Assembly (NCBI GenBank): GCA_031271785.1
Contig: JAISUZ010000112.1
Coordinates: 1 to 64,000, forward strand
Length of the DNA: 64,000 bases
Direction: 5' to 3'
From: Fibrobacter sp.
GTDB lineage: Bacteria > Fibrobacterota > Fibrobacteria > Fibrobacterales > Fibrobacteraceae
Shown piece by piece: positions 1 through 64,000 of the stretch. The notes below the pieces were generated by a model. That model was not told the origin of the DNA and ran no database searches. It was given only the letters and a program-made list of their open reading frames with translations. Both the position numbers and the translations under genes were made by a program. Within the stretch, counting starts at the first letter, position 1. The number at the start of each line of letters is the position of its first letter.

Positions 1-288
1 TGAATAAGGTTAAAAAATTGAGGAAAAGGATCCTTAAATAGACCGTTCAAATATAGTTTCCTTTTTTCGATTTTAGAACTAAAAAAGCTAAAAACACTTT
101 CCGAAAAAAGTCGAAAAAACGATCGTTTTTTATGGTGCCTCGTTTTTCACTTATTTACCCCATTTTTTAATATGCCGTAAAATAAGCATTACCGCAGATT
201 TGGAAAATCTTTCATGCCTTAGCGAACTCAATTAATGCGGTAAATAAACAACGTCAATACGCTTGCGTGCCGACAATGTTTGCGGAGG
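1..288. other. Intergenic, 5' end of window
   Basis: No convincing gene. An 18-bp perfect palindrome of six A, ACGATCGT-type centre and six T lies at 114-131; it could be the terminator of a gene outside the window. A family B palindromic repeat follows at 190-241, and a type 2 composite repeat starts at 289. Short reading frames here (such as 280-477 and 456-830) are repeat sequence or overlap the glgM start. Confidence 0.6.
190..241 (-). repeat. Family B palindromic repeat, copy 1
   Basis: Terminal stem ACCGCA (191-196) pairs with TGCGGT (235-240/241). The interior carries the family core, TTGGAAAATCTTTCATG followed by AGCGAACTCAATT. Related copies lie near 3960, 25326, 25736, 38574, 38626, 41327 and 56772. 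Function unknown. Confidence 0.75.
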
Positions 289-430
289 CATATACGAATG
301 CCTTTTCTTCGCGTGAGGGATGGTGACCCGAAGGGCGGAGACGCGTTTGCGCGGCTCCGTTGCACTCGGCGGGTTCCCCGCCTTAGTGCAATACAGCCCG
401 GCCGGCGCGAAAATCGCGCCGGACACGCCC
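289..430 (-). repeat. Composite structured repeat, type 2 (copy 1)
   Basis: Consecutive hairpins can be read directly: GGCAT/ATGCC at 289-304; GGAG-a-CGCG / CGCG-g-CTCC at 337-358; TTGCACT-GGCGGG / CCCGCC-AGTGCAA at 360-391; and CCGGCGCGA/TCGCGCCGG at 402-422. It ends in ACGCCC. The same layout with different stem sequences occurs at 3561-3714 and 56980-57143. It stands upstream of glgM, which starts at 598. Confidence 0.8.
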
Positions 431-597
431 TCTTAAAGTATCACGGATTCCCAAATTGTTTTCTTACACAAAGTTAAGGATACGCATTCCGGACAAAACC
501 CAATATCAAGAATATTTCCGATTCACTATCCCCAAACGCTATAGCCCCGACTGCCATACCCGAAAATTCGAACGGAAACATATTAAATTTAGGTTCT

Positions 598-1827
598 ATG
601 AAAGTTGCTCTTTTTACGAACGAATTTCCGCCCGATATTTATGGGGGCGCCGGTGTCCATGTTCAATTTTTAAGCGCGGAACTGCAAAAACTCTGCGATT
701 TGGAAGTGCGCGCGTTCGGTACGCAAAGTCATTCGGAAGCCCATTTGAATGTTCTCGGATTTTCTCCGGTTTTCCCCGTGAAGTCGGAAAAGACCGGCGT
801 CAAAAAGATTTTAAAACCGCTCGATATTAATTTGCAGTGGGCGGATTCGATTTCAAGCGCCGACGCGGTTCATTGCCACACTTGGTACAGTCACTTCGGC
901 GGCGTGCTCGCGTCGAGACTTTTGGAGTGTCCGCTGATTCTCACGACGCATTCTCTCGAGCCGCACCGTCCGTGGAAAGCGGAACAGCTCGGCAAAGGCG
1001 GTTACGCCATGAGCTGCTGGATCGAACGCACGGCTTACGAGACAGCCGACGGCGTGATTGCCGTGAGCGAACAAATGAAGCGCGATGTGATTAAGCTTTA
1101 CGGGATTCCGGAAGACCGCGTGCGCGTGATTTATAACGGTATCGATCCGGATTTTTATCAGCCGACTTTCGACGAAAGTATCCTCGTGAAATACGGTATT
1201 GATCCTCAAAAGCCGTTTGTGCTTTTCGTGGGCCGCATCACCCGCCAGAAAGGTATTTCTCAACTCATCGAAGCGATCCCCATGATCCGCGAGGGCGTTC
1301 AGGTGGTGCTTTGTGCCGGCGCGCCGGACACGGCGGAGCTTGCCGAAGAATGCCGCGTGAAAATCGAAGCGGTGCAGGCGAAACGGGATGGCGTGCTGTG
1401 GATTCAAGAGATGATGCAACACAAGGAACTCCGCGTGCTTTATTCTCACGCCACCGTTTTTGTCACGCCTTCACTTTACGAACCGTTCGGGATCATTAAC
1501 CTCGAAGCGATGAGCTGCGGAACACCGGTGGTCGGAAGCAAAGTGGGAGGCATTCCCGAAATTATCCGCGACGGGGAAACCGGATTTTTAGTGCCGCTGG
1601 AGGCGCGTTCCGAAACCGATTTCGAACCGGCTCGCCCGAAAGAATTCCAGCGCGCGCTCGCCGAAAAATTGAACCTGATTCTCGACGATAAAGCCCTTGC
1701 AAAGCGCATGGGAGAAGCGAGCCGCAAGCGAGCTATCGATGTTTTCAGTTGGAAAAGCATCGCAAAACAAACCCTGAACTTCTACGAATCTGTCCTTGCC
1801 CGTTACCGCGCGCAGGGGAAACGTTAG
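598..1827 (+). CDS. glgM: GT4 glycogen synthase, GlgM-type (maltose-1-phosphate synthase)
   Basis: 409-residue GT-B glycosyltransferase of family GT4. The N-terminus reads TNEFPPDIYGGAGVHV, the donor/acceptor loop typical of the actinobacterial GlgA/GlgM group. The C-terminal half has the GT4 EX7E motif in EPFGIINLE (about residues 298-306). Family knowledge: these enzymes transfer glucose from ADP-glucose either to alpha-glucan or to glucose-1-phosphate, the latter making alpha-maltose-1-phosphate. glgE begins 7 bp downstream, so the second role is favoured. The start codon at 598 follows an AT-rich leader with no strong ribosome site. A plain glycogen synthase role cannot be excluded. Confidence 0.85.
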   Translation: MKVALFTNEFPPDIYGGAGVHVQFLSAELQKLCDLEVRAFGTQSHSEAHLNVLGFSPVFPVKSEKTGVKKILKPLDINLQWADSISSADAVHCHTWYSHFGGVLASRLLECPLILTTHSLEPHRPWKAEQLGKGGYAMSCWIERTAYETADGVIAVSEQMKRDVIKLYGIPEDRVRVIYNGIDPDFYQPTFDESILVKYGIDPQKPFVLFVGRITRQKGISQLIEAIPMIREGVQVVLCAGAPDTAELAEECRVKIEAVQAKRDGVLWIQEMMQHKELRVLYSHATVFVTPSLYEPFGIINLEAMSCGTPVVGSKVGGIPEIIRDGETGFLVPLEARSETDFEPARPKEFQRALAEKLNLILDDKALAKRMGEASRKRAIDVFSWKSIAKQTLNFYESVLARYRAQGKR

Positions 1828-1834
1828 GACACCT

Positions 1835-3559
1835 ATGCCGAATTCCATTCCTATTCCAGAGAAAAAAGATAACCTCGTCATTGAAAATATCCGCCCGAGC
1901 GTCAACTGCGGACATTTCGATTTGAAACGCGAACCGGGCGAGACCGTTACGCTCACCGCCGACATTTTCCGTCACGGGCATGAGAAATATGACGCCGCCA
2001 TTCTTTACCGCCACGTCTCGCAGGCAAAATGGCTATCGGCGCCGATGCACTTTGTCGATAACGATTCCTGGGAAGGCACATTCACCGTTCAAACCATCGG
2101 GTATTACGAATACAAGATTTCCGCATGGACCGTGGAACCGAAAGATGTTCCCACCGAAAGCGAAGTCCTGGAACTCCGTGTGGACCCGCCTTATGCGCGC
2201 ACCGGAACCTGGTATGAAATGTGGCCGAAAAGTCAGGGCACAAACCCGAACGCATCGGCCACCTGGAAAGACTGCGAAAAGCGTTTGGACTATATCATCT
2301 CTCTCGGGTTCGATACCATTTACCTGGTACCGATTCACCCTATCGGAATCACCAACCGCAAAGGCGCAAACAACTCACTCAAAGCCAAAAAAGGAGAGCC
2401 GGGCAGCCCTTACGCCGTCGGGAATCAATTCGGCGGACACTTCGCCATTGATCCCGAACTCGGCACCATGAAAGAATTTGAACACTTCGCGGCCGAATGC
2501 AAGAAAAAAGGACTCCGCCTCGCGCTCGACATTGCGCTGAACTGCAGTCCCGACCATCCTTACGTAAAGGAACACCCGGAATGGTTCTTCCACGAACCGG
2601 ACGGCTCTATAAAATTCGCAGAGAACCCGCCGAAAAAATACGAAGACATTTATCCGTTCGATTATTACAACGAAAATTACCAGGCCCTCTGGCAGGAAAT
2701 CCGCGACATCATTTTATTCTGGGCGGGAAAAGGGTTCGACATATTCCGCATCGACAACCCGCACACCAAACCGTTCCCGTTTTGGCAGTGGCTGATCCGC
2801 GACGTCAAACTCAAAAAACCGGAAGTCGTCTTTTTAGCCGAAGCGTTCACGCGCCCGAAAATGATGCACCGCCTCGCGAAACTCGGGTTCGACATGAGTT
2901 ACACCTATTTCACCTGGCGCAGCGGAAAATGGGAATTTGAAGAATACCTCAAAGAACTCACGCAGTCGCCCGCCAAAGAATATATGCGCGGCATCTTTTT
3001 CCCCACCACGCCGGACATTTTCCCAAAATACCTCGCCTGGCAAGGGCCCGCCGCCTTCAAGCAGCGCTATTTTCTCGCAGCGACTCTCTCAAGTCTCACC
3101 GGGCTTTACAACGGCTACGAACTCTGCGAAAACGAACCCTCGCCCATCAAGGAAGAACTCCACAACAGCGAAAAATATCAATACAAGGTTCACGATTGGG
3201 ATAGCCCGTTGAACATCAAAGATTTTGTAAAACGCGTCAACGAAGCGCGCCTCGCCCACCCCGCCCTTCAGGAATACGACAACCTCGAATTCCATTACGC
3301 CGACAACGATCAACTCATGGTTTACTCCAAAAAAACCGGCGACGATATTATTCTCTGTGTCGCCAACATGGACATGCACCACACTCAGGAAGGCACCGTC
3401 GCGATCAACATGGAGAAACTCGGATTCGCCGAAGACGCCTTCTACTTCGTCAAAGACCTAATCACCGACGAATCTTACCTCTGGCGCGGTTCGCGGAACT
3501 TTGTGCACCTCGACCCCGAAAAAGCCCCCGGACACTTGCTCGTTGTGCGGAAGTTCTAA
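1835..3559 (+). CDS. glgE: GlgE alpha-1,4-glucan:maltose-1-phosphate maltosyltransferase
   Basis: 574-residue GH13 enzyme that extends glycogen by transferring maltose from alpha-maltose-1-phosphate. The N-terminus (IRPSVNCGHFDLKREPGE) is the GlgE-specific beta-sandwich (DUF3416). The catalytic barrel shows the nucleophile Asp307 in FRIDNPHTKP, the acid/base Glu336 in FLAEAFTRP and the third carboxylate Asp394 in TTPDIF. It is shorter than actinobacterial GlgE (about 660-700 residues). The ATG at 1835 is chosen because homology begins there; a longer in-frame start at 1796 would overlap glgM. Probably co-transcribed with glgM. No branching enzyme is present in the window. Confidence 0.92.
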   Translation: MPNSIPIPEKKDNLVIENIRPSVNCGHFDLKREPGETVTLTADIFRHGHEKYDAAILYRHVSQAKWLSAPMHFVDNDSWEGTFTVQTIGYYEYKISAWTVEPKDVPTESEVLELRVDPPYARTGTWYEMWPKSQGTNPNASATWKDCEKRLDYIISLGFDTIYLVPIHPIGITNRKGANNSLKAKKGEPGSPYAVGNQFGGHFAIDPELGTMKEFEHFAAECKKKGLRLALDIALNCSPDHPYVKEHPEWFFHEPDGSIKFAENPPKKYEDIYPFDYYNENYQALWQEIRDIILFWAGKGFDIFRIDNPHTKPFPFWQWLIRDVKLKKPEVVFLAEAFTRPKMMHRLAKLGFDMSYTYFTWRSGKWEFEEYLKELTQSPAKEYMRGIFFPTTPDIFPKYLAWQGPAAFKQRYFLAATLSSLTGLYNGYELCENEPSPIKEELHNSEKYQYKVHDWDSPLNIKDFVKRVNEARLAHPALQEYDNLEFHYADNDQLMVYSKKTGDDIILCVANMDMHHTQEGTVAINMEKLGFAEDAFYFVKDLITDESYLWRGSRNFVHLDPEKAPGHLLVVRKF

Positions 3560-3560
3560 C

Positions 3561-3714
3561 GGGCGTGCCCCGGCGACATATTCAATTACGATTAAATGCC
3601 CGTTACTCGCATTTAGTTCATTCGCGCCGGGTCGGGCTGTATTGCACTAAGGCTAAAGCCAAGTGCAACGGAGCCTCTAACGAGTCTCCGCCCTTCGGGT
3701 CACCATCCCTCACG
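3561..3714 (+). repeat. Composite structured repeat, type 2 (copy 2)
   Basis: Starts with GGGCGTGCCCCGGCG one base after the glgE stop codon. Hairpins: CCCCGGCG.. closing with CGCGCCGGG near 3631; TTGCACT-GGCT / AGCC-AGTGCAA at 3642-3668; GGAG-c-CTC / GAG-t-CTCC at 3670-3689. Compared with the copy at 289-430 the inner stems have changed on both arms. The 321-bp reading frame at 3565-3885 is an accident of this repeat. Confidence 0.8.
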
Positions 3715-4219
3715 CATCAATCGGGGCGAAAATATTCGACCCGTTCAGAGGCGATAAAACCCGCTTCTGTCACTGCGAGCCGAAGGCGCGGCAGTCCATT
3801 TTCTTATCATGGCGAGAGCAGAGCCCGCGGCCATCCGGACTCTGTATTGTTCTTCATTGGATTCTCGGATCAGGTCCGAGAATGACAAAGTATCTTTGAT
3901 CGCCGCATTCGCAATAACACTTGTACAAATAAAAAATGCAAACTGAACTAATACGCATTACACCGAAGCGGAAGGCTCCGGGGATTAGGTAACGGCGCAG
4001 ACTTGACAAGTCTTACATGACATTGCGAACTAAGCGGATGCGGAATAAGGGATATGAGATAAGAGAATCCGGGGAAACCGATTTTCCGTGTCCCATGCCC
4101 CTAATTTTTATGCCAGAAGAAGCATAGACGCGCGACCAAGCGGGGTTGGAGCGAGGGGGAGGCTTCCCCCTAAAAAAATCTTATTATTTTTCTTTTATAT
4201 TATTTATGAGGATACGAAA
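3715..4219. repeat. Repeat island: family C, then a family B-like copy
   Basis: 3722-3741 carries a GGGCGAAAATATTCGACCC-like motif shared with 25170 and 38815. 3774-3906 is a family C repeat (CACTGCGAGCCGAAGGCGCG onward) whose second half, 3822-3906, matches the reverse complement of 56675-56757 almost base for base; it contains the palindrome ATTCTCGGATC/GGTCCGAGAAT. About 3979-4035 holds a family B-like copy (CGCA ... TCTTACATGACATTGCGAACTA ... TGCG). The rest up to 4219 shows no gene; GATACGAAAA precedes the next start. Confidence 0.7.
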
Positions 4220-4498
4220 ATGGACGAACCTACCGTAGAAATGACAGACGAAGAATCCGGCGAAGTGGTTGTCAAGGAACTTGCGAAAGAGTATTTGACA
4301 AAAGGCGCGTGGCAAACGATTATGTTCCTTTATCAGGAACGCGATGCGAAAACCGGCGAGTTCGGCGAACCGAAAGTTTCGATCCGGCGTTATCAGAAAA
4401 CCGGCGGCGTCCTGAAACAGCGCAGTAAATTTAATGTGAGCAGCAAGGCGCAAGCCGAAGCGATGATCGCTATTTTCAAAAAGTGGTACGAACTGTAA
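4220..4498 (+). CDS. Small conserved protein of unknown function
   Basis: 92 residues, acidic N-terminus (MDEPTVEMTDEESGE), then a compact basic/aromatic domain including GAWQTIMFLYQERDAKTGE and VSIRRYQKTGG. It has no signal peptide or membrane segment, so it is probably cytosolic. I recall similar short proteins with the pattern KGAW-TIMFLYQE...RRYQK.GG in other bacteria, but know no assigned function. The ATG at 4220 is used because the upstream in-frame codons (from 4088) are low-complexity intergenic sequence. ybeY starts 1 bp after its stop, so the two are co-transcribed. Confidence 0.8.
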   Translation: MDEPTVEMTDEESGEVVVKELAKEYLTKGAWQTIMFLYQERDAKTGEFGEPKVSIRRYQKTGGVLKQRSKFNVSSKAQAEAMIAIFKKWYEL

Positions 4499-4499
4499 A

Positions 4500-4961
4500 A
4501 TGCCTGACCCCGACGCTACGAATCATTTTGAAGTTTCTTTTTTTTGTGAGAAAGAGGGCGCCGAGTTTCCGTGGGTTTCACGGTTTCTTCCGCTCGCCGA
4601 ACGGATTCTGTCGGAAGAGGATGCCGCCGGGAATGTGAATGTGATTCTCGCTTCCGATGAGACGGTGCGGAAACTGAACGCCGAATACCGGAAACTCGAC
4701 AAAGTGACCGACGTGCTTTCTTTCGAATGGCACGAAGAGGATTTACTCGGGGAAATTTATATCGCCGAAGCGCAAGTGAAACGCCAGGCGCCCGTTTACG
4801 GTAACTCTTATTATCAAGAGCTAAAGCGCGTACTCGTTCACGGGCTTCTTCACCTGGCGGGGTTCGATCATATTAAGGTTTCGGACCGTAAAAAAATGCG
4901 GGCCAAAGAAGAAAACATTTTAGGAACAGCTTTGTATCAGGAGGTTTCTCATGAGTCGTGA
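4500..4961 (+). CDS. ybeY: Endoribonuclease YbeY
   Basis: 153-residue zinc-dependent endoribonuclease acting in 16S rRNA 3'-end maturation and ribosome quality control. The metal-binding signature HGLLHLAGFDH lies near residues 113-123, preceded by the family block KLDKVTDVLSFEW. Normal length. It sits between the small unknown gene and a CBS-domain membrane protein, whose start overlaps its last 11 bases; the ybeY-corC order is a common bacterial arrangement. Confidence 0.95.
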   Translation: MPDPDATNHFEVSFFCEKEGAEFPWVSRFLPLAERILSEEDAAGNVNVILASDETVRKLNAEYRKLDKVTDVLSFEWHEEDLLGEIYIAEAQVKRQAPVYGNSYYQELKRVLVHGLLHLAGFDHIKVSDRKKMRAKEENILGTALYQEVSHES

Positions 4962-6270
4962 GCAGGTGTATTTCATTCTCGGGATCCTTTTTCTCCTCGG
5001 CGTTTCCAATCTGTTTTCGCTCGTGAAAGTGGTATTCCTCATTATTCACTCGAAGCGCGCCGGCAGAGAGAAAACCGAACTCGAATCGAAAATTTCCGCG
5101 TTCGTTGAAACGACGGGATTCAACGAAACGATTTCCATGGGGCGGACTTTCTGTAATGTGAGTTCCGGGCTTCTCGGGTACCGGTTGTTTATGATCACAG
5201 CACCTTCCATGAGCAGTGAGTGGTGGTGGCTGCTCGCCTATTTTCTCGTGGCCGGCTTCTTGATTTATACGGTTTCCGTTTTTATTCCGCACTTGATAGG
5301 TTCTTTAAAGCCGGATACGATTTCGGTGGCGCTTCCTTTGGTGTTCCGCATGATTCGCTTTCCGTTTATTTACCCGTCGCGCCTCGCCCATTTTATTTAT
5401 GAGAAACTGCTGAAGGCGTTCGGTTACAACGAAAAATTCAGTTTCCTTTCGGAAAGTCAGATTGATGCGATTCAGTCGGATATGTCCTCTTCGGAGAAAG
5501 AAGTTTTGGAAGCCGAAGAACGCCAAATGATTCTCAATATTTTTGATTTTGTGGAAACGCCCGTCCGGGAAATTATGACGCCGCGGGTGGATATGTGCGC
5601 AATTGATGTAAAGACGCCTCTTGCGGAAACCATCCGGATTTTGAATGAGGAACGCCATTCGCGGCTTCCGGTTTATCAAGACTCGGTGGATAATGTGATC
5701 GGGATTCTTTCCAACCGTGATTTTCTCGAGTGGTACACGGAACACGGTGAAGAGGAACACTTCGATTTAAAAGATTTGGTGATGCCCGCCATCTTTGTGC
5801 CTTACCATAAAAAGATCGACGATCTGCTGCGGGAACTTCGCAAACAAGGGAACCAACTTGCGATGGTGGTGGACGAATACGGCGGTATTGCGGGGCTCGT
5901 GACAATTGAAGATATTCTGGAAGAAATCGTGGGCGAGATTAAGGACGAAGACGACAGCGACGAAGATAATGAGATTCAGCGTTTAAAAGACGGACGTTTT
6001 ATTCTCGACCCGCTGATGACGTTTTCCGATTTGGAAGACGAACTCGGGATTCAATTAAAAGCGCCTAAAGATTCTCATGTGGAGACGCTTTCCGGTTTGA
6101 TTCAAGTGACGCTTGGGTCGATTCCGAATGCCGGAACCGAAGTGGTGATTGACGGGTTCAAGTTCCGCGTGCTGCAAGTGAAAGGTACGCGCATGAGTAA
6201 AATCTTGATGACCGTGCCTCCGCACTACCATTACCACCGCCATCATCATCACAAAAAAACGAAAACTTAA
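4951..6270 (+). CDS. CNNM/CorC-type membrane protein with CBS pair and His tail
   Basis: 439 residues. Order of parts: about three membrane segments in residues 1-130 (DUF21-like but short), a linker, a CBS pair (about 205-330, with [15 protein letters not shown] and [26 protein letters not shown]), and a CorC/HlyC transporter-associated domain (about 345-425, [21 protein letters not shown]). The family is linked to Mg2+/Co2+ homeostasis. The C-terminus is a His-rich tail, [17 protein letters not shown], that could bind metal. The start overlaps ybeY; AGGAGG at 4940 is a strong ribosome site for the ATG at 4951. Confidence 0.9.
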
Positions 6271-6271
6271 A

Positions 6272-7570
6272 TTATCGCACCACGGATTCCACGGAACCTT
6301 GAGCGAGCCGCGTAGTAAGAACGTCGCCGCTTTTTAAGGATTCTCCGTTCCGGATCAGTTTTCCGTCTTGGCGGTAAGTGAGGCTGTAGCCGCGGGCGAG
6401 GAGCGTTTCGGGGTCGGCAAGGCGGACTTTTGTTTCGAGCAGTTCGAAATGCGTAAGCTTCAGTTTCAATATTTTTTGCACGCCGAGAACAAACCCTTCT
6501 TTGTTTCTCTTTAAGCGTTCATGTTCGGCTCTCAAATGAAACTGCGGAATTTTGGAAATATTTTTCCCGATTTGAACGAGAGTCGCTTTCTCATTGAGAA
6601 ATTTTCCGCTCGCATTTTTAAACAGGCGTTCCCGCAAATGCTTCAGGCGTTCTTTGTTCAGGATCAGCCTGTTTTGAATTTTCGCGGTAATCTCCCGGAT
6701 TAAATCCTGTGTTTCCGCCCAAGCGCCGGTTACGCGTTCGATTAGAAACTTGGCGCAGTCCGTCGGGGTAATGCGGGATTCCCAAGCGACAAAGTCGAGC
6801 AGGCTTTTGTCGATCTCGTGCCCGATACCGGTAAGGACGGGCACCGGGAACAGCGCGGCGGCGCGGCACAAGGCTTCGCTGTCGAAATAATTCAGATCGG
6901 TTTTAGATCCGCCGCCGCGAACGATACACACCACATCAATGTCTTGAGTGCGGAGTACGCCGAGAGCTTCGAGAATCGTATTTTCCGTTTCGTTCCCCTG
7001 CATTCTCGCAAAAGCGGGAATCACCTCAAACGCAAAGCCCGAGCCTGCGAGAGTCGTACAAAAATCCTGATAAGCGGCCGTACCTTCTCCGGTAATAAGC
7101 CCGACTTTCAACGGGACTTCGGCAAGCGGAAGCGCTGCATTTTTGCGGAGGAGTCCTTCTTTTTCGAGCCGCTCCAAAATCGCCTGCCGCGTGAGCGCGA
7201 GTTCTCCGATGGTATAAGCCGGGTCAATATCCAGCACGCGCCCCTGAAACTTTCCGTAAGGCACATAAAAATCCGATTCGATGAACAGATTCACCTTCAT
7301 TTGTTCTTTCAACTCAAAAGGGGCGGGCAAACTTTTGAGTTTGGCGTTCATTTTGGAAAAATCCGAACCGAAAATAAAAAGAGGAAGGGTGGCAACGGGC
7401 TTCACATCTCCCTCGGCAAATTCGGCGATACTTAAATAAACCATTCGTCCGCGTTCGGAAATTTGAGTAATTACGCCGTTTACCCAAACGGCGGGCACTT
7501 TCGTTTGGAGCAAATTACGAATGGATGTCAAGTACTTGCTGACGGGGAATGTGCGGATTTCGTTACTCAT
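6272..7570 (-). CDS. xseA: Exodeoxyribonuclease VII large subunit
   Basis: 432 residues. N-terminal OB-fold (about 1-100: SKYLTSIRNLL, VNGVITQISERGRMVYLSI) followed by the catalytic domain (KVGLITGEGTAAYQDF, VCIVRGGGSKTDLNYFDSE, TGIGHEIDKSLLDFVA) and a long coiled coil. It degrades single-stranded DNA with XseB, which is not adjacent here. The ATG at 7570 is preferred over the TTG at 7579 that gives three extra residues. It converges with the CNNM gene (stop codons 1 bp apart) and diverges from the lipoprotein gene at 7650. Confidence 0.95.
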   Translation of the reverse strand: MSNEIRTFPVSKYLTSIRNLLQTKVPAVWVNGVITQISERGRMVYLSIAEFAEGDVKPVATLPLFIFGSDFSKMNAKLKSLPAPFELKEQMKVNLFIESDFYVPYGKFQGRVLDIDPAYTIGELALTRQAILERLEKEGLLRKNAALPLAEVPLKVGLITGEGTAAYQDFCTTLAGSGFAFEVIPAFARMQGNETENTILEALGVLRTQDIDVVCIVRGGGSKTDLNYFDSEALCRAAALFPVPVLTGIGHEIDKSLLDFVAWESRITPTDCAKFLIERVTGAWAETQDLIREITAKIQNRLILNKERLKHLRERLFKNASGKFLNEKATLVQIGKNISKIPQFHLRAEHERLKRNKEGFVLGVQKILKLKLTHFELLETKVRLADPETLLARGYSLTYRQDGKLIRNGESLKSGDVLTTRLAQGSVESVVR

Positions 7571-7649
7571 AGGTCTCAAGATTTACTTGAGTTTATTATA
7601 GAATAATTTATATTAGCATAAGTTGTGGGTTTAAAAGTGGAGACTTAGA

Positions 7650-8039
7650 ATGGCAAAAAATATTTTCTTAATCGTTCTTTCCGGTTTACTTTGGTGGGGC
7701 TGTTCTTCACAGCGTTCTCTCGCCGAACAAAGAATCCGGGAAGCGGAATCCGTAGAAAGTTGGATGGAAAAAACCGTAGCGGACTCAGCAGCACTTGATG
7801 CGGCGCGCGGGAGCTTAACCGAAGCGAAAAAACTTCAATCCAAAAACAATTACGAAAACGCCCGCCTGGAAGCCGAAATCAGCCTTTTGGAATCGCGCCT
7901 TGTAATGACGGAAACGATCCGGGATTCGGTGGTTCGCGAAGATTCTCTTCTCGCCGCCGCCTTGGATGAGGATCTGCAACGAAAGGCATTCTATCAGCAA
8001 ACTTTGGAAAAAGAACTTCAAGAGAGGAGTGAAAAATGA
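7650..8039 (+). CDS. DUF4398-type lipoprotein
   Basis: 129 residues. Signal peptide MAKNIFLIVLSGLLWWGC with the lipidation Cys at position 18, then an all-helical, coiled-coil segment. The repeat ALDAARGSLTEAKKLQSKNN followed by YENARLEAEISLLESRLV is typical of DUF4398. Probably an envelope lipoprotein. The downstream OmpA gene starts inside its stop codon (ATGA overlap), so the pair is translationally coupled and likely acts together at the peptidoglycan/outer membrane. Ribosome site GGAG precedes the ATG at 7650. Confidence 0.85.
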   Translation: MAKNIFLIVLSGLLWWGCSSQRSLAEQRIREAESVESWMEKTVADSAALDAARGSLTEAKKLQSKNNYENARLEAEISLLESRLVMTETIRDSVVREDSLLAAALDEDLQRKAFYQQTLEKELQERSEK

Positions 8040-9058
8040 ATTTGAAACTCATACTCGGACTATTGGCATTCGGGCTCTCGGCAGCACTCGCGCAGCAAGC
8101 GGCACCCGACACTTCCGCAGCAACGGAAGAGGTCAAGAAAAACGGACTTTACTATCAAGACACGCTTGATAAAATGAAATCCGAAATCCCCCCGAACGCT
8201 TACGATCTTCTTTTATTGCACAGCGAAGCGGAAGCACAGGCAGCCGAACTGATCTCGCTTGAAAAAAATGCGCCGAAGCGGATGAAAAACACAAGCACGC
8301 AAGCAATCATCATCGCCGGTAACACCAAGGCCTGTTCGCTTTACGTGGAAATTTTACGGAAGCAAATCGAAACGCAAAAAGCCCGGGAACGGATCGCCGC
8401 AAACTGGGCAAAGCGTCTGCAAACCATGGACGATATTGAAGCGACTCAGGAATTGATCGGCGAAGCCCGGAGCGGCCGCGTCTCGAACCTTGCCGCCGAC
8501 CTGGATGCCGAACGCCTTCGCCTCGCCCAAACGAGTGAAGACTTAAAATCTACGGAGCAAGCGGCGAAAGACCGCGAAGCCGCGCTTCAAAAAGCGCTGG
8601 ACGAAGAGCGGAAAAAAGCCGAAGCGCGCCAGCAAGAAGCGAGAAACCGGTTGAACGAATTGCAATCCCGGCTGATTCAAGTCACGCAGGATGCCCGCGG
8701 CATTATTCTTTCCATGTCGGATATTCTTTTTGATGTGAACAAAGCAACGCTGAAAGATGATTTGAAAGAAAGCCTCGCAAAAATTGCCGGGATTCTTTCG
8801 GTTTATCAGGAACTCAACGTTTCCGTGGAAGGGCACACCGATAACACCGGTACCGATGCTTACAACATGAAACTTTCCGAACAGCGCGCCCAAAATGTGA
8901 AAGACTATTTGGTTTCGCAAGGCATTGATGCCTCACGCCTTTCTTCGAAAGGGCTCGGAAAAACCATGCCTGTGGCAACCAACGATACGAAAGAAGGCCG
9001 TCAGAAAAACCGCCGTGTGGATTTGGTGATTCAAGACAAGCTCCTTCTTGAAAAGTAG
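8036..9058 (+). CDS. OmpA-family peptidoglycan-binding protein
   Basis: 340 residues. Cleavable signal peptide (MNLKLILGLLAFGLSAALAQ), a long helical/coiled-coil middle (about 70-220, rich in KAREALQKALDEE-type heptads), and a C-terminal OmpA domain (about 225-335) with VEGHTDNTGTDAYNMKLSEQ and GKTMPVATNDTKEGRQKNRR, the residues that bind diaminopimelate. No N-terminal beta-barrel, so it is a periplasmic or anchored envelope linker. Overlaps the upstream DUF4398 lipoprotein gene by 4 bp. Confidence 0.92.
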   Translation: MNLKLILGLLAFGLSAALAQQAAPDTSAATEEVKKNGLYYQDTLDKMKSEIPPNAYDLLLLHSEAEAQAAELISLEKNAPKRMKNTSTQAIIIAGNTKACSLYVEILRKQIETQKARERIAANWAKRLQTMDDIEATQELIGEARSGRVSNLAADLDAERLRLAQTSEDLKSTEQAAKDREAALQKALDEERKKAEARQQEARNRLNELQSRLIQVTQDARGIILSMSDILFDVNKATLKDDLKESLAKIAGILSVYQELNVSVEGHTDNTGTDAYNMKLSEQRAQNVKDYLVSQGIDASRLSSKGLGKTMPVATNDTKEGRQKNRRVDLVIQDKLLLEK

Positions 9059-9065
9059 AGGATTC

Positions 9066-9266
9066 GTGGCAAAAATTGTTTCCGCCATGGAAATGCGCCA
9101 AAATTTCGGAAACCTCCTGAATCAGGTCGCATTGACGAACGAAGAAATTGTAATTGAGCGCGCCGGAAAACCTCTGGCGCGTCTTGTGAACGTACACGAA
9201 AAAGAAAGTGAAAAACTGGATTTTCGTGACATTGGAAAACTCCCGAGTAGCATTTGGGAGTCGTAA
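9066..9266 (+). CDS. Orphan Phd/YefM-family antitoxin
   Basis: 66 residues from the GTG at 9066, with AGAGGA about 5 nt upstream; a longer ATG frame from 9048 overlaps the OmpA gene. The N-terminus VSAMEMRQNFGNLLNQV and ERAGKPLARLVN match the DNA-binding region of Phd/YefM antitoxins, which repress their own operon and neutralise a partner toxin. No RelE, Doc or PIN toxin is adjacent: the next gene is a cellulase. It may be a solitary regulator or the relic of a toxin-antitoxin pair. Confidence 0.82.
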   Translation: MAKIVSAMEMRQNFGNLLNQVALTNEEIVIERAGKPLARLVNVHEKESEKLDFRDIGKLPSSIWES

Positions 9267-9296
9267 ATAGGATATTATCAATACGGAGATTAACGG

Positions 9297-11489
9297 ATGA
9301 AAAAGTGGCTCGGATTTCTTTTCTTGAATGTCGGCGTTCTTTGGGCGCAGGCGCTTACCGATTTTATTGTGGTCGACCAATTCGGTTACCGGCCGGAGGC
9401 GGAAAAAACGGCGGTGATCCGCTCGCCTCAGGAAGGGGGCGACGCGGCTCCGGATTTTTCTCCGGGGATGCTCTACCAGGTGATTGACGAAGCGACAGGC
9501 AATCCGGTTTTTGAAGGCGCGCCGGCGCTATTTAACGAAGGCGAAACCGACTCCATTTCGGGCGATAAGATTTGGTGGTTTGATTTTTCTCCGGTGACGG
9601 CACCCGGGCGTTACTACGTTTTGGATTCAGCAAAAAATATCCGATCGTTTTCATTTTCGATTGCAAACGATGTGTATAACGAAACGTTAAAACATGCAAT
9701 GCGCGTATTCTTTTATCAGCGTGCCGGGGTTGAAAAAACAGCCGCATTTGCCGGTGCCGATTGGGCGGACGGCGCGAGCCATATAAAACAGCGGCAAGAC
9801 ATTCATGCCACCATTTACAGCGATAGTCTCAATACGGCGACGGCGAGAGATTTAAGCGGCGCCTGGTATGATGCCGGAGATTACAACAAATACACGGCAT
9901 GGACGGCGAATTATGTAGAACAAATGCTTTCTATGTATTTGGAACGGCCCCAAGCATTCACCGATGATTACGGAATTCCGGAATCGGGGAACGGTGTGCC
10001 GGACTTAATCGATGAAACCAAATGGGGAATGGATTGGATTTTAAAAATGCAAAACCCCGACGGTTCGGTATTAAGCGTAGTCGGTTTAGCAAGCGGCTCT
10101 CCGCCCTCGTCGGTTTCCGGAGCGAGCTATTACGGACCGGCAAATACCACCGCCACTTTGTCTGCAGTCAAAGCATTTGCCCTCGGTGCAATCGTGTTCC
10201 GCTATTTGGGCAATACCGCTTACGCCGATACGTTAACGGTTGCGGCAGTACACGCCTGGAACTGGGCGGCGGCAAATCCGGATTCTGTTTTTCACAACAA
10301 CTGCGGTGAAGCCTGGAACAAAAGCAATTGCCCCAATTACGACTCTCGCGGTTTAGCGGCCGGCGACCAGGAACTTACCGACGATTGGGATAAAGTAGCG
10401 CTTCGTATGAGTGCCGCACTTTATATGTTTGAGATAACGGGCGATGCCTCTTATGTAACCATTTTCGAAAATGGTTTTGCGGAACTTCCGTTTACGTTAT
10501 GGGGCGGTTCTTTTATGGATCAATACCGCCATGATCAACATTTGATGATGCTCCGTTATTTGGAAAACCCTCGTATCACTTCCACTTTCAAAGAAAGTTT
10601 AAAACCTAAAATGAATACCGGATTCAAGCGCGCCGGAGATTTTGCCGGCGCGATCGGAACGGATGGCTACCGCTCTTTTATCAAAGCTTACAATTGGGGC
10701 TCCAACAAATACAAATCCGATTACGGCGTGATTTTTTATCTGTGGGCGGAACATAATTTGGACCCTTCTCAAAACGAGACCTATTTCAAAACCGCCGAAG
10801 AATACTTGCATTACATTCACGGCGTAAATCCGTTTAATATGGTTTACCTCTCCAACATGAACAACCTCGGCGCCTCTAAAAGCTTAACCGAAATTTATCA
10901 TAGCTGGTTTGACCATTACAGCGCCAAATGGGATAAAGTAACCGATTCCACCACAGGCCCCGCACCCGGATTTTTAGCGGGCGGTCCCAATGCGAGCTTT
11001 AAGTGGGATGCTTGCTGTGACGGACAAACTTGCGGCGGCGCGGCAAATAACGCCATGTGTTTCTCGGAAGAACTCCCGAAAGACCTCCCGGCGGCAAAAA
11101 TGTACAAGGATTTCAACACAAGCTGGCCGCTCAATTCCTGGGAAATCACGGAACCGAGCATGGGATATCAGCTCTCTTATGTCCGTCTGATTTCCAAGTT
11201 TGTAGAAGAAAGAGGCGAACCGCTCCGCATTCCGAAAAAACAGCAAAAACCGAACGCACCGGCGGCATGGAGCTTCTCTATGACTCAGAACCACCGGCAA
11301 TTGAATCTTTCGAGCAGCCGTAACATGGAACGCGTCGAGATTTTTGATGTGCGCCACCGCAAAGTGCTTTCGCAAACGGCAAATTCAACCCAAGTCTCGC
11401 TGAATGTATCCGGCGTAGCTCCGGGAGTGTATTTCGTGAAAGTGCTTTCCGGAAACCGTTACGAAATCCGGTCGCTGCTATTGCGCTAA
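9297..11489 (+). CDS. GH9 endoglucanase with T9SS-like C-terminal domain
   Basis: 730 residues, secreted. Signal peptide 1-18 (ending VLWAQA); CelD_N immunoglobulin-like domain about 20-120 (DQFGYRPEAEKTAVI); GH9 (alpha/alpha)6 catalytic domain about 130-640 with the base motif DAGDYNKY (Asp192/Asp195) and a C-terminal acid in SWEITEPSMGYQ (Glu619 likely, Glu616 possible). The last about 70 residues (VEIFDVRHRKVLS ... LNVSGVAPGVYFVKVLSG) resemble the sorting domain of type IX secretion substrates. Hydrolyses internal beta-1,4 bonds in cellulose. GGAG precedes the ATG. The sorting assignment is by pattern and was not tested by search. Confidence 0.9.
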   Translation: MKKWLGFLFLNVGVLWAQALTDFIVVDQFGYRPEAEKTAVIRSPQEGGDAAPDFSPGMLYQVIDEATGNPVFEGAPALFNEGETDSISGDKIWWFDFSPVTAPGRYYVLDSAKNIRSFSFSIANDVYNETLKHAMRVFFYQRAGVEKTAAFAGADWADGASHIKQRQDIHATIYSDSLNTATARDLSGAWYDAGDYNKYTAWTANYVEQMLSMYLERPQAFTDDYGIPESGNGVPDLIDETKWGMDWILKMQNPDGSVLSVVGLASGSPPSSVSGASYYGPANTTATLSAVKAFALGAIVFRYLGNTAYADTLTVAAVHAWNWAAANPDSVFHNNCGEAWNKSNCPNYDSRGLAAGDQELTDDWDKVALRMSAALYMFEITGDASYVTIFENGFAELPFTLWGGSFMDQYRHDQHLMMLRYLENPRITSTFKESLKPKMNTGFKRAGDFAGAIGTDGYRSFIKAYNWGSNKYKSDYGVIFYLWAEHNLDPSQNETYFKTAEEYLHYIHGVNPFNMVYLSNMNNLGASKSLTEIYHSWFDHYSAKWDKVTDSTTGPAPGFLAGGPNASFKWDACCDGQTCGGAANNAMCFSEELPKDLPAAKMYKDFNTSWPLNSWEITEPSMGYQLSYVRLISKFVEERGEPLRIPKKQQKPNAPAAWSFSMTQNHRQLNLSSSRNMERVEIFDVRHRKVLSQTANSTQVSLNVSGVAPGVYFVKVLSGNRYEIRSLLLR

Positions 11490-11505
11490 GGAAACATTTT
11501 CAACA

Positions 11506-11880
11506 ATGGCGCTCAAAGGTTTTATAACCGTTTTGTTCCTGATTTGTTCCAACGCATTTATGATGTTCGCCTGGTACGGACATTTACGGCTCAAAGATTG
11601 GAAATGGTTTGAATCGTTGCCCTTGTTCGGCGTGATCGCGTTCAGCTGGGGCATCGCCTTTTTTGAATATTGTTTTCAAGTGCCCGCAAACCGCATCGGC
11701 TACGCACACAACGGCGGCCCCTTTTCTCTCCTGCAGCTGAAAGTGATTCAGGAAGTCATTACCCTCACGGTATTTGTCGCGTTCAGTACGCTGTTTTTCA
11801 AAAGCGAAACGTTCCGCCTCAACTATTTCATCGGCTTCATTTTTCTGGTGCTTGCGGTCTATTTCATTTTTAAGAAATAA
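11506..11880 (+). CDS. DUF486 family small membrane protein
   Basis: 124 residues with four predicted membrane helices (about 5-22, 38-55, 78-97, 104-121). The stretch FAWYGHLRL and the loop EYCFQVPANRIGYAHNGGPF followed by QLKVIQE are the DUF486 (COG3169) hallmark, a group related to small drug/metabolite transporters. Substrate unknown. AAGGAA precedes the start; it follows the GH9 gene by 16 bp and may be co-transcribed with it. Confidence 0.88.
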   Translation: MALKGFITVLFLICSNAFMMFAWYGHLRLKDWKWFESLPLFGVIAFSWGIAFFEYCFQVPANRIGYAHNGGPFSLLQLKVIQEVITLTVFVAFSTLFFKSETFRLNYFIGFIFLVLAVYFIFKK

Positions 11881-11890
11881 GGGCGTGCCC
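11881..11890 (+). repeat. Isolated terminal motif of the composite repeat
   Basis: GGGCGTGCCC, the self-complementary end of the composite repeats, begins on the base after the DUF486 stop codon. Nothing else of the repeat follows. The placement, directly behind a stop codon, is the same as for full copies at 3561, 38373 and 40992. Confidence 0.6.
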
Positions 11891-11977
11891 AAAATCCGGA
11901 GTATCTATTGTCTGCGCACCGACTTTGTTCCCGAACGCTCCGTAACTCAAAGGGCAATAATTTATACATTATCTTCT

Positions 11978-13447
11978 ATGAAAAAGTGGTTCTTTATTTT
12001 GTCGGTTTTTCTCTTTTCTTTCGGGTTTCTTTGGGCGGAGGAAACTCCCGCTGAAACGGCTCCGGACAAACACGGCGTTTGGATCAAACTGGACGGCGAT
12101 GTGGATCCCGGCATGGCTGATTTTGTCAAGCGCGCGATTCGTGAAGCGGTTGAGAAAAAGCCCGATTATATCCTTTTTGAAATTAATACTTTCGGCGGAA
12201 GGCTTGATGCGGCTTACGATATTGTCGATACTATTACGGGAATCAAGAATATCAAAACCGTTTCCCTGGTGCGGCAGAAAGCGATCAGCGCGGGTGCGTT
12301 AATCGCTCTCGCGAGTAAAGAACTTTATATGCTTCCGGGCACGACCATCGGGGACTGCGCGCCCATTGTTCAAGGGAGCGACGGCACGCCGACCATCGTC
12401 GGTGAAAAAATTCAATCCCCGCTCCGCGCCAAATTCCGCAACCTCGCTCAGCAAAACCATTATCCCGAACTTTTAAGCGAGTCGATGGTTTCTCCGGATT
12501 TGGAAGTTCTCGAACTCACTCGCGGCGATTCCACGCTCGTGATCGAAGGCAAGCATTACGCCAAGCTTTCGGAAAAGGAAAAAGCGTCTTGGGGTTCTCC
12601 CAAAATTCTCGTGGCGGCCGGAGACCTTCTCACCATGACGGACAAAGAAGCGACTCAACTCGGGTTTTCGAAAGCGACCGTGAATAGCAAAGAGGAACTC
12701 GAAGAGAAACTGCTGATCATTCACCAAAGTTCCGTAGAAATTACCTGGTCGGAAAAACTCGCTCGCTTTATCGGCGCGATTTCGGGGATTCTTCTTATTG
12801 TCGGTTTCGGTGCGCTTTATCTTGAATTCAAAACGCCCGGCTTTGGGATTTTCGGTATTATCGGGATTACTGCCATTGCGATTGTTTTCCTCGGGCAATA
12901 TTCCGGCGGGCTTCACAATTACCTGCCGCTGATTCTCCTGATTATCGGCATGATTCTTTTTGTGCTTGAAATCTTTGTTCTTCCCGGTACTTTTGTGTTC
13001 GGCGTTCTCGGTATCGGTTTCATGATGGCCGCGCTCGCGATTACTTTTCAGGATGTCGCGCTCCCCGGATTTCTTTCGAACTTGACGCAAGGGGCTGCGC
13101 CCTGGCTTCGCGGACTCTTTTATGTGATGTTCACGGCGGTCCTCGCGCTTGCGCTCCCGCTCCTTGCCACGCGTTACTTGCTCCCGCGGCTTCCCCAAAA
13201 GTGGAGCCCGATTTTGCACGCCGACTTGGAAGATTCTCATTCCCCCACCGAAGCGGTTACCGCGCTTCATGTCGGTGATTCGGGGATTGCAAAAACCATG
13301 CTGCGCCCGGTGGGGCACGGTGAATTTAACGGCGAGTTATTCGATGTCAATACCCGCGGCGGAGAAATTATCGAAGCCGGTACGCCGATTAAAATTACCG
13401 CGATTCTCGAAGGGCGCATTTGGGTCGCGGCAGATAAAAACGGGTGA
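11978..13447 (+). CDS. NfeD-family membrane serine protease (ClpP-like)
   Basis: 489 residues. Signal peptide (MKKWFFILSVFLFSFGFLWA), a periplasmic ClpP/crotonase-like domain (about 30-235) with NTFGGRLDAAYDIVDT and the nucleophile serine in QKAISAGALIALAS, then four to five membrane helices (about 265-400), then a C-terminal OB-fold NfeD domain (about 425-489, GDSGIAKTMLRPVGHGEF). This is the long NfeD1b architecture, which in other bacteria is encoded beside stomatin/slipin genes and cleaves them; no slipin gene is adjacent here. The ATG at 11978 is chosen because a signal peptide follows. Confidence 0.9.
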   Translation: MKKWFFILSVFLFSFGFLWAEETPAETAPDKHGVWIKLDGDVDPGMADFVKRAIREAVEKKPDYILFEINTFGGRLDAAYDIVDTITGIKNIKTVSLVRQKAISAGALIALASKELYMLPGTTIGDCAPIVQGSDGTPTIVGEKIQSPLRAKFRNLAQQNHYPELLSESMVSPDLEVLELTRGDSTLVIEGKHYAKLSEKEKASWGSPKILVAAGDLLTMTDKEATQLGFSKATVNSKEELEEKLLIIHQSSVEITWSEKLARFIGAISGILLIVGFGALYLEFKTPGFGIFGIIGITAIAIVFLGQYSGGLHNYLPLILLIIGMILFVLEIFVLPGTFVFGVLGIGFMMAALAITFQDVALPGFLSNLTQGAAPWLRGLFYVMFTAVLALALPLLATRYLLPRLPQKWSPILHADLEDSHSPTEAVTALHVGDSGIAKTMLRPVGHGEFNGELFDVNTRGGEIIEAGTPIKITAILEGRIWVAADKNG

Positions 13448-13511
13448 ACCGGACACAAAACGGGTATTATTTTAAACCGGAAATCCTCGCGGATCGTTAG
13501 AGTGAACTGCT

Positions 13512-13549
13512 TATATGGGTGGTTCCGGCCCCTCCGGATCCACCATATA
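13512..13549. terminator. Strong hairpin downstream of the NfeD gene
   Basis: TATATGGGTGGTTCCGG pairs with CCGGATCCACCATATA around a CCCCT loop, with one bulged G and one mismatch. There is no T tract, so it may act as a factor-dependent terminator, an RNA-stabilising 3' end, or a protein site. Confidence 0.5.
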
Positions 13550-13640
13550 AAACATTTACGTTGTAGCAAAAAAGTTTTTATTAAGTTTTATTTCAATAAG
13601 TTCATCATTGCGTATTGCAATAATATGCGTAGGAGTCATT

Positions 13641-14747
13641 ATGGCAAAGCTTAATTTTGAAGTCTATAACCCCGGAAGCAAATCTGTTTTTGCAGTCACT
13701 TCAACAATAATTGAAGGGCCAACGGAAGTGGCGCTCATCGACGCCCAGTTTCAAAGCAATGACGCCAAAATGGTGGCGGAAAAAATCAAGTCCAAAAATA
13801 AGAAATTGACTTTTGTCTTTATAAGTCATAGCGATCCGGATTATTATTTCGGATTGGAGGCGATAAAAGACGCGTTCCCGGATGTAAAGATCATCGCCAC
13901 TCAAAAGGTGCATGACGCTATTTCTGGGTCCATGGACGATAAGCTCGCTTACTGGGGGGCCATTTTAAAAGACAATGCTCCGCGGCAATTGATTTTACCG
14001 GAAATAACCGATCAGCCGGAAATTTCGGTAGATGGCGTTCAAATTGCGATCAGAGACGGCTATTTGTGGGTTCCATCGGAAAAAACCGTTCTCGGCGGCG
14101 TTCTGGTTGATAGTGGCATGCACATCTGGCTTGCCGATAGCCAAAGCCAGGAGTCCCGCGAAAAATGGATCAAGGTGTTAGACGGCATGATCGCGCTGAA
14201 TCCTGAGAATGTGATTGCAGGACACTTTTGGGGCGATTACAAAAAAGGAACGGAAAGCGTCTCTTTTACCAAAAAATATATAGGAGATTTTAATAATGCC
14301 GCCGAAAGATCAAAGAACGCGGAAGAATTGATCTCAATGATGAAAGAAAAGTATAAAAACCTGCCGGGCGAAGATAGCCTGACATTCAGCGCCAAAGTGA
14401 TTAAAAACGAGGCCAAATGGCCGGCAGTTCCCGCTTTTCCGGGAGTAGGAAAAAAAGTGGAAGTCAATTTCGGAGAAGCCGTATTTATGCTGCAATTCCA
14501 CGATGAAACCAAGATGTCTTACGTAGGCACTTCCGGAGCCTATAAAGGGGCGACGGACTCGGTTGTATATAAAGCGGTAGAAATAAGATCCGGATTATAC
14601 ATGGTTTATTGGACTGAAAGCACAAAAACGATGGTCGTCCATATTGAAGACTATGAGAGAGGACAAGTTTATACCAACATCGCGAACATGGACGGAAGTT
14701 TCCTTCACATGAGCGGAACTTTAAGGGTGGCGGGAGATATAAAGTAA
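13641..14747 (+). CDS. Divergent MBL-fold protein with MoaF-like C-terminal domain
   Basis: 368 residues. Residues 1-215 follow the metallo-beta-lactamase fold (VALIDAQFQSND, FVFISHSDPDYYFG, ATQKVHDAI, VLVDSGMHIWLADS, NVIAGHFWGDY). The metal motif HxHxDH is degenerate: His63 is followed by Asp65, Asp67 and Tyr68. The last about 100 residues (GKKVEVNFGEAVFMLQF ... TNIANMDGSFLHMSGTLRV) look like a lipocalin-like MoaF domain. No signal peptide; probably cytosolic. AGGAG at 13631 sets the start at 13641. Its bases are more AT-rich than its neighbours'. Substrate unknown. Confidence 0.72.
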   Translation: MAKLNFEVYNPGSKSVFAVTSTIIEGPTEVALIDAQFQSNDAKMVAEKIKSKNKKLTFVFISHSDPDYYFGLEAIKDAFPDVKIIATQKVHDAISGSMDDKLAYWGAILKDNAPRQLILPEITDQPEISVDGVQIAIRDGYLWVPSEKTVLGGVLVDSGMHIWLADSQSQESREKWIKVLDGMIALNPENVIAGHFWGDYKKGTESVSFTKKYIGDFNNAAERSKNAEELISMMKEKYKNLPGEDSLTFSAKVIKNEAKWPAVPAFPGVGKKVEVNFGEAVFMLQFHDETKMSYVGTSGAYKGATDSVVYKAVEIRSGLYMVYWTESTKTMVVHIEDYERGQVYTNIANMDGSFLHMSGTLRVAGDIK

Positions 14748-15000
14748 TCCGGCTTTGACATTCATTCGAGCTTCATCAGCTCTTGTTTCTATGTAAAAGT
14801 CGTCATTCAATTGACGATTTTTACAAAAATTTTGTCAATATAAATACTTTTTCTTTATACAAAATCATTAACCGACGGCTCTTGCATTATAGAGCGATGC
14901 CGCAAGCAGTGAGAACTCCGTACCCTGTTTCTCTGTCATTCCCCATTTCCAATCCCCGGTGTTTCATACCTGAAGAACTCAATTTTTATATGTTTGAAAC
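14748..15000. other. Intergenic with terminator, no gene
   Basis: AT-rich. Besides the terminator at 14793-14824, a small hairpin GCTCT/AGAGC stands at 14878-14895. I see no gene or repeat-family module in it. Confidence 0.5.
14793..14824 (+). terminator. Rho-independent terminator of the MBL-fold gene
   Basis: GTAAAAGTCGTCA (14793-14805) pairs with TGACGATTTTTAC (14812-14824) across a 6-nt loop: 13 pairs with one G-T wobble, and the T-rich arm supplies the U tract. It lies 45 bp after the stop codon of the MBL-fold gene. Confidence 0.7.
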
Positions 15001-15843
15001 ATGAAAAAAACAGATACCTGGTATAAAGCAAAGGGCTCATGCCCCGCAGAAGAATATGAAATGGCAAGTTACTTTCTTTTTGATGCCGGCGTACAAACCC
15101 TCGAAGAATTAGAGACAAACGAAGGAAAGATATTTTTCTGTTTTTATACGGCAAGTGCGGAGGACCGGGCGCGGATTGTGGCGCAGTTTCCGCAATATCA
15201 TTTTGAACTTTTTGAAGAACCCGCGCGCGATTGGGATTTGTGGTGGCGCGAGCGTGCGCAGCCTGTGGCGGTGAGTCCTCATTTGTATGTACGCCCGCCC
15301 TGGGTTGCTTTTGAAAATCCGGAAGCCATTATTTTGGAACTCGAAGCAAAAACCGCCTTCGGTACCGGAGAACACGCCACGACTTCGCTTACGGCAACTT
15401 TGATGGAGTCGATTCCGCTTCAGGGAAAAACTCTTTTGGATGTGGGCACCGGCACCGGCATTTTAGCGATGTTTGCGCGCCGTCGCGGCGCGCATCTGGC
15501 CGTAGGGACTGAAATTGATCCGCTCGCCATTCCCTGTATCGCCGAGAATTTTGAACGCAACGGCTTTACGGAAAGCGGCTGTGTTCTCGGTTTTTTGGAT
15601 GCTTTTAAGGAATCGGTAAAATTCGATATTATTGTGTGCAACATGATCCGGAGCGAACTCTGGGTGATCCGCGAAGAGATTATGCAGCACTTGGCTCCGG
15701 ACGGGTTTCTTATTTTATCCGGACAACTCGCGCAGGAAAAGCATTATATTTTAGATTGGTTCCGCGAAGAGAACATGGAAATCGCCGAAGAACAAACGCG
15801 GGATGAATGGTGGGCGGTTTCCGCACAAAAGAAAGGAGTCTGA
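15001..15843 (+). CDS. prmA: Ribosomal protein L11 methyltransferase PrmA
   Basis: 280 residues. The C-terminal Rossmann-fold methyltransferase domain shows the PrmA block KTAFGTGEHATTSLTATLME and the SAM-binding motif LLDVGTGTGILAMFA, followed by GTEIDPLAI; IIVCNMIRSEL replaces the usual NIL motif. The N-terminal about 110 residues form the divergent L11-recognition domain. Methylates ribosomal protein L11 in the cytosol. First gene of a likely prmA-nitroreductase-hemE operon; the stop codon is 1 bp before the next ATG. Confidence 0.9.
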   Translation: MKKTDTWYKAKGSCPAEEYEMASYFLFDAGVQTLEELETNEGKIFFCFYTASAEDRARIVAQFPQYHFELFEEPARDWDLWWRERAQPVAVSPHLYVRPPWVAFENPEAIILELEAKTAFGTGEHATTSLTATLMESIPLQGKTLLDVGTGTGILAMFARRRGAHLAVGTEIDPLAIPCIAENFERNGFTESGCVLGFLDAFKESVKFDIIVCNMIRSELWVIREEIMQHLAPDGFLILSGQLAQEKHYILDWFREENMEIAEEQTRDEWWAVSAQKKGV

Positions 15844-15844
15844 G

Positions 15845-16510
15845 ATGAATCCGGTTTTGCAAGCAATTCAATCCAGAAAAAGCATTCGCGAATTTTCGGA
15901 AGTTCCGGTTTCCGAAGAGATTATCCGGGAAATCTTGGAAACGGCCGCCCGCGCGCCTTCCAGCAAAAACACACAACCCTGGAAATTATTTCTCGTGACC
16001 GGAAATGCGCTTTCCGCTCTCCGCGAAGATTACGGTAGAGCGTTTGACGAGCGTAAAGAACCGGAACTTGAATTAAGCAATACGTTGTTTCCGGCTTACC
16101 GCGACCGTGCCATGAATTTGGGCAAGGCGATTTTTGCGCATAAAGGAATTTTGCGGGAAGATAAAGAAAAACGGCGGCTTCACGACCGCGCGAATTTTGA
16201 GTTTTTCAATGCGCCTCAGATTTTTATGCTCGCGGTGAATAAAGAGGCGTACCACGAAATTACTCTGATGGACTGCGGCATTTTTGCCTCTTACCTGATG
16301 CTTGCGATTCACGGCGCGGAACTCGGTTGTTGTCCGCAAACCAGTACCATCATTTATCCGAGTATTCTCCGGAAACATATTCCCCATTCCGAAGATTTGC
16401 GTTTCCTTATGATTTTCCCGTTCGGAAAACCGCGCGAGGGGAGTCGCCTTAACGAGTTTCACACCGAGCGCGAACCGGTTGCCTCCTGGTTTACGGAAGT
16501 CCGGGATTAG
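15845..16510 (+). CDS. Nitroreductase family FMN oxidoreductase
   Basis: 221 residues. The N-terminus VLQAIQSRKSIREFSE and AARAPSSKNTQPWKLFLV form the FMN-binding signature of the nitroreductase superfamily, and GIFASYLMLAIHGAELGCCP is the second conserved helix. Reduces nitro or quinone compounds with NAD(P)H; the natural substrate is not evident. GGAGTC before the ATG at 15845 sets the start. It lies between prmA and hemE. Confidence 0.9.
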   Translation: MNPVLQAIQSRKSIREFSEVPVSEEIIREILETAARAPSSKNTQPWKLFLVTGNALSALREDYGRAFDERKEPELELSNTLFPAYRDRAMNLGKAIFAHKGILREDKEKRRLHDRANFEFFNAPQIFMLAVNKEAYHEITLMDCGIFASYLMLAIHGAELGCCPQTSTIIYPSILRKHIPHSEDLRFLMIFPFGKPREGSRLNEFHTEREPVASWFTEVRD

Positions 16511-16511
16511 A

Positions 16512-17537
16512 ATGAGCGATTCCCTGTTTCTTGATGTTTGCGCCGGAAAAAAGGTTCCTGAAAAACCTGTTTGGCTCATGCGTCAAGCCGGGCGTTACTT
16601 GCCGGAATACCGGAAAATTCGCGAGCGATTCTCCTCGTTCCTCGATTTTGTCGCCGATTCCGATGCGGCTGCCGAAGTGACTCTTCAACCGGTTGAACGG
16701 TTTCATTTGGATGCGGCGATCTTGTTCAGCGATATTTTGGTAACGCTTCCGCCGATGGGTTTTCAGCTTTCCTTTGAATCCGGAAAAGGTCCGGTGATTC
16801 AAAACCCCGTGCGCAACATTCAAGATTTGGAACAAATTAAAAATCCCGATTTGGAAAAAGCCCTTTCTTACACGCGCGAAGCGATTCAAAAAACTAAAAA
16901 ACGCTTACCCGGTTCGGTACCGCTTCTCGGATTTGCCGGAGGGCCGCTCACCGTTGCTTCTTACGCCATCGAAGGAAAAAGTGCGCCGCAATTGCTGGAG
17001 ACTAAAAAATTGCTGTTTACAAAGCCCGAAATTTTCGATGGCTTTATGCAAATCATCACGGAATTCACAGGGAATTATTTACTGCTCCAAGCGGAGTGGG
17101 GGTGCGATGCGCTGGTGATTATGGATAGCTGGGCCGGGCATTTCGGCAAAGAAACCTACCGGGATTTTATTTTGCCTTACACACGCCAAATTGCGGATAA
17201 AATAAAATCCGTCACCGATATGCCGATTATTCATTACGCAAACGGCGCCTCTCATTTACTTTCTTGCGTGAAATCGCTTTCGGTGAATGTGATCGGGCTC
17301 GACTGGCGAACAGATATTTCCGAAGCTTTTGAAAAATATCCGCAGCAGATTTTTCAAGGGAATCCGGATCCGTCGTTTTTATTTGCGGAACCTCAAACGG
17401 TACGCCGCCAAACGGAAATTTTACTTGAAAAAGTTCAAGACCGCCCGCATATTTTTAACCTCGGGCACGGTGTTTTACCCGGAACTCCGGTGGAAAACGT
17501 TCAAGTTTTTATCGATACGATCCGCGGAAAACATTAA
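16512..17537 (+). CDS. hemE: Uroporphyrinogen decarboxylase
   Basis: 341 residues, a TIM barrel converting uroporphyrinogen III to coproporphyrinogen III in heme synthesis. Diagnostic motifs are PVWLMRQAGRYLPEYRKIR near residue 20, GFAGGPLTVASYAIEG near 145 and NLGHGVLPGTPVENVQ near 315. The ATG at 16512 is 1 bp after the nitroreductase stop. No other heme gene is in the window. Confidence 0.95.
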   Translation: MSDSLFLDVCAGKKVPEKPVWLMRQAGRYLPEYRKIRERFSSFLDFVADSDAAAEVTLQPVERFHLDAAILFSDILVTLPPMGFQLSFESGKGPVIQNPVRNIQDLEQIKNPDLEKALSYTREAIQKTKKRLPGSVPLLGFAGGPLTVASYAIEGKSAPQLLETKKLLFTKPEIFDGFMQIITEFTGNYLLLQAEWGCDALVIMDSWAGHFGKETYRDFILPYTRQIADKIKSVTDMPIIHYANGASHLLSCVKSLSVNVIGLDWRTDISEAFEKYPQQIFQGNPDPSFLFAEPQTVRRQTEILLEKVQDRPHIFNLGHGVLPGTPVENVQVFIDTIRGKH

Positions 17538-17671
17538 CGTATCTGCGGCAGGGATGCGACCCGAATGGGCGGAGATACCGCAGGGAGCTCCGTTTCAGCC
17601 GGTGGTTTTACCACCGCTGAAATGCAAGCCCGGTCCCGAAGGGAGCCACCCAAAAAAAATCAAAGCATCTA
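17538..17671. repeat. Intergenic with hairpin between convergent genes
   Basis: GC-rich. TTTCAGC-CGGTGGT / ACCACCGCTGAAA forms a hairpin at 17593-17622 with one bulged C. It lies between hemE and a convergent gene and may terminate either. It does not match the composite repeat family in this window. Confidence 0.5.
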
Positions 17672-18562
17672 CTATTTGGAAATGGTCTTCACTGCGTTCG
17701 CTTTACACAACCGCAGTTTTCCAAGAAGATAACCGGCGTAAAAACGTAAAAATCCGGCAACTTTAGCGGTAAGCGGTTTGTTTGTAATTTCCGAAAGCCA
17801 AGCAAAATCGAAACCGGGATCCGCATTTCCTTTTTCCCGGATCAGGCGAACATAATTTGTTTGCAACGCCTTACTTTCTCCGTGACACAAAAAGTGGTAA
17901 ATGTTTTCAGAATCAAACCGTTTTTCAATCAACCGGCGTTTCACAAAGCCTGCGCCGTTTTCAATAAGCGAGGCATAATCGAAAAGCACCGGTTTGGGCG
18001 TTTTAAATAAAGCGCCCAAGGGAATATTTTTTCGAATCATCCTTTGGCTAAGCGCGACTTCAAAATTTAAAATCGCCTCCGTCATATTTTCCGCCTCCGC
18101 AGTCAAAGCCAAATGTTCCTTCAATTCGGAGATCGCCGGCGGTTTCAAATAAAGAAAAAAAGACTGCAGGTGATAAGGAATTCCGTCTTCCTGATTTTCC
18201 GTCAGCGATACCATAGAAGCGAAGGATTCTTCGCTCCGCCGGAAAAACTCCGCAAACCGGTTTTGGTAATACACCATCGAATCGTTTATCAGAACGAGAG
18301 TTTTTAACGTGCGAAATTCCTCTTCCGGCACACCCGATAAATAGCGTTTCCACATTCCGAAATCAAACCCGCGGTTTTCCGTGAGAAAAAGTTCCACACG
18401 GCAGTGTTCCAAAAAGCGGAGCGAGTCCGCATCCAGAACGCGATTATTGGTTAAAAGCACCGTCGGGAATCCTGTTTGAGAAAGCGAAGCGAGCGCATAC
18501 CGCACAAATCCCGGGAGCTTTGAACCGGTTTGAAACGAGGAATAAAGAATACGCCTCGTCAT
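17672..18562 (-). CDS. RgpF-like glycan-synthesis protein
   Basis: 296 residues with the rhamnan synthesis protein F (RgpF, PF05045) pattern: VRYALASLSQTGFPTVLLTN, NRGFDFGMWKRYL and TLVLINDSMVYYQNRFAEFF. RgpF proteins act in rhamnose-rich cell-wall or O-antigen glycan assembly, probably as glycosyltransferases at the cytoplasmic face. No membrane segment seen. Its ATG overlaps the rnr stop codon (ATGA), so it is translationally coupled to rnr; it is the last gene of a six-gene minus-strand run. Confidence 0.8.
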   Translation of the reverse strand: MTRRILYSSFQTGSKLPGFVRYALASLSQTGFPTVLLTNNRVLDADSLRFLEHCRVELFLTENRGFDFGMWKRYLSGVPEEEFRTLKTLVLINDSMVYYQNRFAEFFRRSEESFASMVSLTENQEDGIPYHLQSFFLYLKPPAISELKEHLALTAEAENMTEAILNFEVALSQRMIRKNIPLGALFKTPKPVLFDYASLIENGAGFVKRRLIEKRFDSENIYHFLCHGESKALQTNYVRLIREKGNADPGFDFAWLSEITNKPLTAKVAGFLRFYAGYLLGKLRLCKANAVKTISK

Positions 18563-20661
18563 GAACGCCGTTTACGAAATGTTTTTTTTCTTTCCTCGGG
18601 CGCGCTTAAGAAGCCCATTTTTTCGGCGGCATCCGCGCGGTTGTCAAAATCCGCCGAGGGCTTTCTCCGCGATGGCTCTTTGGAAAGTTTTTCCAAAATG
18701 GCAAAGTCCACTTCTCCGCGAAGCGGATTCACGCGCAGCACTTGCACCTGCACGCGGTCGCCGCGGCGGAATGTTTTCCCGCTTCGTTTCCCGAACACAT
18801 ACCCTTTATCCGCATTATAGATAAAGTAATCATCAATCGCAATATCGCGGAAACGCACAAGCCCTTCGGCGATGGGGTCGAGGAGCGCTACAAAAATACC
18901 CCATTCTTCCGCGCCGGTGACTTTTGCTTCGAATGTTTCACCCAAGCGGTCTTTCAAAAGCCAAGACGCGCATACTTTAATAGCCACACGTTCGAGCTTT
19001 TGGTTTTTGACTTCATTGGCAGAAATCAAATCGCATACTTCGATTACGTTGTTTGCCCGCGCTTTCTTTTCTTCTTTCGGCGTTCTTGCAAGTTCCCGGT
19101 GGCACCACAAATCGGCATAACGGCGAATCGGCGACGTAAAGTGCGCATAATCCTGCCAGTTCAGCGCGAAATGCCCGAAACTGTTGCTGTCGTAATGCGC
19201 TTTCTGCATGCTCCGCAAAATACGGTTAATCATCGCTTCATCATGGGCGACGCGTTTTATCAAATGCTGATAAAGCGAAAACAGCATCGGATTCAAGTTG
19301 GAATCCCCTTGGCGCGGTTTTCCCAAATCGCGGATGGAAACCGGCGCATCCTTAAACAAATCCGGAAGGAGATAATAAAGTTCCATAATATCGCGCGTTT
19401 CCGGCGCTTCGTGAATGCGGTAAATGCCCTGCAGTCCGCGCCGCTTCAATTCTTTGGCGCAGCACTGATTCGCAATCAGCATACATTCTTCAATCCAGGA
19501 ATTGGATTCGTCGTTTTCCCGCGGCACAATTTTAAGCGGTTCGTTTTTCTCATCGAACACGCAATAAAATTCGGTACTCCCGAGTTCCAAAATACCGCTG
19601 CGGCTCCGGTTTTGTTTCAGCGCGCGCGCCACGGCGGCGAGATTTTTAATTTCAACGCTTCCCTGATTCAAAAGTTCCACCGCTTGCCTGTAAGTCACGG
19701 AAATCTTCACATGAATCACGCTGCGTTCAAAGCGGTACGAAATCACTTCGCCTTTGGTATTCAAATGAATCATGCAAGTAAACGCAAGCCTGTCCACGCC
19801 TTCGTGCAAGGAACACAAATCTCCGGAAAGCCGTTCCGGAAGCATCGGCACCGCCTGCCACGGCAGATACTGCGTAAAACTGCGTTCCAACGCTTCCGAA
19901 TCGAGTTCGCTCCCTTCGGCAACGTAATAACTCACATCGGCAATATGAACCCCGAGCTGAAAAGAGCCGTCGGGAAGAATTTCCACGGAAACCGCATCGT
20001 CGTGATCCCGCGCGCCTTCCGGGTCAATACACACCACCGAAAGCGACCGGTAATCCGCACGCCCTTTAAAATCTTTCGCGCCGGGAACCTGTTTTTTATT
20101 CACATACTCCCGAATGGTTTCGCTGAAATCCGCAGGCAAGTGATTTTCCTGCATAAACTGCGTTGTCACCTCTTTCCAGGAGAGCTGCGGCATATTCGTC
20201 TTTTCCACTTTCGCAAGCATCGTATGTTTTAATTTCGGGTGCGGATAAAGCGAGAAAGCGATTGTTTCCCCTTCTTTCCCCGGAGCATCCTTCCGGTGCG
20301 CCACCGGATATTCTTTTTCGGTAGAAAGCTCTTTCACTACCCAACGGTCTTTTCCGGCAGAATGCAAAACGCCGCGCTTCACGGATGCTTCCGTTCTTGT
20401 TCTTTGGGTGCGGCTCCGCGCGGCAGGGCGGCGGTTATCCTGCGTATCGTCGCTCGCTTCGGCTTTATCGGGATTACCGGGCAAGTATTCTTTTTTCCCG
20501 TTCCGCGAAAGCACACCGTAATGAACCATGTCAGCGAGTTTTTGCTTAAACGAAAGCTTCATTTTTTTCGGAACCCCGAGAGCGCCGCGAAGGCGGCTCC
20601 CGGTCATGGGCTCATCTCTTAACAATGAAAGAATCGCTTCTTGTGATGGGAGTTCAGACAT
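18559..20661 (-). CDS. rnr: Ribonuclease R
   Basis: 700 residues. N-terminal winged-helix region (about 8-65), two cold-shock OB domains, RNB catalytic domain with the metal-binding block DPEGARDHDDAVSV (about 210-223), QYLPWQAVPMLPERLSGD and HFTSPIRRYADLWCHR, and a C-terminal S1 domain (about 590-665) with a basic tail. Processive 3'-5' exoribonuclease of structured RNA. GGAGG five bases before the ATG at 20661 decides the start over an ATG at 20673. It overlaps plsC by 8 bp and the RgpF-like gene by 4 bp. Confidence 0.95.
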   Translation of the reverse strand: MSELPSQEAILSLLRDEPMTGSRLRGALGVPKKMKLSFKQKLADMVHYGVLSRNGKKEYLPGNPDKAEASDDTQDNRRPAARSRTQRTRTEASVKRGVLHSAGKDRWVVKELSTEKEYPVAHRKDAPGKEGETIAFSLYPHPKLKHTMLAKVEKTNMPQLSWKEVTTQFMQENHLPADFSETIREYVNKKQVPGAKDFKGRADYRSLSVVCIDPEGARDHDDAVSVEILPDGSFQLGVHIADVSYYVAEGSELDSEALERSFTQYLPWQAVPMLPERLSGDLCSLHEGVDRLAFTCMIHLNTKGEVISYRFERSVIHVKISVTYRQAVELLNQGSVEIKNLAAVARALKQNRSRSGILELGSTEFYCVFDEKNEPLKIVPRENDESNSWIEECMLIANQCCAKELKRRGLQGIYRIHEAPETRDIMELYYLLPDLFKDAPVSIRDLGKPRQGDSNLNPMLFSLYQHLIKRVAHDEAMINRILRSMQKAHYDSNSFGHFALNWQDYAHFTSPIRRYADLWCHRELARTPKEEKKARANNVIEVCDLISANEVKNQKLERVAIKVCASWLLKDRLGETFEAKVTGAEEWGIFVALLDPIAEGLVRFRDIAIDDYFIYNADKGYVFGKRSGKTFRRGDRVQVQVLRVNPLRGEVDFAILEKLSKEPSRRKPSADFDNRADAAEKMGFLSAPEERKKTFRKRRS

Positions 20662-21421
20662 TTTTGCCTCCATGGATTTCAGATAAATTTTCTAACGGAG
20701 CTTCTACCGTCTCTTGAATTTGGTTGCGAAGCTCAAGTACCGAAAGGGTTTCGTAATTCTCAGGGAACACAGGCGCGTGAATCACCACTTTAATTTCACC
20801 CGGGTGAAACGCAAGCTCGCTCGAAGGGAGCCGCCGCCCGGAATCGACAATCGTTACCGGCAAAAGAATCATTTGGTGCTGCTTTGCCATTTTAAAAATG
20901 CCGTTTTTAAAAGGAAGAATTTTTCCGTTACGGGAACGCGCGCCTTCGGGATAAACGCAATAATTAAAATGCCGGTTTAACCCGTTTTTTAACCGCGCTC
21001 CGATTTTCAAATTTTCCCTATGACTCTTTCGGTTCACCGGAATAGAACCGGTAAGATCCAAGATTTTCCCGAAACCGGGAATCTTCCACAAATCTTTTTT
21101 GGCAAGAAAAGCGCACACGCCGATACTCCGCCAAATCACGCCGATATCAATAAAACTCTGATGGTTTGCCGCCACCACAAACCCCGGCGCTTTCGGAATA
21201 TGCTCGCGCCCGATCACAGTGACTTTAATACCGAACACCTTAAAAGCCACTTTGAAAAACCAAACCGCCGGCTGCGTAAACCGGTGCCACTTCCGAATAA
21301 ACAGGTGAACTAAAATATCAATCGGCGCAAAACAAATCACACCCACCACAAGAGATATAAAAAAAAGCACGGCAAGAACGCGGTGATACCAGCGGCTTTT
21401 AATACGGAAGCCGTTATTCAT
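20654..21421 (-). CDS. plsC: 1-acyl-sn-glycerol-3-phosphate acyltransferase
   Basis: 255 residues. An N-terminal membrane segment (about 14-36), then the acyltransferase domain with the HX4D motif NHQSFID and the phosphate-binding block YPEGARSRNGKILPFKNG. Adds the second acyl chain to lysophosphatidic acid at the inner membrane. The ATG at 21421 overlaps the pyrC stop (ATGA), which decides the start. Confidence 0.92.
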   Translation of the reverse strand: MNNGFRIKSRWYHRVLAVLFFISLVVGVICFAPIDILVHLFIRKWHRFTQPAVWFFKVAFKVFGIKVTVIGREHIPKAPGFVVAANHQSFIDIGVIWRSIGVCAFLAKKDLWKIPGFGKILDLTGSIPVNRKSHRENLKIGARLKNGLNRHFNYCVYPEGARSRNGKILPFKNGIFKMAKQHQMILLPVTIVDSGRRLPSSELAFHPGEIKVVIHAPVFPENYETLSVLELRNQIQETVEAPLENLSEIHGGKNV

Positions 21422-22416
21422 TTTAACTTCCATTGCAATGTTTTTCCGGCAGCGAGCGGCACTGCGCCGTGATAAGAATCCGGAACCACCCAAGGTTCGC
21501 GTACCAAAGTAATGGATTCGGAAGTTCGCGGAAGTCCGTAAAAATCAGCGCCGAAACCGCCGATAAAGTCAGGGAGGAGCGATAACTTACCGGCGTTTTC
21601 AAAAATTTCGGCAAGGAGAGGGATTGCCACCGGAGCCGTATAAACGCCTGCCGCGCCCGGCGCACATTCCTTTTTCTCCCGTGGGTGCGGCGCACTGTCC
21701 GACCCGAAAAAGATTTTCGAACGCCCGCTGAACGCCGCCGCGCGCACCGCCTCACGATCCGCCGGAAACTTAGGGAGCGGCTTGCAAAAATGATGCGGCT
21801 GCAAACCGTCGCCGATCACGTCATCCAGCGTAAGCATCAGATGATGCACGGTAATCGTAGCCGCCACATTTTCCGGCGCGTTCAGTACAAAATCTACCGC
21901 TGCCGCCGTCGAAAGATGCTCAAACACGACTTTCAATTTCGGAAAACGCTCCGCAATGCGTTCCACACGCCAAATAAAAGCGCTCTCGCGATCCAGGCAA
22001 AACGCAGACGGTTCTTCACCGTGTATGGAAAGAACAAAACCGAGATCTTCCATCATCTCAAGAACCGGAAACACCGACTCCAACTCGGAAATGCCGTCCT
22101 GACTGTTCGTGGTCACTCCCGCCGGGTAATATTTCCCCGCCGCCGCGCCCGATGCCTTCATTTTCTCAAGCGTATCGCGCGAGTACGCCGCGTGAAGTTT
22201 AAAAGTCATCAGCGGCTCAAAACGCGAAGCCGAAGCCAGAATCTTTTGTTTGTAATCCAGTAACAACTCCGGAGTCGTAATCGGAGGAATCGTATTCGGC
22301 ATCACAAGACCGCGGCCGAATTGTTCGGCATAATCGGAAACATAACCGGCGAGCGCCTCATCTTGGCGGAGGTGCACGTGAAAATCATCGGGGAGAGGTA
22401 AAATCAAATCGTTCAT
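21418..22416 (-). CDS. pyrC: Dihydroorotase (class II, PyrC)
   Basis: 332 residues, the short E. coli-like class II type. Metal-binding motifs are DDFHVHLRQDE at the N-terminus, KYYPAGVTTNSQDG (Lys to be carboxylated), VFEHLSTAAAVDFV and the C-terminal GSDSAPHPREKKE. Converts carbamoyl aspartate to dihydroorotate. The ATG at 22416 aligns with the family start; longer frames begin in non-conserved sequence. Confidence 0.95.
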   Translation of the reverse strand: MNDLILPLPDDFHVHLRQDEALAGYVSDYAEQFGRGLVMPNTIPPITTPELLLDYKQKILASASRFEPLMTFKLHAAYSRDTLEKMKASGAAAGKYYPAGVTTNSQDGISELESVFPVLEMMEDLGFVLSIHGEEPSAFCLDRESAFIWRVERIAERFPKLKVVFEHLSTAAAVDFVLNAPENVAATITVHHLMLTLDDVIGDGLQPHHFCKPLPKFPADREAVRAAAFSGRSKIFFGSDSAPHPREKKECAPGAAGVYTAPVAIPLLAEIFENAGKLSLLPDFIGGFGADFYGLPRTSESITLVREPWVVPDSYHGAVPLAAGKTLQWKLK

Positions 22417-22469
22417 CACTAGAGAAAATAGGTAAAAACACCCGCGGAAACACGGGAAACCCAAAAGAA

Positions 22470-22697
22470 TTATTCCGCAGTATCGATTTCAATCACTTTA
22501 TTTGCAGAGGTGCCGCCTAAAAACACGCGCACCGCACTCTTGCTGGTTTTAAAATGTTCGGCAAGGAGAGCGCAGACGGCAGCGTTTGCTTTCCCGTCTT
22601 CCGGAAGCGCTTTCACGTTCACCCGGAAAGAACCGTCTTCCAAAAGTTTAACCGAATCTTCACGGCTCCTCGCGTGAACCTTAACCCGGACGCGCAT
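22470..22697 (-). CDS. DUF167 (YggU/UPF0235) family protein
   Basis: 75 residues. The sequence VKVHARSREDSVKLLEDGSF, then LPEDGKANAAVCALLAEHF and GGTSANKVIEI, is the complete DUF167 fold. Small cytosolic protein of unknown function. Its ATG shares a base with the stop of the DivIVA-like gene. Confidence 0.92.
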   Translation of the reverse strand: MRVRVKVHARSREDSVKLLEDGSFRVNVKALPEDGKANAAVCALLAEHFKTSKSAVRVFLGGTSANKVIEIDTAE

Positions 22698-23155
22698 TAT
22701 CTCTGTTCGTGTTCCATCGCTTGCAGCAACTCTTCCTGACTGCGAAGGAGCGAGCGGAAACGAATAAAGTAATTCGTGCGCATTTGTTTTAATTGCTCAA
22801 TTTCCCGGCGAAGATCTTCCGCCTGTACTTTTGAATTTTCCACTTCTTTCAGAGAACGCGCCTTCGCTTCCGCGACGATCAATTCCGCCTCTTTATTCGC
22901 GGCGCGCTTCACCTCGTCGGCAGTCTGCTGCATAGTAACCACCGCATCCTGAATCGTTTTTTCAATCTGCTTGTAGTAGTTAACGCGCTCTTCTGCAATC
23001 TTCAAACGCTCCGTCAAATCAATACGGGCGCGGCTCATTTGTTCAAAAGTCTGAGCGACAGTCTCCAAAAATACTTTCACTTCTTCGGCGTCCGCACCGC
23101 CGAAGCGTTTCCGGTGAAATGTTTGATTGCGAATATCGAGAGGAGTGAGTTCCAT
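22697..23155 (-). CDS. DivIVA-domain protein
   Basis: 152 residues. The N-terminal TPLDIRNQTFHRKRFGGADAEEV matches the DivIVA lipid-binding crossed-loop region; the rest (about 30-150) is coiled coil. In other bacteria such proteins mark curved membrane at poles or septa. First gene of the minus-strand run; a composite repeat starts 46 bp upstream of its start codon. Confidence 0.88.
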   Translation of the reverse strand: MELTPLDIRNQTFHRKRFGGADAEEVKVFLETVAQTFEQMSRARIDLTERLKIAEERVNYYKQIEKTIQDAVVTMQQTADEVKRAANKEAELIVAEAKARSLKEVENSKVQAEDLRREIEQLKQMRTNYFIRFRSLLRSQEELLQAMEHEQR

Positions 23156-23523
23156 AAAAACCTGCTTTTATGGAATTAATATAGTATTTCAAAATGTATT
23201 TGGGCGTGCCCCGGCGCGAAGCGCCGGGTCGGCGTGTCTCCGGGCTACCCTCCGGTCGGTGCTGCGCACTGCGCGCCAGCGCGCCCCCTCCGCCTGCCTC
23301 ACGTGTCTTCGCGCAATTCCAACACTTTTTGCACATCAATACAGTTCGCTCCGGCATAAAAAGTATTCTCAATGTGCGCCGCCACTCCGGACAAGCATAA
23401 CTACTATTGCGTTGTCATGCGCTGTTTTCTTTTCCGTACCCGGAGATCGGGGTCTGTAACCCCGAAATGATGTATATTTGAAAGCAAATAAGCGTAAGTT
23501 TATACGCCTATAAAGGATACGAT
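23156..23523. other. Intergenic between divergent genes, mostly repeat
   Basis: Holds the composite repeat at 23202-23372. A short inverted repeat GCGTA/TACGC at 23492-23507 lies 17 bp before the ABC ATPase start and might be an operator. AAAGGA (23512-23517) is the likely ribosome site of that gene. No gene here. Confidence 0.5.
23202..23372 (+). repeat. Composite structured repeat, type 1 (copy 3)
   Basis: Begins GGGCGTGCCCCGGCGC, closed at once by GAA-GCGCCGGG, then GGCGTGTCTCCGGGCTACCC, a GCGCGC-ca-GCGCGC hairpin at 23271-23284, CCTCCGCCTGCCTCACG, and a final stem AACACTTTTT (23330-23339) / AAAAAGTATT (23358-23367) with an atypical loop. It lies between divergent genes. Reading frames here (23127-23459, 23194-23400) are repeat accidents. 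Confidence 0.8.
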
Positions 23524-24387
23524 ATGAAAATAAAAGTGAGTCACTTACAGTTTTCTTACGGTACGCATCAAGTGTTGAATATTTCCAATACCGAATTCGA
23601 ACAAGGGAATATTTACGGAATTGTCGGAAAAAACGGCGTGGGGAAAACCACATTTTTCAAGGCACTGACCAATATTATTACAAATTATAAAGGTTCTGTG
23701 AAAATTGACGGTATCGAGGTTAAAGAAAACCTGAAAGCGTTATCGAAAGTCGGTATCGTACTCGATGATATGGATTTATATAAAGGCCGCACCGGTTTAT
23801 TCAATATGCGTTATTTCGGCGGTTTGCGCAATGGCTTTAATGAATCGCAAGCGGTGGCGCTTGCCAAAGAATTGGAGATTGCCGGCTTTTTAGATAAAAA
23901 GGTGAGTACTTATTCGCTCGGCATGAAAAAGAAATTGATCTTGCTGATTTCGATTATGAACGATGCGGAAATTCTTATTTTCGACGAGCCTTTTCGCGGG
24001 CTCGATGCCAAGAGCGTCAATTGGTTTAAAACGTATCTTTTGGAACTGAAAAAACAGGGTCGTATGATTTTGATTTCGAGCCATGTACATGAAGATATTG
24101 CCGCGCTGTCCGATAAGGTTTTTGTGATGAGTCACGGCGATTTCCGGGATATTTTTGATTTGAAAGACAGTGCTCAGTATTTTATCTATAAAGTGGAAGT
24201 CAACGATAAAGCGGCTTTCATGGAACTGCTGTCGGCGAAAAATATTTCCTGTGAAGAACAGGGAGCGCTGATAAAGTTTGAACTCGATGAGGCGCGGTAC
24301 CGCGATTTATTTAAAGAAACGGTGGCGCAGGATATTGAGTTTATGCAAATTAAAAGAGAAAACAAATTCGTGGATTTAATCAAGTAG
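23524..24387 (+). CDS. ABC transporter ATP-binding protein
   Basis: 287 residues. Walker A GKNGVGKTTFFKAL (about 37-50), signature YSLGMKKKLILLISIM, Walker B ILIFDEPFRGLD and switch His in LISSHVHED. Single nucleotide-binding domain of the exporter type, with a C-terminal about 70-residue extension. Pairs with the membrane protein starting 11 bp downstream. Substrate not evident; the pair resembles bacteriocin/peptide or multidrug exporters. Confidence 0.92.
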   Translation: MKIKVSHLQFSYGTHQVLNISNTEFEQGNIYGIVGKNGVGKTTFFKALTNIITNYKGSVKIDGIEVKENLKALSKVGIVLDDMDLYKGRTGLFNMRYFGGLRNGFNESQAVALAKELEIAGFLDKKVSTYSLGMKKKLILLISIMNDAEILIFDEPFRGLDAKSVNWFKTYLLELKKQGRMILISSHVHEDIAALSDKVFVMSHGDFRDIFDLKDSAQYFIYKVEVNDKAAFMELLSAKNISCEEQGALIKFELDEARYRDLFKETVAQDIEFMQIKRENKFVDLIK

Positions 24388-24398
24388 GACGGTGTAAA

Positions 24399-25121
24399 AT
24401 GGAACTGAAAAATATTTTCAAAATGGAAATGTTCAAGAATCGCAACGACAAACCGTATTTGTTTTTAATCGCGATTTTGATGGCTATGTCTACAGTTTCC
24501 ACATTTTGGTGGATTGCAGGAAGTACCGAATTTACAAATGATCGCTTTGGCGTTTTATTCGTACTTTTTCTCTTTTTTAATATTTTAGGCTTGGGTGTAT
24601 TTTCGTTACTTTATCCTTTTCATTTACTGAATACGGATTACAAAAATAAAGTGATGAGTTTGGTTTTTGCAAGCGGCGTTTCGCGAGCGAAGTATTATTT
24701 TGTAAAAGTGGGCGCCACTATTCTCAGCGGTTTTATTGCGATATTTGCCATTCTATTAATTCCGATGCTCACGTTCCTTGTGATTTATCCGGAAATTTTT
24801 ACGGAGCTTGTACAAAAACTGGTGAAAGGATTTTCCGTTTCGGACGTAACTCCGTTTGTATTGTGTTCGTTTTTCGGTTTATTGTCCAATATGGTTGTTT
24901 TGACAACAGCGGTGATTGTCACGAGAGGAAAAACATCGGGAATTTTTCTGTTTTTCCTTTTCCTGTTTCTGAACTCAAGCGCTTTTAGTTTGTTTGAAAA
25001 CCCTCTGAACACCGGCGATTCCATTTCGGAAATATTTTATACCGGTTCTTTGCATTCGATCATTAGTATTTGCGTTTACGTTGCGATCGGACTCGCGGTT
25101 TTGAAGAGACAGGATTTGTAA
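24399..25121 (+). CDS. ABC transporter permease
   Basis: 240 residues with about six hydrophobic segments (20-40, 55-80, 105-135, 150-175, 185-200, 220-237), the ABC-2 style layout. GASGVSRAKYYFVKVG-like cytosolic turns (VFASGVSRAKYYFVKVGA) link helices two and three. Forms the membrane half of the exporter with the ATPase just upstream. AGGACGG precedes the ATG. Confidence 0.85.
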   Translation: MELKNIFKMEMFKNRNDKPYLFLIAILMAMSTVSTFWWIAGSTEFTNDRFGVLFVLFLFFNILGLGVFSLLYPFHLLNTDYKNKVMSLVFASGVSRAKYYFVKVGATILSGFIAIFAILLIPMLTFLVIYPEIFTELVQKLVKGFSVSDVTPFVLCSFFGLLSNMVVLTTAVIVTRGKTSGIFLFFLFLFLNSSAFSLFENPLNTGDSISEIFYTGSLHSIISICVYVAIGLAVLKRQDL

Positions 25122-25838
25122 GCCTAAAGTATTGGGAGGGGGATGCCCTCGCTATGACAAAAAAAATCGGGCCGAAAATATTCGACCCCTGCCATCATTA
25201 TTGTCCTGTTTAAATTACAAATCGAAATCCGGAATAATATTTCTATTCCCGACATTTTATACCCGAAGAACTTGAGTTGCATTTTACATTTTTAAGGCGT
25301 TTGTATATGCCGTAAAATAAGCATCACCGCACTTTTGGAAAGTCTTTCATGCCTTAGCGAACTCAATTAATGCGGTAAAACAACGTCAATACGCTTGCGT
25401 TTTATATTGGAAGAATTTGAGTTACATTTTCACATGAGCGCGGTTCTCAATGCTTTGGGGACAAATTTTTAGGCTGGAAGCCGCTCCAATTTGTCCCGAA
25501 GCGTTGGAACCGTGCGAACATTGCGTGAGGCAGGCGGAGGGTGCGCGCAGTGCCGGATATTTCTCGGATTTCTCAAGAGTGAAATGCAGGGATAAGGGAA
25601 TGGGGGCTATGGATAAGAAGACTCAATCATGTCCCCTGTTCCGTACCCGAAGAACCGAAATATCCGGCACCGACCAACGGGTAGCCCGAAGCCCCGCCGA
25701 CCCGGCGCTTTAAAATGGACCCTGACCAAGCGGCGGCACACATTTGGAAAATCTTACATGCAAGTGCGAACTAATTGGTGTGCAAAACGAGTTCAGGGTA
25801 ACGGAGAGTGGTCGCGCCGGGGCACGCCCAAAAAAAGT
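25122..25838. repeat. Repeat island: family D, family B, composite type 1 (copy 4)
   Basis: 25169-25310 is family D, matching the reverse complement of 38687-38835 with few changes. 25326-25376 is family B (ACCGCA/TGCGGT). 25448-25506 is the conserved-loop hairpin and 25507-25829 the rest of a type 1 composite repeat in reverse orientation, ending GGGGCACGCCC nine bases from the stop of the release-factor-like gene. Within it 25736-25783 is another family B copy with GCACAC/GTGTGC ends. Reading frames across it (25450-25713, start of 25629-26270) are not genes. Confidence 0.75.
25448..25506 (+). repeat. Conserved-loop hairpin, copy E1
   Basis: Left arm 25448-25467, loop TTTAGGCTGGAAGCCGCTCC (25468-25487), right arm 25488-25506. 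The loop is identical at 56910-56929 and, on the minus strand, at 41220-41239, while the stems differ. Confidence 0.85.
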
Positions 25839-26285
25839 TTATTCTTTTCGGAGGGTTTTCAGTTTTTCAAGGACAATTTTTTCCTGACCCAAAATGCGGT
25901 TCAGGGCGCTTGCGGTGAGGCCGAAGATTTCGGCGGCGGGTTTGGGGTTTCCGTTGTTTTCGGCGGCGATGTCCAGAACTTCGGCTATAAATTGCGGGAA
26001 TCCGAAGTTGGAGGAGCGGATGCGCCCTTCGCTTCCCGGGAAACGGTATTCTCCGAGCGGTTTCAGAGGTTCGCGCACGTTGAGCGCGATGGCAAGACGC
26101 ATGCGGTGGAGCGCGTGGGTTTTGTTTTCGTGGGCGCTGCGGCTTTCGCAGGACTTGGTTTCGAGACCGTATTCGGGCATGATAAGGACTATACCCGTAT
26201 TGGTCTTGTTTCGGTGCTGTCCGCCGGGACCTCCGCCCTGAAAATGCTTAATTTTACAGTGGCGGATTAGTTCGTCCAAAGACAT
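25839..26285 (-). CDS. Class I release factor-like protein (GGQ domain)
   Basis: 148 residues. The block KIKHFQGGGPGGQHRNKTNTGI contains the GGQ motif of RF-1/ArfB-type peptidyl-tRNA hydrolysis domains; the codon-recognition domains of RF1/RF2 are absent. The C-terminal helical part (AEIFGLTASALNRILGQEK) is not the basic ArfB tail I would expect. Possibly a ribosome-rescue factor. The ATG at 26285 is favoured; an ATG at 26309 (MHRDVYLK) would overlap the divergent lipoprotein gene, whose start is only 18 bp away. Neither has a clear ribosome site. Confidence 0.8.
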   Translation of the reverse strand: MSLDELIRHCKIKHFQGGGPGGQHRNKTNTGIVLIMPEYGLETKSCESRSAHENKTHALHRMRLAIALNVREPLKPLGEYRFPGSEGRIRSSNFGFPQFIAEVLDIAAENNGNPKPAAEIFGLTASALNRILGQEKIVLEKLKTLRKE

Positions 26286-26303
26286 TTTGAGGTAAACATC
26301 ACG

Positions 26304-27002
26304 ATGCATTCTTTTAAAAATAAATCCTTTGCGGCGATCCTGCTTGTTTTCGCTTTTCTTTTTTCGGCCTGCGCCGCTACTTCGGATAATCCGGACGCTT
26401 CGGCGAAAACCTATTCGCAGGTGCAAGAGAATAAACAGATGCTTCTCGAACAGAGTTTTGCGAGTTTCCGGGATTATGTGAACCGCGATATGCCGCCGGA
26501 GAGTTTGTTTGTGTTTATTACCGATACTTCGCGTTACTGGATGGATACTCTCGAACTCGCCGCTCAAACCGAGTCGCTGAATCTCTTGGAGGAGCGCCCG
26601 TTTCACGAGGTGCTCGCGATTATCACTTACCGCCTTTACGAGAAGGAAAAAATGTGGACGGTTCCCGAAAACCGCATGCTTTTCATTATGATTTCCAAGA
26701 ACGGGATTCTCTGGAAATTAACCGATCAGGATTTCGGGCCGGCGGAAGTGCGGAACGACCGCGGGACAGTGGGGCTTTCGATTACGCCGAAGATTCCGCT
26801 GATGATTTTTACCTGGGATGACCTCTCGTGGCGACTGAATTTGAGAGAGACGATGCCGCTCGTGATGAGAGGTTTCGAGACCATTGCCATTAAAAAGAAT
26901 TGGACCAAGACGCAGCTTGCGCTGGATATTCTGGAGAAAGAATTCCGGTACGATGTTTTGACGATTGATGATTCGCTCCTTTGGCCGATTCCTGCGATTT
27001 AA
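26304..27002 (+). CDS. Lipoprotein of unknown function
   Basis: 232 residues. Signal peptide with lipobox LFSAC (Cys at 22), then a mixed domain with no motif I recognise; it includes YWMDTLELAAQTESLNLLE and PLMIFTWDDLSWRLNLRETM. Probably anchored in the envelope. GAGG lies 11 bases before the ATG at 26304. It heads a plus-strand run (lipoprotein, Nudix, SDR, ispG, serA). Confidence 0.75.
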   Translation: MHSFKNKSFAAILLVFAFLFSACAATSDNPDASAKTYSQVQENKQMLLEQSFASFRDYVNRDMPPESLFVFITDTSRYWMDTLELAAQTESLNLLEERPFHEVLAIITYRLYEKEKMWTVPENRMLFIMISKNGILWKLTDQDFGPAEVRNDRGTVGLSITPKIPLMIFTWDDLSWRLNLRETMPLVMRGFETIAIKKNWTKTQLALDILEKEFRYDVLTIDDSLLWPIPAI

Positions 27003-27011
27003 TTCTTTGTG

Positions 27012-27569
27012 ATGATGAGGCCTTGGAAAATTATTTCGCAGGAGACGCTGGTTCGGTCAAGATTTCTCCGCGTGGATAAAGAAGTTTGCGAGCTTCCGGA
27101 CGGGAAACGGATTCCCGATTTTTATACGCTTTGGCAGCCGGACTGGGTTTTGATTTTCGCGAAAACCGGCGAGGGGAAATGGCTCATGACACGGCAATAC
27201 CGTCACGGTTCCGGGAAAGTTTCTCTCGAATTTCCGGCGGGAATTTTGAACGCGGGCGAAACGCCTCTCGAGGCCGCCGTGCGGGAGCTTCGGGAAGAGT
27301 GCGGTTACGGCGGCGGTGCATGGACATTTTTCCGTGAGTTCCCTGTGAATCCGGACAGGCATCGCGGGCGTTATTTTGTCGTGATTGCGGAAAATGTGGA
27401 ACGCGTGGGTTCCGTGAGTTTTGATGAGACCGAATGGATTGAAACGGAATTTTTTTCGGCCGAAGAAATTTTAGAGTCTCTCCGGAGCGGTGAATTGAAT
27501 CATCCGCTTCAGATCGCGCCTTTCCTGCTTTATCAGGCGATGCCGGGTTCATGTCTTCAGGTCTTGTGA
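27012..27569 (+). CDS. Nudix hydrolase, ADP-ribose pyrophosphatase-like
   Basis: 185 residues. The Nudix box GX5EX7REUXEEXGU is intact: GILNAGE, seven residues, REL-REEC-GY. Preceded by LMTRQYRHGSGKVSLEFPAG, typical of the ADP-ribose/ADP-sugar pyrophosphatase subgroup. Cleaves nucleoside diphosphate linked compounds. Consecutive GTG-ATG-ATG codons at 27009-27017 leave the exact start open by one or two residues. Confidence 0.9.
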   Translation: MMRPWKIISQETLVRSRFLRVDKEVCELPDGKRIPDFYTLWQPDWVLIFAKTGEGKWLMTRQYRHGSGKVSLEFPAGILNAGETPLEAAVRELREECGYGGGAWTFFREFPVNPDRHRGRYFVVIAENVERVGSVSFDETEWIETEFFSAEEILESLRSGELNHPLQIAPFLLYQAMPGSCLQVL

Positions 27570-27597
27570 ACATTCACCGAAATGTTTAGGTTTTGAA

Positions 27598-28725
27598 ATG
27601 GATTTTGTGTCAGATAAGGCAAATTTTCGCAGGAATACCGGTGGTATTTCGAGAAAATTTAACGACGTATGGCGCAAAATCCACCAAAAGATGGACGTTG
27701 AGCGCGGATGTCCGCAAGGCCTGGGAAAAGAGATTCGGTTACCGGTTTTGGTGCTTGGAATCTCGGGTGTGCCGGGCTTTGCCCTTTTCCGGTATTTTAA
27801 AAAGCTGTTTCCCGGTAATGTTTACGGTGTGCGGGCGGTGAAAACGCTTTCGGTGCAGGGTGACGGCGTACTCCCGATTGATGCCGAAGATACGGAACGG
27901 CTGACAAAAATATTTGAAAAGTATCATTTCGGGACGGTGATTGATGCGGGCGGTAATTGCGCGCTGAAAGCCTGTGAGCTGAATACGGAACGTTCCCGGT
28001 TACTGAACTGCCTTCAAGGTCTCGATGCGGCGCGCCTTGCGAAACGGTTCGGTTCGGATTTGATCCGCCTTTCCACCGATATGGTTTACGAGAGTGATTT
28101 GGAGAGCGCTTATCTTGAATCCGATGAGAAAAAACCGATTCATAATTTCGGAAAGCACATGGCGGAAGCCGAAGACCGCATTCCGGAGATTTTTCCGGAG
28201 GTGGTGATTCTCCGTGTGCCGCTCCCGATGGATTACGCGCCGGGCGGCGATGCGGGCGCGATTGATTGGATTTCCCACCGGTTTCGTCCGGGCCGCCCGG
28301 CAACGCTTTTTTGGGATGAGTTCCGCAATCCCGTTCACGGGAATGACCTTTGCCGCGTGGTGGATTTTATTTTGCGTTTTCCGATTCCGGCGGGCGTTTA
28401 TAACTGCGGCGGTCCGCGCCTGATTTCGCTTTATCAGATTGCGCAGCTCGTGAATGCCGTGGGTTGTTACGCGCCGGATCTTTTGCACGGCTGCGACCGC
28501 GTGGAAGCGGGGCCCATGCCGCCCCGGGTAGGGAAACTCGAAATGGATTCGAGTAAACTTACTTCTCTTTTACCGCCGGGAATGATTCGCCCGTGGGTTT
28601 TGGATGATCGTTTGTTTCCAACCTCGAGAGATTGGCACCGGACCGTTGACCGGAACTTATGGGGGAATAAAGATGAGATTTACCGTTTGTTGATTGAAGG
28701 CCGTTATTTGGAAGAGCTTTCATAA
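27598..28725 (+). CDS. RmlD-like SDR protein with degenerate active site
   Basis: 375 residues. After a basic N-terminal extension of about 47 residues comes a Rossmann fold (VLVLGISGVPGFALFRYF), then DLIRLSTDMVYES and NPVHGNDLCRVVDFIL, resembling dTDP-4-dehydrorhamnose reductase. The catalytic YxxxK is replaced: the aligned segment is PIHNFGKHMAEAE, with Phe184 and Met188. It may therefore bind a nucleotide-sugar or NAD without reducing it, as in regulatory SDR proteins. Start uncertain; an internal ATG at 27691 gives a more usual length. Confidence 0.7.
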   Translation: MDFVSDKANFRRNTGGISRKFNDVWRKIHQKMDVERGCPQGLGKEIRLPVLVLGISGVPGFALFRYFKKLFPGNVYGVRAVKTLSVQGDGVLPIDAEDTERLTKIFEKYHFGTVIDAGGNCALKACELNTERSRLLNCLQGLDAARLAKRFGSDLIRLSTDMVYESDLESAYLESDEKKPIHNFGKHMAEAEDRIPEIFPEVVILRVPLPMDYAPGGDAGAIDWISHRFRPGRPATLFWDEFRNPVHGNDLCRVVDFILRFPIPAGVYNCGGPRLISLYQIAQLVNAVGCYAPDLLHGCDRVEAGPMPPRVGKLEMDSSKLTSLLPPGMIRPWVLDDRLFPTSRDWHRTVDRNLWGNKDEIYRLLIEGRYLEELS

Positions 28726-28735
28726 TTCCTATATT

Positions 28736-30481
28736 ATGCCCATGCAAGACCGAGATTTGGACTACGTTAAAAATCGCTTTCAATACTCCCGCCGGGAAAC
28801 GATTCCTGTTCAAGTAGGTTCTAAGCAAATCGGCGGCAACGCTCCGGTTCTTGTGCAGTCGATGACGACCACCAAACCCAAAGATACCGCCGAAACCGTC
28901 CGGCAGATTCTCGCGTTGGAAAAAGCGGGTTGCGAACTGGTGCGGATTACCGTGCCGACTTATTCCGATGCCTGTGCGTTAGAAGCGATTGTTCGCGAAG
29001 CCCGGAACGCGGGTGCGACGGTTCCGCTTTCCGCCGATATTCATTTTCAGCCGAAAGCCGCGTTTGAAGCGCTAAAATGGGTGGGAAAAGTGCGGATCAA
29101 TCCCGGAAATTTTGTGGATACGGGAATCATGACGCTCGAAAGCCAAACCGATACCTCTTTTGAAGAAGGCAAACGCAAGGTTTTTGAAGCGTTCGCGCCT
29201 TTTCTTAAGGAAGCAAAACGCCTTTCCCGGGCAATCCGCATCGGTGTGAATCACGGTTCTCTTTCGGCGCGGATGCTTTACCGTTACGGCGATACCGTAG
29301 AAGGCATGGTGGAAAGCGCCCTCGAATATTTGGCGGTTTGCGAATCGGAAAATTTTGATCAGGTGGTAGTAAGCCTTAAGGCTTCGAATCCGAGAGTGGC
29401 GATTGAGGCGTATCGTTTGCTTGCACTCCGTTTGCAGGAATTGAAGTTCCGTGCCTACCCGTTTCATGTCGGCGTTACCGAAGCGGGCGTTGGGAGCGAC
29501 GGCCGTTTAAAATCGGCGGTCGGTATCGGCGCGCTTCTTTTGGAAGGGCTTGGCGATACGATTCGCGTTTCTCTTACGGAAAACCCGGTAGCGGAAATTC
29601 CGGTGGCGCGCGAACTGATTCGCGTGTGTGCCGAAAATGTGAGTTTATCCGTTCAAAATTTCCCGCCGTTTACTAAGGATCCTTTCCATTTTGAGAAGAG
29701 AAAATCGCAGGTGCTGGATTTCGGAACCGCGCGGATCGGTGGTTCCGAACCGGTAAAAGTGGGAATCATTTCGAATGCTCAGAATCAGAAATTTTCCGAT
29801 GACCGTTTGCCCGAATTTAAAGTTGCTTCGGCAGCGGATTTGCTTGTTTGTGTGGATGATTCCGATTTAAGCACCCTTGCGGAAAAATTGCCCGAAATTC
29901 CGCCTTCGCTTTTTTGTTACCGCGGCGCTTCTCCCGTTTTCGGCGTGCGCGCTCTTGCTTCCGTTCTCGAAAAGAATCACCGTGAAGATCCGATTTTGCT
30001 TTGGAGCGAACCGGCAGCCAATACCGAACCGGAAAAGTTAAAGGTCGCTTCTGTTTTGGGAAGCCTCCTCTGCGACGGGCTCGGTGATGCCGTATGCCTG
30101 ACCGTTCGAAATGCGCCCGAGATTTCGGTGGCGCTCGCTTACGATATTCTGCAGGCGGCGGCGAGCCGGAAAAGCAAAGCCGATTTTATCAGCTGCCCGG
30201 GCTGCGGAAGAACGCTTTATGATATTCAGGAAGTGCTCGGCAAAATTCAAAACCGTCTCGGGCATTTAAAAGATATTTCCATCGCCGTAATGGGCTGCAT
30301 TGTAAACGGCCCCGGTGAAATGGCGGACGCCGACTTCGGTTATGTGGGCGGCGGTCCGGGAAGAATCAGTTTGTACGAAGGAAAAACCGCCGTCAGGAAA
30401 AACATTCCGGAAGAAGAAGCACTCGAAGCTCTCGTGGAACTTCTGAAAAGCCGCGGCCGGTGGCAGGAGCCTAAAATTTAA
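28736..30481 (+). CDS. ispG: 4-hydroxy-3-methylbut-2-en-1-yl diphosphate synthase, long form
   Basis: 581 residues, an iron-sulfur enzyme of the MEP isoprenoid pathway. The TIM barrel (about 15-280) holds APVLVQSMTTTKPKDTAETV and VRINPGNF; the C-terminal cluster domain holds ISCPGCGRTLYDIQEV and AVMGCIVNGPGEMADADFG. The central insertion of roughly 200 residues makes it the long type known from Chlamydia, Bacteroidetes and plants. The ATG at 28736 lies 10 bp after the upstream stop; an ATG at 28742 is equally possible. ispE of the same pathway lies at 49.1 kb. Confidence 0.95.
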   Translation: MPMQDRDLDYVKNRFQYSRRETIPVQVGSKQIGGNAPVLVQSMTTTKPKDTAETVRQILALEKAGCELVRITVPTYSDACALEAIVREARNAGATVPLSADIHFQPKAAFEALKWVGKVRINPGNFVDTGIMTLESQTDTSFEEGKRKVFEAFAPFLKEAKRLSRAIRIGVNHGSLSARMLYRYGDTVEGMVESALEYLAVCESENFDQVVVSLKASNPRVAIEAYRLLALRLQELKFRAYPFHVGVTEAGVGSDGRLKSAVGIGALLLEGLGDTIRVSLTENPVAEIPVARELIRVCAENVSLSVQNFPPFTKDPFHFEKRKSQVLDFGTARIGGSEPVKVGIISNAQNQKFSDDRLPEFKVASAADLLVCVDDSDLSTLAEKLPEIPPSLFCYRGASPVFGVRALASVLEKNHREDPILLWSEPAANTEPEKLKVASVLGSLLCDGLGDAVCLTVRNAPEISVALAYDILQAAASRKSKADFISCPGCGRTLYDIQEVLGKIQNRLGHLKDISIAVMGCIVNGPGEMADADFGYVGGGPGRISLYEGKTAVRKNIPEEEALEALVELLKSRGRWQEPKI

Positions 30482-30497
30482 CGTTCAAGGAGAACTC

Positions 30498-31667
30498 ATG
30501 AAAACAGTTAAAATTCTCAATAAGATTTCGGAAAAAGGATTAAGCCTTTTTAGTTCTGATTATCAAGTTTCGGAAACGGTTGAATCACCGGAAGCCATTC
30601 TTGTCCGCAGCGCAAAAGTAGATACCGATGCCTACGAAGGGCTCGTGGCGGTAGCGCGCGCCGGCGCCGGTGTGAATAATATCACCGTTGATAAGGCAAG
30701 CGCAAAAGGAATTTGTGTGTTCAATACGCCGGGCGCGAATGCAAATGCGGTGGCGGAACTCGTGATGACGGCGCTCGGAATGGCGGTGCGTCATGTTCAT
30801 AAGGCGATTCAATGGGTGCAGGAACTCGATTTGAACGATCCGGAACTCCATACGAACGTGGAAAAAGGGAAAAGCAAATTCTCCGGCTCGGAACTCGCCG
30901 GCAAGACTCTCGGTGTGATCGGCCTCGGGCAAATCGGCGTGATGGTGGCAAATTATGCGCGCTGGAAAAATATGAAGGTCGTAGCTTATGAACCGTATCC
31001 GAGCGTTTCCAATATGCACAAACTCTCCAATATGGTGACGGTTGTTTCCGACTTGAACGAAGTGATTTCCCAGGCGGATTTCCTCACGGTTCATGTGCCT
31101 TTCATTAAAGGCAGTACGGAAAACCTGTTAAATCAGGAAAATCTCGCTGCGTTTAACGGTCATTATATTTTGAATTTTGCCCGCGACGGCATTGTGAATA
31201 TGGACGCCGTTTATTCCATGCTGGATTCCGAAAAACTGGACGGCTATATTACGGACTTCCCGGATGCGCGCCAGATTCAGCATGAAAAAATTATTTGCTT
31301 GCCGCATCTCGGAGCAAGCACCGATGAAGCCGAAGAAAACTGCGCGGTGATGGCGGTGGAACAAATGAGAGATTACCTCGAACTCGGTATCGTGCGTAAT
31401 TCGGTGAACTTCCCGACTCTCGAAGACCGCCCGCATCACGGCGTAAAAAGCCGCGTGGTGGTGATCAATCAGGACGTTCCGAATATGATCGCGGAAATCA
31501 CCAAAATTATCGGCGGCGCCGGCGTGAACATTTCGAGTTTCAGCAACAAAAGCAACGGCAAAATCGGTTACAACTTAATCGATACCGAAAGCGTGATGGA
31601 TGAAAGTATTGTGACTCTGCTTTCAAAACTCGAGAAAGTGATTAAAGTCCGCGTAATCCATTTCTAA
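30498..31667 (+). CDS. serA: D-3-phosphoglycerate dehydrogenase
   Basis: 389 residues. NAD-binding motif GVIGLGQIGVMVANYAR, arginine and glutamate regions of the D-2-hydroxyacid dehydrogenase family, catalytic His in CLPHLGASTDEAEENCA, and a C-terminal ACT domain (about 318-389, VINQDVPNMIAEI) that usually binds serine for feedback inhibition. First step of serine synthesis. AAGGAG precedes the ATG. Confidence 0.93.
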   Translation: MKTVKILNKISEKGLSLFSSDYQVSETVESPEAILVRSAKVDTDAYEGLVAVARAGAGVNNITVDKASAKGICVFNTPGANANAVAELVMTALGMAVRHVHKAIQWVQELDLNDPELHTNVEKGKSKFSGSELAGKTLGVIGLGQIGVMVANYARWKNMKVVAYEPYPSVSNMHKLSNMVTVVSDLNEVISQADFLTVHVPFIKGSTENLLNQENLAAFNGHYILNFARDGIVNMDAVYSMLDSEKLDGYITDFPDARQIQHEKIICLPHLGASTDEAEENCAVMAVEQMRDYLELGIVRNSVNFPTLEDRPHHGVKSRVVVINQDVPNMIAEITKIIGGAGVNISSFSNKSNGKIGYNLIDTESVMDESIVTLLSKLEKVIKVRVIHF

Positions 31668-31681
31668 GCGGATTCGCGTTT

Positions 31682-31722
31682 AAAACGAAAAACACCTCGA
31701 AACCGGGGTGTTTTTCGTTTTT
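31682..31722. terminator. Bidirectional rho-independent terminator
   Basis: A perfect 15-bp stem, AAAACGAAAAACACC (31682-31696) with GGTGTTTTTCGTTTT (31708-31722), with A and T tracts on the outer sides. It serves serA (plus) and the convergent sugar-nucleotide reductase gene (minus). Confidence 0.9.
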
Positions 31723-31734
31723 GCTGCTATTTTT

Positions 31735-32700
31735 TTATTTAATCAGCTCGCGTTCCATTTTACTGCGGATGATCATTTCGCTGAAGAGATCATTGAGGCA
31801 ATCTTCAATGCCGATCAGAGGTTTCCAGCCGAGCGCCATGATTTTCCCCGGGTCTCCGACTAAAAGCGGAATGTCGTTGCTGCGTTCCAGATTCGGGTTC
31901 AGCAAAAAGTCCACATTCACGCCGGCAATATCCACAAGGAGTTCGGCGAGTTCCCGGAACGTATAAGATTTTCCGCTGCAAATGTTATAGACTTCGCCGG
32001 ATTCGCAGGTATTCAATACTTGAATCATACCGCGGGCGGCGTCGCGCACATCAACCACATCGCGGCTGATTTCGAGGCTTCCGGTATAAATCACCGGTTC
32101 GGCGCCGTATTTTTTGATTTTCACCAATTGAAATGCAATGGAGGGAATAGCAAAACGGCGGCTGTGATAAGGACCGGTAAAATGAAACGGGCGGACGGTC
32201 ACAATATGAAGTCCGTGGGCATTGCGGAATTGATTCCCTAAAAGTTCCATGCACGCTTTGGAGGTAGCGTAAGGCGTGATGGGGTTCGGCGGGAAATCTT
32301 CGCGGTAAAGCGTAGTGAGGGCAGCGCTGCTTCTGCCGTAAATTTCGCTGGAACTGAGTAAAAGCACTTTCGCTTTCGGGCAGACTTGCCGTACGGCTTC
32401 CAGTAAGTTTTGCGTACCGAGCAAATTCGTGTTGAGCGTTTCGAAAGGCTTTTTGTAAGAAAGCCCCACGGACGATTGACTTGCCAAGTGGTAAATAAGA
32501 GACGGATTGCTTTTTTGCAGCACTTCCAGCATATCTTTAAAATGAAGCAGATTTCCGGAATGGTATTCCACATCGGGCACGATTTGCCAAGGCTGCGGCT
32601 GTTCATTACTGAAGCTGTGCATTTTTCGCCCGCTTCCCATAAGCCCTGACAGAATGTGAAATCCGAGGGCGCCGGTACCGCCGGTAACAAGAATACTCAT
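31735..32700 (-). CDS. NAD-dependent sugar-nucleotide epimerase/reductase
   Basis: 321 residues of extended-SDR type: ILVTGGTGALGFHIL, catalytic Ser in LLLSSSEIYG and YxxxK in PYATSKACME, RPFHFTGPYHSRRFAIP and RDVVDVRDAARGM. The pattern is closest to GDP-6-deoxy-D-mannose reductase or GDP-mannose 4,6-dehydratase. Supplies activated deoxysugars for surface glycan. The ATG shares a base with the aroKB stop, so it is coupled to the aro genes although functionally unrelated. Confidence 0.85.
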   Translation of the reverse strand: MSILVTGGTGALGFHILSGLMGSGRKMHSFSNEQPQPWQIVPDVEYHSGNLLHFKDMLEVLQKSNPSLIYHLASQSSVGLSYKKPFETLNTNLLGTQNLLEAVRQVCPKAKVLLLSSSEIYGRSSAALTTLYREDFPPNPITPYATSKACMELLGNQFRNAHGLHIVTVRPFHFTGPYHSRRFAIPSIAFQLVKIKKYGAEPVIYTGSLEISRDVVDVRDAARGMIQVLNTCESGEVYNICSGKSYTFRELAELLVDIAGVNVDFLLNPNLERSNDIPLLVGDPGKIMALGWKPLIGIEDCLNDLFSEMIIRSKMERELIK

Positions 32701-34346
32701 TAGCGTTCTCCTGGGTTAGATGGGTTCCGGATGGCGTCCCACGCTTTGTCCACAAGTTCTTTTTCGATATTCGGAATTTTTCGCACGGCTCCGATTCGGG
32801 TCGGGAGAATATAAACGCGGCTGTTTTTCTCGGCTTTTTTATCAACGCCCATGGCGTTCCACGCTTCTTCCGTGTCCACGTCGAAAATCGCCGGGAGCCC
32901 GATGGCGTCCAGTAATTTTTGAACGCGCCGTTCGTCTTCTTTGCTCCACAGTTCGCAGAGAACGGCAAGCCGCCCTGCAACGCGCATTCCAAGACCTACG
33001 GCGATGCCGTGAGAGAACCGGTTGTAATTCGTGATTTTTTCAATGGCGTGACCGAAGGTGTGACCGTAATTGAGAATGGCGCGGAGTCCGGTTTCTTTTT
33101 CATCGATACCCACGACTTCCGCTTTGATTTCACAGCTGCGGCGAATAAGCTGCGTTAAAAAGCCGCTGTCTTTGGCGCGAATGGCGGAAATATTTTCTTC
33201 CATCAGCGCGAAAAATTCCGCGTCGTAAATTACACCGTATTTCACAATTTCCGCAAGTCCCGAAAGGTATTCGGATTCGGGGAGGGTCGCGAGAGCATCC
33301 AAATCGCAAATCACCGCGCGCGGCTGGTAAAATGCGCCGATCATGTTTTTCCCTTCCGGATGATTCACGGCGACTTTTCCGCCGACGGAGCTATCCACCA
33401 TGCTGAGGAGAGAAGTGGGAATTTGAATGAAAGGGATCCCGCGTTGATAAGTAGCGGCTCCAAAGCCCGCCATATCGCCGACCACGCCGCCGCCGAACTG
33501 CAAAAGGCAGGTTTTCCGCGTAAAGCGGCGGCGAAGCATGAATGTATAAAGCTGATTTAAACTGCTGAGAGATTTGTTCACCTCTCCGGCACGGAATTTA
33601 AACACCGGGCACCCGCCCGCCTGATACCGCAATTGCGTTAATTTATTTGCTTGCGCTTTGGCGACATTCGAATCGGTACAAACGAGAAAACTATGGCTCG
33701 GCGAAATCCGTAAACCTTCGAGCAAAACGCCGGCGGTATCCGCCAGTTGATGCCCGATAAAAATCGGGTAACGTTCTCCGGATTTTGTTTCCACATTCAA
33801 GGCGTGTGTGTCCCAAAAACGAAGGAGCTGCATAATATGTTCGGTGATATGCTCTTCGGAACTTGCATCGGAAGTTTCTACGCTGAAATCGGCGAGCTTG
33901 TAATAAACTTCTCTTTCCGCAAGCATCGTTCGGATTTTTTCAAGCCGCTCTTCCGGAGAAAGTCCGATCATGAGAGGGCGCGTATTTTTTCGGGCAATGC
34001 GTTCCGAAAGCACATTTTCCTCTGCCCAAAGCCGGATCAGGAGCCCCGATTTGTGAATCGCCGTAACAACAGCGCTTTGCGTTAAGGAGCCGCCGCCGAG
34101 AGAAATAATTTTCGGGACCGGATCTTCCGCAATTTCGTGAATGAGGTCGTATTCCATTTTCCGGAAAACCGCTTCGCCTTCTTCCTGAAAAATCTCGGTA
34201 ATGGTTTTCCCGGTACGTTCCGAAATCAATTGATCGGTATCGATAAAATCGCGTTCCAGTCTTTTCGCGAGGGCGCGCCCCACGCGGGTTTTTCCGCTTG
34301 CCATGAAACCGGTGAAATAAATATGACGATTTTGATTGAAATTCAT
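32700..34346 (-). CDS. aroKB: Fused shikimate kinase / 3-dehydroquinate synthase
   Basis: 548 residues. Residues 1-170 are shikimate kinase (Walker A TGFMASGKTRVGRALA, DTDQLISERTGKTI). Residues about 180-548 are dehydroquinate synthase (QFGGGVVGDMAGFGAATYQR, IPTSLLSMVDSSVGGKVAVN, ILNYGHTFGHAIEKI with the zinc His). The two catalyse non-consecutive steps of the shikimate pathway. Both active sites look intact and no frame break joins them, so it is a true fusion. aroE ends 7 bp upstream. Confidence 0.95.
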   Translation of the reverse strand: MNFNQNRHIYFTGFMASGKTRVGRALAKRLERDFIDTDQLISERTGKTITEIFQEEGEAVFRKMEYDLIHEIAEDPVPKIISLGGGSLTQSAVVTAIHKSGLLIRLWAEENVLSERIARKNTRPLMIGLSPEERLEKIRTMLAEREVYYKLADFSVETSDASSEEHITEHIMQLLRFWDTHALNVETKSGERYPIFIGHQLADTAGVLLEGLRISPSHSFLVCTDSNVAKAQANKLTQLRYQAGGCPVFKFRAGEVNKSLSSLNQLYTFMLRRRFTRKTCLLQFGGGVVGDMAGFGAATYQRGIPFIQIPTSLLSMVDSSVGGKVAVNHPEGKNMIGAFYQPRAVICDLDALATLPESEYLSGLAEIVKYGVIYDAEFFALMEENISAIRAKDSGFLTQLIRRSCEIKAEVVGIDEKETGLRAILNYGHTFGHAIEKITNYNRFSHGIAVGLGMRVAGRLAVLCELWSKEDERRVQKLLDAIGLPAIFDVDTEEAWNAMGVDKKAEKNSRVYILPTRIGAVRKIPNIEKELVDKAWDAIRNPSNPGER

Positions 34347-34353
34347 TTTAACC

Positions 34354-35217
34354 TCAAAGACCGATCGCTTGTTTCATAACGGAAATATCCGCTTGATAGC
34401 CGGGAAACCAATATTCAAAACTGACGGCGCCCTGATGCACGAGCATTCCTTTACCGCCGATGGCTTTGCAGCCTCTCGCTGCGGCATCTTGAAGGAGTTT
34501 TGTTTTTTCGGGATTGTAAACAATATCGTAAACCGTCATGCCGGAATGAATCGTGTGCGCGCTCAAAGGCGATTCGTTATTGTTCGGCGACATGCCCACC
34601 GAGGTGGCGTTGATCACCACTTCGATTTTCGGAAATATTTTTTCAAAATCAGAGAAGGCGCAGAAAGAAACCGGATTTTGATTTTCCGGAAAAACCTCGT
34701 TTAATTTTTGTACCAAAACATTACCTTTAGCCGAATCACGGCATACAATCGTAAGTTTAGCGCTTTTCTCTAAAAGGGCAAACGCAATAGCGCGCGCGGC
34801 TCCGCCGCTCCCGAGAAGGGCAACCCGTTTTCCGCGAACCAAAATTCCGTGCTCCTCCAAATTCCGGAGAGCGCCGTAAGGGTCGGTGGTGGTTCCCATA
34901 AGCGTTCCGCCGATCACACCGTCTTTCCAGTAAAGTGTATTCACGCTTTGGGTAAATGCGGAAACCGGCGAAAGTTCATCCAAAAAAGGAATGACCGCTT
35001 CTTTAAAAGGGATCGTCACATTCGCACCGCGGAACCGCATGGCGCGAAACCCTTGAATTGCTTCCCGAAGAGAATCCGCAGAAGGGCAAACGGGAACATA
35101 AACCGCGGGAATATGCAAATGCTCCAAAAGCGCGTTGTGCATCGCCGGAGAAAGCGTATGAGAAATCGGATTGCCAAATACGGCGAGCAATTCCGTTTTG
35201 CCGGTAATCGGAGCCAC
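34354..35217 (-). CDS. aroE: Shikimate dehydrogenase
   Basis: 287 residues. Substrate motif GNPISHTLSPAMHNALLEHL, catalytic Lys in NVTIPFKEAVIPFLDEL, NADP loop ALLGSGGAARAIAFALLE. Reduces 3-dehydroshikimate with NADPH. First gene of the aroE-aroKB-reductase operon; it diverges from der with 88 bp between starts. Confidence 0.95.
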   Translation of the reverse strand: MAPITGKTELLAVFGNPISHTLSPAMHNALLEHLHIPAVYVPVCPSADSLREAIQGFRAMRFRGANVTIPFKEAVIPFLDELSPVSAFTQSVNTLYWKDGVIGGTLMGTTTDPYGALRNLEEHGILVRGKRVALLGSGGAARAIAFALLEKSAKLTIVCRDSAKGNVLVQKLNEVFPENQNPVSFCAFSDFEKIFPKIEVVINATSVGMSPNNNESPLSAHTIHSGMTVYDIVYNPEKTKLLQDAAARGCKAIGGKGMLVHQGAVSFEYWFPGYQADISVMKQAIGL

Positions 35218-35305
35218 TAAAAACCTCTATGAATCTTGTTCAAAATATATAATCTATTTGGCTTCGGAGAAAGAACGGCCGCTTTTTAATTTCTATATTG
35301 AGCCC

Positions 35306-36739
35306 GTGCCATCACTACCTATTGTATGTATTGTCGGACGCCCGAATGTGGGTAAGTCCTCCCTTTTTAACCGGATTCTCGGCCGGCGTGCCGCGGTGGT
35401 TTCCGATCGTGACGGCGTGACCCGCGATCGCCACTACCAAACGGCGGTTTACAAGCAAAGAGAATTCACGCTGGTCGATACCGGCGGATTCTTGCCCGAC
35501 GATTCCGTTGACGTACTCGCCGACAGCGTGCGCGCTCAAATTTTTGCCGCCATGAGCGAAGCGGATTTGATTCTTTTCATGGTGGATATCCGCGTGGGCG
35601 TTTCCGCGCTGGATTTGCAGTTTGCCCGCATGGTGCAGCGCCTTGACAAGCAAGTGATTTTGGTCGCCAACAAAAGCGAAAAAGAAACCGACCGTCAGGA
35701 AAACTGGTCGTTTCTCACGCTCGGTTTCGGACAACCGCGCACCATCAGCGCGCTGACCGGTTACGCCTGCCTTTCGCTTCTCGACGAAGTGATAGAACTT
35801 TTGCCGCATACCAAATCCGGAAAAGACCGCGAAACGCGCCCGATTCGCTTTGCGATTCTCGGCCGCCCGAACGCCGGAAAAAGCACGCTCCTCAACCGTA
35901 TTTTGGGAGAAGAACGCGCTGTGGTTTCCGATATTCCGGGCACCACCCGCGATTCCATCGACTGCCGGTTTGTGATTGACGGCACGCCGTTTGTCGTCAC
36001 GGATACCGCGGGCCTCCGCAAAAAAGCCCGTGTCTCGGACGAAGTGGAAACCTTCAGCAACATGAGAACGCTCGAAAGTATCCGCCGCTCCGATGTTTGC
36101 CTTTTAATGCTCGATGTCACGCGCGGATTTGATATTCAGGATTTCCGGATCATTGCCGAAATCCGCAAAGCCGGAAAAGGTTTAATTCTTTTGCTGAACA
36201 AATGGGATATTCTCCCCGGGAAAACGGAAAAATCGTTCGACCGTTTTGTAAAAGATATTTTGGAGCGCGATCCGATGCTCGAATGGGTCCCGATCCTTTC
36301 GATCAGCGCCAAAGAAGGACTCCGCATTCACCGCGTGATTCAGGAAATCAAAACCGTGTATCACAATACCCGCCGCGTTCTCGGCAGAGACCGCGTAGCG
36401 GAAGTATTTGCCGCGGCGGTAGAAAAAAATCCGCACCCGACGCGCCATTCGCGCCCGATCCGTTTGAATCGCGCCTGCCAGATTATGGTGGAACCGCCGG
36501 TAATTTCCATTGAAACGAAAACGCCGGAGTTTATCGACGAATCTTACAAGCGTTACCTGCTGAAACATTTTTTTGAAGAATTTCAGTTGCGCGGCGCCCC
36601 TTTACGTTTAAATTTTGATCAAAGATTAACTCTTCGAAAGGATGAAGAACTTGAGCAGTTTACTGAGTCTTCCAATAGCCTACCTCCTCGGATCCATTCC
36701 GTCGGCGGTGTGGATCGCAAAACTCGCCAAAGGCATTGA
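35306..36739 (+). CDS. der: Ribosome-assembly GTPase Der (EngA)
   Basis: 477 residues from a GTG start at 35306. Two GTPase domains in tandem, GRPNVGKSSLF with DTGG and GRPNAGKSTLL with DTAGLRKK, then a KH-like domain (about 350-445, RHSRPIRLNRACQIMVEPP). It acts in 50S subunit maturation. The reading frame runs about 30 residues past the usual end and overlaps plsY by 98 bp. An upstream in-frame ATG at 35171 would lie inside aroE and is rejected. Confidence 0.93.
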   Translation: MPSLPIVCIVGRPNVGKSSLFNRILGRRAAVVSDRDGVTRDRHYQTAVYKQREFTLVDTGGFLPDDSVDVLADSVRAQIFAAMSEADLILFMVDIRVGVSALDLQFARMVQRLDKQVILVANKSEKETDRQENWSFLTLGFGQPRTISALTGYACLSLLDEVIELLPHTKSGKDRETRPIRFAILGRPNAGKSTLLNRILGEERAVVSDIPGTTRDSIDCRFVIDGTPFVVTDTAGLRKKARVSDEVETFSNMRTLESIRRSDVCLLMLDVTRGFDIQDFRIIAEIRKAGKGLILLLNKWDILPGKTEKSFDRFVKDILERDPMLEWVPILSISAKEGLRIHRVIQEIKTVYHNTRRVLGRDRVAEVFAAAVEKNPHPTRHSRPIRLNRACQIMVEPPVISIETKTPEFIDESYKRYLLKHFFEEFQLRGAPLRLNFDQRLTLRKDEELEQFTESSNSLPPRIHSVGGVDRKTRQRH

Positions 36740-37346
36740 TATCCGCGAATACGGTTCCAAGAACGCGGGGCTTACGAATGTGTTCCGCGTTCTCGGCTGG
36801 AAACCCGCGATTCCTGTGGTAGTGATTGATCTTTTAAAAGGTTTTCTCGCGCCGACGATTGCCGCAGTATGGAACGCGCATACGGTCGCTGCCGGCGGTC
36901 CGGACTTTTTTTGGCTCCCGCTTGCCGCCGGCGTTTTGGTGATTCTCGGCCATAGCTTCACTTGCTTTGCCGGATTCCGCGGCGGAAAAGGCGTACTCAC
37001 GGCGCTCGGCGTATTTCTCGCGCTCATGCCGGTAACGGCTCTCGTGTGTTTAGCCGTTTGGGCATTGCTCACTTTCACAACCAAGTATGTGAGCGTGGGG
37101 AGCATCAGCGCCTGCGTGTGCCTTGCAGTACTTCCGGTCATTGGCTTTCTCAAACCGGACATTTATCCTGATAAAATTTCGGCAGGGCTTTTGATATTGT
37201 GCCTTGCCGTTGCCGTTTTTGTAATTGTAAAACATCGCGCCAATATTGTGCGGTTATTAAACGGAACGGAAAACGGATTTGGCTCTAAACGCCGGACGCC
37301 CAAAGATGAGCTGCCGGCGGCAGGATTCTCAAAGAAGGAATTGTAG
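36642..37346 (+). CDS. plsY: Acyl-phosphate:glycerol-3-phosphate acyltransferase PlsY
   Basis: 234 residues with about five membrane helices. The N-terminal AYLLGSIPSAVWIAKLAKG, GSKNAGLTNVFRVLG and GHSFTCFAGFRGGKGV are the three conserved PlsY motifs that face the active site. Makes lysophosphatidic acid, the substrate of PlsC at 20.7 kb. The ATG at 36642 abuts AAAGG; a TTG at 36651 has better spacing. The start lies within the der frame. Confidence 0.92.
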   Translation: MKNLSSLLSLPIAYLLGSIPSAVWIAKLAKGIDIREYGSKNAGLTNVFRVLGWKPAIPVVVIDLLKGFLAPTIAAVWNAHTVAAGGPDFFWLPLAAGVLVILGHSFTCFAGFRGGKGVLTALGVFLALMPVTALVCLAVWALLTFTTKYVSVGSISACVCLAVLPVIGFLKPDIYPDKISAGLLILCLAVAVFVIVKHRANIVRLLNGTENGFGSKRRTPKDELPAAGFSKKEL

Positions 37347-37348
37347 AA

Positions 37349-38356
37349 ATGAAAGTCACGGTGTTAGGAACAGGAGCTTGGGGGCTTACGCTCGGACAAG
37401 TGCTTTATGAAAACGGTCATCAGGTTTCTTTTTGGACTCACGCGCAAGAAGAAGTCGATCTGTTAACGCGGGAACGCGAATATAAAGACAAACTCCCGGG
37501 TATTATTTTCCCGAAAGAATTTCATTATACCACGGACATGGAAAACGCGCTCGAAGGCGCGGAAATGGTACTTTTTGTCATTCCTTCTCAGTTTATGAAA
37601 GGAGTTGCCGCCAAACTCGGCGCGTGGAAACCGGCTGGGAAAACCCCTACGGTTGTTTGCGCCACCAAAGGAATTTTAGAAGGCTCGCTCCAACGCATGA
37701 GCGAAGTGATATTGTCTCAAGTCTCCTGGCTCACTCCGGAAAAAATGGTAACGTTCAGCGGCCCTTCGCACGCCGAAGAAGTCGCGCGCAAAATGTACAC
37801 GGCGATCGTAGCGGCAAGTCCCGGCAAAGAAGCCGCGGAGCTGGTGCAACATGTTATGAGTTGCCCTTACCTCCGGGTTTACACCTCCGAAGATATAATC
37901 GGCGTAGAACTTTGCGGATCGCTTAAAAATGTCATCGCAATCGCAAGCGGCGTCCTTTACGGCATCGGCGCAGGCGACAACACACGGGCAGCGCTCATCA
38001 CACGCGGGCAAGCGGAAATGCGCCGCCTCGGCATGGCGCTCGGCGCAAACCCTCACACCTTCGCCGGACTCGCCGGCATGGGCGATTTAATCGTCACTTG
38101 CCTCTCCGAACATAGCCGCAACCGTTATGTCGGCGAACACATCGGCCGCGGAGAAACGCTCGAACAAATCTTAAGCGGCATGAAAATGGTCGCAGAAGGC
38201 GTCCCCTCTTGCCGCAGCGTCAAGGAACTCGCAGAGAAAGTCGGCGTGGAACTTCCGATTGTGAACGTTGTGTACGAAGTACTTTTCCACGGAAGAGAAC
38301 CGAACGAAGCCATTCAGGAACTGATGCTGCGCGAACTCAAACCCGAATTGGATTAA
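37349..38356 (+). CDS. gpsA: NAD(P)-dependent glycerol-3-phosphate dehydrogenase
   Basis: 335 residues. NAD motif VLGTGAWGLTLGQVL, CATKGILEG, SGPSHAEEVAR and the catalytic region LCGSLKNVIAIASGVLYGIG with GLAGMGDLIVTC. Supplies glycerol-3-phosphate to PlsY, encoded 2 bp upstream, so the plsY-gpsA pair is functional. Confidence 0.95.
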   Translation: MKVTVLGTGAWGLTLGQVLYENGHQVSFWTHAQEEVDLLTREREYKDKLPGIIFPKEFHYTTDMENALEGAEMVLFVIPSQFMKGVAAKLGAWKPAGKTPTVVCATKGILEGSLQRMSEVILSQVSWLTPEKMVTFSGPSHAEEVARKMYTAIVAASPGKEAAELVQHVMSCPYLRVYTSEDIIGVELCGSLKNVIAIASGVLYGIGAGDNTRAALITRGQAEMRRLGMALGANPHTFAGLAGMGDLIVTCLSEHSRNRYVGEHIGRGETLEQILSGMKMVAEGVPSCRSVKELAEKVGVELPIVNVVYEVLFHGREPNEAIQELMLRELKPELD

Positions 38357-39230
38357 ACTTGTTTTGACTTTTGGCGTGCCCCGGCGCATTCATATAAAAC
38401 CGGCATGAAAACCGCGCCGGGCCGGCGTAGCTCCGGGCTACCCGCTGGTCGGTGCTGCGCACTGCGCGCAAGCGCGCACCCTCCGCTTGCCTCACGCGAA
38501 GAAAAGGCATTCGTATATGCCTCCAAAAACATTGTCAGCACGCAAGCGTATTGACGTTGTTTTACCGCATCAATTAAGTACGTTCCGACATGGTAAAACT
38601 TTCCAAAAGTGCGGTGATACTTATTACCGCATCAATAGAATTGCCCGATTATGTAAGACTTTTCAAGTCTGCGGTGATGCTTATTTTACGGCATATACAA
38701 ACGCCTTAAAAATGTAAAATGCAACTCAAGTTCCTCGGGTATGAAATGTCGGGAATAGAAATGTGATTCCGGATTTCGATTCACAATTGAAACAGGACAA
38801 TAACGGCGGCAGGGGTCGAATATTTTCGACCCGGTTTTAGAGCGGAAAAACTTGTTTCCGTTACTGCGAGCCGAAGGCGCGGCAGTCCATTTTCTTGCCA
38901 TGGCGAGAGCATAGCTCGCGGCCATCGTTCCTCCTTGGATCGCTTCACGCGTTCACGATGACAAAAAGAGGGGGCTCCGATAACGGTGAGTTTTCAATAA
39001 CTGAAACATGTAAAACGTTTCAATAAGAACGTTCTAACAAAACAAAAAAATCGGCGCCGCTACCTTGTCCCATTTCCCAAGGTTTCCAAGTGAGAAGAAC
39101 AAACTCGTACGGGTTACTATCCCTCGCGCGTTAGTGTTCGCCACCGGAGAAAATAAGAATATTGAGCAGAAGAGCTTACAAACTCTAACCTTCGGTTATT
39201 ATATTTATAAGCTATGGAAAGCAGGTATTT
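38357..39230. repeat. Repeat island: composite, family B x2, family D, family C
   Basis: 38373-38520 composite copy (see its entry). 38574-38615 and 38626-38675 are two family B copies side by side, both ACCGCA...TGCGGT. 38687-38835 is family D, reverse complement of 25169-25310. 38858-38935 matches the first half of family C at 3774-3838. From about 38960 to 39230 no repeat or gene is seen; it must hold the promoter of the DUF4321 gene. Confidence 0.75.
38373..38520 (+). repeat. Composite structured repeat, chimeric type 1/type 2 (copy 5)
   Basis: Starts GGCGTGCCCCGGCGC 16 bp after the gpsA stop. The body is type 1 (CTCCGGGCTACCCGC, small hairpin TGCGCGC-aa-GCGCGCA at 38463-38478), but the distal end is type 2 (CTCACGCGAAGAAAAGGCAT with the GGCAT/ATGCC hairpin). 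This shows that the modules recombine. Confidence 0.8.
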
Positions 39231-39551
39231 ATGACCCGTAAAAATGAATTAGGAAAACTGATCCTCTTTATTTTTCTCGGACTCCTCATCGGAGGAATCC
39301 TCGGAGAGAGCCTCGGGCTTCTGTTCGGAGAAATCGGAAAAGCGATCAACGGCTCTTACGACAACGTAGTGCGTTCGTTTTTTGTCGCGGACTGGCCTTT
39401 AAGTTTTAACTTCGGCGTAGGCGAAAAACCGGTAGTCCTCGACCTTTACATGATCAAACTCTCATTTGGTTTCGGCTTAAAATTAAATACGGTAAGTATT
39501 CTCGGAATGCTTGTTTCCCTTTATATTATGAAGTGGTCTGGAGAACGCTAG
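39231..39551 (+). CDS. DUF4321 small membrane protein
   Basis: 106 residues. Two hydrophobic segments (about 9-28 and 75-100). GKLILFIFLGLLIGGILGE and KLSFGFGLKLNTVSILGMLV match DUF4321, a family of unknown function found beside cell-envelope or division genes in many phyla. Starts 2 bp before gatA and likely shares its transcript. Confidence 0.85.
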   Translation: MTRKNELGKLILFIFLGLLIGGILGESLGLLFGEIGKAINGSYDNVVRSFFVADWPLSFNFGVGEKPVVLDLYMIKLSFGFGLKLNTVSILGMLVSLYIMKWSGER

Positions 39552-39553
39552 CA

Positions 39554-40972
39554 ATGGATTCTATTAAAACGCTCGGGCAAAAATTAACCGACGGTTCCGT
39601 AACAGCAGAAAAACTAACGCAAGAGGCACTTGAAAAGGCAAAAGCAAAATCAAGCTTAAACGCCTTTATCTCTCTTCTCGACGAAAGAGCCCTGGAGCAC
39701 GCCCAAGCTTCGGACAAACGAAGAGCCGAAGGAAAATCCCTCGGTATTTTGGACGGCGTTCCGGTAGCGGTAAAAGACAATTTGTGCTTAAAAAACACGA
39801 GAACCACCGCAGCTTCGCATATTTTAGACAAGTTCATTTCCCCTTATACCGCCACCGCGCTTGAAAAACTCGAAGCCGCGGGCGCCGTCATTATCGGGAA
39901 AACGAACATGGACGAATTCGCCATGGGTTCCTCCAATGAAAACTCTTACTACGGCGCGGTCAAAAACCCGCTTGACGAAACCCGCGTACCGGGCGGCTCT
40001 TCCGGCGGCTCCGCAGTCGCCGTCGCCGCCGAAATCGTACCCGCCTCGCTCGGCTCCGACACCGGAGGCTCCATTCGCCAACCGGCGGCCTGCACCGGAA
40101 CAACGGGGTTAAAACCTACTTACGGGCGCGTATCCCGTTACGGATTAATCGCCTACGCCTCAAGCCTCGACCAAATCGGGCCTTTCGGCGCGAATACGGA
40201 AGACTGCGCTCATTTGCTTTCCGCCATCGCGGGCATTGACCCTCACGATAACACCACAAGCACGCGCCCCGCCGAAGATTTCTCCGCAAAACTCGGCGAA
40301 GGCGTTCAAGGAAAAGTCATCGGCGTACCCAAAGAATACTTCGACGACCCGGCCCTTGACAAAGAATGCAAAACCGCCATTCAAACAACGCTTGAAAAAC
40401 TCGAAAAAGAAGGCGCCAAGCTCCGCGAAATATCACTCCCGCAAATCAAACATGCCGTCGCGAGTTACTATATCATCGCCGCCGCAGAAGCCTCAAGCAA
40501 CTTAAGCCGTTTCGACGGCGTGCGTTACACCTACCGCAGCCCAAACGCCAAACAACTCTTTGACTTATACGCCATGTCGCGCTCCGAAGCCTTCGGAAAA
40601 GAAGTACAGCGCCGCATTCTCTTGGGCTCCTATGTATTAAGCTCCGGCTTTTACGATGCCTATTACGTACAAGCTCAAAAAGTACGCCGCCTCATCACCG
40701 ACGACTTCAACAACGCCTTCAAAACCTGCGATGTCATAGCAAGCCCCACCATGCCCGGGTTGCCGCTGCAAACGGGAATGAACGAAACAGACCCGATGGC
40801 GGTATATCTTTCTGATATTTACACGGTGAGCCTAAACCTCGCCGGACTTCCGGGAATATCACAGCCTTGCGGCACAGCGCATCGGTTCCCCGCAAGCATC
40901 CAATGGATCGGCAAACCGTTTCAGGAAACGGAACTCCTTTCCGTAGCCGCCGCCACCGAAAAAGTACGCTAA
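39554..40972 (+). CDS. gatA: Asp/Glu-tRNA(Asn/Gln) amidotransferase subunit A
   Basis: 472 residues of the amidase-signature family. Catalytic Lys74 in PVAVKDNLCL, Ser149 in GGSSGGSAVAVAAE and the nucleophile Ser173 in SDTGGSIRQPAACTG match the GatA triad by spacing. Releases ammonia from glutamine for Gln-tRNA synthesis with GatB and GatC, not encoded nearby. The ATG at 39554 follows the DUF4321 stop by 2 bp. The tRNA-Gln at 49.0 kb is a likely substrate. Confidence 0.95.
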   Translation: MDSIKTLGQKLTDGSVTAEKLTQEALEKAKAKSSLNAFISLLDERALEHAQASDKRRAEGKSLGILDGVPVAVKDNLCLKNTRTTAASHILDKFISPYTATALEKLEAAGAVIIGKTNMDEFAMGSSNENSYYGAVKNPLDETRVPGGSSGGSAVAVAAEIVPASLGSDTGGSIRQPAACTGTTGLKPTYGRVSRYGLIAYASSLDQIGPFGANTEDCAHLLSAIAGIDPHDNTTSTRPAEDFSAKLGEGVQGKVIGVPKEYFDDPALDKECKTAIQTTLEKLEKEGAKLREISLPQIKHAVASYYIIAAAEASSNLSRFDGVRYTYRSPNAKQLFDLYAMSRSEAFGKEVQRRILLGSYVLSSGFYDAYYVQAQKVRRLITDDFNNAFKTCDVIASPTMPGLPLQTGMNETDPMAVYLSDIYTVSLNLAGLPGISQPCGTAHRFPASIQWIGKPFQETELLSVAAATEKVR

Positions 40973-40991
40973 AATACTTTGTCCGTAACAT

Positions 40992-41258
40992 GGCGTGCCC
41001 CGGCGCCACCACCGTCACCCTGATCCTGAAACAAGTTCAGGATTCAGCATCCAAAAAAAGAACAAATTTGGATGCTTTGTGCATCAGTATCCACTATAAA
41101 GCGCCGGGTCGGCGTGTCTCCGGGCTACCCGCCGGTCGGTGCTGCGCACTGTGCGCTTCGCGCACACCCTCCGCCTGCCTCACGCGTCTTCGCGCGATTC
41201 CAACACTTTTTTCAAAACCGGAGCGGCTTCCAGCCTAAAGGTTTTGAAAAAAGTATTG
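40992..41258 (+). repeat. Composite structured repeat, type 1 with conserved-loop hairpin (copy 7)
   Basis: Starts GGCGTGCCCCGGCGC 19 bp after the gatA stop. The first stem (CCCCGGCGC/GCGCCGGG) has its loop filled by about 93 bp that include the palindrome ATCCTGAAAC/GTTCAGGAT. Then the type 1 body with hairpin TGTGCGC-ttc-GCGCACA (41150-41166), then a 19-bp hairpin (41201-41219 with 41240-41258) around the invariant 20-nt loop. Confidence 0.85.
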
Positions 41259-41907
41259 AGAACCGCGCTTAGGGATAAAAAATTACTGCCAAGTTCCTCG
41301 GGAATTGCAAACAAGGAATAAGTATCACCGCAGATTAGGAACGTTTTTCATGCCGGATTGCTCTATGATAATGCGATAACAAGTATCGGCATACTTTTAA
41401 AAAATCTTACATAACCTAACGAACTTAATAGGTACGCAAATAGGGACTTGGGACAAAGTTGCGATGCACACTTAAAAAGTTTTACATACAAATACGATCA
41501 ATATTGATGCATAAATGGGGAATAGAGAACTACACACACCATTTCCCGAAACTTTCATCACCCAATACGCTATAAAGAATCCATACAAAATACGAAACTA
41601 AGAAAAGCATTACATATTTATAATATAATAGAATACAAATAAAGAAAAAAGCTTATCTTTACAGAAAGCAGTTGGCGGACGATATGCGTACACAACTGCG
41701 TATATTTAGAAATTGTCGGCAATGCGGGACTGCATAGCATATTTTCCAAGCGAAAAAGATAGAGCGTTGCTGACAACTTTGGCGAAATCCGACAAAATGA
41801 ATGAGAATGGTGCAAAAATATTTTATAGATAGTTGTTTTTTTCCGTATCCGCTTCACTCAAATTTCATTGTCAATTCTACGTCGAAAAATGGAAAAAATC
41901 CTTAATT

Positions 41908-41937
41908 TTGCGTAAACATTCAGAGTGATTGTAATAT
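41908..41937 (+). promoter_or_regulatory. Likely promoter of the DUF262 pair
   Basis: TTGCGT (41908-41913), 18-bp spacer, TAATAT (41932-41937), 24 bp before the ATG at 41962. By pattern only. Confidence 0.45.
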
Positions 41938-41961
41938 ATTGAAAAACAAAAAGATAAAAAT

Positions 41962-43659
41962 ATGGCAAAAAACAATATTGAATTAAAAACGGTCAGTGAA
42001 TTGTTGGGAATGAATTTTTTTATTCCGTCATATCAGCGTGGGTATCGTTGGACAAAGCAACAGGTTAATGATTTGCTTGATGATATTTGTGATTTCAAAC
42101 CGCTCAAAGACGAATGGTATTGTTTACAACCTCTTGTGGTTAAGCAAAAAAGCAAAACCGAATGGGAAGTTATTGACGGACAGCAACGACTGACAACAAT
42201 CTTTTTGATTATCCACTATTTTAACGAAATGTTGGTCAGAAAACAGAAAATTAGCGAGCCGATTATTGCATATCAGACAAGAAATAACAGTTACCAATTT
42301 TTGAAAGATATGAAAGCTGAAGACGATAACAGCGTAATAATAAACGAATTAAATATTGATTATCAACATATTTCTTCTGCGTATCAAGCAATCAATGATT
42401 GGGTAACTGAAAAGAAAAAAGGCAAATTTGATGAAAACGATTTTCAGTCCAAATTCAAAGAAAAAACAAAAATTATTTGGTACGAAACTGACCCAACGCA
42501 AGACGGTCGAGATATTTTTTCTCGTATCAATATGGGAAAAATTCCTCTAACTAATGCTGAACTTATAAAAGCATTGTTCCTGAATAGTTCTAATTTCAAG
42601 ACAGAAAACAGCGTTGATGAAGAACGCATACGCTTGAAACAGTTGGAAATCGCAACCGAATGGGATATTATTGAAACCGATTTGCACAATGAAGAATTTT
42701 GGCTATTTATAAACCAAGAAGAAAACAATACGGAAACTCGCATTGAATTTCTTTTTGAATTGCTTGTCGGAAAATCCGACAACACAGAAGATAATTATTT
42801 CACTTTTAGAAAATTCAACGAGAAATTTACAGAGAACACCCAAAAAGTCATTTCAGAAAATTGGAAAGAAATAAAACGCTGTTTTCAAACATTGCAAAAT
42901 TGGTTTGAAAACAGAGAATTATATCATAAAATCGGTTTTTTAATTACGGTTGGCGAAAATATTAATGTTTTGATAGACAAATCACAAGAGAAAAATAAGG
43001 AGAGTTTTATAGATTTCATTGACGAAAAAATTGAAAGCAAATTTACTAATGTTCAAATAGATGAAGTCGGATATAAAAATAGCGACATAGTAAGAAAAGT
43101 GTTGTTATTGCATAATATTCAAACTTTGTTGAATAACAAAAAAGAAAATTCTCGTTTCCCATTTAATCGCTATAAAAAAGAGAAATGGGATATTGAACAT
43201 ATTCACGCAGTTGCAACCGAAAAGCCTGTAATAGAGCAACACCAAAAAGATTGGTTACAGCAAGCAAAAGAATTTATAGATGCAGAACAGACTGATTTGA
43301 TAAATAAAATTGATAATTACTCAAAAGAAACCTTTGAGCAATTATTTGATGAAATTTTGAATTATTTTAATGAAAACAGAAAACACGAAGATATTGACGA
43401 TTTATCAAATCTTGCTTTGTTAGATAAAGGGACAAATAGAAGTTATAAAAATGCCGTTTTCCCTGTAAAACGAAAAACTATTATTGAAAAAGAAAAGGCA
43501 GGAACATTTGTTCCAATTTGCACAAAAAATGTGTTTATGAAATATTATAGTCCAAAAATTGAACAAATGACTTTTTGGGGCGAAACCGATAGAAACGAAT
43601 ATTTTAGCGATATTAAAACAGTTTTAGAAAATTATTTGCCAAAGGAGGATAAACAATGA
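41962..43659 (+). CDS. DUF262-DUF1524 (GmrSD-like) protein
   Basis: 565 residues. N-terminal DUF262 ParB-like NTPase: FIPSYQRGYRW (about 17-27) and VIDGQQRLTTIFLI (about 71-84), then SRINMGKIPLTNAELIKALF. C-terminal DUF1524 His-Me nuclease: WDIEHIHA at about 410 and LSNLALLDKGTNRSYKNAVF at about 483. The usual HxxP proline after the first His is absent. Proteins of this build include the type IV restriction enzyme GmrSD and the nuclease SspE. Much more AT-rich than the neighbouring genes, a sign of transfer. The next gene overlaps it by 4 bp. Confidence 0.88.
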   Translation: MAKNNIELKTVSELLGMNFFIPSYQRGYRWTKQQVNDLLDDICDFKPLKDEWYCLQPLVVKQKSKTEWEVIDGQQRLTTIFLIIHYFNEMLVRKQKISEPIIAYQTRNNSYQFLKDMKAEDDNSVIINELNIDYQHISSAYQAINDWVTEKKKGKFDENDFQSKFKEKTKIIWYETDPTQDGRDIFSRINMGKIPLTNAELIKALFLNSSNFKTENSVDEERIRLKQLEIATEWDIIETDLHNEEFWLFINQEENNTETRIEFLFELLVGKSDNTEDNYFTFRKFNEKFTENTQKVISENWKEIKRCFQTLQNWFENRELYHKIGFLITVGENINVLIDKSQEKNKESFIDFIDEKIESKFTNVQIDEVGYKNSDIVRKVLLLHNIQTLLNNKKENSRFPFNRYKKEKWDIEHIHAVATEKPVIEQHQKDWLQQAKEFIDAEQTDLINKIDNYSKETFEQLFDEILNYFNENRKHEDIDDLSNLALLDKGTNRSYKNAVFPVKRKTIIEKEKAGTFVPICTKNVFMKYYSPKIEQMTFWGETDRNEYFSDIKTVLENYLPKEDKQ

Positions 43660-45716
43660 GTGAAAATAAACAATTTGATGAATTAACTTTTTGGCAACTA
43701 CTTGCTAAAACAAGTGTAGAAATTCCAATTATTCAAAGAGATTATGCACAAGGTCGTGAAAATCAGCAGAAAATTCGTGATAAGTTTTTAAAAGCACTTT
43801 ACGAGGCTCTTACGGAAAATCCTGTTGAGTTGGATTTTGTGTATGGTAGTAAAGAAAACGGCATTTTACAACCACTTGACGGGCAACAACGCTTGACAAC
43901 ATTATTTTTGTTGCATTGGTATGTCGCTACAAAAGAAAGTAAATTAGACGAAAGCGCAAAAATACAATTAGCAAAATTTACCTATGAAACTCGCACAAGT
44001 TCTCGTGAATTTTGCAAAGAATTAGTTGAAAAAGGAATTATTTATGGGCAACTTTTAGAAGTTGATAAAGAAAAAAACATTACAGAAGAAAATCGTTTTT
44101 CAAAAACGATTAAAAATACAGCGTGGTTTGTTGCTACTTGGGAAAAAGACCCGACTATCTCGGCAATGTTGAGAATGTTAGACGCTATTCACGCAAAATT
44201 CAAAAGCGACATAGCAGATTTATGGGAAAAATTAACAGACGAACAAGCAATTTCATTCTTGTATGTGAAATTGGAAAACTTTGGACTTTCAGACGATTTG
44301 TATATTAAAATGAATGCACGAGGCAAGCAACTTACGCCTTTTGAAAATTTCAAATCTCAATTTGAAAAACATATTGAAATCAACAAGTTTGAAAAAAACA
44401 TTACCAATTCGGAGGAACAATTTGCACATAAAATTGATACCGTTTGGACTGATTTATTTTGGAAATATCGTGGCGACGATGGATTGATTGACAATGAATT
44501 GATAAATTTTCTTGCAGGTGTAGCGATAAGTTATTATGCGGAAAAATACGATAGCAGTCAAAAAGAAGAAGTTAAAAATAGAATGCAATTTTTAGCAAAC
44601 CCGCCAAAAGACGAAAAAGGAAAACCTTCTCTTCCTGATATTGCACCCGAAGATTTTTCAACAAAAGGGGCTTTTCAATATTTGGTTGATTGCTTGAAAG
44701 TGTATGAAAATAACCATAAAGCCAAAACTAACACAACGCCTTTGTGGTCTTATTGTGATAAAACTTTGTTTGAAGATTTAATAAATGTAAGCGATGCGAC
44801 ACAGCAACGCAGAGTTTTGTTTTATGCTCAAACTGAATATTTGTTGAAAAATCAAACTTTTTCGCAAAGTAGTTTTAACGAATGGATACGGGTTGTTCGG
44901 AATTTAGTAGAAAATGCTTATTCGGACAATTGGAATATTGATAATATGATAAATCTAATTAGACTTGTTCATAGTTGGTCGGATAATTCAAATGACATTT
45001 ATTCGTTTTTATCGACATTAAATATTTCTAAAGTTTCTATTGCAAAAGAGCAAGTCAAAGAAGAAATTGAAAAAGCAAAAATAATTCTTGAAAATCAAGA
45101 TAATAAACAGATAATTCAAGCAACAGAAGATATGAATTTCTGTAAAGGAAAAATTGATTTTGCTTTATATTGTATTGATTACGACATTGACAATAAGCCG
45201 ATTGCGTCAAGTTTCGACAAGGAAAAGTTAAAGAAAATATACGATGTATTCGAGAAGTATTTGTTAGGCGATGATGTGAGCAATGATTTTCGCAGAGCAT
45301 TTTTTACAATACAAAACAACGATTTTTATGATTATTGGCCTACTTCTTGGCTTTTTGCAGTTGATGAACCCAAAAGAAAAATAATCGAAAACATAAATGA
45401 TTTGAAAAATTATTTTGTGTTTAGAGGAAAAAATAATTGTAATATTTCTAAAAATAATCTTGCCTATTTCAAAGAGTTAATTTTGCAATTATCAACAAAA
45501 GACATTGACACTTTGATTAGTGATTATATTTTGACACCGAACTTTGCTAATTTGCCGAATTGGAAACAACGAATAATAAAAGAAAAAAACTTGCTTGACC
45601 ATAGCAAGAAACATTATATCGCAATAAAGCGAGATGATAGTTGCTGTTGGTTAATTCCGAGCAGTAAAGTTGGAAACAATGAAAATGGGAGAAAACAATT
45701 AAAAAAAATAGAATAA
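43656..45716 (+). CDS. Large DUF262 protein, partner of the preceding gene
   Basis: 686 residues. N-terminal DUF262 with EIPIIQRDYAQGRENQQKI (about 18-36), LQPLDGQQRLTTLFLLHW (about 70-87) and KMNARGKQLTPFENFKSQFE. The C-terminal about 450 residues are helical and show no DUF1524 HNH motif. Translationally coupled to the first gene (ATGA overlap; AAAGGAGG just upstream), equally AT-rich. I infer a two-component system in which both proteins carry a DUF262 NTPase but only the first a nuclease. Function untested. Confidence 0.85.
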   Translation: MSENKQFDELTFWQLLAKTSVEIPIIQRDYAQGRENQQKIRDKFLKALYEALTENPVELDFVYGSKENGILQPLDGQQRLTTLFLLHWYVATKESKLDESAKIQLAKFTYETRTSSREFCKELVEKGIIYGQLLEVDKEKNITEENRFSKTIKNTAWFVATWEKDPTISAMLRMLDAIHAKFKSDIADLWEKLTDEQAISFLYVKLENFGLSDDLYIKMNARGKQLTPFENFKSQFEKHIEINKFEKNITNSEEQFAHKIDTVWTDLFWKYRGDDGLIDNELINFLAGVAISYYAEKYDSSQKEEVKNRMQFLANPPKDEKGKPSLPDIAPEDFSTKGAFQYLVDCLKVYENNHKAKTNTTPLWSYCDKTLFEDLINVSDATQQRRVLFYAQTEYLLKNQTFSQSSFNEWIRVVRNLVENAYSDNWNIDNMINLIRLVHSWSDNSNDIYSFLSTLNISKVSIAKEQVKEEIEKAKIILENQDNKQIIQATEDMNFCKGKIDFALYCIDYDIDNKPIASSFDKEKLKKIYDVFEKYLLGDDVSNDFRRAFFTIQNNDFYDYWPTSWLFAVDEPKRKIIENINDLKNYFVFRGKNNCNISKNNLAYFKELILQLSTKDIDTLISDYILTPNFANLPNWKQRIIKEKNLLDHSKKHYIAIKRDDSCCWLIPSSKVGNNENGRKQLKKIE

Positions 45717-45898
45717 CAGAGTGGAGTCTGCAGTTAACGAGCAGTTTAGTGCAAGCGGGAGCATAACTCACCCGATAATTCACGCTGATTTTCCATTCAA
45801 TTGAGCATTAGTGAACCCCACAAACGCTAAGCCATCTCAACGTTATGTTCCTACACATATAAATTAAGACAATAACAACCCATAAACCAAAAACCGTT
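45717..45898. other. Intergenic after the DUF262 pair
   Basis: No gene. GCATAAC at 45761 and GTTATG at 45842 are an outer complementary pair about 86 bp apart, but the interior does not fold well. It could be the border of the acquired segment. Confidence 0.35.
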
Positions 45899-46239
45899 CT
45901 AAACTCTTAACTTCGGATTATTGAAATGCCGTTCCGCATCGCGGAACGTTTTCTTTTGAACAGACTGAAGAAAAGCCTCTTGTAAATCCACTCCGGATTG
46001 ATTGGCAAGACAAATTAACACAAAGAGAATATCCGCCATTTCTTCCGGAATTTTTTCGGCAGATTCTCCCGCCTTAAAACTCTGATCGCCGTAAGTCCTT
46101 GAAAACAACCGTGCGAGTTCGCCGACTTCCTCCATCAGCTGCGCCAGGTTGGTCATCTCGCCGAAATAACGGACTCCATATTTTCGAATCCATTCATCAA
46201 CAAGTTGCTGCGCCCCGCGGAGCGAAAGATCGTCGGCCA

Positions 46240-46240
<1 letters not shown>
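45899..46240 (-). CDS. MazG-like nucleotide pyrophosphohydrolase
   Basis: 113 residues. Metal-binding EEVGE in LMEEVGELARLFSR and EEMAD in IPEEMADILFVLICLANQ are the all-alpha NTP pyrophosphatase signature; QQLVDEWI at the N-terminus fits the short MazG-like group. Hydrolyses nucleoside triphosphates, possibly non-canonical ones. The ATG shares a base with the guaB stop, so it is coupled to IMP dehydrogenase. Confidence 0.9.
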
Positions 46241-48302
<2,062 letters not shown>

Positions 48303-48323
48303 AATTCTCCTTAAATAAAACAC

Positions 48324-48352
48324 AAAAAGACCCGCTTGCGGCGAGCCCTTTT
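48324..48352 (-). terminator. Terminator/attenuator between rplY and pth
   Basis: On the minus strand AAAAGGGCTCGC pairs with GCGGGTCTTTTT (12 pairs, three G-U) and ends in the T run. Lies 20 bp after the rplY stop and 21 bp before pth, so it may only partly stop transcription. Confidence 0.6.
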
Positions 48353-48371
48353 ATGATAAATCCGTTAAGAC

Positions 48372-48959
48372 TTACTTGGAAGCGCCCGCCGGCTGCTCTT
48401 TATTTGCTTTGGCCTTTGAAATGGTATAGATAACAGTACGTTCCTGAGAAACGAGTTTGTTACCGCTCAAATCAAGATCCTTTGCATAAAAAGTAGTTCC
48501 TGCTTTCGCATCCGAAACATCGATTTCGATAGAAGCCGGGATTTTGGAAGGCATGCAGGAAAGCTTCAAATAGCGATTTTCCTGAGAAAGCATACCGCCT
48601 TCCGTTTTCACGCCCACCGGAATTCCGGAAAGATTCACCGGAATACGCACGGTCACCGGAGAATTTTCTTCGATTTTCATAAAATCGATGTGCTTGATTT
48701 CTTGAGAAATCGAATCTTTCTGGTAAACATAAATCAGCGCCGGATTTCCTACTTTACCGTCAATTTCGAGATCTAAAAGGGTGTAACGCTTTCCGGGTGC
48801 TAAAACCTTGTGAAGATCGGCGGCATTGACGCTGATGCTGACAGGCTCTATCCCCTTACCATAATAGACAGCCGGAACGGAGCCGGCTTTGCGCATACGG
48901 GCCGGTTCACGACCTGCGCCTAACACTCTAGAGGTTGCTTTGAGCTTTGTGAGTTCCAT
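48372..48959 (-). CDS. rplY: 50S ribosomal protein L25 (Ctc form)
   Basis: 195 residues. N-terminal 5S-rRNA-binding L25 domain (LTKLKATSRVLGAGREPARM, RKAGSVPAVYYGKG) plus the C-terminal TL5/Ctc beta domain (about 95-185). TTTGGAG precedes the ATG. In the usual bacterial order with pth downstream and tRNA-Gln and ispE upstream. Confidence 0.94.
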   Translation of the reverse strand: MELTKLKATSRVLGAGREPARMRKAGSVPAVYYGKGIEPVSISVNAADLHKVLAPGKRYTLLDLEIDGKVGNPALIYVYQKDSISQEIKHIDFMKIEENSPVTVRIPVNLSGIPVGVKTEGGMLSQENRYLKLSCMPSKIPASIEIDVSDAKAGTTFYAKDLDLSGNKLVSQERTVIYTISKAKANKEQPAGASK

Positions 48960-48983
48960 GATTTCTCCAAATAAAAAATCCTA

Positions 48984-49055
48984 TTGGGGTAGCTGGATTC
49001 GAACCAACGAATAACGGAATCAAAATCCGTTGTCTTACCACTTGACGATACCCCA
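48984..49055 (-). tRNA. tRNA-Gln (anticodon TTG)
   Basis: Read on the minus strand: acceptor TGGGGTA/TACCCCA with discriminator A, D loop AAGTGGTAA, anticodon loop GATTTTGATTC with TTG, T arm GTTGGTTCGAATCC. CCA is not encoded. The 3' end is 24 bp before the rplY ATG, so it is probably processed from a common transcript with ispE and rplY. Confidence 0.95.
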
Positions 49056-49119
49056 TAGGGAACCCAAAATTAGTTTAATTTCCTCTTTTTTAAAGGGGAG
49101 AATTCTGAAATTTTTCGAA

Positions 49120-49965
49120 TTATTCCGGAAAACCGGAGAAAAACTTCGTCACCGTGCAAAAACGAACCCGCCCCTTCAGTTTCCGGGAAAAATGAAAAGC
49201 CTGAAACTCATTTTCAAACAGCCCGAAAACGGAAGCGCCGGAGCCGGACATCAACGCCTGAAAGGCGCCTGCGCTTAAAAACTCTCTTTTGAGAACCTCG
49301 ATTTCCGGGTAAAGCGGAAAAATAGATTCCTCAAATTTATTGAAAAGCGGGCGTTCTTTTAACGAAAATTCCTGCGACTTAAACTCTTCCCAGCGCGCCT
49401 CACCCGAAGGAACAATCCCCGAATACGCCTCTTTGGTGGACACAAAACAGTCCGGAGTCGCAATCAAAACGGAGGTATTTGCGGAGCGGAACGAAACCGG
49501 AGTCAAACGGTCACCGATGCCTTCCGCATACGCGCTACCGCCGGTCACCAAAAACGGAACGTCCGCGCCGAGGCTTGCGCCGAGCTTTTCCATTTCCGGC
49601 GCGGAAAGGTTTAAACCCCACAGTCTGTTTAAAATCCGGAGAGTTGCCGCCGCATCGGAACTCCCGCCGCCGAGACCCGCGCCGAGAGGCAAATTCTTCA
49701 CGAGCCGGAGCCGCGCGCCTGCATTTACTTTATATGTATTCTTCAAAAGTTGAGCCGCCCGGTAAACAAGGTCGGATTCCACCGGATACTCCTGAGGCAC
49801 GCTGTACACAAGCGTAATTTCACCCGAAAGATCCGGTTCCGCCTGGAGCTCATCTCCGGCATAAACCGTTTGAAAAAAGGTACCGAGATCGTGGTAACCG
49901 TCCTCGCGTTTCCGGAGAACATCTAAAAAAAGGTTGATTTTAGCAGGAGCAAATTCGGTAATCAT
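49120..49965 (-). CDS. ispE: 4-diphosphocytidyl-2-C-methyl-D-erythritol kinase
   Basis: 281 residues of the GHMP kinase family. ITEFAPAKINLFLDVLRKRE at the N-terminus, ATP loop LPLGAGLGGGSSDAAA (about 90-105) and ALMSGSGASVFGLF at the C-terminus. Fourth step of the MEP isoprenoid pathway. The ATG at 49965 is used because family homology begins there; a 15-residue longer start at 50010 exists, and neither has a clear ribosome site. Confidence 0.94.
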   Translation of the reverse strand: MITEFAPAKINLFLDVLRKREDGYHDLGTFFQTVYAGDELQAEPDLSGEITLVYSVPQEYPVESDLVYRAAQLLKNTYKVNAGARLRLVKNLPLGAGLGGGSSDAAATLRILNRLWGLNLSAPEMEKLGASLGADVPFLVTGGSAYAEGIGDRLTPVSFRSANTSVLIATPDCFVSTKEAYSGIVPSGEARWEEFKSQEFSLKERPLFNKFEESIFPLYPEIEVLKREFLSAGAFQALMSGSGASVFGLFENEFQAFHFSRKLKGRVRFCTVTKFFSGFPE

Positions 49966-50113
49966 AGGAATAAATATAACTTTATCGTAAAATCTAACGA
50001 TTCTTTTCATTTTTTCTTTCGTTTACCCTAAAAAAAATGTAGTTTCTATCTTTCTTTTAAACAGGCAGTCCCCTATGGTTTTGCGGGAAGCCTTTTTTGT
50101 TTTTGGAGATAAA

Positions 50114-51055
50114 ATGATCGACCCGAAACGCCACTTGTTGCGACTGAATGATTGGAGCGAAGAACGCATCCTTGAAACGGTCGATATTGCCATGCGCTTA
50201 AAAAAAGAAATTCACGAAGGAAAACCCTCTACACGTTTCCATGGGCAAACCATCGGAATGTTTTTTGAAAAACCTTCCCTCCGTACAATCACCACATTCC
50301 AAGTCGGGATTCACCAGCTCGGCGGCGCCGCTGTTATTTTGGATCCCACCTCTATCGGGCTCGGAAAGCGTGAAAGCATTAAAGATGTCGCCCGCTGCCT
50401 CTCCCGCTGGGTAAACGCGCTTGTGGTGCGCAGTTTTAAGCAGGAACTGTTGGAGCAACTCGCCGAACACGGTTCGATTCCCATCATTAACGCCCTTACC
50501 GACGATTACCACCCCTGCCAGGCAATTTCTTTTGCCCAAATGTTTTTGGAACAGTTCGGCACACTCCGCGGAAAAACCGTAGCGTTTATCGGCGACGGCA
50601 ATAATGTGGCGAACTCCCTCACCACTCTCGCTTCCAAAGTCGGAATGAATTTCACTCTCGCCTGCCCCAAAGGCTTTGAACAACCGAAAGCCGTTATTGA
50701 CGAAACCGCCGAAGGTTTCAAACGCCACGGCACCAAATACCGCGTTTTCAACGACCCGAAAGAAGCCGTCAAAGACGCCGATATTCTTTACGGCGACGTA
50801 TGGGTGAGCATGGGGCAAGAAGGCGGGAAAGATGCCAAACAGGCGTACTTCCTTCCGTTCCAAATCAACGATGAATTACTCTCGTACGCACCGGCGCACT
50901 GCATGGTGACTCACTGCCTTCCGGCGCACCGCGGCGAAGAAATTACCGACAGCGTAATGGACGGAAACCGAAACCTGAGTTACGAAGAAGCGGAAAACCG
51001 CCTGCATGCCCAAAAAGCCGTTCTTTGGCAGTTAATGAGCCCGACCGACAAGTAA
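50114..51055 (+). CDS. argF: Ornithine carbamoyltransferase
   Basis: 313 residues. Carbamoyl-phosphate motif SLRTI (Ser55-Leu-Arg57-Thr-Ile59) in place of STRTR, DDYHPCQAISFAQ for HPxQ, and MVTHCLPAHRGEEI with the HCLP catalytic Cys that marks ornithine specificity. GGAG at 50103 sets the ATG at 50114 over an upstream ATG at 50075. Makes citrulline in arginine synthesis. Converges with miaA, 2 bp apart. An N-acetyl- or N-succinyl-ornithine carbamoyltransferase is less likely given HCLP. Confidence 0.9.
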   Translation: MIDPKRHLLRLNDWSEERILETVDIAMRLKKEIHEGKPSTRFHGQTIGMFFEKPSLRTITTFQVGIHQLGGAAVILDPTSIGLGKRESIKDVARCLSRWVNALVVRSFKQELLEQLAEHGSIPIINALTDDYHPCQAISFAQMFLEQFGTLRGKTVAFIGDGNNVANSLTTLASKVGMNFTLACPKGFEQPKAVIDETAEGFKRHGTKYRVFNDPKEAVKDADILYGDVWVSMGQEGGKDAKQAYFLPFQINDELLSYAPAHCMVTHCLPAHRGEEITDSVMDGNRNLSYEEAENRLHAQKAVLWQLMSPTDK

Positions 51056-51057
51056 AC

Positions 51058-51894
51058 TCAAGCCGAAATCTGATGCCGGTTCCACGTACGCTGACGGCGC
51101 GTGTATTGCCACTGCCGTTGTAAAATCTGTCCGCGAATCGCTTTAAAATCCGTTCCGTGCTCCAAATATTCCCGGAGTTCCGCATAGCCTAAACTCTCAA
51201 AAGCGGGGCACGTTTTCGGATAGACTTTAGACAAATTCTCTACTTCCTCAAGCCACCCGGCAGCGATCATCGCCTCAAAGCGCGCGGCTTGCCGCGCACG
51301 GAGTTCCGGAGCCGGAAGGTCGAGAAGCCGCGTTTCGATTGCCCCGAGGCCGCCCACCCGGTGACGGGAAAGCGAAGAAAATAATTCCTTTGTTTGTTCG
51401 TAAACTTCAAGAACGCGCCAAATACGCTGCGCGTCCCCTTCTTTGATTTTAAGCATCGCCTCCGGATCAATTTCGGTAGCGCGTTTGTATTGAGAAAGCA
51501 ATCCCTCGCTTTCTTTTTCGGCTTTCAGGCGTTCGCGAATTTCAGGCGAAGGCTTCGGGAGCGCCGGGAGCCCTTCCGAAAGGGATTTCAAATAAAGTCC
51601 GGAACCGCCGACAATAATAAAGTTTGTCTCAGGCGCCGCCGCTAAAACGTCTTTCACCTGCTCACAAAAAAGCCCTGCCGAATAAGATTCCCGGGGTGAA
51701 AAAAAATCAACCAAATGATGTTTCACCGCCGCGCGTTCTTCCGCCGTCGGCTGCGCCGTCCCAATGCGGAAACCCTCGTAAACCTGTCTTGAATCCATAC
51801 AGATTACTTCCGCTTGCCGTTCTTTCGCAAGTTTCATTCCGAGTTCCGTTTTCCCGACCCCTGTGGGGCCAACCAAAGCAAATAAAATCGGCAT
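51058..51894 (-). CDS. miaA: tRNA dimethylallyltransferase MiaA
   Basis: 278 residues, slightly short for the family. P-loop LVGPTGVGKTELGMKLA, DSRQVYEGFRIGTAQPT, IIVGGSGLYLKSL and C-terminal RQWQYTRRQRTWNR. Adds the isoprenyl group to A37 of tRNAs reading U-starting codons; the donor DMAPP comes from the pathway of ispG and ispE. Start codons of miaA and the next gene are 32 bp apart. Confidence 0.94.
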   Translation of the reverse strand: MPILFALVGPTGVGKTELGMKLAKERQAEVICMDSRQVYEGFRIGTAQPTAEERAAVKHHLVDFFSPRESYSAGLFCEQVKDVLAAAPETNFIIVGGSGLYLKSLSEGLPALPKPSPEIRERLKAEKESEGLLSQYKRATEIDPEAMLKIKEGDAQRIWRVLEVYEQTKELFSSLSRHRVGGLGAIETRLLDLPAPELRARQAARFEAMIAAGWLEEVENLSKVYPKTCPAFESLGYAELREYLEHGTDFKAIRGQILQRQWQYTRRQRTWNRHQISA

Positions 51895-51926
51895 AATAGC
51901 CCCCAATCTAATTATATTTTCAGCGA

Positions 51927-53012
51927 ATGAAAAACTTACGGCATTTGATCATCCTTCTTTTCGTGGTCGGAATTTTTATCGGGCTCGGACTTTCGCTCCC
52001 GCGCCTCATGAATCACCAAACAAACGCTCCCGAAATCACGGAAAACCTTTCTTCCGCCGAAGCCGAAATCGATACGACTCCTTATCTTCAAAAACTCACC
52101 GAAGAAATTCCAGTGATCAAAATTCACCCGGCCCGAAAAAACCGGAAAGAAATTTGGATGCTCGGAAAAGGAATCTCGCTCCCCAATTATTTATTGCGCG
52201 CTCAAAATCACTTGAACAAATTCCAAGGCAAAGTTCTCCGTATGGAAGAAATTTTCCCAAACCGCGAAGCGCAAGCCGCCGCCTTTGACTTTCTCACTCC
52301 CGAAGGCGACACCATGCAGGTGGAACTTCATATTTCGGATTCCTTTCTCGACAGCGCCTCGAAAATCGCGATTCTTTTTCAAGCGGATTCGCTGAATATT
52401 CCGCTTTTGAGCCGTTTAGAGACGCTCGATTACCCCTACGCGTTACTGATTACGCCCTTTGACACCGGCAAAACCTTATTTTCCGACCTGGACCGCTTAC
52501 AAAATAAAGAACTTGTCGCCTGGCTCCCCATGGAATCGCACTCCTTGCAAGCCAACCGCTTTTCCAACAAAACCATTTCCATTCACCATACCGAACAGGA
52601 TATTAAGGAAACCATCCAGCAAGCTCACGCCAAAATGCCTTCCGCGATCGGCGCTGCGACCCGCATGGGAGAAAGAGCGGTAGAGCATCCGCAATTATTA
52701 AACGCCGTTTTCAAAGCGCTTCGTTCCGAAAGGTGGTGGTTTATGGATTTAACCGAAAGCCGAACCTCAAAAGTGAACGAAACCTGCCAAAACTTTTCAT
52801 TTCGCTGCCCGGAAGCCTCGATTTACAACACGCAAAAAACCTTGGATCAATTTATCGACGGTGAATTGCGGACGGCTTCGCGCACAGGGAGCGTAATTCT
52901 CGTACTCCCGCTTCACGAAAAATCCTTAAACGCTCTCGCGGACATCAAAACAAAAGCCTCTGCCCGCGGAACGGAAATTGTAAAACTTTCAAATATCATC
53001 ACGTACGAATAG
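51927..53012 (+). CDS. Divergent polysaccharide deacetylase (YibQ-like)
   Basis: 361 residues. N-terminal membrane anchor (about 5-25), spacer, then the divergent polysaccharide deacetylase fold (PF04748, about 145-355): LITPFDTGKTLFSDL, VAWLPMESHSLQA, AIGAATRMGERAVEHPQLLN and WFMDLTESRTSKV. Envelope protein; E. coli relatives are near envC, but here it precedes pdxJ. Activity on a glycan is not established. Confidence 0.82.
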   Translation: MKNLRHLIILLFVVGIFIGLGLSLPRLMNHQTNAPEITENLSSAEAEIDTTPYLQKLTEEIPVIKIHPARKNRKEIWMLGKGISLPNYLLRAQNHLNKFQGKVLRMEEIFPNREAQAAAFDFLTPEGDTMQVELHISDSFLDSASKIAILFQADSLNIPLLSRLETLDYPYALLITPFDTGKTLFSDLDRLQNKELVAWLPMESHSLQANRFSNKTISIHHTEQDIKETIQQAHAKMPSAIGAATRMGERAVEHPQLLNAVFKALRSERWWFMDLTESRTSKVNETCQNFSFRCPEASIYNTQKTLDQFIDGELRTASRTGSVILVLPLHEKSLNALADIKTKASARGTEIVKLSNIITYE

Positions 53013-53020
53013 GAGTGATT

Positions 53021-53758
53021 ATGACTGCAAAACTCGGAGTCAATATCGACCACATCGCCACCATCCGCGAAGCCCGGAAAATCCGGGAACCCGATCCGGT
53101 AACGGCGGCAATCCTTGCCGAACTCGCCGGCTGTCACGGAATCACCGCTCACCTCCGCGAAGACAAACGCCATATTCAAGACCGCGACATTCGTTTGCTG
53201 CGCGGGGTGATTACCACGCACCTGAACCTCGAAATGGCTCCCACCCGGGAAATGACAAACTTCGCAATTGATGTTCAACCGGATATGGTCACGCTCGTTC
53301 CCGAAAGCCGTCAGGAAATCACCACCGAAGGCGGGCTGAATGCCGCTGCTAAAACGGATGATTTAACCCAAATCGTGAGCGCGCTGAAAAACAACGATAT
53401 CCGCGTGAGCCTTTTCATCGATACGGAAACCGATCAGGTGAAAGCCGCCAAAAAAACCGGCGCAGACTTTGTGGAATTCCATACCGGGCGTTTCTGTACC
53501 GCCTTTGAACTCGGATCCACCGCCGAATTCGAACGCGAACTTTCCGCTTTGCAGGACATGGTACTGCTCGCCCAAAAATACGGGCTCCGCGTGAACGCCG
53601 GGCACGGACTCAACTATCGCAACGTCGGTTATGTCGCCTCCATTGACGGCATTGAAGAATTGAATATCGGGCACAGCATTATCGGGCGCGCAGCGCTTGT
53701 GGGAATGGACGCGGCGGTAAAAGAAATGCTCGCAGCCATCAGAAGGTGCGAGCGTTAA
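53021..53758 (+). CDS. pdxJ: Pyridoxine 5'-phosphate synthase
   Basis: 245 residues. LGVNIDHIATIREARKI, GITAHLREDKRHIQDRDI, FIDTETDQVKAAKKTGADFV and GHGLNYRNV are the PdxJ motifs. Condenses aminoacetone phosphate with deoxyxylulose phosphate to PNP. AGGAG at 53011 fixes the ATG at 53021. Probably shares the transcript of the upstream deacetylase-like gene. Confidence 0.96.
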   Translation: MTAKLGVNIDHIATIREARKIREPDPVTAAILAELAGCHGITAHLREDKRHIQDRDIRLLRGVITTHLNLEMAPTREMTNFAIDVQPDMVTLVPESRQEITTEGGLNAAAKTDDLTQIVSALKNNDIRVSLFIDTETDQVKAAKKTGADFVEFHTGRFCTAFELGSTAEFERELSALQDMVLLAQKYGLRVNAGHGLNYRNVGYVASIDGIEELNIGHSIIGRAALVGMDAAVKEMLAAIRRCER

Positions 53759-53768
53759 AAAACGGCTT

Positions 53769-53801
53769 TTTTAGCAGAGGATTACTCTTCTTCTGCTAAA
53801 A
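53769..53801. terminator. Hairpin at the convergent pdxJ / unknown gene end
   Basis: TTTTAGCAGA (53769-53778) pairs with TCTGCTAAAA (53792-53801), a perfect 10-bp stem. It overlaps the last codons of the convergent gene and can serve pdxJ. Confidence 0.5.
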
Positions 53802-54426
53802 GCACCTCTTTATATTCGTCCACGGTCGCGATATACTCGTCGATCATATCCGGTTTGGAATCCAGATGCGCAAGGATTATTTCCAAATGTTCTTTGTTAA
53901 ACACGGTTTTCAACTGGCGGGAAGCACGGCCTTTGTAGCCCCATTCCTTAAGAAGTTCATCGGTAATCATAAAACTGTCTTCGAGGCTTGTAAAACGCAT
54001 TAACCCCCAAATCGCCCAGCATTTTTCAATATTCATGCATTCCGGCACATCGGCACCCGGGCTTGACATGAATTTTTCCAAATGGCGGGAACGCACATCC
54101 TTAATCTTATCAATACGCATGTAACCGGTAATCAGGTATTTATTCTTCAATTCGGGGACGCTCGCGCCCTCGTAACGGGTACCGAAAAGGATATAACGGT
54201 TTTTATTTTTTACGATCGTGTTGATATTTTTCACATTATAGCAGCTCACAAAGTCGTAAGTACTCGTTTCGTAGTTCGGTTCGTAAAAAAAGCCTTTACC
54301 GTTTTCGTTCAGTTGATCGCGAACAGGAACTGCGGACTGGTGACTGGTTTCCACATAAAGCAAAGCCCCGGTTTGAGTTCCGCGGTAATCTTGCCATCCA
54401 TCTAGGTTGATTTGTGTTTTCGGCAT
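53782..54426 (-). CDS. Conserved-looking protein of unknown function
   Basis: 214 residues. I do not recognise the family. No signal peptide or membrane helix. The middle alternates strands (NRYILFGTRYEGASVPELKN, KYLITGYMRIDKIKDV), which is suggestive of a small beta-barrel such as a PUA-like fold, but that is a guess. The C-terminal half is helical and acidic. GGAAG precedes the ATG at 54426. Codon use resembles the housekeeping neighbours, so it is probably a resident gene. Single-gene unit between pdxJ and murI. Confidence 0.7.
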   Translation of the reverse strand: MPKTQINLDGWQDYRGTQTGALLYVETSHQSAVPVRDQLNENGKGFFYEPNYETSTYDFVSCYNVKNINTIVKNKNRYILFGTRYEGASVPELKNKYLITGYMRIDKIKDVRSRHLEKFMSSPGADVPECMNIEKCWAIWGLMRFTSLEDSFMITDELLKEWGYKGRASRQLKTVFNKEHLEIILAHLDSKPDMIDEYIATVDEYKEVLLAEEE

Positions 54427-54515
54427 TTTTCTTCCTGTTGGTTGCAATGAATCAATAAAAAAAAGTAACGGGCTCTGAAAAAGCTCGTTCACTTAAATGT
54501 TAAGATACAATTTAC

Positions 54516-55328
54516 TTAAACAAACGTCAATGAATCCACAGAAATCGGCTCATTCCAAAAAAAAGAAGCCCCTTTTTTGAAAAATTCGGCAGTATCGGTG
54601 GTTAAAAAGCGTATTTTACCGGTTTTGGAAACCCTTTTATCCAGTTCCGGATGCCTCCCGAGATACTCCGCCGTTTTCCGCGCCACAATAGCTCCCTGAG
54701 AAATAATTTGAATTCCCGGAGGGGTAAACCGCCGGATTTCGGCCTCAAGCAAGGGATAATGCGTACAAGCGAGGAGAATCGTATCGATTTCGGAATCTCT
54801 CGAAAGCAGAGCATCCATATATTTTTGAACAAAATAACCTGCGCCGGGAGAGTCGATTTCACCGTTTTCAATCAAAGGGACCCAAAGCGGGCACGCCTGC
54901 TGTGCCACTTGGATTTGGGGAAAGAAACGACTGATTTCAAGCGGATAACTCCCGGAAATGACGGTACCGGCAGTACCGAGAATCCCGATATGCCCCGTTT
55001 TCGTATAAAAACCGATTTCTTCGGTAGTGGGGCGGATAATCCCGAGAACCCGGTTTTCCGGAGCAAGCGTGGGGAGCTCGCGCTGCTGAATGGTACGGAG
55101 CGCCCGCGCCGAGGCGGTATTGCACGCGAGAATCACCAAAGGGCAGCCTCTTTCAAAAAGAACCTTCACCGCCTCAAGCGTATAACGGTGAATGGTTTCA
55201 AAACTCCGCGGACCGTAAGGCGCCCGCGCATTATCGCCGAGGTACAAAAAATCGTACTCCGGAAGCGCCGCTTTCAGTTCTTTTAAAATCGTGAGCCCGC
55301 CGAAGCCCGAATCAAAAACGCCAATCAT
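54516..55328 (-). CDS. murI: Glutamate racemase
   Basis: 270 residues. IGVFDSGFGGLTILKEL with the catalytic Asp, ILACNTASARAL with the first catalytic Cys and ILLACTHYPLLEAEI with the second. Makes D-glutamate for peptidoglycan. The ATG at 55328 starts exactly at the conserved MIGVFDSG; it diverges from birA with 37 bp between start codons. Confidence 0.95.
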   Translation of the reverse strand: MIGVFDSGFGGLTILKELKAALPEYDFLYLGDNARAPYGPRSFETIHRYTLEAVKVLFERGCPLVILACNTASARALRTIQQRELPTLAPENRVLGIIRPTTEEIGFYTKTGHIGILGTAGTVISGSYPLEISRFFPQIQVAQQACPLWVPLIENGEIDSPGAGYFVQKYMDALLSRDSEIDTILLACTHYPLLEAEIRRFTPPGIQIISQGAIVARKTAEYLGRHPELDKRVSKTGKIRFLTTDTAEFFKKGASFFWNEPISVDSLTFV

Positions 55329-55365
55329 ACACCGAGAATATAATAGATTTTTTAGATTTTGTATT

Positions 55366-56151
55366 ATGTCACCCGAAATCTTATCTCCGGAACGCCCATT
55401 TTCTCTTTGGAACATTCACGGACTTTTCGGCTCCGGAGCGGTTCTTTTATCCGAAACAAACAGCACGCACGCTTACATGAAAGAACACATCCGCGAACTC
55501 CCGCCGGGAACGGTTGTCGTAGCGGACACTCAAAACCAGGGGCGCGGGCGGCACGAACGCACCTGGATTTCACCGCGCGGAAAAAATCTTTATTTCAACA
55601 CGCTGATTCCGCTGGATTCCATTCCGCAGAAAAACTATTCCGGATTCACTCAAATTACCGCCCTCACGCTCGCCTCCGTTTTAGAGGAATCTGGCGTGAA
55701 AACGAGCGTCAAATGGCCCAACGATCTCTTGTGGAACGAGCATAAAATCTGCGGAATCCTCTCGGAACTGTTTTTTATGAATCATCGCCCGTTGCTTTCC
55801 ATGGGGATCGGACTCAACGTCAATTCGGAAGCGCCGGACTATCAAGACCTCGACCGCAAAGCGGCAAGCCTTTCCATGATCCTCTCGAAAAAACTCAACC
55901 GCGAAGTTCTCCTCAATCAAATTCTCCGGAAAATCGAACACTCTCTCCGGGAATTTGCGGAAAACGGTTTTACACCGTGGCTCGAAGCCTGGAAAAAAAT
56001 GGAAAACTTTGCAGGCCGCGAAGCGCGCGTGATTCGGGGGGAAACCGTTCTCACCGGCACGATTGCCGGAATCAACGACGACGGAAGCCTGCAATTTAAA
56101 ACTCCGGACGAAAAAATAATCTCCGTATATTCCGGAGATTTGGAAATCTGA
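55366..56151 (+). CDS. birA: Biotin--[acetyl-CoA-carboxylase] ligase
   Basis: 261 residues, the short form lacking the N-terminal DNA-binding domain, so not a biotin repressor. Biotin-AMP motif GRGRHERTWISPRGKNLYF, KWPNDLLWNEHKICGIL and GIGLNVN, with a C-terminal SH3-like domain (about 210-261). Attaches biotin to carboxylase carrier proteins. Confidence 0.93.
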   Translation: MSPEILSPERPFSLWNIHGLFGSGAVLLSETNSTHAYMKEHIRELPPGTVVVADTQNQGRGRHERTWISPRGKNLYFNTLIPLDSIPQKNYSGFTQITALTLASVLEESGVKTSVKWPNDLLWNEHKICGILSELFFMNHRPLLSMGIGLNVNSEAPDYQDLDRKAASLSMILSKKLNREVLLNQILRKIEHSLREFAENGFTPWLEAWKKMENFAGREARVIRGETVLTGTIAGINDDGSLQFKTPDEKIISVYSGDLEI

Positions 56152-56890
56152 ATCAGAAAAGGGATAGAAGGGGGAAGTTTGCGCATCAATTGAGTTCGAG
56201 CGGTCATGTAAAATTTTTCAAGCCTGTGATGTCATTTCTGCGTTCAGCTCCGGCATGATACTTTGCTTTTAATAAAAGGGGGAGGCCCCCTCGCTTCAAC
56301 CGGCGTTAATCGCTCCGTCTTTTTCGGCTTCACCCGTCGCCGGCCGTCGCGCGCCGTTTTCCGCTACCCCCTTGAATGCATGATCTTCGGGGATGGAAAG
56401 CGGGGACATAAGGGATGTGGGACCAGGTAGCGGCGCACATTTTTTTGCTTTATTAGAACATTCATAAATGAAACTTCTTTATAAATGGCAAATCATACTT
56501 ATTGGAAAGTTTTACATGAAAGTACAACTTCATTGATGCGCAAAAACAAGTGGATCCTGAACCGAGTTCAGGATGACTGTGTTATGCAACGTTCTTTTTC
56601 CGTCATGCTGAATTTATTTTACACACCGATTAGTTCGCGCTTGCATATAATGTCATCGCGAACGCGGAACGCGTGCGGCGATCAAAGATACTTTGTCATT
56701 CTCGGACTTGATCCGAGAATCCGGTGAAGAACAATACAGGGTCCGGATGGCCACGAGCGATGATACTTATTACCGCATCGGTTTAGTTCGCTAGGTTTTG
56801 TAAGACTTTTCAAACCTGCGGTGATACTTATTCCCTGTTTGCAATTCCCGAGGAACTCGGCAGCAATTTTTTATCCCTAAACGCGATTCT

Positions 56891-56948
56891 CAATGTTCCG
56901 AGACAAATTTTTAGGCTGGAAGCCGCTCCAATTTGTCGCGGAGCGTTG
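56891..56948 (+). repeat. Conserved-loop hairpin, copy E2
   Basis: Arms 56891-56909 and 56930-56948 (19 pairs with two G-U and one mismatch) around the invariant 20-nt loop at 56910-56929. Confidence 0.85.
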
Positions 56949-56979
56949 GAATCGCGCGGGAGCGGCATTTTACATTTTC

Positions 56980-57143
56980 AAGGCGTTTGTATATGCCTTT
57001 TCTTCGCGTGAGGGATAGTGACCCGAAGGGCGGAGACGCTTCGCGGCTCCGTTGCACTTGGCGATTTCGCCTTAGTGCAATAGAGCCCGACCCGGCGCAT
57101 TATAGTGGACCCTGACCAAATGCGGTTGCGCCGGGGCACGCCC
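56980..57143 (-). repeat. Composite structured repeat, type 2 (copy 6)
   Basis: GGC..GCC hairpin at 56982-56997; GGAG-a-CGC / GCG-g-CTCC at 57032-57050; TTGCACT-GGCGA / TCGCC-AGTGCAA at 57052-57080; CCCGGCGC / GCGCCGGGG around 57090-57136; end GGGGCACGCCC at 57133-57143. It lies just upstream of the activase gene start at 57219. Confidence 0.8.
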
Positions 57144-57218
57144 GGGAAAATCACTATTTCTTGTAACCTCACTCTCAAGATTTCACTTAATCCCCGTATT
57201 TTACTAATTTTGGCGGCT

Positions 57219-60200
57219 ATGGGCTCTAATAATACTGATTTATGGATTGGAATGGATGTCGGCTCCACAACCGTGAAGATTGCGGTGGTCGATCCTCAAA
57301 CCGGAAAACTGCTGCATAATTCCTACCAGCGGCACAACGCGATGCAAGCCGAAAAAGTGATGGAGCTTTTGAAAGAGGCTCACGCGATGTTCCCCGGGAA
57401 AAAATTCGGCGTTGCCTTCTGCGGCAGCGGCGGTCAGCCCTTTGCCGAAGCGACGCACGCTTTTTTTGTGCAGGAAGTGGTCGCTAACGCTCTCGCAGTA
57501 CGTTCTCTCCACCCGGAAACCCGGGTCGCGATCGAGCTCGGCGGGCAGGACGCCAAAGTGATTTTCTTTGAGAAAGACAGAACCACCGGTAAACTCATCG
57601 CTTCCGATATGCGCATGAACGGCGTTTGCGCGGGCGGGACCGGCGCTTTTATCGATCAAGTCGCGGAACTTCTCCGTATTAAAACCGAGCAGTTCGAGTC
57701 TTACGCTTCTCAGGGAAAAAAGGTTTACGAGATTTCCGGGCGGTGCGGCGTATTCGCCAAAACCGATATTCAGCCGATGCTGAACCAGGGGATCGCTAAA
57801 GAAGATATTGCTCTTTCGAGTTTCCACGCGATTGCGAAACAAACCATCGGCGGGCTCGCTCAAGGGATGGAAATCAAGCCGCCGGTGATGTTTGAAGGCG
57901 GCCCTCTCACGTTTAACCCGACTCTCGTGCGGGTGTTTAAGGAACGCCTCGGGATTTCCGACGAGCAGGCGATTATTCCGGAGCATTCGGAAATTTTTGT
58001 CGCGCTCGGCGCGGCTCTTTCCCTCGGTTCCATGTTTAACGAGAAAGAAAGTCATTACGATGAAAGCGCTTCTCTCGATGCGCTCGCACATTTTAACGCT
58101 ACAAGACAAGCGGAACGCGGGAACGACGGCGAGCCGTTTTTCAAGAATGAGGCGGAGCTTGCCGCTTTTAAAAAACGTCATCCGCTCGCGAGTCCGCACT
58201 ATCCCCAACCGGTTTCCGGTTCCGTGGTGAACGCTTACCTCGGTATCGACGCAGGCTCCACCACCACCAAGATGGTGCTTCTCGATGAAAACGAACAGGT
58301 AATCGACGGGTTTTATGCCGGGAACGACGGCGAGCCGCTCGCGGTTTTAAAACGCGCTCTCGTTTCTCTCGCCGACCGCTACGAAGAGTTCGGTTGCAAG
58401 CTGAATATTCTCGGCGTGGGCACCACGGGCTACGGTGAACAGCTTTTCGCGAAAGCGATTAAGGCGGATTACCATACGGTAGAAACCGTCGCCCATGCAA
58501 ACGCCGCCCAATACCTCCATTCCGATGTTTCATTTATTCTCGATATCGGCGGGCAGGATATGAAAGCGATTTCCATTCAAGACGGCGTGGTGACGGGAAT
58601 CATTTTGAACGAAGCCTGTTCCTCGGGCTGCGGTTCCTTTATTGAGACTTACGCGCGCTCCCTCGGTATCCCTATGGAACAAATTGCGGAGCTTGCATTT
58701 AACGCCAAGAGTCCATCGAAACTCGGGAGCCGCTGCACCGTATTCATGAACAGTTCCATTATCACGGAACAGCGCGACGGCAAACAGCCCGAAGATATTA
58801 TCGCCGGAATCTGCCGCTCTATTATCGAAAACGTTTTCACCAAAGTGATCCGCATCCGTAACCTCGAGACCCTCGGTAAAGTGGTGGTGGTTCAGGGCGG
58901 GACTTTCAAAAACGACGCCGTTCTCCGCGCATTTGAACAACTCACGGGTTTTACGCCGATTCGCCCGGAACGCCCGGGGGAAATGGGAGCGATCGGTATT
59001 GCGCTCCTCACCAAACGCCACATGGAGAGTAAGCGGGCGGAAAACCCGGAGACGCCGAGTTCGTTTGTCGGACTTGAAGCCATGCGGACCTTCAGCTGGG
59101 ATAATAAGCCCGGGCAAATCTGCAAATACTGTACCAACCATTGCAGCCGCACGATCGTTACGTTCAGCGACGGTTCGAGTTTTGTAACAGGTAACCGCTG
59201 CGAACGCGGCGAAGTTACCGCCGACCCGAACGATCCGGAAACGAAAAAAATCGTGGCGGAAATTCACAAAAAAATGCTCGCCGTCCCGGACATGATCAAG
59301 CGCACAAACCAGCTTCTCGTGAAAGATTACGGTCCGGCTCCACTGGTGCCGCAATCCGGAAAAACCATCGGTATTCCGCGGGTACTCGAATTTTGGGTGA
59401 GTCTCCCCTATTGGAAAGCATTCTTTACCTCGCTCGGCTACAACGTGGTTATCAGTAAAATAAGCGATTATCCGTTGTTTGAAAAAGGGCTTCACAGCGT
59501 TCCTTCGGACACGGTTTGTTTCCCGGCGAAACTCGTACACGGACACGTTCTCGACCTTATCGAGAAAAAGGTGGACCGGATTTTCTTCCCATGCATGATC
59601 GCAGTCCCGAGCGACCACAGCAAATTTCAAGCCACCGCCGTTTGCCCCGTGGTGCAAGGCTACCCGAACGTTTGTAAAAACACGGACGATCCGGAAGGGC
59701 GTTACCATACGCCGCTTGATCAGCCGACATTCCACTGGTTCGATACCAAACTCCGCCGGAGCCAGACCATCGACTGGTTCCACGAAAACTGGAAACTCTC
59801 GAAAAAACTGCTCGATAAAGCAGTGACCGAAGGCGAAAAAGCGTTGCAGACTTACCGCGATACTCTCCTTGCCGAAGGCGGACAAATTCTCGAAGACACG
59901 AGAAAAAAAGGTCAGTTCGCGGTGGTCATTGCCGGAAGACCTTACCACGCCGACACGCTCGTGAATCACAACGTCGCCACGCACTTTACTTCTATGGGAA
60001 TCCCGGTGCTCACCACCGAATCGCTCCCGGGAGTTTACGATCAGGACGTTCCGAAAGTCACGCGTATCGAACTCAAGAATACCTTCCATTTGAGAATGCT
60101 CGGCGCCACCATGATTGCGGCTAACGATCCGGCGATCGAACTCGTGCAGATTGTAAGCTTCGGCTGCGGACACGATTCCATTCTCACCGACGAAATGAAC

Positions 60201-61643
60201 CGCATTCTTCATTTGTCTTCATCGAAAGAACTGCTTATGCTGAAACTCGACGAAGGCGATGCGCGCGGTCCTGTGGGGATTCGCGTTAAGAGCTTTATCG
60301 AAACGGTTCGCGCGCGGAGAGCGGCCAAGTTCCCGCCGAAAGCGCCGTCGAACGAACCTTTGTTTACGGCTCCTTTCACCAAAGAGGACAAAGCCAAACG
60401 CACCATTCTCATTCCGAATCTCTCGCCGGGTTTCGGACCGCTCGCAGCTTCTTATTTTGACTTGCTCGGTTACAAAACCGTCACGCTCCCCATGGCAAAC
60501 GCCCGCGCTATCGAACTCGGGAAAAAATACGTCCATAACGACATTTGTTTCCCGGGGCAAGTGAATATCGGCGAGAACCTCCTTTGGCTCGAAGAACATC
60601 CGGAAGTACTGCAAACCAACATCGCCATTGGGCTTGCCAAAAACTGTGAAAACTGTCGCGCCGTTCAATACGCGACTCTCGCCCGGAAAGCGCTCGATGA
60701 AGCCGGTTTCACGGATGTTTCGATTATCACCACCGGAAGCGACACCAAATACATGCATCCCGGCTTTAAACTCGGGCTCGATTTCCAACTGCACATGCTT
60801 TGGGGAATTGCCGTTATGGATTCGGTGGAAACCATGTACCGCGCCTGCCGCCCTTACGAATTGCAGAAAGGCGATACGCAGAAAGTTTACGACAAATGGC
60901 TCCCGCGCTTAATGCACACTATCGGTAAAACTTCCAAAATATCGATCGCTTACCCGCGCCAGGTGCTCCATATGTTCGACGAATGTATCGCGGAATTCAA
61001 CGCAATTCCGGTGGATAGGACCGTCAGAAAACCGCGCGTTTCCGTACTCGGCGAAATTCTTATGAATTACCATCCGAGCGCAAACGGTTACATCGAAGAA
61101 TATTTGATGAACAACGGCATGGAAGTCGTGCTCCCGGGAATGATGGACTTTTTCCGCGTAGACGAAGTAGTGCGCAATGAAAAAATTTCCCGCGGTCTCA
61201 TTCAAAATCCGCTCCTCAACCGCGTGGTAGGGAACATCACGGCGAGTATTTATACATTCGCCGTGAAAACCGTCGGCAAAAAACTCAAACAATTCAAGTG
61301 GTATGAACACCACGCGGATTGTTACGAACTCGTACACTTAATCGGCGACATTATCGACCCGAGCTACAACACCGGCGAAGGCTGGCTCATTCCGGGAGAA
61401 ATCCTCTACAATGCCGCGCAAGGCGTAAACAGTTTTGTGATTCTCCAACCGTTTGCCTGCCTTGCAAACCACATTTCCGGCCGCGGGCTCACGAAAGCCG
61501 TGAAAGCCAAGTTCCCTCATATTCAAGTGCTCTCGCTTGATTATGACCCGGACACGAGTTTCGCCAACATCGAAAACCGCCTCCAAATGTTAATCATCAA
61601 CGCCAAAGAACTCGAAAAGGCAAATACCTCCAAAGAAAGCTAG
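57219..61643 (+). CDS. Giant 2-hydroxyacyl-CoA dehydratase activase-like protein
   Basis: 1474 residues. Two BcrAD/BadFG ATPase domains in tandem: about 5-325 (GMDVGSTTVKIAVVD, ELGGQDAKVI, GVCAGGTGAFID, GRCGVFAKTDI) and about 340-610 (GIDAGSTTTKMVLLDE, DIGGQDMKAI, EACSSGCGSFIE, GSRCTVFMNSSI), each with its Cys pair for an inter-subunit 4Fe-4S cluster. Then a Cys motif CKYCTNHCSR near 633, a DUF2229 region (about 700-1000, IPRVLEFWVSLPYWKAFFTSL), and a C-terminal CoA-activase domain (about 1060-1474). ATP-driven electron donor of the HgdC type by family; the partner enzyme is unknown. The ATG at 57219 leaves out repeat-derived upstream codons. Confidence 0.9.
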   Translation: MGSNNTDLWIGMDVGSTTVKIAVVDPQTGKLLHNSYQRHNAMQAEKVMELLKEAHAMFPGKKFGVAFCGSGGQPFAEATHAFFVQEVVANALAVRSLHPETRVAIELGGQDAKVIFFEKDRTTGKLIASDMRMNGVCAGGTGAFIDQVAELLRIKTEQFESYASQGKKVYEISGRCGVFAKTDIQPMLNQGIAKEDIALSSFHAIAKQTIGGLAQGMEIKPPVMFEGGPLTFNPTLVRVFKERLGISDEQAIIPEHSEIFVALGAALSLGSMFNEKESHYDESASLDALAHFNATRQAERGNDGEPFFKNEAELAAFKKRHPLASPHYPQPVSGSVVNAYLGIDAGSTTTKMVLLDENEQVIDGFYAGNDGEPLAVLKRALVSLADRYEEFGCKLNILGVGTTGYGEQLFAKAIKADYHTVETVAHANAAQYLHSDVSFILDIGGQDMKAISIQDGVVTGIILNEACSSGCGSFIETYARSLGIPMEQIAELAFNAKSPSKLGSRCTVFMNSSIITEQRDGKQPEDIIAGICRSIIENVFTKVIRIRNLETLGKVVVVQGGTFKNDAVLRAFEQLTGFTPIRPERPGEMGAIGIALLTKRHMESKRAENPETPSSFVGLEAMRTFSWDNKPGQICKYCTNHCSRTIVTFSDGSSFVTGNRCERGEVTADPNDPETKKIVAEIHKKMLAVPDMIKRTNQLLVKDYGPAPLVPQSGKTIGIPRVLEFWVSLPYWKAFFTSLGYNVVISKISDYPLFEKGLHSVPSDTVCFPAKLVHGHVLDLIEKKVDRIFFPCMIAVPSDHSKFQATAVCPVVQGYPNVCKNTDDPEGRYHTPLDQPTFHWFDTKLRRSQTIDWFHENWKLSKKLLDKAVTEGEKALQTYRDTLLAEGGQILEDTRKKGQFAVVIAGRPYHADTLVNHNVATHFTSMGIPVLTTESLPGVYDQDVPKVTRIELKNTFHLRMLGATMIAANDPAIELVQIVSFGCGHDSILTDEMNRILHLSSSKELLMLKLDEGDARGPVGIRVKSFIETVRARRAAKFPPKAPSNEPLFTAPFTKEDKAKRTILIPNLSPGFGPLAASYFDLLGYKTVTLPMANARAIELGKKYVHNDICFPGQVNIGENLLWLEEHPEVLQTNIAIGLAKNCENCRAVQYATLARKALDEAGFTDVSIITTGSDTKYMHPGFKLGLDFQLHMLWGIAVMDSVETMYRACRPYELQKGDTQKVYDKWLPRLMHTIGKTSKISIAYPRQVLHMFDECIAEFNAIPVDRTVRKPRVSVLGEILMNYHPSANGYIEEYLMNNGMEVVLPGMMDFFRVDEVVRNEKISRGLIQNPLLNRVVGNITASIYTFAVKTVGKKLKQFKWYEHHADCYELVHLIGDIIDPSYNTGEGWLIPGEILYNAAQGVNSFVILQPFACLANHISGRGLTKAVKAKFPHIQVLSLDYDPDTSFANIENRLQMLIINAKELEKANTSKES

Positions 61644-61644
61644 T

Positions 61645-63240
61645 ATGTTACAAGTCTCTCAAGTCAGTTTACAATATGGCAGCCGTTCCTTATTCAAAGA
61701 TGTGAACCTCACTTTCCAAAAAGGAAACTGCTACGGCGTGATCGGCGCAAACGGCGCCGGAAAATCCACTTTTCTTAAAATCCTCTCCGGAGACTTGGAA
61801 CCGAACACCGGCGAAGTCATCAAAGACCCGGGCGAACGCATTGCGGTTTTAAAACAGGATCACTTCGCCTACGAAGAATTCACGGTATTTGAAACCGTGA
61901 TGATGGGACACACCGAACTCTACGAACTGACTCAAAAACGCGAAGCCCTCTACGCTCTCCCGGAAATGACCGAAGAACAAGGCATGGAAGCGATGGAAAT
62001 CGAAACCCGGTTCGGAGAAATCGGAGGCTACGAAGCCGAATCCAGCGCCGCCGTGCTCCTCAAAGGGCTCGGAATCCCCGAAGAACTCCACGGCGTGAAA
62101 ATGTCCGAACTTGACGGCAGCCAAAAAATCCGCGTGCTCCTCGCACAGGCGCTTTTCGGTAACCCCGATATTCTCCTCCTCGACGAACCCACAAACCATT
62201 TGGATGTTGAATCCATCAACTGGCTTGAAGACTATTTGGAACGCTTTGAAAACACCGTGATCGTGGTATCGCATGACCGTCACTTCTTAAACCGCGTTTG
62301 CACGCATATTTGCGACATCGACTACGGCAAAATCCATATTTATGCCGGAAACTACGAATTTTGGTACGCCGCAAGCCAACTCGCTCAAAAACAGCGCAAA
62401 GACCAAAACCGCCGCGCCGAAGATAAAATCGAAGAATTAAAAGCGTTTATCCGCCGCTTTGCCTCGAACGCCTCCAAAGCGAAACAAGCCACCAGCCGCA
62501 AAAAATTGCTCGACAAAATGACGGTCGAAGAAATGCCCGCTTCGAGCCGCAAATTCCCGTGGGTCAGTTTTAAAATGGACCGGGAACCCGGAAAAATCGT
62601 ACTGGAACTCCAAGACTTAACCATTGACGCCGGCGAAGGCGGTAAAATAGAAAACCTGCAATTCTCCCTCGGAAACACCGACCGTGTAGCTCTTGTGGGC
62701 GAATACGACGTACTGAAAACCGCGTTTTTCCAAACCCTGGCCGGAGAAAAAGAACCGGAAAAAGGAACCGTCAAGTGGGGCAGCACCATCACTTACAGCT
62801 ATTTTCCGAGAAACAACGACGCCTATTTCGACACCGACTTATCGCTTGTGGACTGGCTGCGCCAATACAGCAAAGAACAAGACGAAACCTTTATCCGCGG
62901 CTTTTTGGGACGCATGCTCTTTACGGGCGAAGAAGCCCTGAAATCCGCGCGGGTACTCTCCGGCGGCGAAAAAGTACGTTGCATGCTCTCGCGCATGATG
63001 CTTGCAAACGCGAACACGCTCATGCTCGACGAACCCACCTCGCACCTCGACCTCGAATCCATCACGGCGCTCAACAACGGTCTCATCAACTTCCCGGGTC
63101 CGGTTATTTTCTGCACTCAAGACCACGAATTTGCACAAACCGTCGCGAACCGCGTTTTGGAACTCACGCCGAACGGCTACCTCGACCGCACCATGACCTT
63201 CGACGAATGGCTCTCCACCAAAAAAGGAAGCAGGAAGTAG
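61645..63240 (+). CDS. ABC-F family ATPase, YbiT-like
   Basis: 531 residues with two ABC domains and a linker (about 240-290). NBD1: Walker A GANGAGKSTFLKIL, signature LDGSQKIRVL (degenerate), Walker B ILLLDEPTNHLD. NBD2: Walker A position reads VGEYDVLKTAFFQ (degenerate), signature LSGGEKVRCML, Walker B TLMLDEPTSHLD. No membrane segment, so it is a soluble, ribosome-associated translation factor rather than a transporter. Starts 1 bp after the activase stop. Confidence 0.92.
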   Translation: MLQVSQVSLQYGSRSLFKDVNLTFQKGNCYGVIGANGAGKSTFLKILSGDLEPNTGEVIKDPGERIAVLKQDHFAYEEFTVFETVMMGHTELYELTQKREALYALPEMTEEQGMEAMEIETRFGEIGGYEAESSAAVLLKGLGIPEELHGVKMSELDGSQKIRVLLAQALFGNPDILLLDEPTNHLDVESINWLEDYLERFENTVIVVSHDRHFLNRVCTHICDIDYGKIHIYAGNYEFWYAASQLAQKQRKDQNRRAEDKIEELKAFIRRFASNASKAKQATSRKKLLDKMTVEEMPASSRKFPWVSFKMDREPGKIVLELQDLTIDAGEGGKIENLQFSLGNTDRVALVGEYDVLKTAFFQTLAGEKEPEKGTVKWGSTITYSYFPRNNDAYFDTDLSLVDWLRQYSKEQDETFIRGFLGRMLFTGEEALKSARVLSGGEKVRCMLSRMMLANANTLMLDEPTSHLDLESITALNNGLINFPGPVIFCTQDHEFAQTVANRVLELTPNGYLDRTMTFDEWLSTKKGSRK

Positions 63241-63307
63241 AAGTCATTTCGGAAAAGTGAAACGCGATCCGGGATCTCCTGTAAGAATACTCTCCCCAAC
63301 ACATCCC

Positions 63308-63892
63308 TCAATTCAAATAATAAGCCACACCAAATTTTAATTGTACGTGATTCACTTCGGCGAGCGAAGAATCCGTATTTCCGATAATCGCAAGTTTGCA
63401 ATCTATTTTTACTTTATTCTTAATCGTAAAACCAAGTCCGAGCGGTATCACGTTAATATAAATGTCTTTCCGGCCTTTGATCCAATTATCCTTATTGTCA
63501 TTGTTCACAACTTTAGAATAAACAGGAATATCCAACAAAAGACCGACGGCAAAGAAAAACGAACCATAACGGCGCGGCGTGAATTGAAGCGTAACCGGAG
63601 TATTCAACATCCACTCATTCAGGCTTACGTCAATATCAGGATCTTTAATCGAATGGTATTCCAAATTCACTTCCGGCGCAATGCTTAAACGACTGCCCAA
63701 CGGAATGCGAACAGCACCGCCCAATTCAAAACCAAAGCCCAAGCCGCCAACCATTTCATAACCGTAATCATTAAAATCAGCAGTCATTATATGCTCAGAG
63801 AATCCGGCTTTCAGCCCAAACTGCACTTTGCTTTCCTGTGCAAATGTAAAAGATACGCTCACAAATATTAACCACAAAACCAGTTTCTTCAT
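63308..63892 (-). CDS. Outer-membrane beta-barrel protein (porin-like)
   Basis: 194 residues. Signal peptide MKKLVLWLIFVSVSFTFAQ, then alternating strands (VQFGLKAGFSEHIMTADF, GFGFELGGAVRIPLGSRLSI, VNLEYHSIKDPDIDVS) ending in the terminal aromatic-type strand VQLKFGVAYYLN. This is the eight-stranded OMP_b-brl pattern. Ligand unknown. AAAGGA precedes the ATG. Convergent with the ABC-F gene. Confidence 0.85.
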   Translation of the reverse strand: MKKLVLWLIFVSVSFTFAQESKVQFGLKAGFSEHIMTADFNDYGYEMVGGLGFGFELGGAVRIPLGSRLSIAPEVNLEYHSIKDPDIDVSLNEWMLNTPVTLQFTPRRYGSFFFAVGLLLDIPVYSKVVNNDNKDNWIKGRKDIYINVIPLGLGFTIKNKVKIDCKLAIIGNTDSSLAEVNHVQLKFGVAYYLN

Positions 63893-64000
63893 GTAAATCC
63901 TTTATCGGAATTGAAAATTGCGCGGCAAAAATAATAAAAAACAGAAAATAAATCTACTGTTATTTTCTTTCCCCTGCCCTTTTATACTTACGCCGAATTT
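63893..64000. other. 3' end of window, AT-rich upstream region
   Basis: Leader of the barrel gene on the minus strand. No gene or repeat visible. Confidence 0.4.

Follow-up and report, generated by a model that had tools for sequence, protein, structure and literature searches.

Frpo1 and Frpo2 of the F plasmid are single-stranded DNA promoters, reportedly described as such by Masai and Arai in 1997, and Frpo-like sequences are also said to occur on ColIb-P9. The CUP leading-region repeats of R46/pKM101 reportedly go back to Delver and Belogurov in 1997. For most conjugative plasmids outside the enterobacteria, we know of no account of how the reading or copying of the incoming strand starts. 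On F, Frpo2 precedes ssbF and Frpo1 precedes ygeA/ygeB; the two are 92% identical and lie about 5 kb apart, and recipients need both of them to express the adjoining genes early (PMC9849209). Leading genes use the transferred strand as their template (PMC11541004). CUP is described as longer than the element reported here, with a promoter and an ArdK site (PMC5371602, PMC6289460). REP/BIME and MITE repeats are likewise high-copy, palindromic and intergenic, and REPs consist of single hairpins of 20-40 bp with GTAG/CGTC tags (PMC3733652, PMC2817692).

The window, a 64,000-nucleotide stretch of contig JAISUZ010000112.1 from a Fibrobacter sp. assembly, carries four copies of a folded element with a length of 105-280 nt. 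Three of these (289-430, 3561-3714 and 56980-57143) had been reported in a preliminary description and are present there, with boundaries now refined by a covariance model; the diverged fourth copy had been missed. The model, R1, was built from a MAFFT/RNAalifold alignment to which seven genera contribute 18 copies, and a second model, R2, was trained without F.

310..429, + strand: element copy 1 (R1 110.8 bits, E 2e-21)
3562..3716, - strand: element copy 2 (R1 107.8 bits)
17544..17650, + strand: element copy 4, diverged (R1 56.7 bits, E 7.5e-11; R2 46.3 bits)
57005..57142, + strand: element copy 3 (R1 113.6 bits, the best match in the genome)

A gap of 2 bp separates the 3' end of copy 2 from the stop codon of a gene that converges on it from the opposite strand. 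Across the 2.28-Mb, 112-contig genome, R1 yields 122 matches at E <= 0.01, nearly all of full length, and matches are found in 86 of 111 genomes of the Fibrobacteraceae, covering 7 of 11 genera. Model E-values are rough by design, the assemblies are drafts, and open reading frames near the copies were called by simple rules.

Structurally, the element follows a multibranched architecture, in which an outer stem encloses a long-range helix with three hairpins and a fourth hairpin outside this helix. In copy 1, the domains are arranged as follows.

311-315/424-428, + strand: outer stem P0, GCGTG/CACGC
317-319, 321, 322 / 394, 395, 397-399, + strand: helix P1', GGG-A-TN/N-A-G-CCC, enclosing three hairpins
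327-329/333-335, + strand: hairpin Pa, CCC/GGG
337-340/355-358, inner part 342-345/350-353, + strand: hairpin P2
360-366/385-391, inner part 368-373/377-382, + strand: hairpin P3
402-410/414-422, + strand: hairpin P4, the fourth hairpin, outside P1' and within the outer stem

The preliminary description had named a 'type 2 composite repeat' of nested hairpins. Its stems are all found, namely TTGCACT/AGTGCAA with inner GGCGGG/CCCGCC, GGCT/AGCC and GGCGA/TCGCC, and GGAG/CTCC with inner CGCG/CGCG, CTC/GAG and CGC/GCG. They constitute the inner parts of the larger fold, of which P0, P1', Pa and P4 had been overlooked, and the family is not a local unit, as it spans several bacterial phyla. DNA folding of copy 1 predicts the same topology at -47.4 kcal/mol (z -7.2), compared to -43.4 for the complementary strand. 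A similar preference is seen when the transferred-strand orientation, defined below, is compared to its complement in F (-22.2, z -2.5, vs -16.9, z -0.2) and in Bradyrhizobium (-18.1 vs -13.3). Some short plasmid copies have weak folding energies, and three plasmid copies (L191, L324 and L251) do not fold significantly better than shuffled sequences.

The paired positions covary extensively. RNAalifold, run on the unbiased MAFFT alignment of the 18 copies, recovers 30 pairs, 9 of them with changes on both sides; 98.5% of cells pair, compared to at most 47% when the partner columns are slid. Within the window's own genome, changes affect both partners in 415 cells and one partner, giving a different standard pair, in 37, and 105 cells are unpaired; this count comprises 110 hits in 107 distinct rows, as a few places were fetched twice, and leans towards the model because the alignment was fitted to it. 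The preliminary description had argued that the both-arm changes in the inner stems are hard to explain by drift, and that copies with one arm altered as often as both would speak against this. Two-sided changes outnumber one-sided ones, the pattern lies far beyond chance, and the stems are constrained in a way that drift alone does not account for.

The core of the fold differs from the initial RNAalifold prediction, which paired GGG1 with CCC1 and GGG2 with CCC2. This model was replaced by GGG1-CCC2 and CCC1-GGG2, with 21 unpaired cells in the former and 6 in the latter, counted over the competing bases only in 52 diverse sequences. The revised pairing of GGG (317-319) with CCC (397-399) was first hinted at by DNA folding and by diverged plasmid copies, and compensatory core variants are seen in R388 (GTG/CAC), a Leisingera plasmid (AGG/CCT) and pTiBo542 (CCG/CGG). 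P1' is further extended by a T-A pair and by a freely varying pair between bases 13 and 85. In alignment A2, which like A3 was fitted to R1, this pair is AT in 24, GC in 19, CG in 16 and TA in 8 of 72 sequences, so that 67 of 72 are Watson-Crick, compared to 19.9 expected if the positions were independent; among the own-genome hits, 79 of 89 are Watson-Crick (34.3 expected). With the added pairs included, 96.7% of cells in the 18-pair core are paired and 13 of the 18 pairs show two-sided changes, compared to at most 50% pairing with slid partners. The outer stem occurs as GCGTG/CACGC, GCGTT/AACGC, GCGAA/TTCGC and GCGTC/GACGC, each with its covarying partner.

The structural family, with a length of approximately 80-280 nt, extends to Alpha-, Beta- and Gammaproteobacteria and Myxococcales, and to well over 1,000 plasmids. 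Among the matches listed in a DNA pattern scan of species genomes are Fibrobacter, Phenylobacterium, Bradyrhizobium, Nitrobacter, Hyphomicrobium, Lichenibacterium, Reyranella and Myxococcales, and R1 confirms full-length folds in these genomes, with E-values of 1e-16 to 1e-5 for nearly all. Genomes outside the Fibrobacteraceae carry 1-8 copies each. BLAST searches with three subtypes returned 155, 233 and 1,387 plasmid records, sets that overlap and include many near-identical plasmids; 1,238 of the 1,387 records, which belong to the gamma/beta subtype, are typed as conjugative, and in E. coli 409 of 411 BLAST-detected places are on plasmids. Four variants of the core sequence have no printed occurrence that we could find in the open-access literature. 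Viral contigs contain no exact pattern match; two gut phage records show weak partial matches to the element (MT836905.1, 7190-7249, and MT835687.1, 534-581). In Phenylobacterium, two species (loci L242 and L244) carry chromosomal copies at apparently the same place, and one copy lies near a protein that, by eye, resembles the cell-cycle regulator GcrA.

On plasmids, the inspected copies are intergenic, and their neighbours are ssb, parB-like, ardC/zincin, DUF736, DUF932, DUF2493 or toxin-antitoxin genes. In all 13 plasmids with readable polarity, the element has relaxase, mobC, coupling protein or oriT genes on its 5' side and the leading genes on the opposite strand; these plasmids represent fewer independent cases than their number suggests because the plasmid backbones are related. 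The set comprises pTiBo542, p203740_35, R46, R388, F and plasmids of S. aliaeris, R. leguminosarum, S. yanoikuyae, M. iwaonis, N. resinovorum, M. huakuii, R. atsumiense and S. zoogloeoides. Since entry starts at oriT and proceeds through the leading region, and the leading genes use the entering strand as template, the conserved strand would be the transferred strand, with the direction of transfer read from gene order. In ICE-like regions of Bradyrhizobium, genes for ArdC and ParB-like proteins again lie beside the element on the opposite strand, as recognised by eye from predicted proteins. The plasmid and ICE relatives share a leading-region position; no conjugation gene families were found in the genome of the window copies.

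Two of these plasmids illustrate the arrangement. The leading region of R388 (IncW) contains sites at 20078-20210 and 24084-24216, the second approximately 600 bp upstream of ardC; we found no function assigned to them in the open-access literature. On the IncN plasmid R46, sites at 23790-23879 and 26295-26384 lie between genes of the CUP-controlled region, and a further site (22079-22163) follows stbC. Some CUP intervals are without a model match, the two being compared by description rather than by exact CUP coordinates.

The closest correspondence to a described system is observed on F. Within F 50000-70000, R2 identifies exactly two sites, 58092-58173 and 63480-63561 (E 5e-12 and 2e-10), both in the transferred-strand orientation and 5.4 kb apart. 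The first lies approximately 470 bp upstream of ssb, the second upstream of ygeA. Each occupies the gene-distal end of a duplicated block (58070-58621 and 63458-64011; 559 nt, 89% identical) that is the only long unique duplicate in this region. As these blocks are found at the published Frpo positions, we conclude that the element forms part of, or abuts, Frpo1 and Frpo2, a match by published position and not base by base. The window copies differ from Frpo in being chromosomal and numerous, and the conserved core contains no -35/-10 pair in a simple scan, which has low power, being blank on the F block as well. On ColIb-P9, no match to R2 was obtained, and a 68-nt block adjoining the element is 94% identical between F (58175-58242) and ColIb-P9 (27885-27952). 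This retained neighbour suggests that the element has either diverged on ColIb-P9 or is a separable module.

Taken with the leading-region position and uniform polarity, these data make it fairly likely, in our assessment, that the element is a very widespread structural family acting as folded single-stranded DNA, which on plasmids and ICEs serves as a module of Frpo/ssi-type leading-region initiation sites. We postulate that the transferred strand, upon entering the recipient, would fold into the fixed multibranched shape and might thereby help host enzymes (RNA polymerase and/or primase) to start RNA synthesis on single-stranded DNA. Such synthesis could drive leading-gene expression, prime the complementary strand, or both, and the conserved fold, rather than the neighbouring sequence, would be the working part. 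In the Fibrobacteraceae, the same fold has probably turned into a chromosomal intergenic repeat with recombining flanks. A core common to F, R388, R46, Ti and rhizobial plasmids and proteobacterial ICEs would offer a single searchable and mutable target, and the covariance model would locate leading-region sites that lack sequence similarity.

The strongest of the competing explanations is a non-autonomous mobile repeat of the MITE or REP type, mobilised by a transposase that recognises the fold and present on plasmids by hitch-hiking. The roughly 122 copies in one small genome, their scatter between genes and their mosaic, repeated left flanks would fit such an element. Among the own-genome copies, 5' flanks are repeated in 62 of 99 cases, compared to 2 of 100 for 3' flanks (98 of 100 unique), and several repeated modules make up the 5' flanks in mosaic fashion, as seen for two of the window copies.

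165..309, + strand: repeated left-flank modules of copy 1, including GGCATATACGAATGCC (direct repeats D3 and D6, inverted repeats I4 and I8), outside the conserved fold
56799..57004, + strand: repeated left-flank modules of copy 3 (D5, I2; flank clusters)

Modules such as GACAAATTTTTAGGCTGGAAGCCGCTCCAATTTGTC and GGGTCGAATATTTTCGACCC recur beside elements in varied combinations (25460-25516, 56902-56958 and many other loci). The combination of unique 3' and repeated 5' flanks had suggested retrotransposition with 5' truncation, which was rejected, as the left flanks are module mosaics and not truncations of one master. Replication strand, judged by GC skew, shows no bias (36 of 70 own-genome copies), which likewise removed a chromosomal lagging-strand function from consideration and is at odds with the bias usual for single-strand transposition. 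Mobility is further disfavoured by the fixed plasmid polarity, by the lack of a recognised target duplication or of a common protein gene noticed beside copies across lineages, and by base-pairing that stays exact across several phyla, something a selfish repeat in decay need not maintain. In contrast to the single hairpins of REPs, the element is a multibranched fold shared across phyla. We therefore regard a mobile repeat as an unlikely origin.

Less likely still is an attC-like site, in which cargo gene and element would together form a cassette exchanged by a site-specific recombinase on a folded single strand. Integron attC sites recombine as folded single strands and mark the 3' end of cassette genes, and the element's position resembles theirs, as the Fibrobacter element often begins 3-10 bp past the stop codon of an accessory gene. 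Flank exchange is also evident: among 49 sites, 12 pairs share the right flank only (in 9 of these, sharing starts exactly at the 3' end), 6 the left only and 2 both. The exchange points are nevertheless scattered over the 5' end, the core and the 3' end in different pairs, as expected from homologous recombination between dispersed copies. The ends do not conform to RYYYAAC/GTTRRRY, the outer stem varies freely, and the best integron integrase score in the window's genome is 73.5 bits against a cut-off of 265. On the basis of end boxes, integrase and scattered breakpoints, an identity with integron attC was rejected. Integron-type integrases above the curated cut-off occur in two relatives (loci L117 and L118), with no element found beside them. 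In Fibrobacter, some copies precede 3' fragments of the housekeeping genes carB, valS, thrS, nifJ and rfbB, read by eye from the proteins. At three loci (L106, L247 and L249), a carB fragment lies directly 3' of an element, with an intact carB elsewhere; in the genome of L247, restriction-modification-like genes lie between the intact gene and the fragment.

We give little credence to the idea that the element works as RNA, be it in a 3' UTR or as a small RNA. In its favour, 38 of 51 own-genome 3' ends that face a convergent gene come within 36 bp of its stop codon, the conserved unpaired purines look like RNA motifs, and GT mismatches (31) exceed A-C mismatches (13), favouring the plus strand. 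Wobble pairs nevertheless make up just 31 of 2,089 cells (1.5%), Rfam returned no family match even at relaxed thresholds, and on plasmids the leading genes are transcribed from the other strand, so that the plus strand would need a promoter of its own. Given the scarcity of wobble pairs, the fixed plasmid polarity relative to transfer and the location of the F relatives in a single-stranded DNA promoter block, probing RNA structure in vivo would probably address the wrong molecule, and folded single-stranded DNA is the better candidate. A promoter of neighbouring chromosomal genes was also considered and rejected, as no promoter-like arrangement towards the left genes was observed (50 on the same strand, 32 on the opposite strand in the own genome).

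It is hardly credible that template switching, by repairing hairpins to perfect palindromes, produced the covariation free of structural selection: wobble intermediates are very few and the inner hairpins of P2, P3 and P4 vary freely between copies, but the single pair 13/85 covaries although the helix arms are some 70 nt apart with three hairpins between them, the outer stem covaries over its full length so that covariation is not confined to terminal hairpins, and unpaired bases are conserved across phyla.

Returning to the single-strand initiation module, we on balance favour the chromosomal copies being an expanded repeat descended from it. Neither relaxases (PF03432, PF08751) nor a VirB4-type ATPase (PF03135) were detected in 13 genomes (the window's and 12 relatives), which leaves the chromosomal copies without an evident conjugation process. 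An expansion without conjugation genes found is a puzzle, and it makes the function of the fold testable outside conjugation; the fold may aid the start of copying or reading of DNA that arrives as one strand. ComEC is encoded in all 13 genomes; it is common in bacteria, and its presence alone proves nothing. More speculatively, and in our estimate improbably, a single ancestral single-strand DNA initiation structure that a universal host enzyme recognises could be the common basis of Frpo, of CUP and of numerous leading-region sites so far unrecognised in several phyla; in the Fibrobacteraceae it would have grown into a chromosomal system, over 100 copies strong, that operates on single strands as they come in (e.g. 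in natural transformation) and seeds the exchange of accessory and defence genes.

The window additionally contains another type of repeat, which shares the ends of the element (GCGTGAGG ... GACCCGGCGC..GCGCCGGGGCACGCC) but has a different core, located at 23221-23303 (-), 38414-38496 (-) and 41101-41183 (-), with a part at 25667-25725 (+). Weak model matches at 38373-38498 and 40992-41186 overlap two of these, and the repeat is possibly a diverged cousin of the element.

Follow-up and report, generated by a model that had tools for sequence, protein, structure and literature searches.

What keeps one and the same loop on hairpin stems of different sequence? In the window (the whole stretch of 64,000 nt that was analyzed), the 20-nt loop TTTAGGCTGGAAGCCGCTCC occurs exactly in three places, each time flanked by its own complementary arms, as the initial annotation had described. 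The 17-nt core of the loop, with up to 3 mismatches allowed, was found 3 times in the 64,000 nt against 0.12 expected by chance. Folded as DNA, the three hairpins, referred to here as H, each come to about -21 kcal/mol. A weak fourth copy had also been proposed at 23330-23367. It is indeed devoid of the loop, but it is the right half of H with the left arm missing, and it has both outer right-arm types in tandem. The H features of the window are as follows.

25442-25513, plus strand: H hairpin with A-type inner arms, loop at 25468-25487 (DNA folding)
41194-41265, minus strand: H hairpin with B-type inner arms, loop at 41220-41239 (DNA folding)
56884-56955, plus strand: H hairpin with A-type inner arms, loop at 56910-56929 (DNA folding)
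23317-23386, minus strand: right half of H, lacking loop and left arm, 5' of an M1 module; the proposed fourth copy

The genome (2.28 Mb in 112 contigs) contains 87 copies of the loop when up to 2 mismatches are allowed (51 copies are exact), compared with 0 for a reversed-pattern control; 765 kb of its sequence was examined as stretches. The loop had been called invariant, which applies to the three window copies, but T8C and T3C are common genome-wide. The inner arms fall into two types, A (ACAAATT/AATTTGT) and B (CAAAACC/GGTTTTG), and so do the outer arms, U (TTCTCAAT/GTTGGAA) and V (GCCGCCACTTGG/CCAAGTGGCGGC). Among the 87 copies, the inner arms are matched in 67 and hybrid in 8, and in the remaining 12 one of the two inner ends is odd. 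The outer arms mix as well, with a V left arm joined to a U right arm in 17 copies and to a V right arm in 7, so that the outer stem is often a mispaired hybrid. In L058 the loop is inverted relative to the adjacent M1, and in several copies (for example L036, L060 and L072) unrelated DNA is joined at the loop. No arms without the loop were found in a genome search that covered all but the last right-arm queries.

A variable stem under a constant loop had been read as the signature of a selected structure, in which H itself would be a structured RNA or a protein-bound DNA hairpin kept by compensatory mutation. Taken over all copies, the pairing fits such a reading. For the whole set the arm pairing was 82.3%, versus 72.8% with shuffled arms (0/1000); in a 77-sequence alignment the stem pairing exceeded all shuffles and slides, and 17 of 22 pairs showed two-sided changes. 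The signal vanishes, however, within the arm types, where the pairing was 0.960 versus 0.951 for shuffled right halves in one type (45/1000) and 0.969 versus 0.968 in the other (628/1000). Since pairing within a type is not clearly above the shuffles, the covariation of H reflects linked blocks and in effect very few events. Given the hybrid arms, the inverted loop and the foreign flanks joined at the loop, the matched changes are better explained by block exchange than by many independent compensations. The initial annotation had offered arm-to-arm gene conversion as an alternative. It had also stated that lack of loop conservation elsewhere would refute a selected hairpin, and among relatives this is what was found, with the loop in 0 of 60. 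Public genomes gave three single, unrelated matches to the loop, and viral contigs gave no match to the loop, M1 or M2. With H absent from all relatives, a single genome is the basis for any statement on its origin and function. Together with the mispaired outer stems, these results make it quite unlikely that H is maintained as a selected structure of its own.

H does not stand alone. A second module, M1 or M2, lies just 3' of H on the same strand in 78 of the 87 copies (M1 in 62, M2 in 16), mostly 31-38 nt from the loop. H copies without either are mostly at contig ends or beside a further M variant. M1 is laid out as GCGTGAGGCAKGCGGAGGG-stem-AGTGC..GCACCGACCGGAGGGTAGCCCG..CGCCGACCC-stem-GGGGCACGCC and M2 as GCGTGAGGGATGGTGACCC..GGGCGGAGAC-stem-GGCTCCGTT-stem-AATACAGCCCGACCC-stem-GGGGCACGCC. 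The first and last helices are common to both, and the M2 model also detects M1 weakly. M is found without H as well: 20 good M2 matches in 342 kb that had been selected without regard to H extrapolate to about 130 M2 copies genome-wide, and a first-look count over the genome gave 195 M1 and 138 M2. The copies in the window, listed below, are located between chromosomal genes and outside any conjugative leading region.

25523-25741, plus strand: M1 directly 3' of H, with a long insert in one stem (51.9 bits, E 8.9e-9)
40993-41185, minus strand: M1 directly 3' of H, with an insert in the last stem (86.9 bits for 41077-41185)
57006-57141, plus strand: M2, 3' of H (115.2 bits, E 1.2e-29)
23204-23304, minus strand: M1 directly 3' of the partial H (90.8 bits)
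38374-38497, minus strand: M1 without H (89.7 bits)
311-428, plus strand: M2 without H (107.8 bits)
3563-3715, minus strand: M2 without H (104.6 bits)
17545-17649, plus strand: M2, weaker (60.2 bits)

In our literature searches, these repeats were not described for Fibrobacter. Other repeated intergenic modules, such as TGATACTTATTACCGCAT, CAACGTCAATACGCTTGCG and CGGGTCGAAAATATTCGACCC, form mosaic arrays around H-M (window positions 25115-25300, 38370-38915 and 56286-56870). A short hairpin AGGGGG..CCCCCT followed by TCGCTTCA often comes directly after stop codons (L063 after 7675; L047 after 2521, minus strand; window 25135), and is possibly a terminator type of this genome.

M folds into a multi-branched structure, in which P1 (GCGTG/CACGC), P2 (GGG/CCC) and P3 (GGGC/GCCC) are followed by P6, with P4 and P5 enclosed by P3. 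In a MAFFT alignment of 27 M2 sequences, 96.0% of the cells were paired and 21 of 39 pairs carried two-sided changes, a result that no shuffle equaled; with the partner slid, pairing fell to 34-47%. In a set drawn mostly from genomes outside the training set, 97.9% were paired with 26 two-sided pairs, the alignment here being fitted to the model. Entire helices are different from one relative to another, as in P4 with GGAG/CTCC, GAAG/CTTC, CAAG/CTTG and GGCG/CGCC, and the covariation is strong across genera. M is clearly a selected structure. The original idea of a selected structure at this locus was thus partly right, with the strong support coming from M rather than from H. G-T pairs outnumber A-C pairs by 28 to 5 on the structured strand, which indicates that the GCGTGAGG strand is the folding strand, although the count was made on a structure chosen with G-U allowed, a choice that itself leans the same way. 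Rfam gave no family at or near its gathering score for M, with only tRNA matched in the window and relatives, and no family where M2 occurs on a Bradyrhizobium plasmid or on plasmid F. The M2 covariance model, R1, was built from Fibrobacteraceae copies and its E-values are rough. In R2, the first M1 model, the tails were misaligned so that P1 and P6 were missing, and it was used only for locating copies.

Where else, then, does such a structure occur? A sequence search with M2 of the window found a 38-nt core at 94.7% identity in Bradyrhizobium plasmids. R1 matches proteobacterial plasmids, namely of Bradyrhizobium, Sphingomonas, Methylocystis, Sphingobium and Allorhizobium, and also of Agrobacterium, Edwardsiella, Novosphingobium and Methylobacterium. 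The E-values at the plasmid loci range from 1e-15 to 1e-6, and outside plasmid F these scores are not independent, since the matches were first found by sequence similarity. Many of the sites lie among genes of the leading-region type (psiA, psiB, ssb, ParB, DUF2493, DUF736, DUF932 and ArdC-like); the context is less clear at the Methylobacterium site and one Sphingomonas site. In 13 of 15 plasmid or F matches, counted manually, the 5'-side gene starts away from M, which makes the folding strand the template, the arrangement expected of the transferred strand.

Plasmid F reportedly carries a single-stranded DNA promoter, Frpo, described by Masai and Arai in 1997. The contexts and orientation on the other plasmids led to a test on F, which was picked beforehand on account of its Frpo regions rather than through sequence similarity. 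In the 20-kb stretch used, R1 gave exactly two matches, at 58093-58172 (E 4.7e-12) and 63481-63560 (E 1.4e-8), both on the transferred strand; being duplicates, they count as one independent test. Each falls inside one of two 552-bp blocks, 89% identical and about 5.4 kb apart, which are located upstream of ssb in one case and of the gene at 64032 in the other. Judged by position, the blocks match the published Frpo2 and Frpo1, which precede ssbF and ygeA/ygeB, respectively, and have 92% identity at a spacing of about 5 kb (PMC9849209). Frpo1 and Frpo2 are single-stranded DNA promoter regions of plasmid F (PMC9849209, PMC11541004). In each block, P1 of the structure has co-varied (GCGTC/GACGC), and the segments GGGCGGAGAC...GGCTCC and ACAGCC are conserved. 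Because the match occupies one end of the block, it may adjoin the promoter hairpin without being the promoter. On the evidence of these model matches and gene contexts, M belongs to a family of structures also found in the leading regions of conjugative plasmids, on the strand that is transferred as single-stranded DNA.

The match to the F blocks and the orientation on plasmids raise the possibility that M acts today in the chromosome as a single-stranded DNA promoter of the Frpo type. The copies of this chromosome, however, are not placed in a promoter-like manner. By rough gene calls, the 5'-side gene starts away from M in only 8 of 20 M2 and 16 of 34 M1 copies, and no strand bias toward flanking genes was found in this genome with rough ORF calls that include spurious ORFs in the repeats. 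The complementary strand also gave no convincing pair of -35 and -10 boxes, the best hexamer pairs having 3-6 mismatches. A present-day promoter is very unlikely on these grounds; a chromosomal copy, if any still works, might serve as a single-strand promoter, as a structure of transferred DNA or as nothing more than a recombination site. H-M further differs from Frpo in being chromosomal and of high copy number, and in carrying H and long hypervariable stems.

Within the phylum, R1 matches 89 of 168 genomes in 9 of 41 genera, nearly all of one family plus one genome of another. The domain PF09603 (Fibrobacter succinogenes major domain) is present in one of these genera, g2, which is probably Fibrobacter. 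When pairs of g2 loci were compared, homology was present on one side of M2 only and broke off 0-9 nt from its edge. At one hotspot in six genomes (L224-L229), conserved left and right blocks surround different inserts of 2-17 kb, with a terminator-like hairpin on the left and each terminating at a full or 5'-truncated M2. Cargo at the M2 loci includes an LlaJI-type restriction enzyme and a nucleotidyltransferase-HepT pair, whose genes end just before M2. In Fibrobacter-like genomes (L230 at 7055-7699 and 14763-15407, L232 and L176), M2 is fused to a duplicate of PFOR or CarB that is 5'-truncated and retains only the 3' end, while the intact gene stands on the opposite side of the cargo. PFOR was identified by Pfam; CarB and a ThrS-like fragment were read from the translation. 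About 45 nt after M2, the truncated copies are interrupted by a short hairpin element, GTAGGCGACTCGT..ACGAGTCGTCGGAGGCGAGAGTGAG.

These sharp joints, the accessory genes that end at M2 and the fused gene ends are what would be expected if M were an att-like recombination site, either similar to integron attC or the end of a genomic island, with H as an accessory. M also resembles attC in keeping a folded shape while varying the stem sequence and in sitting 3' of accessory genes in relatives. By eye, however, it ends in GCGTG/CACGC and not in the attC core boxes (RYYYAAC/GTTRRRY), and it is dispersed instead of forming one array. No integron integrase was identified, none of the three tyrosine recombinases of the genome being classified as IntI. 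The copies in this genome flank no obvious cargo, and repeats of 100-150 bp also yield breakpoints via ordinary homologous recombination. We therefore regard an att-like site as unlikely. Insertion of H next to tyrosine recombinase genes was considered separately, with two of the three recombinase genes lying near copies, and was dropped because the recombinases look like Xer-type enzymes or a single integrase and the H-M copies are widely spread. On contig C24, an H-M copy is found on either side of a 276-aa tyrosine recombinase gene (L063:6845-7675).

Could H-M instead be a family similar to REP/BIME elements or MITEs, moved in trans by a transposase? Like REP, BIME and REPIN elements, H-M is short, palindromic, intergenic, mosaic and present in high copy number, as the extrapolated M2 count illustrates. 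Yet M differs from them in having at least five helices with conserved junctions, and in residing in a genome where no Y1/RAYT transposase was found, although the control genomes were positive. Neither a target-site duplication nor a tag of the GTAG/CGTC type was noticed by eye. Mobility of this kind has, in our estimate, a low probability.

The reading that we favor, with moderate confidence, is that H-M is a dispersed repeat related to the leading-region single-strand structure, which has been amplified and shuffled in this chromosome. H would form the 5' domain of the compound repeat. H-M may have descended from a leading-region element, or share ancestry with one, and then multiplied together with H in this chromosome. 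Recombination between copies at shared junction segments, possibly as gene conversion or template switching, would exchange stems, loop flanks and entire arms, and the pairing of H would be kept mainly by matched arm blocks moving together. Several observations weigh against such a descent: H is missing from all relatives, the chromosomal placement is not promoter-like, unlike that on plasmids, the promoter boxes are not convincing, and no recombinase is linked to H-M.

More tentatively, the history may extend further. It is possible, if doubtful at present, that a leading-region fold family spanning phyla became a chromosomal repeat of the Fibrobacteraceae, that it marks cargo joints beside duplicated ends of housekeeping genes, and that in the present genome it gained a second hairpin and more than 100 intergenic sites. 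If this is true, the structure, so far known only where conjugative plasmids enter the recipient, would have a much wider distribution than has been assumed. The covariance model would offer a way of finding leading regions, and perhaps single-strand promoters, beyond enterobacterial plasmids, and the chromosomal copies would show a leading-region element turning into a genome-shaping repeat.

Follow-up and report, generated by a model that had tools for sequence, protein, structure and literature searches.

The literature leaves open by what means GmrSD-type enzymes recognise modified phage DNA and why a second, nuclease-free DUF262 protein is indispensable to some of them (PMC12409362). A locus of two adjacent DUF262 genes, only the first of which carries a DUF1524 nuclease domain, raises the question of this partner again in a 64,000-nucleotide stretch of Fibrobacter DNA (hereafter, the window; Table 1). 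The initial annotation regarded the locus as a candidate two-component defence system in which a nuclease is paired with a nuclease-free DUF262 protein, and this reading fits the evidence presented here, including the strict co-occurrence of the two genes. Its further proposal, that the design differs from those described, does not hold, because two-gene GmrSD-like systems have already been published under their own names from Vibrio cholerae, namely TgvAB in 2024 (PMC11411939) and GrwAB in 2025 (PMC12137116), the latter with the same architecture and gene order. Most probably, the pair is a horizontally acquired Type IV (modification-dependent) restriction system of the GrwAB type, made up of two proteins.

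Table 1. Features of the two-gene locus and its surroundings (nucleotide positions refer to the window, residue numbers to the respective protein)
Feature	Position	Strand	Description
Gene 1 (GrwA-like)	41962–43659	+	565 aa
Gene 2 (GrwB-like)	43656–45716	+	686 aa
ATGA start/stop overlap of gene 1 and gene 2	43656–43659	+	
AT-rich insertion	41300–45890 (ends approximate)		between gatA (39533–40972) and mazG/guaB (45899–47706)
gatA–guaB junction	40972–46240		corresponding loci in other genomes: L079, L074
Protein 1, layout			N-terminal DUF262/GmrSD_N NTPase, middle region, C-terminal DUF1524 His-Me nuclease
Protein 1, DUF262 motifs	25–26; 72–76; 186–190		QR; DGQQR; FSRIN
Protein 1, nuclease residues	413; 483; 492; 497		H413 (within WDIEHIH), N483, N492, N497
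Protein 2, layout			N-terminal DUF262/GmrSD_N, then about 450 residues without Pfam family or nuclease motif
Protein 2, DUF262 motifs	25–34; 75–79; 216–220		IIQRDYAQGR; DGQQR; YIKMN
Protein 2, conserved C-terminal residues	412; 416; 470; 473; 491; 498		R412, N416, E470, K473, E491, G498

Both open reading frames were intact and overlapped by 4 nt, as initially described, and we infer that the ATGA sequence couples their translation. In relatives, the distance between the two genes ranged from −56 to +15 nt, with the plasmid-borne locus L028 (+100) as the sole exception. The assignment of an N-terminal DUF262 to both proteins was borne out by Pfam matches to GmrSD_N above the cut-off (protein 1: E = 8e-34, protein 2: E = 2e-21) and by the DGQQR motif in each. 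The restriction of DUF1524 to the first gene was likewise evident at the family level, with GmrSD_C matched by 15 of the 20 aligned protein-1 family members (best 5e-9) and by 0/20 members of the protein-2 family; the match of protein 1 itself was below the threshold (E = 0.0097). The four nuclease residues of protein 1 were invariant in the 20-member alignment (A2), and the spacing of nine residues between the two asparagines was kept in all but one member of the aligned family. Protein 1 thus combines a DUF262 with QR and DGQQR motifs and a DUF1524 with the H...N...N arrangement, as in the GmrSD superfamily. Its profile matched solved structures, including SspE (6jiv, 1e-14), 20yv (1e-16), 9jfl (6e-16) and 7p9k (2e-4), and PADLOC 2023 returned partial matches at the DUF262 level to HEC-06, Orf5 and SspE. 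The locus is real, intact and well conserved, ordinary but well supported.

Among the three DUF262 motifs of GrwAB, the partner carries QR and DGQQR, which were invariant or nearly so in relatives of both proteins, whereas its third motif follows the pattern YxKMN, with the tyrosine in every relative but one. Because this motif is not FxxxN and V. cholerae GrwAB was compared through its published description, the GrwAB-type assignment is very probable rather than proven. The pair could instead represent a sister family to GrwAB, performing the same two-protein modification-dependent cutting with a protein-2 C-terminal region not homologous to that of GrwB and with another target, such as a different DNA modification, a phage protein or a structure. 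The tyrosine in place of phenylalanine points in this direction, as does the case of TgvA, which demonstrates that partners can be unrelated outside DUF262 (PMC12137116), and the comparison with GrwB was made through its published description. However, the gene order and the long C-terminus of unknown function are as in GrwB, the motif positions are similar, and the many phyla spanned are expected for a system present in approximately 1% of genomes; we consider a sister family unlikely.

The proposed check of conserved co-occurrence gave a consistent result: gene 2 was never alone, and gene 1 lay directly upstream of it in all 59 places where it was found, comprising nine in the phylum of the window, 28 in Bacteroidales, 10 on plasmids and 12 on IMG/VR contigs. 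In the phylum of the window (167 genomes in the set), nine full-length protein-1 genes and nine protein-2 genes occurred in the same nine genomes and were adjacent every time. The protein-1 family was well bounded there, given that scores fell from 1e-169 to 1e-30 at the next-best matches. In the 393 Bacteroidales genomes, 27 of the 28 protein-2 places adjoined protein 1; at the 28th (G265), a contig break divides the locus, leaving the protein-1 halves on two contig ends. Protein 1 was found without protein 2 at three Bacteroidales places (G223, G324 and G361), all of which were fragments or at contig ends. The pair had the same order in 12/12 IMG/VR contigs and in all 10 plasmid loci that were inspected, which came from six phyla. 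The two genes are an obligate, horizontally acquired pair.

The two protein families also evolved in a correlated manner, with a mirror-tree correlation between their distances of r = 0.86 that none of 10,000 permutations reached, to which the shared descent of the hosts also contributes. In a tree of DUF262 domains, protein 1 and protein 2 each formed a supported clade, both apart from TgvAB-like pairs. In a Bacteroidales draft genome (G434:C152:4811-8509; L086:1312-5010, − strand), a single open frame of 1,233 aa joins the nuclease half of protein 1 to protein 2, an apparent natural single-ORF fusion for which a sequencing error is an alternative explanation. Abortive infection and toxin–antitoxin modules, in which the nuclease would attack the host chromosome upon infection and protein 2 would restrain it, characteristically have an obligate partner and overlapping genes as well, and filamentous, non-dividing cells have been reported in GrwAB-protected cultures (PMC12137116). 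Nevertheless, we regard such a module as very improbable here, since the partner is required for defence in GrwAB and TgvAB, phages escaping GrwAB had changes in DpdA, and growth kinetics showed no arrest of the kind typical in abortive infection (PMC12137116).

The initial description of about 450 residues without a recognisable motif at the end of protein 2 was accurate, as no Pfam family besides GmrSD_N was matched by any of the 20 aligned family members. Protein 2 had no match in PADLOC 2023, searches of PHROGs and NCBIfam yielded nothing useful, and relatives of protein 2 were not found in the phage records searched. A degenerate nuclease in protein 2 was considered and rejected, because its C-terminal half and the nuclease half of protein 1 could not be aligned (hhalign probability < 1%). 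The NTPase motifs kept in both proteins, together with a separate set of conserved C-terminal residues in protein 2, suggest that protein 2 participates actively and is not a decayed copy. That gene 2 is a duplicate of gene 1 that lost its nuclease and persists as a passenger without a role of its own is hardly credible: the two proteins do share DUF262 (profile comparison E = 5e-11), but the NTPase residues of protein 2 are invariant across its 20-member alignment, its C-terminal region does not resemble the nuclease half, it forms a separate, fully supported clade that is always kept with gene 1, and the R86A substitution in its GrwB equivalent abolishes defence (PMC12137116). The initial suggestion that protein 2 may act as a sensor or regulator is reasonable but conjectural.

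The base composition and surroundings of the pair indicated its acquisition as an insertion. The GC content of the pair was 30.9%, 10 sd below the mean of 49.4% (sd 1.8, minimum 44.3) in 3,755-base segments outside it, in agreement with the earlier description of an AT-rich pair. The 5′ neighbour is gatA, and the 3′ neighbour is mazG–guaB on the opposite strand, consistent with the core operon noted previously. A genome of the same family (G149) has gatA and guaB in convergent orientation, separated by an empty junction of approximately 220 bp, which identifies the pair as an insertion; another relative (G097) carries 8 kb of unrelated genes at this position. The gatA–guaB junction is thus a variable insertion site, empty in one genome, occupied by the pair in the window and by other genes in a third. 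The repeat island reported beside the pair was reduced to one copy of a dispersed GC-rich repeat at approximately 41101–41186, and no tandem repeats adjoined the pair. This repeat of approximately 85 bp is > 90% identical to a copy at 38414–38498, so that the two copies flank the gatA region, and it may be a genome-wide intergenic repeat. No known defence genes adjoined the pair in the window, no hsd genes were near it, and no ssp or BREX neighbours were seen among the open reading frames of 36000–52000. In the plasmid-borne relatives L022, L028, L029 and L060, a WYL-domain gene and/or a DnaQ-like 3′–5′ exonuclease gene adjoined the pair; neither is present in the window. The nearest relative of the pair was found in a Bacteroidales bacterium contig (L004) with 31% GC, which agrees with horizontal transfer. 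Both the sharp AT-rich island and the plasmid-borne relatives, which come from six phyla, are consistent with a mobile defence system. Elsewhere in the same genome, a second defence locus (L039; G000:C66:3708-6551) encodes a DUF262 protein with AAA ATPase and PLD-like partners and matched PADLOC NsnA (5e-109), NsnB (6e-79) and NsnC (3e-64) over nearly the full length.

Returning to the GrwAB-type reading, the pair is very likely to cleave phage DNA that carries chemical modifications, by analogy with GrwAB, TgvAB, BrxU and SspE, in which NTP binding and hydrolysis by DUF262 and the sensing of modified DNA are combined with cleavage by DUF1524 (PMC12409362). Proteins 1 and 2 would assemble into a hetero-oligomer in which the contacts probably lie in or near their DUF262 domains, and both would bind and hydrolyse NTP. 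The complex may detect a modified base, such as sugar-modified hydroxymethylcytosine or 7-deazaguanine, in phage DNA as it enters the cell, after which the DUF1524 domain of protein 1 would cut the DNA. Protein 2 might provide substrate recognition, license the nuclease through the state of its NTPase and through the C-terminal region that it alone possesses, or do both. That defence depends on both genes, on the NTPase motif of each protein and on the nuclease, and that modified phage DNA is the target, is carried over from the studied systems and would presumably apply here. It is also conceivable, if somewhat doubtful, that the two proteins form an asymmetric DUF262 heterodimer, with the large, conserved C-terminal region of protein 2 reading the modification and licensing the nuclease of its partner, and that the Y-motif lineage is a GrwAB sister system directed at a different modified-DNA target. 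With regard to the question of the second protein, the pair and its relatives reveal a strictly obligate partner whose evolution follows that of the nuclease even between distant phyla, and the invariant C-terminal residues of protein 2 and the one apparent natural fusion offer testable starting points.

Among known systems, single-protein enzymes such as GmrSD, BrxU and SspE resemble protein 1 in combining DUF262 and DUF1524; however, a single protein suffices in these enzymes, whereas the present pair always encodes a second, nuclease-free DUF262 protein, and SspE and BrxU are lone proteins beside ssp or BREX genes. TgvAB shares with the pair two DUF262 proteins, one with DUF1524, and requires both for a modification-dependent activity (PMC11411939). 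In contrast to the present pair, in which the order is reversed and the partner is long, TgvAB places the partner gene first and, in its founding case on VPI-2 of V. cholerae, lies within a Type I RM operon, neither of which was found at the locus; TgvA is also unlike GrwB outside DUF262 (PMC12137116). TgvAB-like pairs (L040–L043, L057–L058), which fell into separate clades in the DUF262 tree, look common in the phylum of the window, with paired hits in several other genomes. In these pairs, a short nuclease-free DUF262 gene precedes a longer gene that also encodes DUF262, and several of the pairs carry the nuclease motif IEHF.PQ.

GrwAB, encoded by VC_00274 and VC_00275 in V. cholerae A1552, provides the closest likeness. 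GrwA consists of DUF262 and DUF1524, GrwB of DUF262 and multiple unknown domains in a long C-terminus, and defence needs both genes and both NTPase arginines (PMC12137116). Phages are restricted by the system if their DNA contains sugar-modified hydroxymethylcytosine or 7-deazaguanine, and phage escape mutations lie in the DNA-modification enzyme DpdA (PMC12137116). The present pair was likened to it by published architecture and residue positions. The nuclease gene comes first and the adjacent long partner second, as in all 59 places; both proteins begin with DUF262, and pairs occur in many bacteria. The key residues of GrwA (R81, H431, N521 and N530) and GrwB (R86) (PMC12137116) find counterparts in R76, H413, N483 and N492 of protein 1 and R79 of protein 2, with the two nuclease asparagines nine residues apart in both nucleases. 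A difference lies in the third DUF262 motif of the partner, YIKMN here and FxxxN as written for GrwB. Apart from its strictly obligate, co-evolving partner and the starting points this offers, the locus is one more carrier of the published two-gene design and not a new kind of defence.
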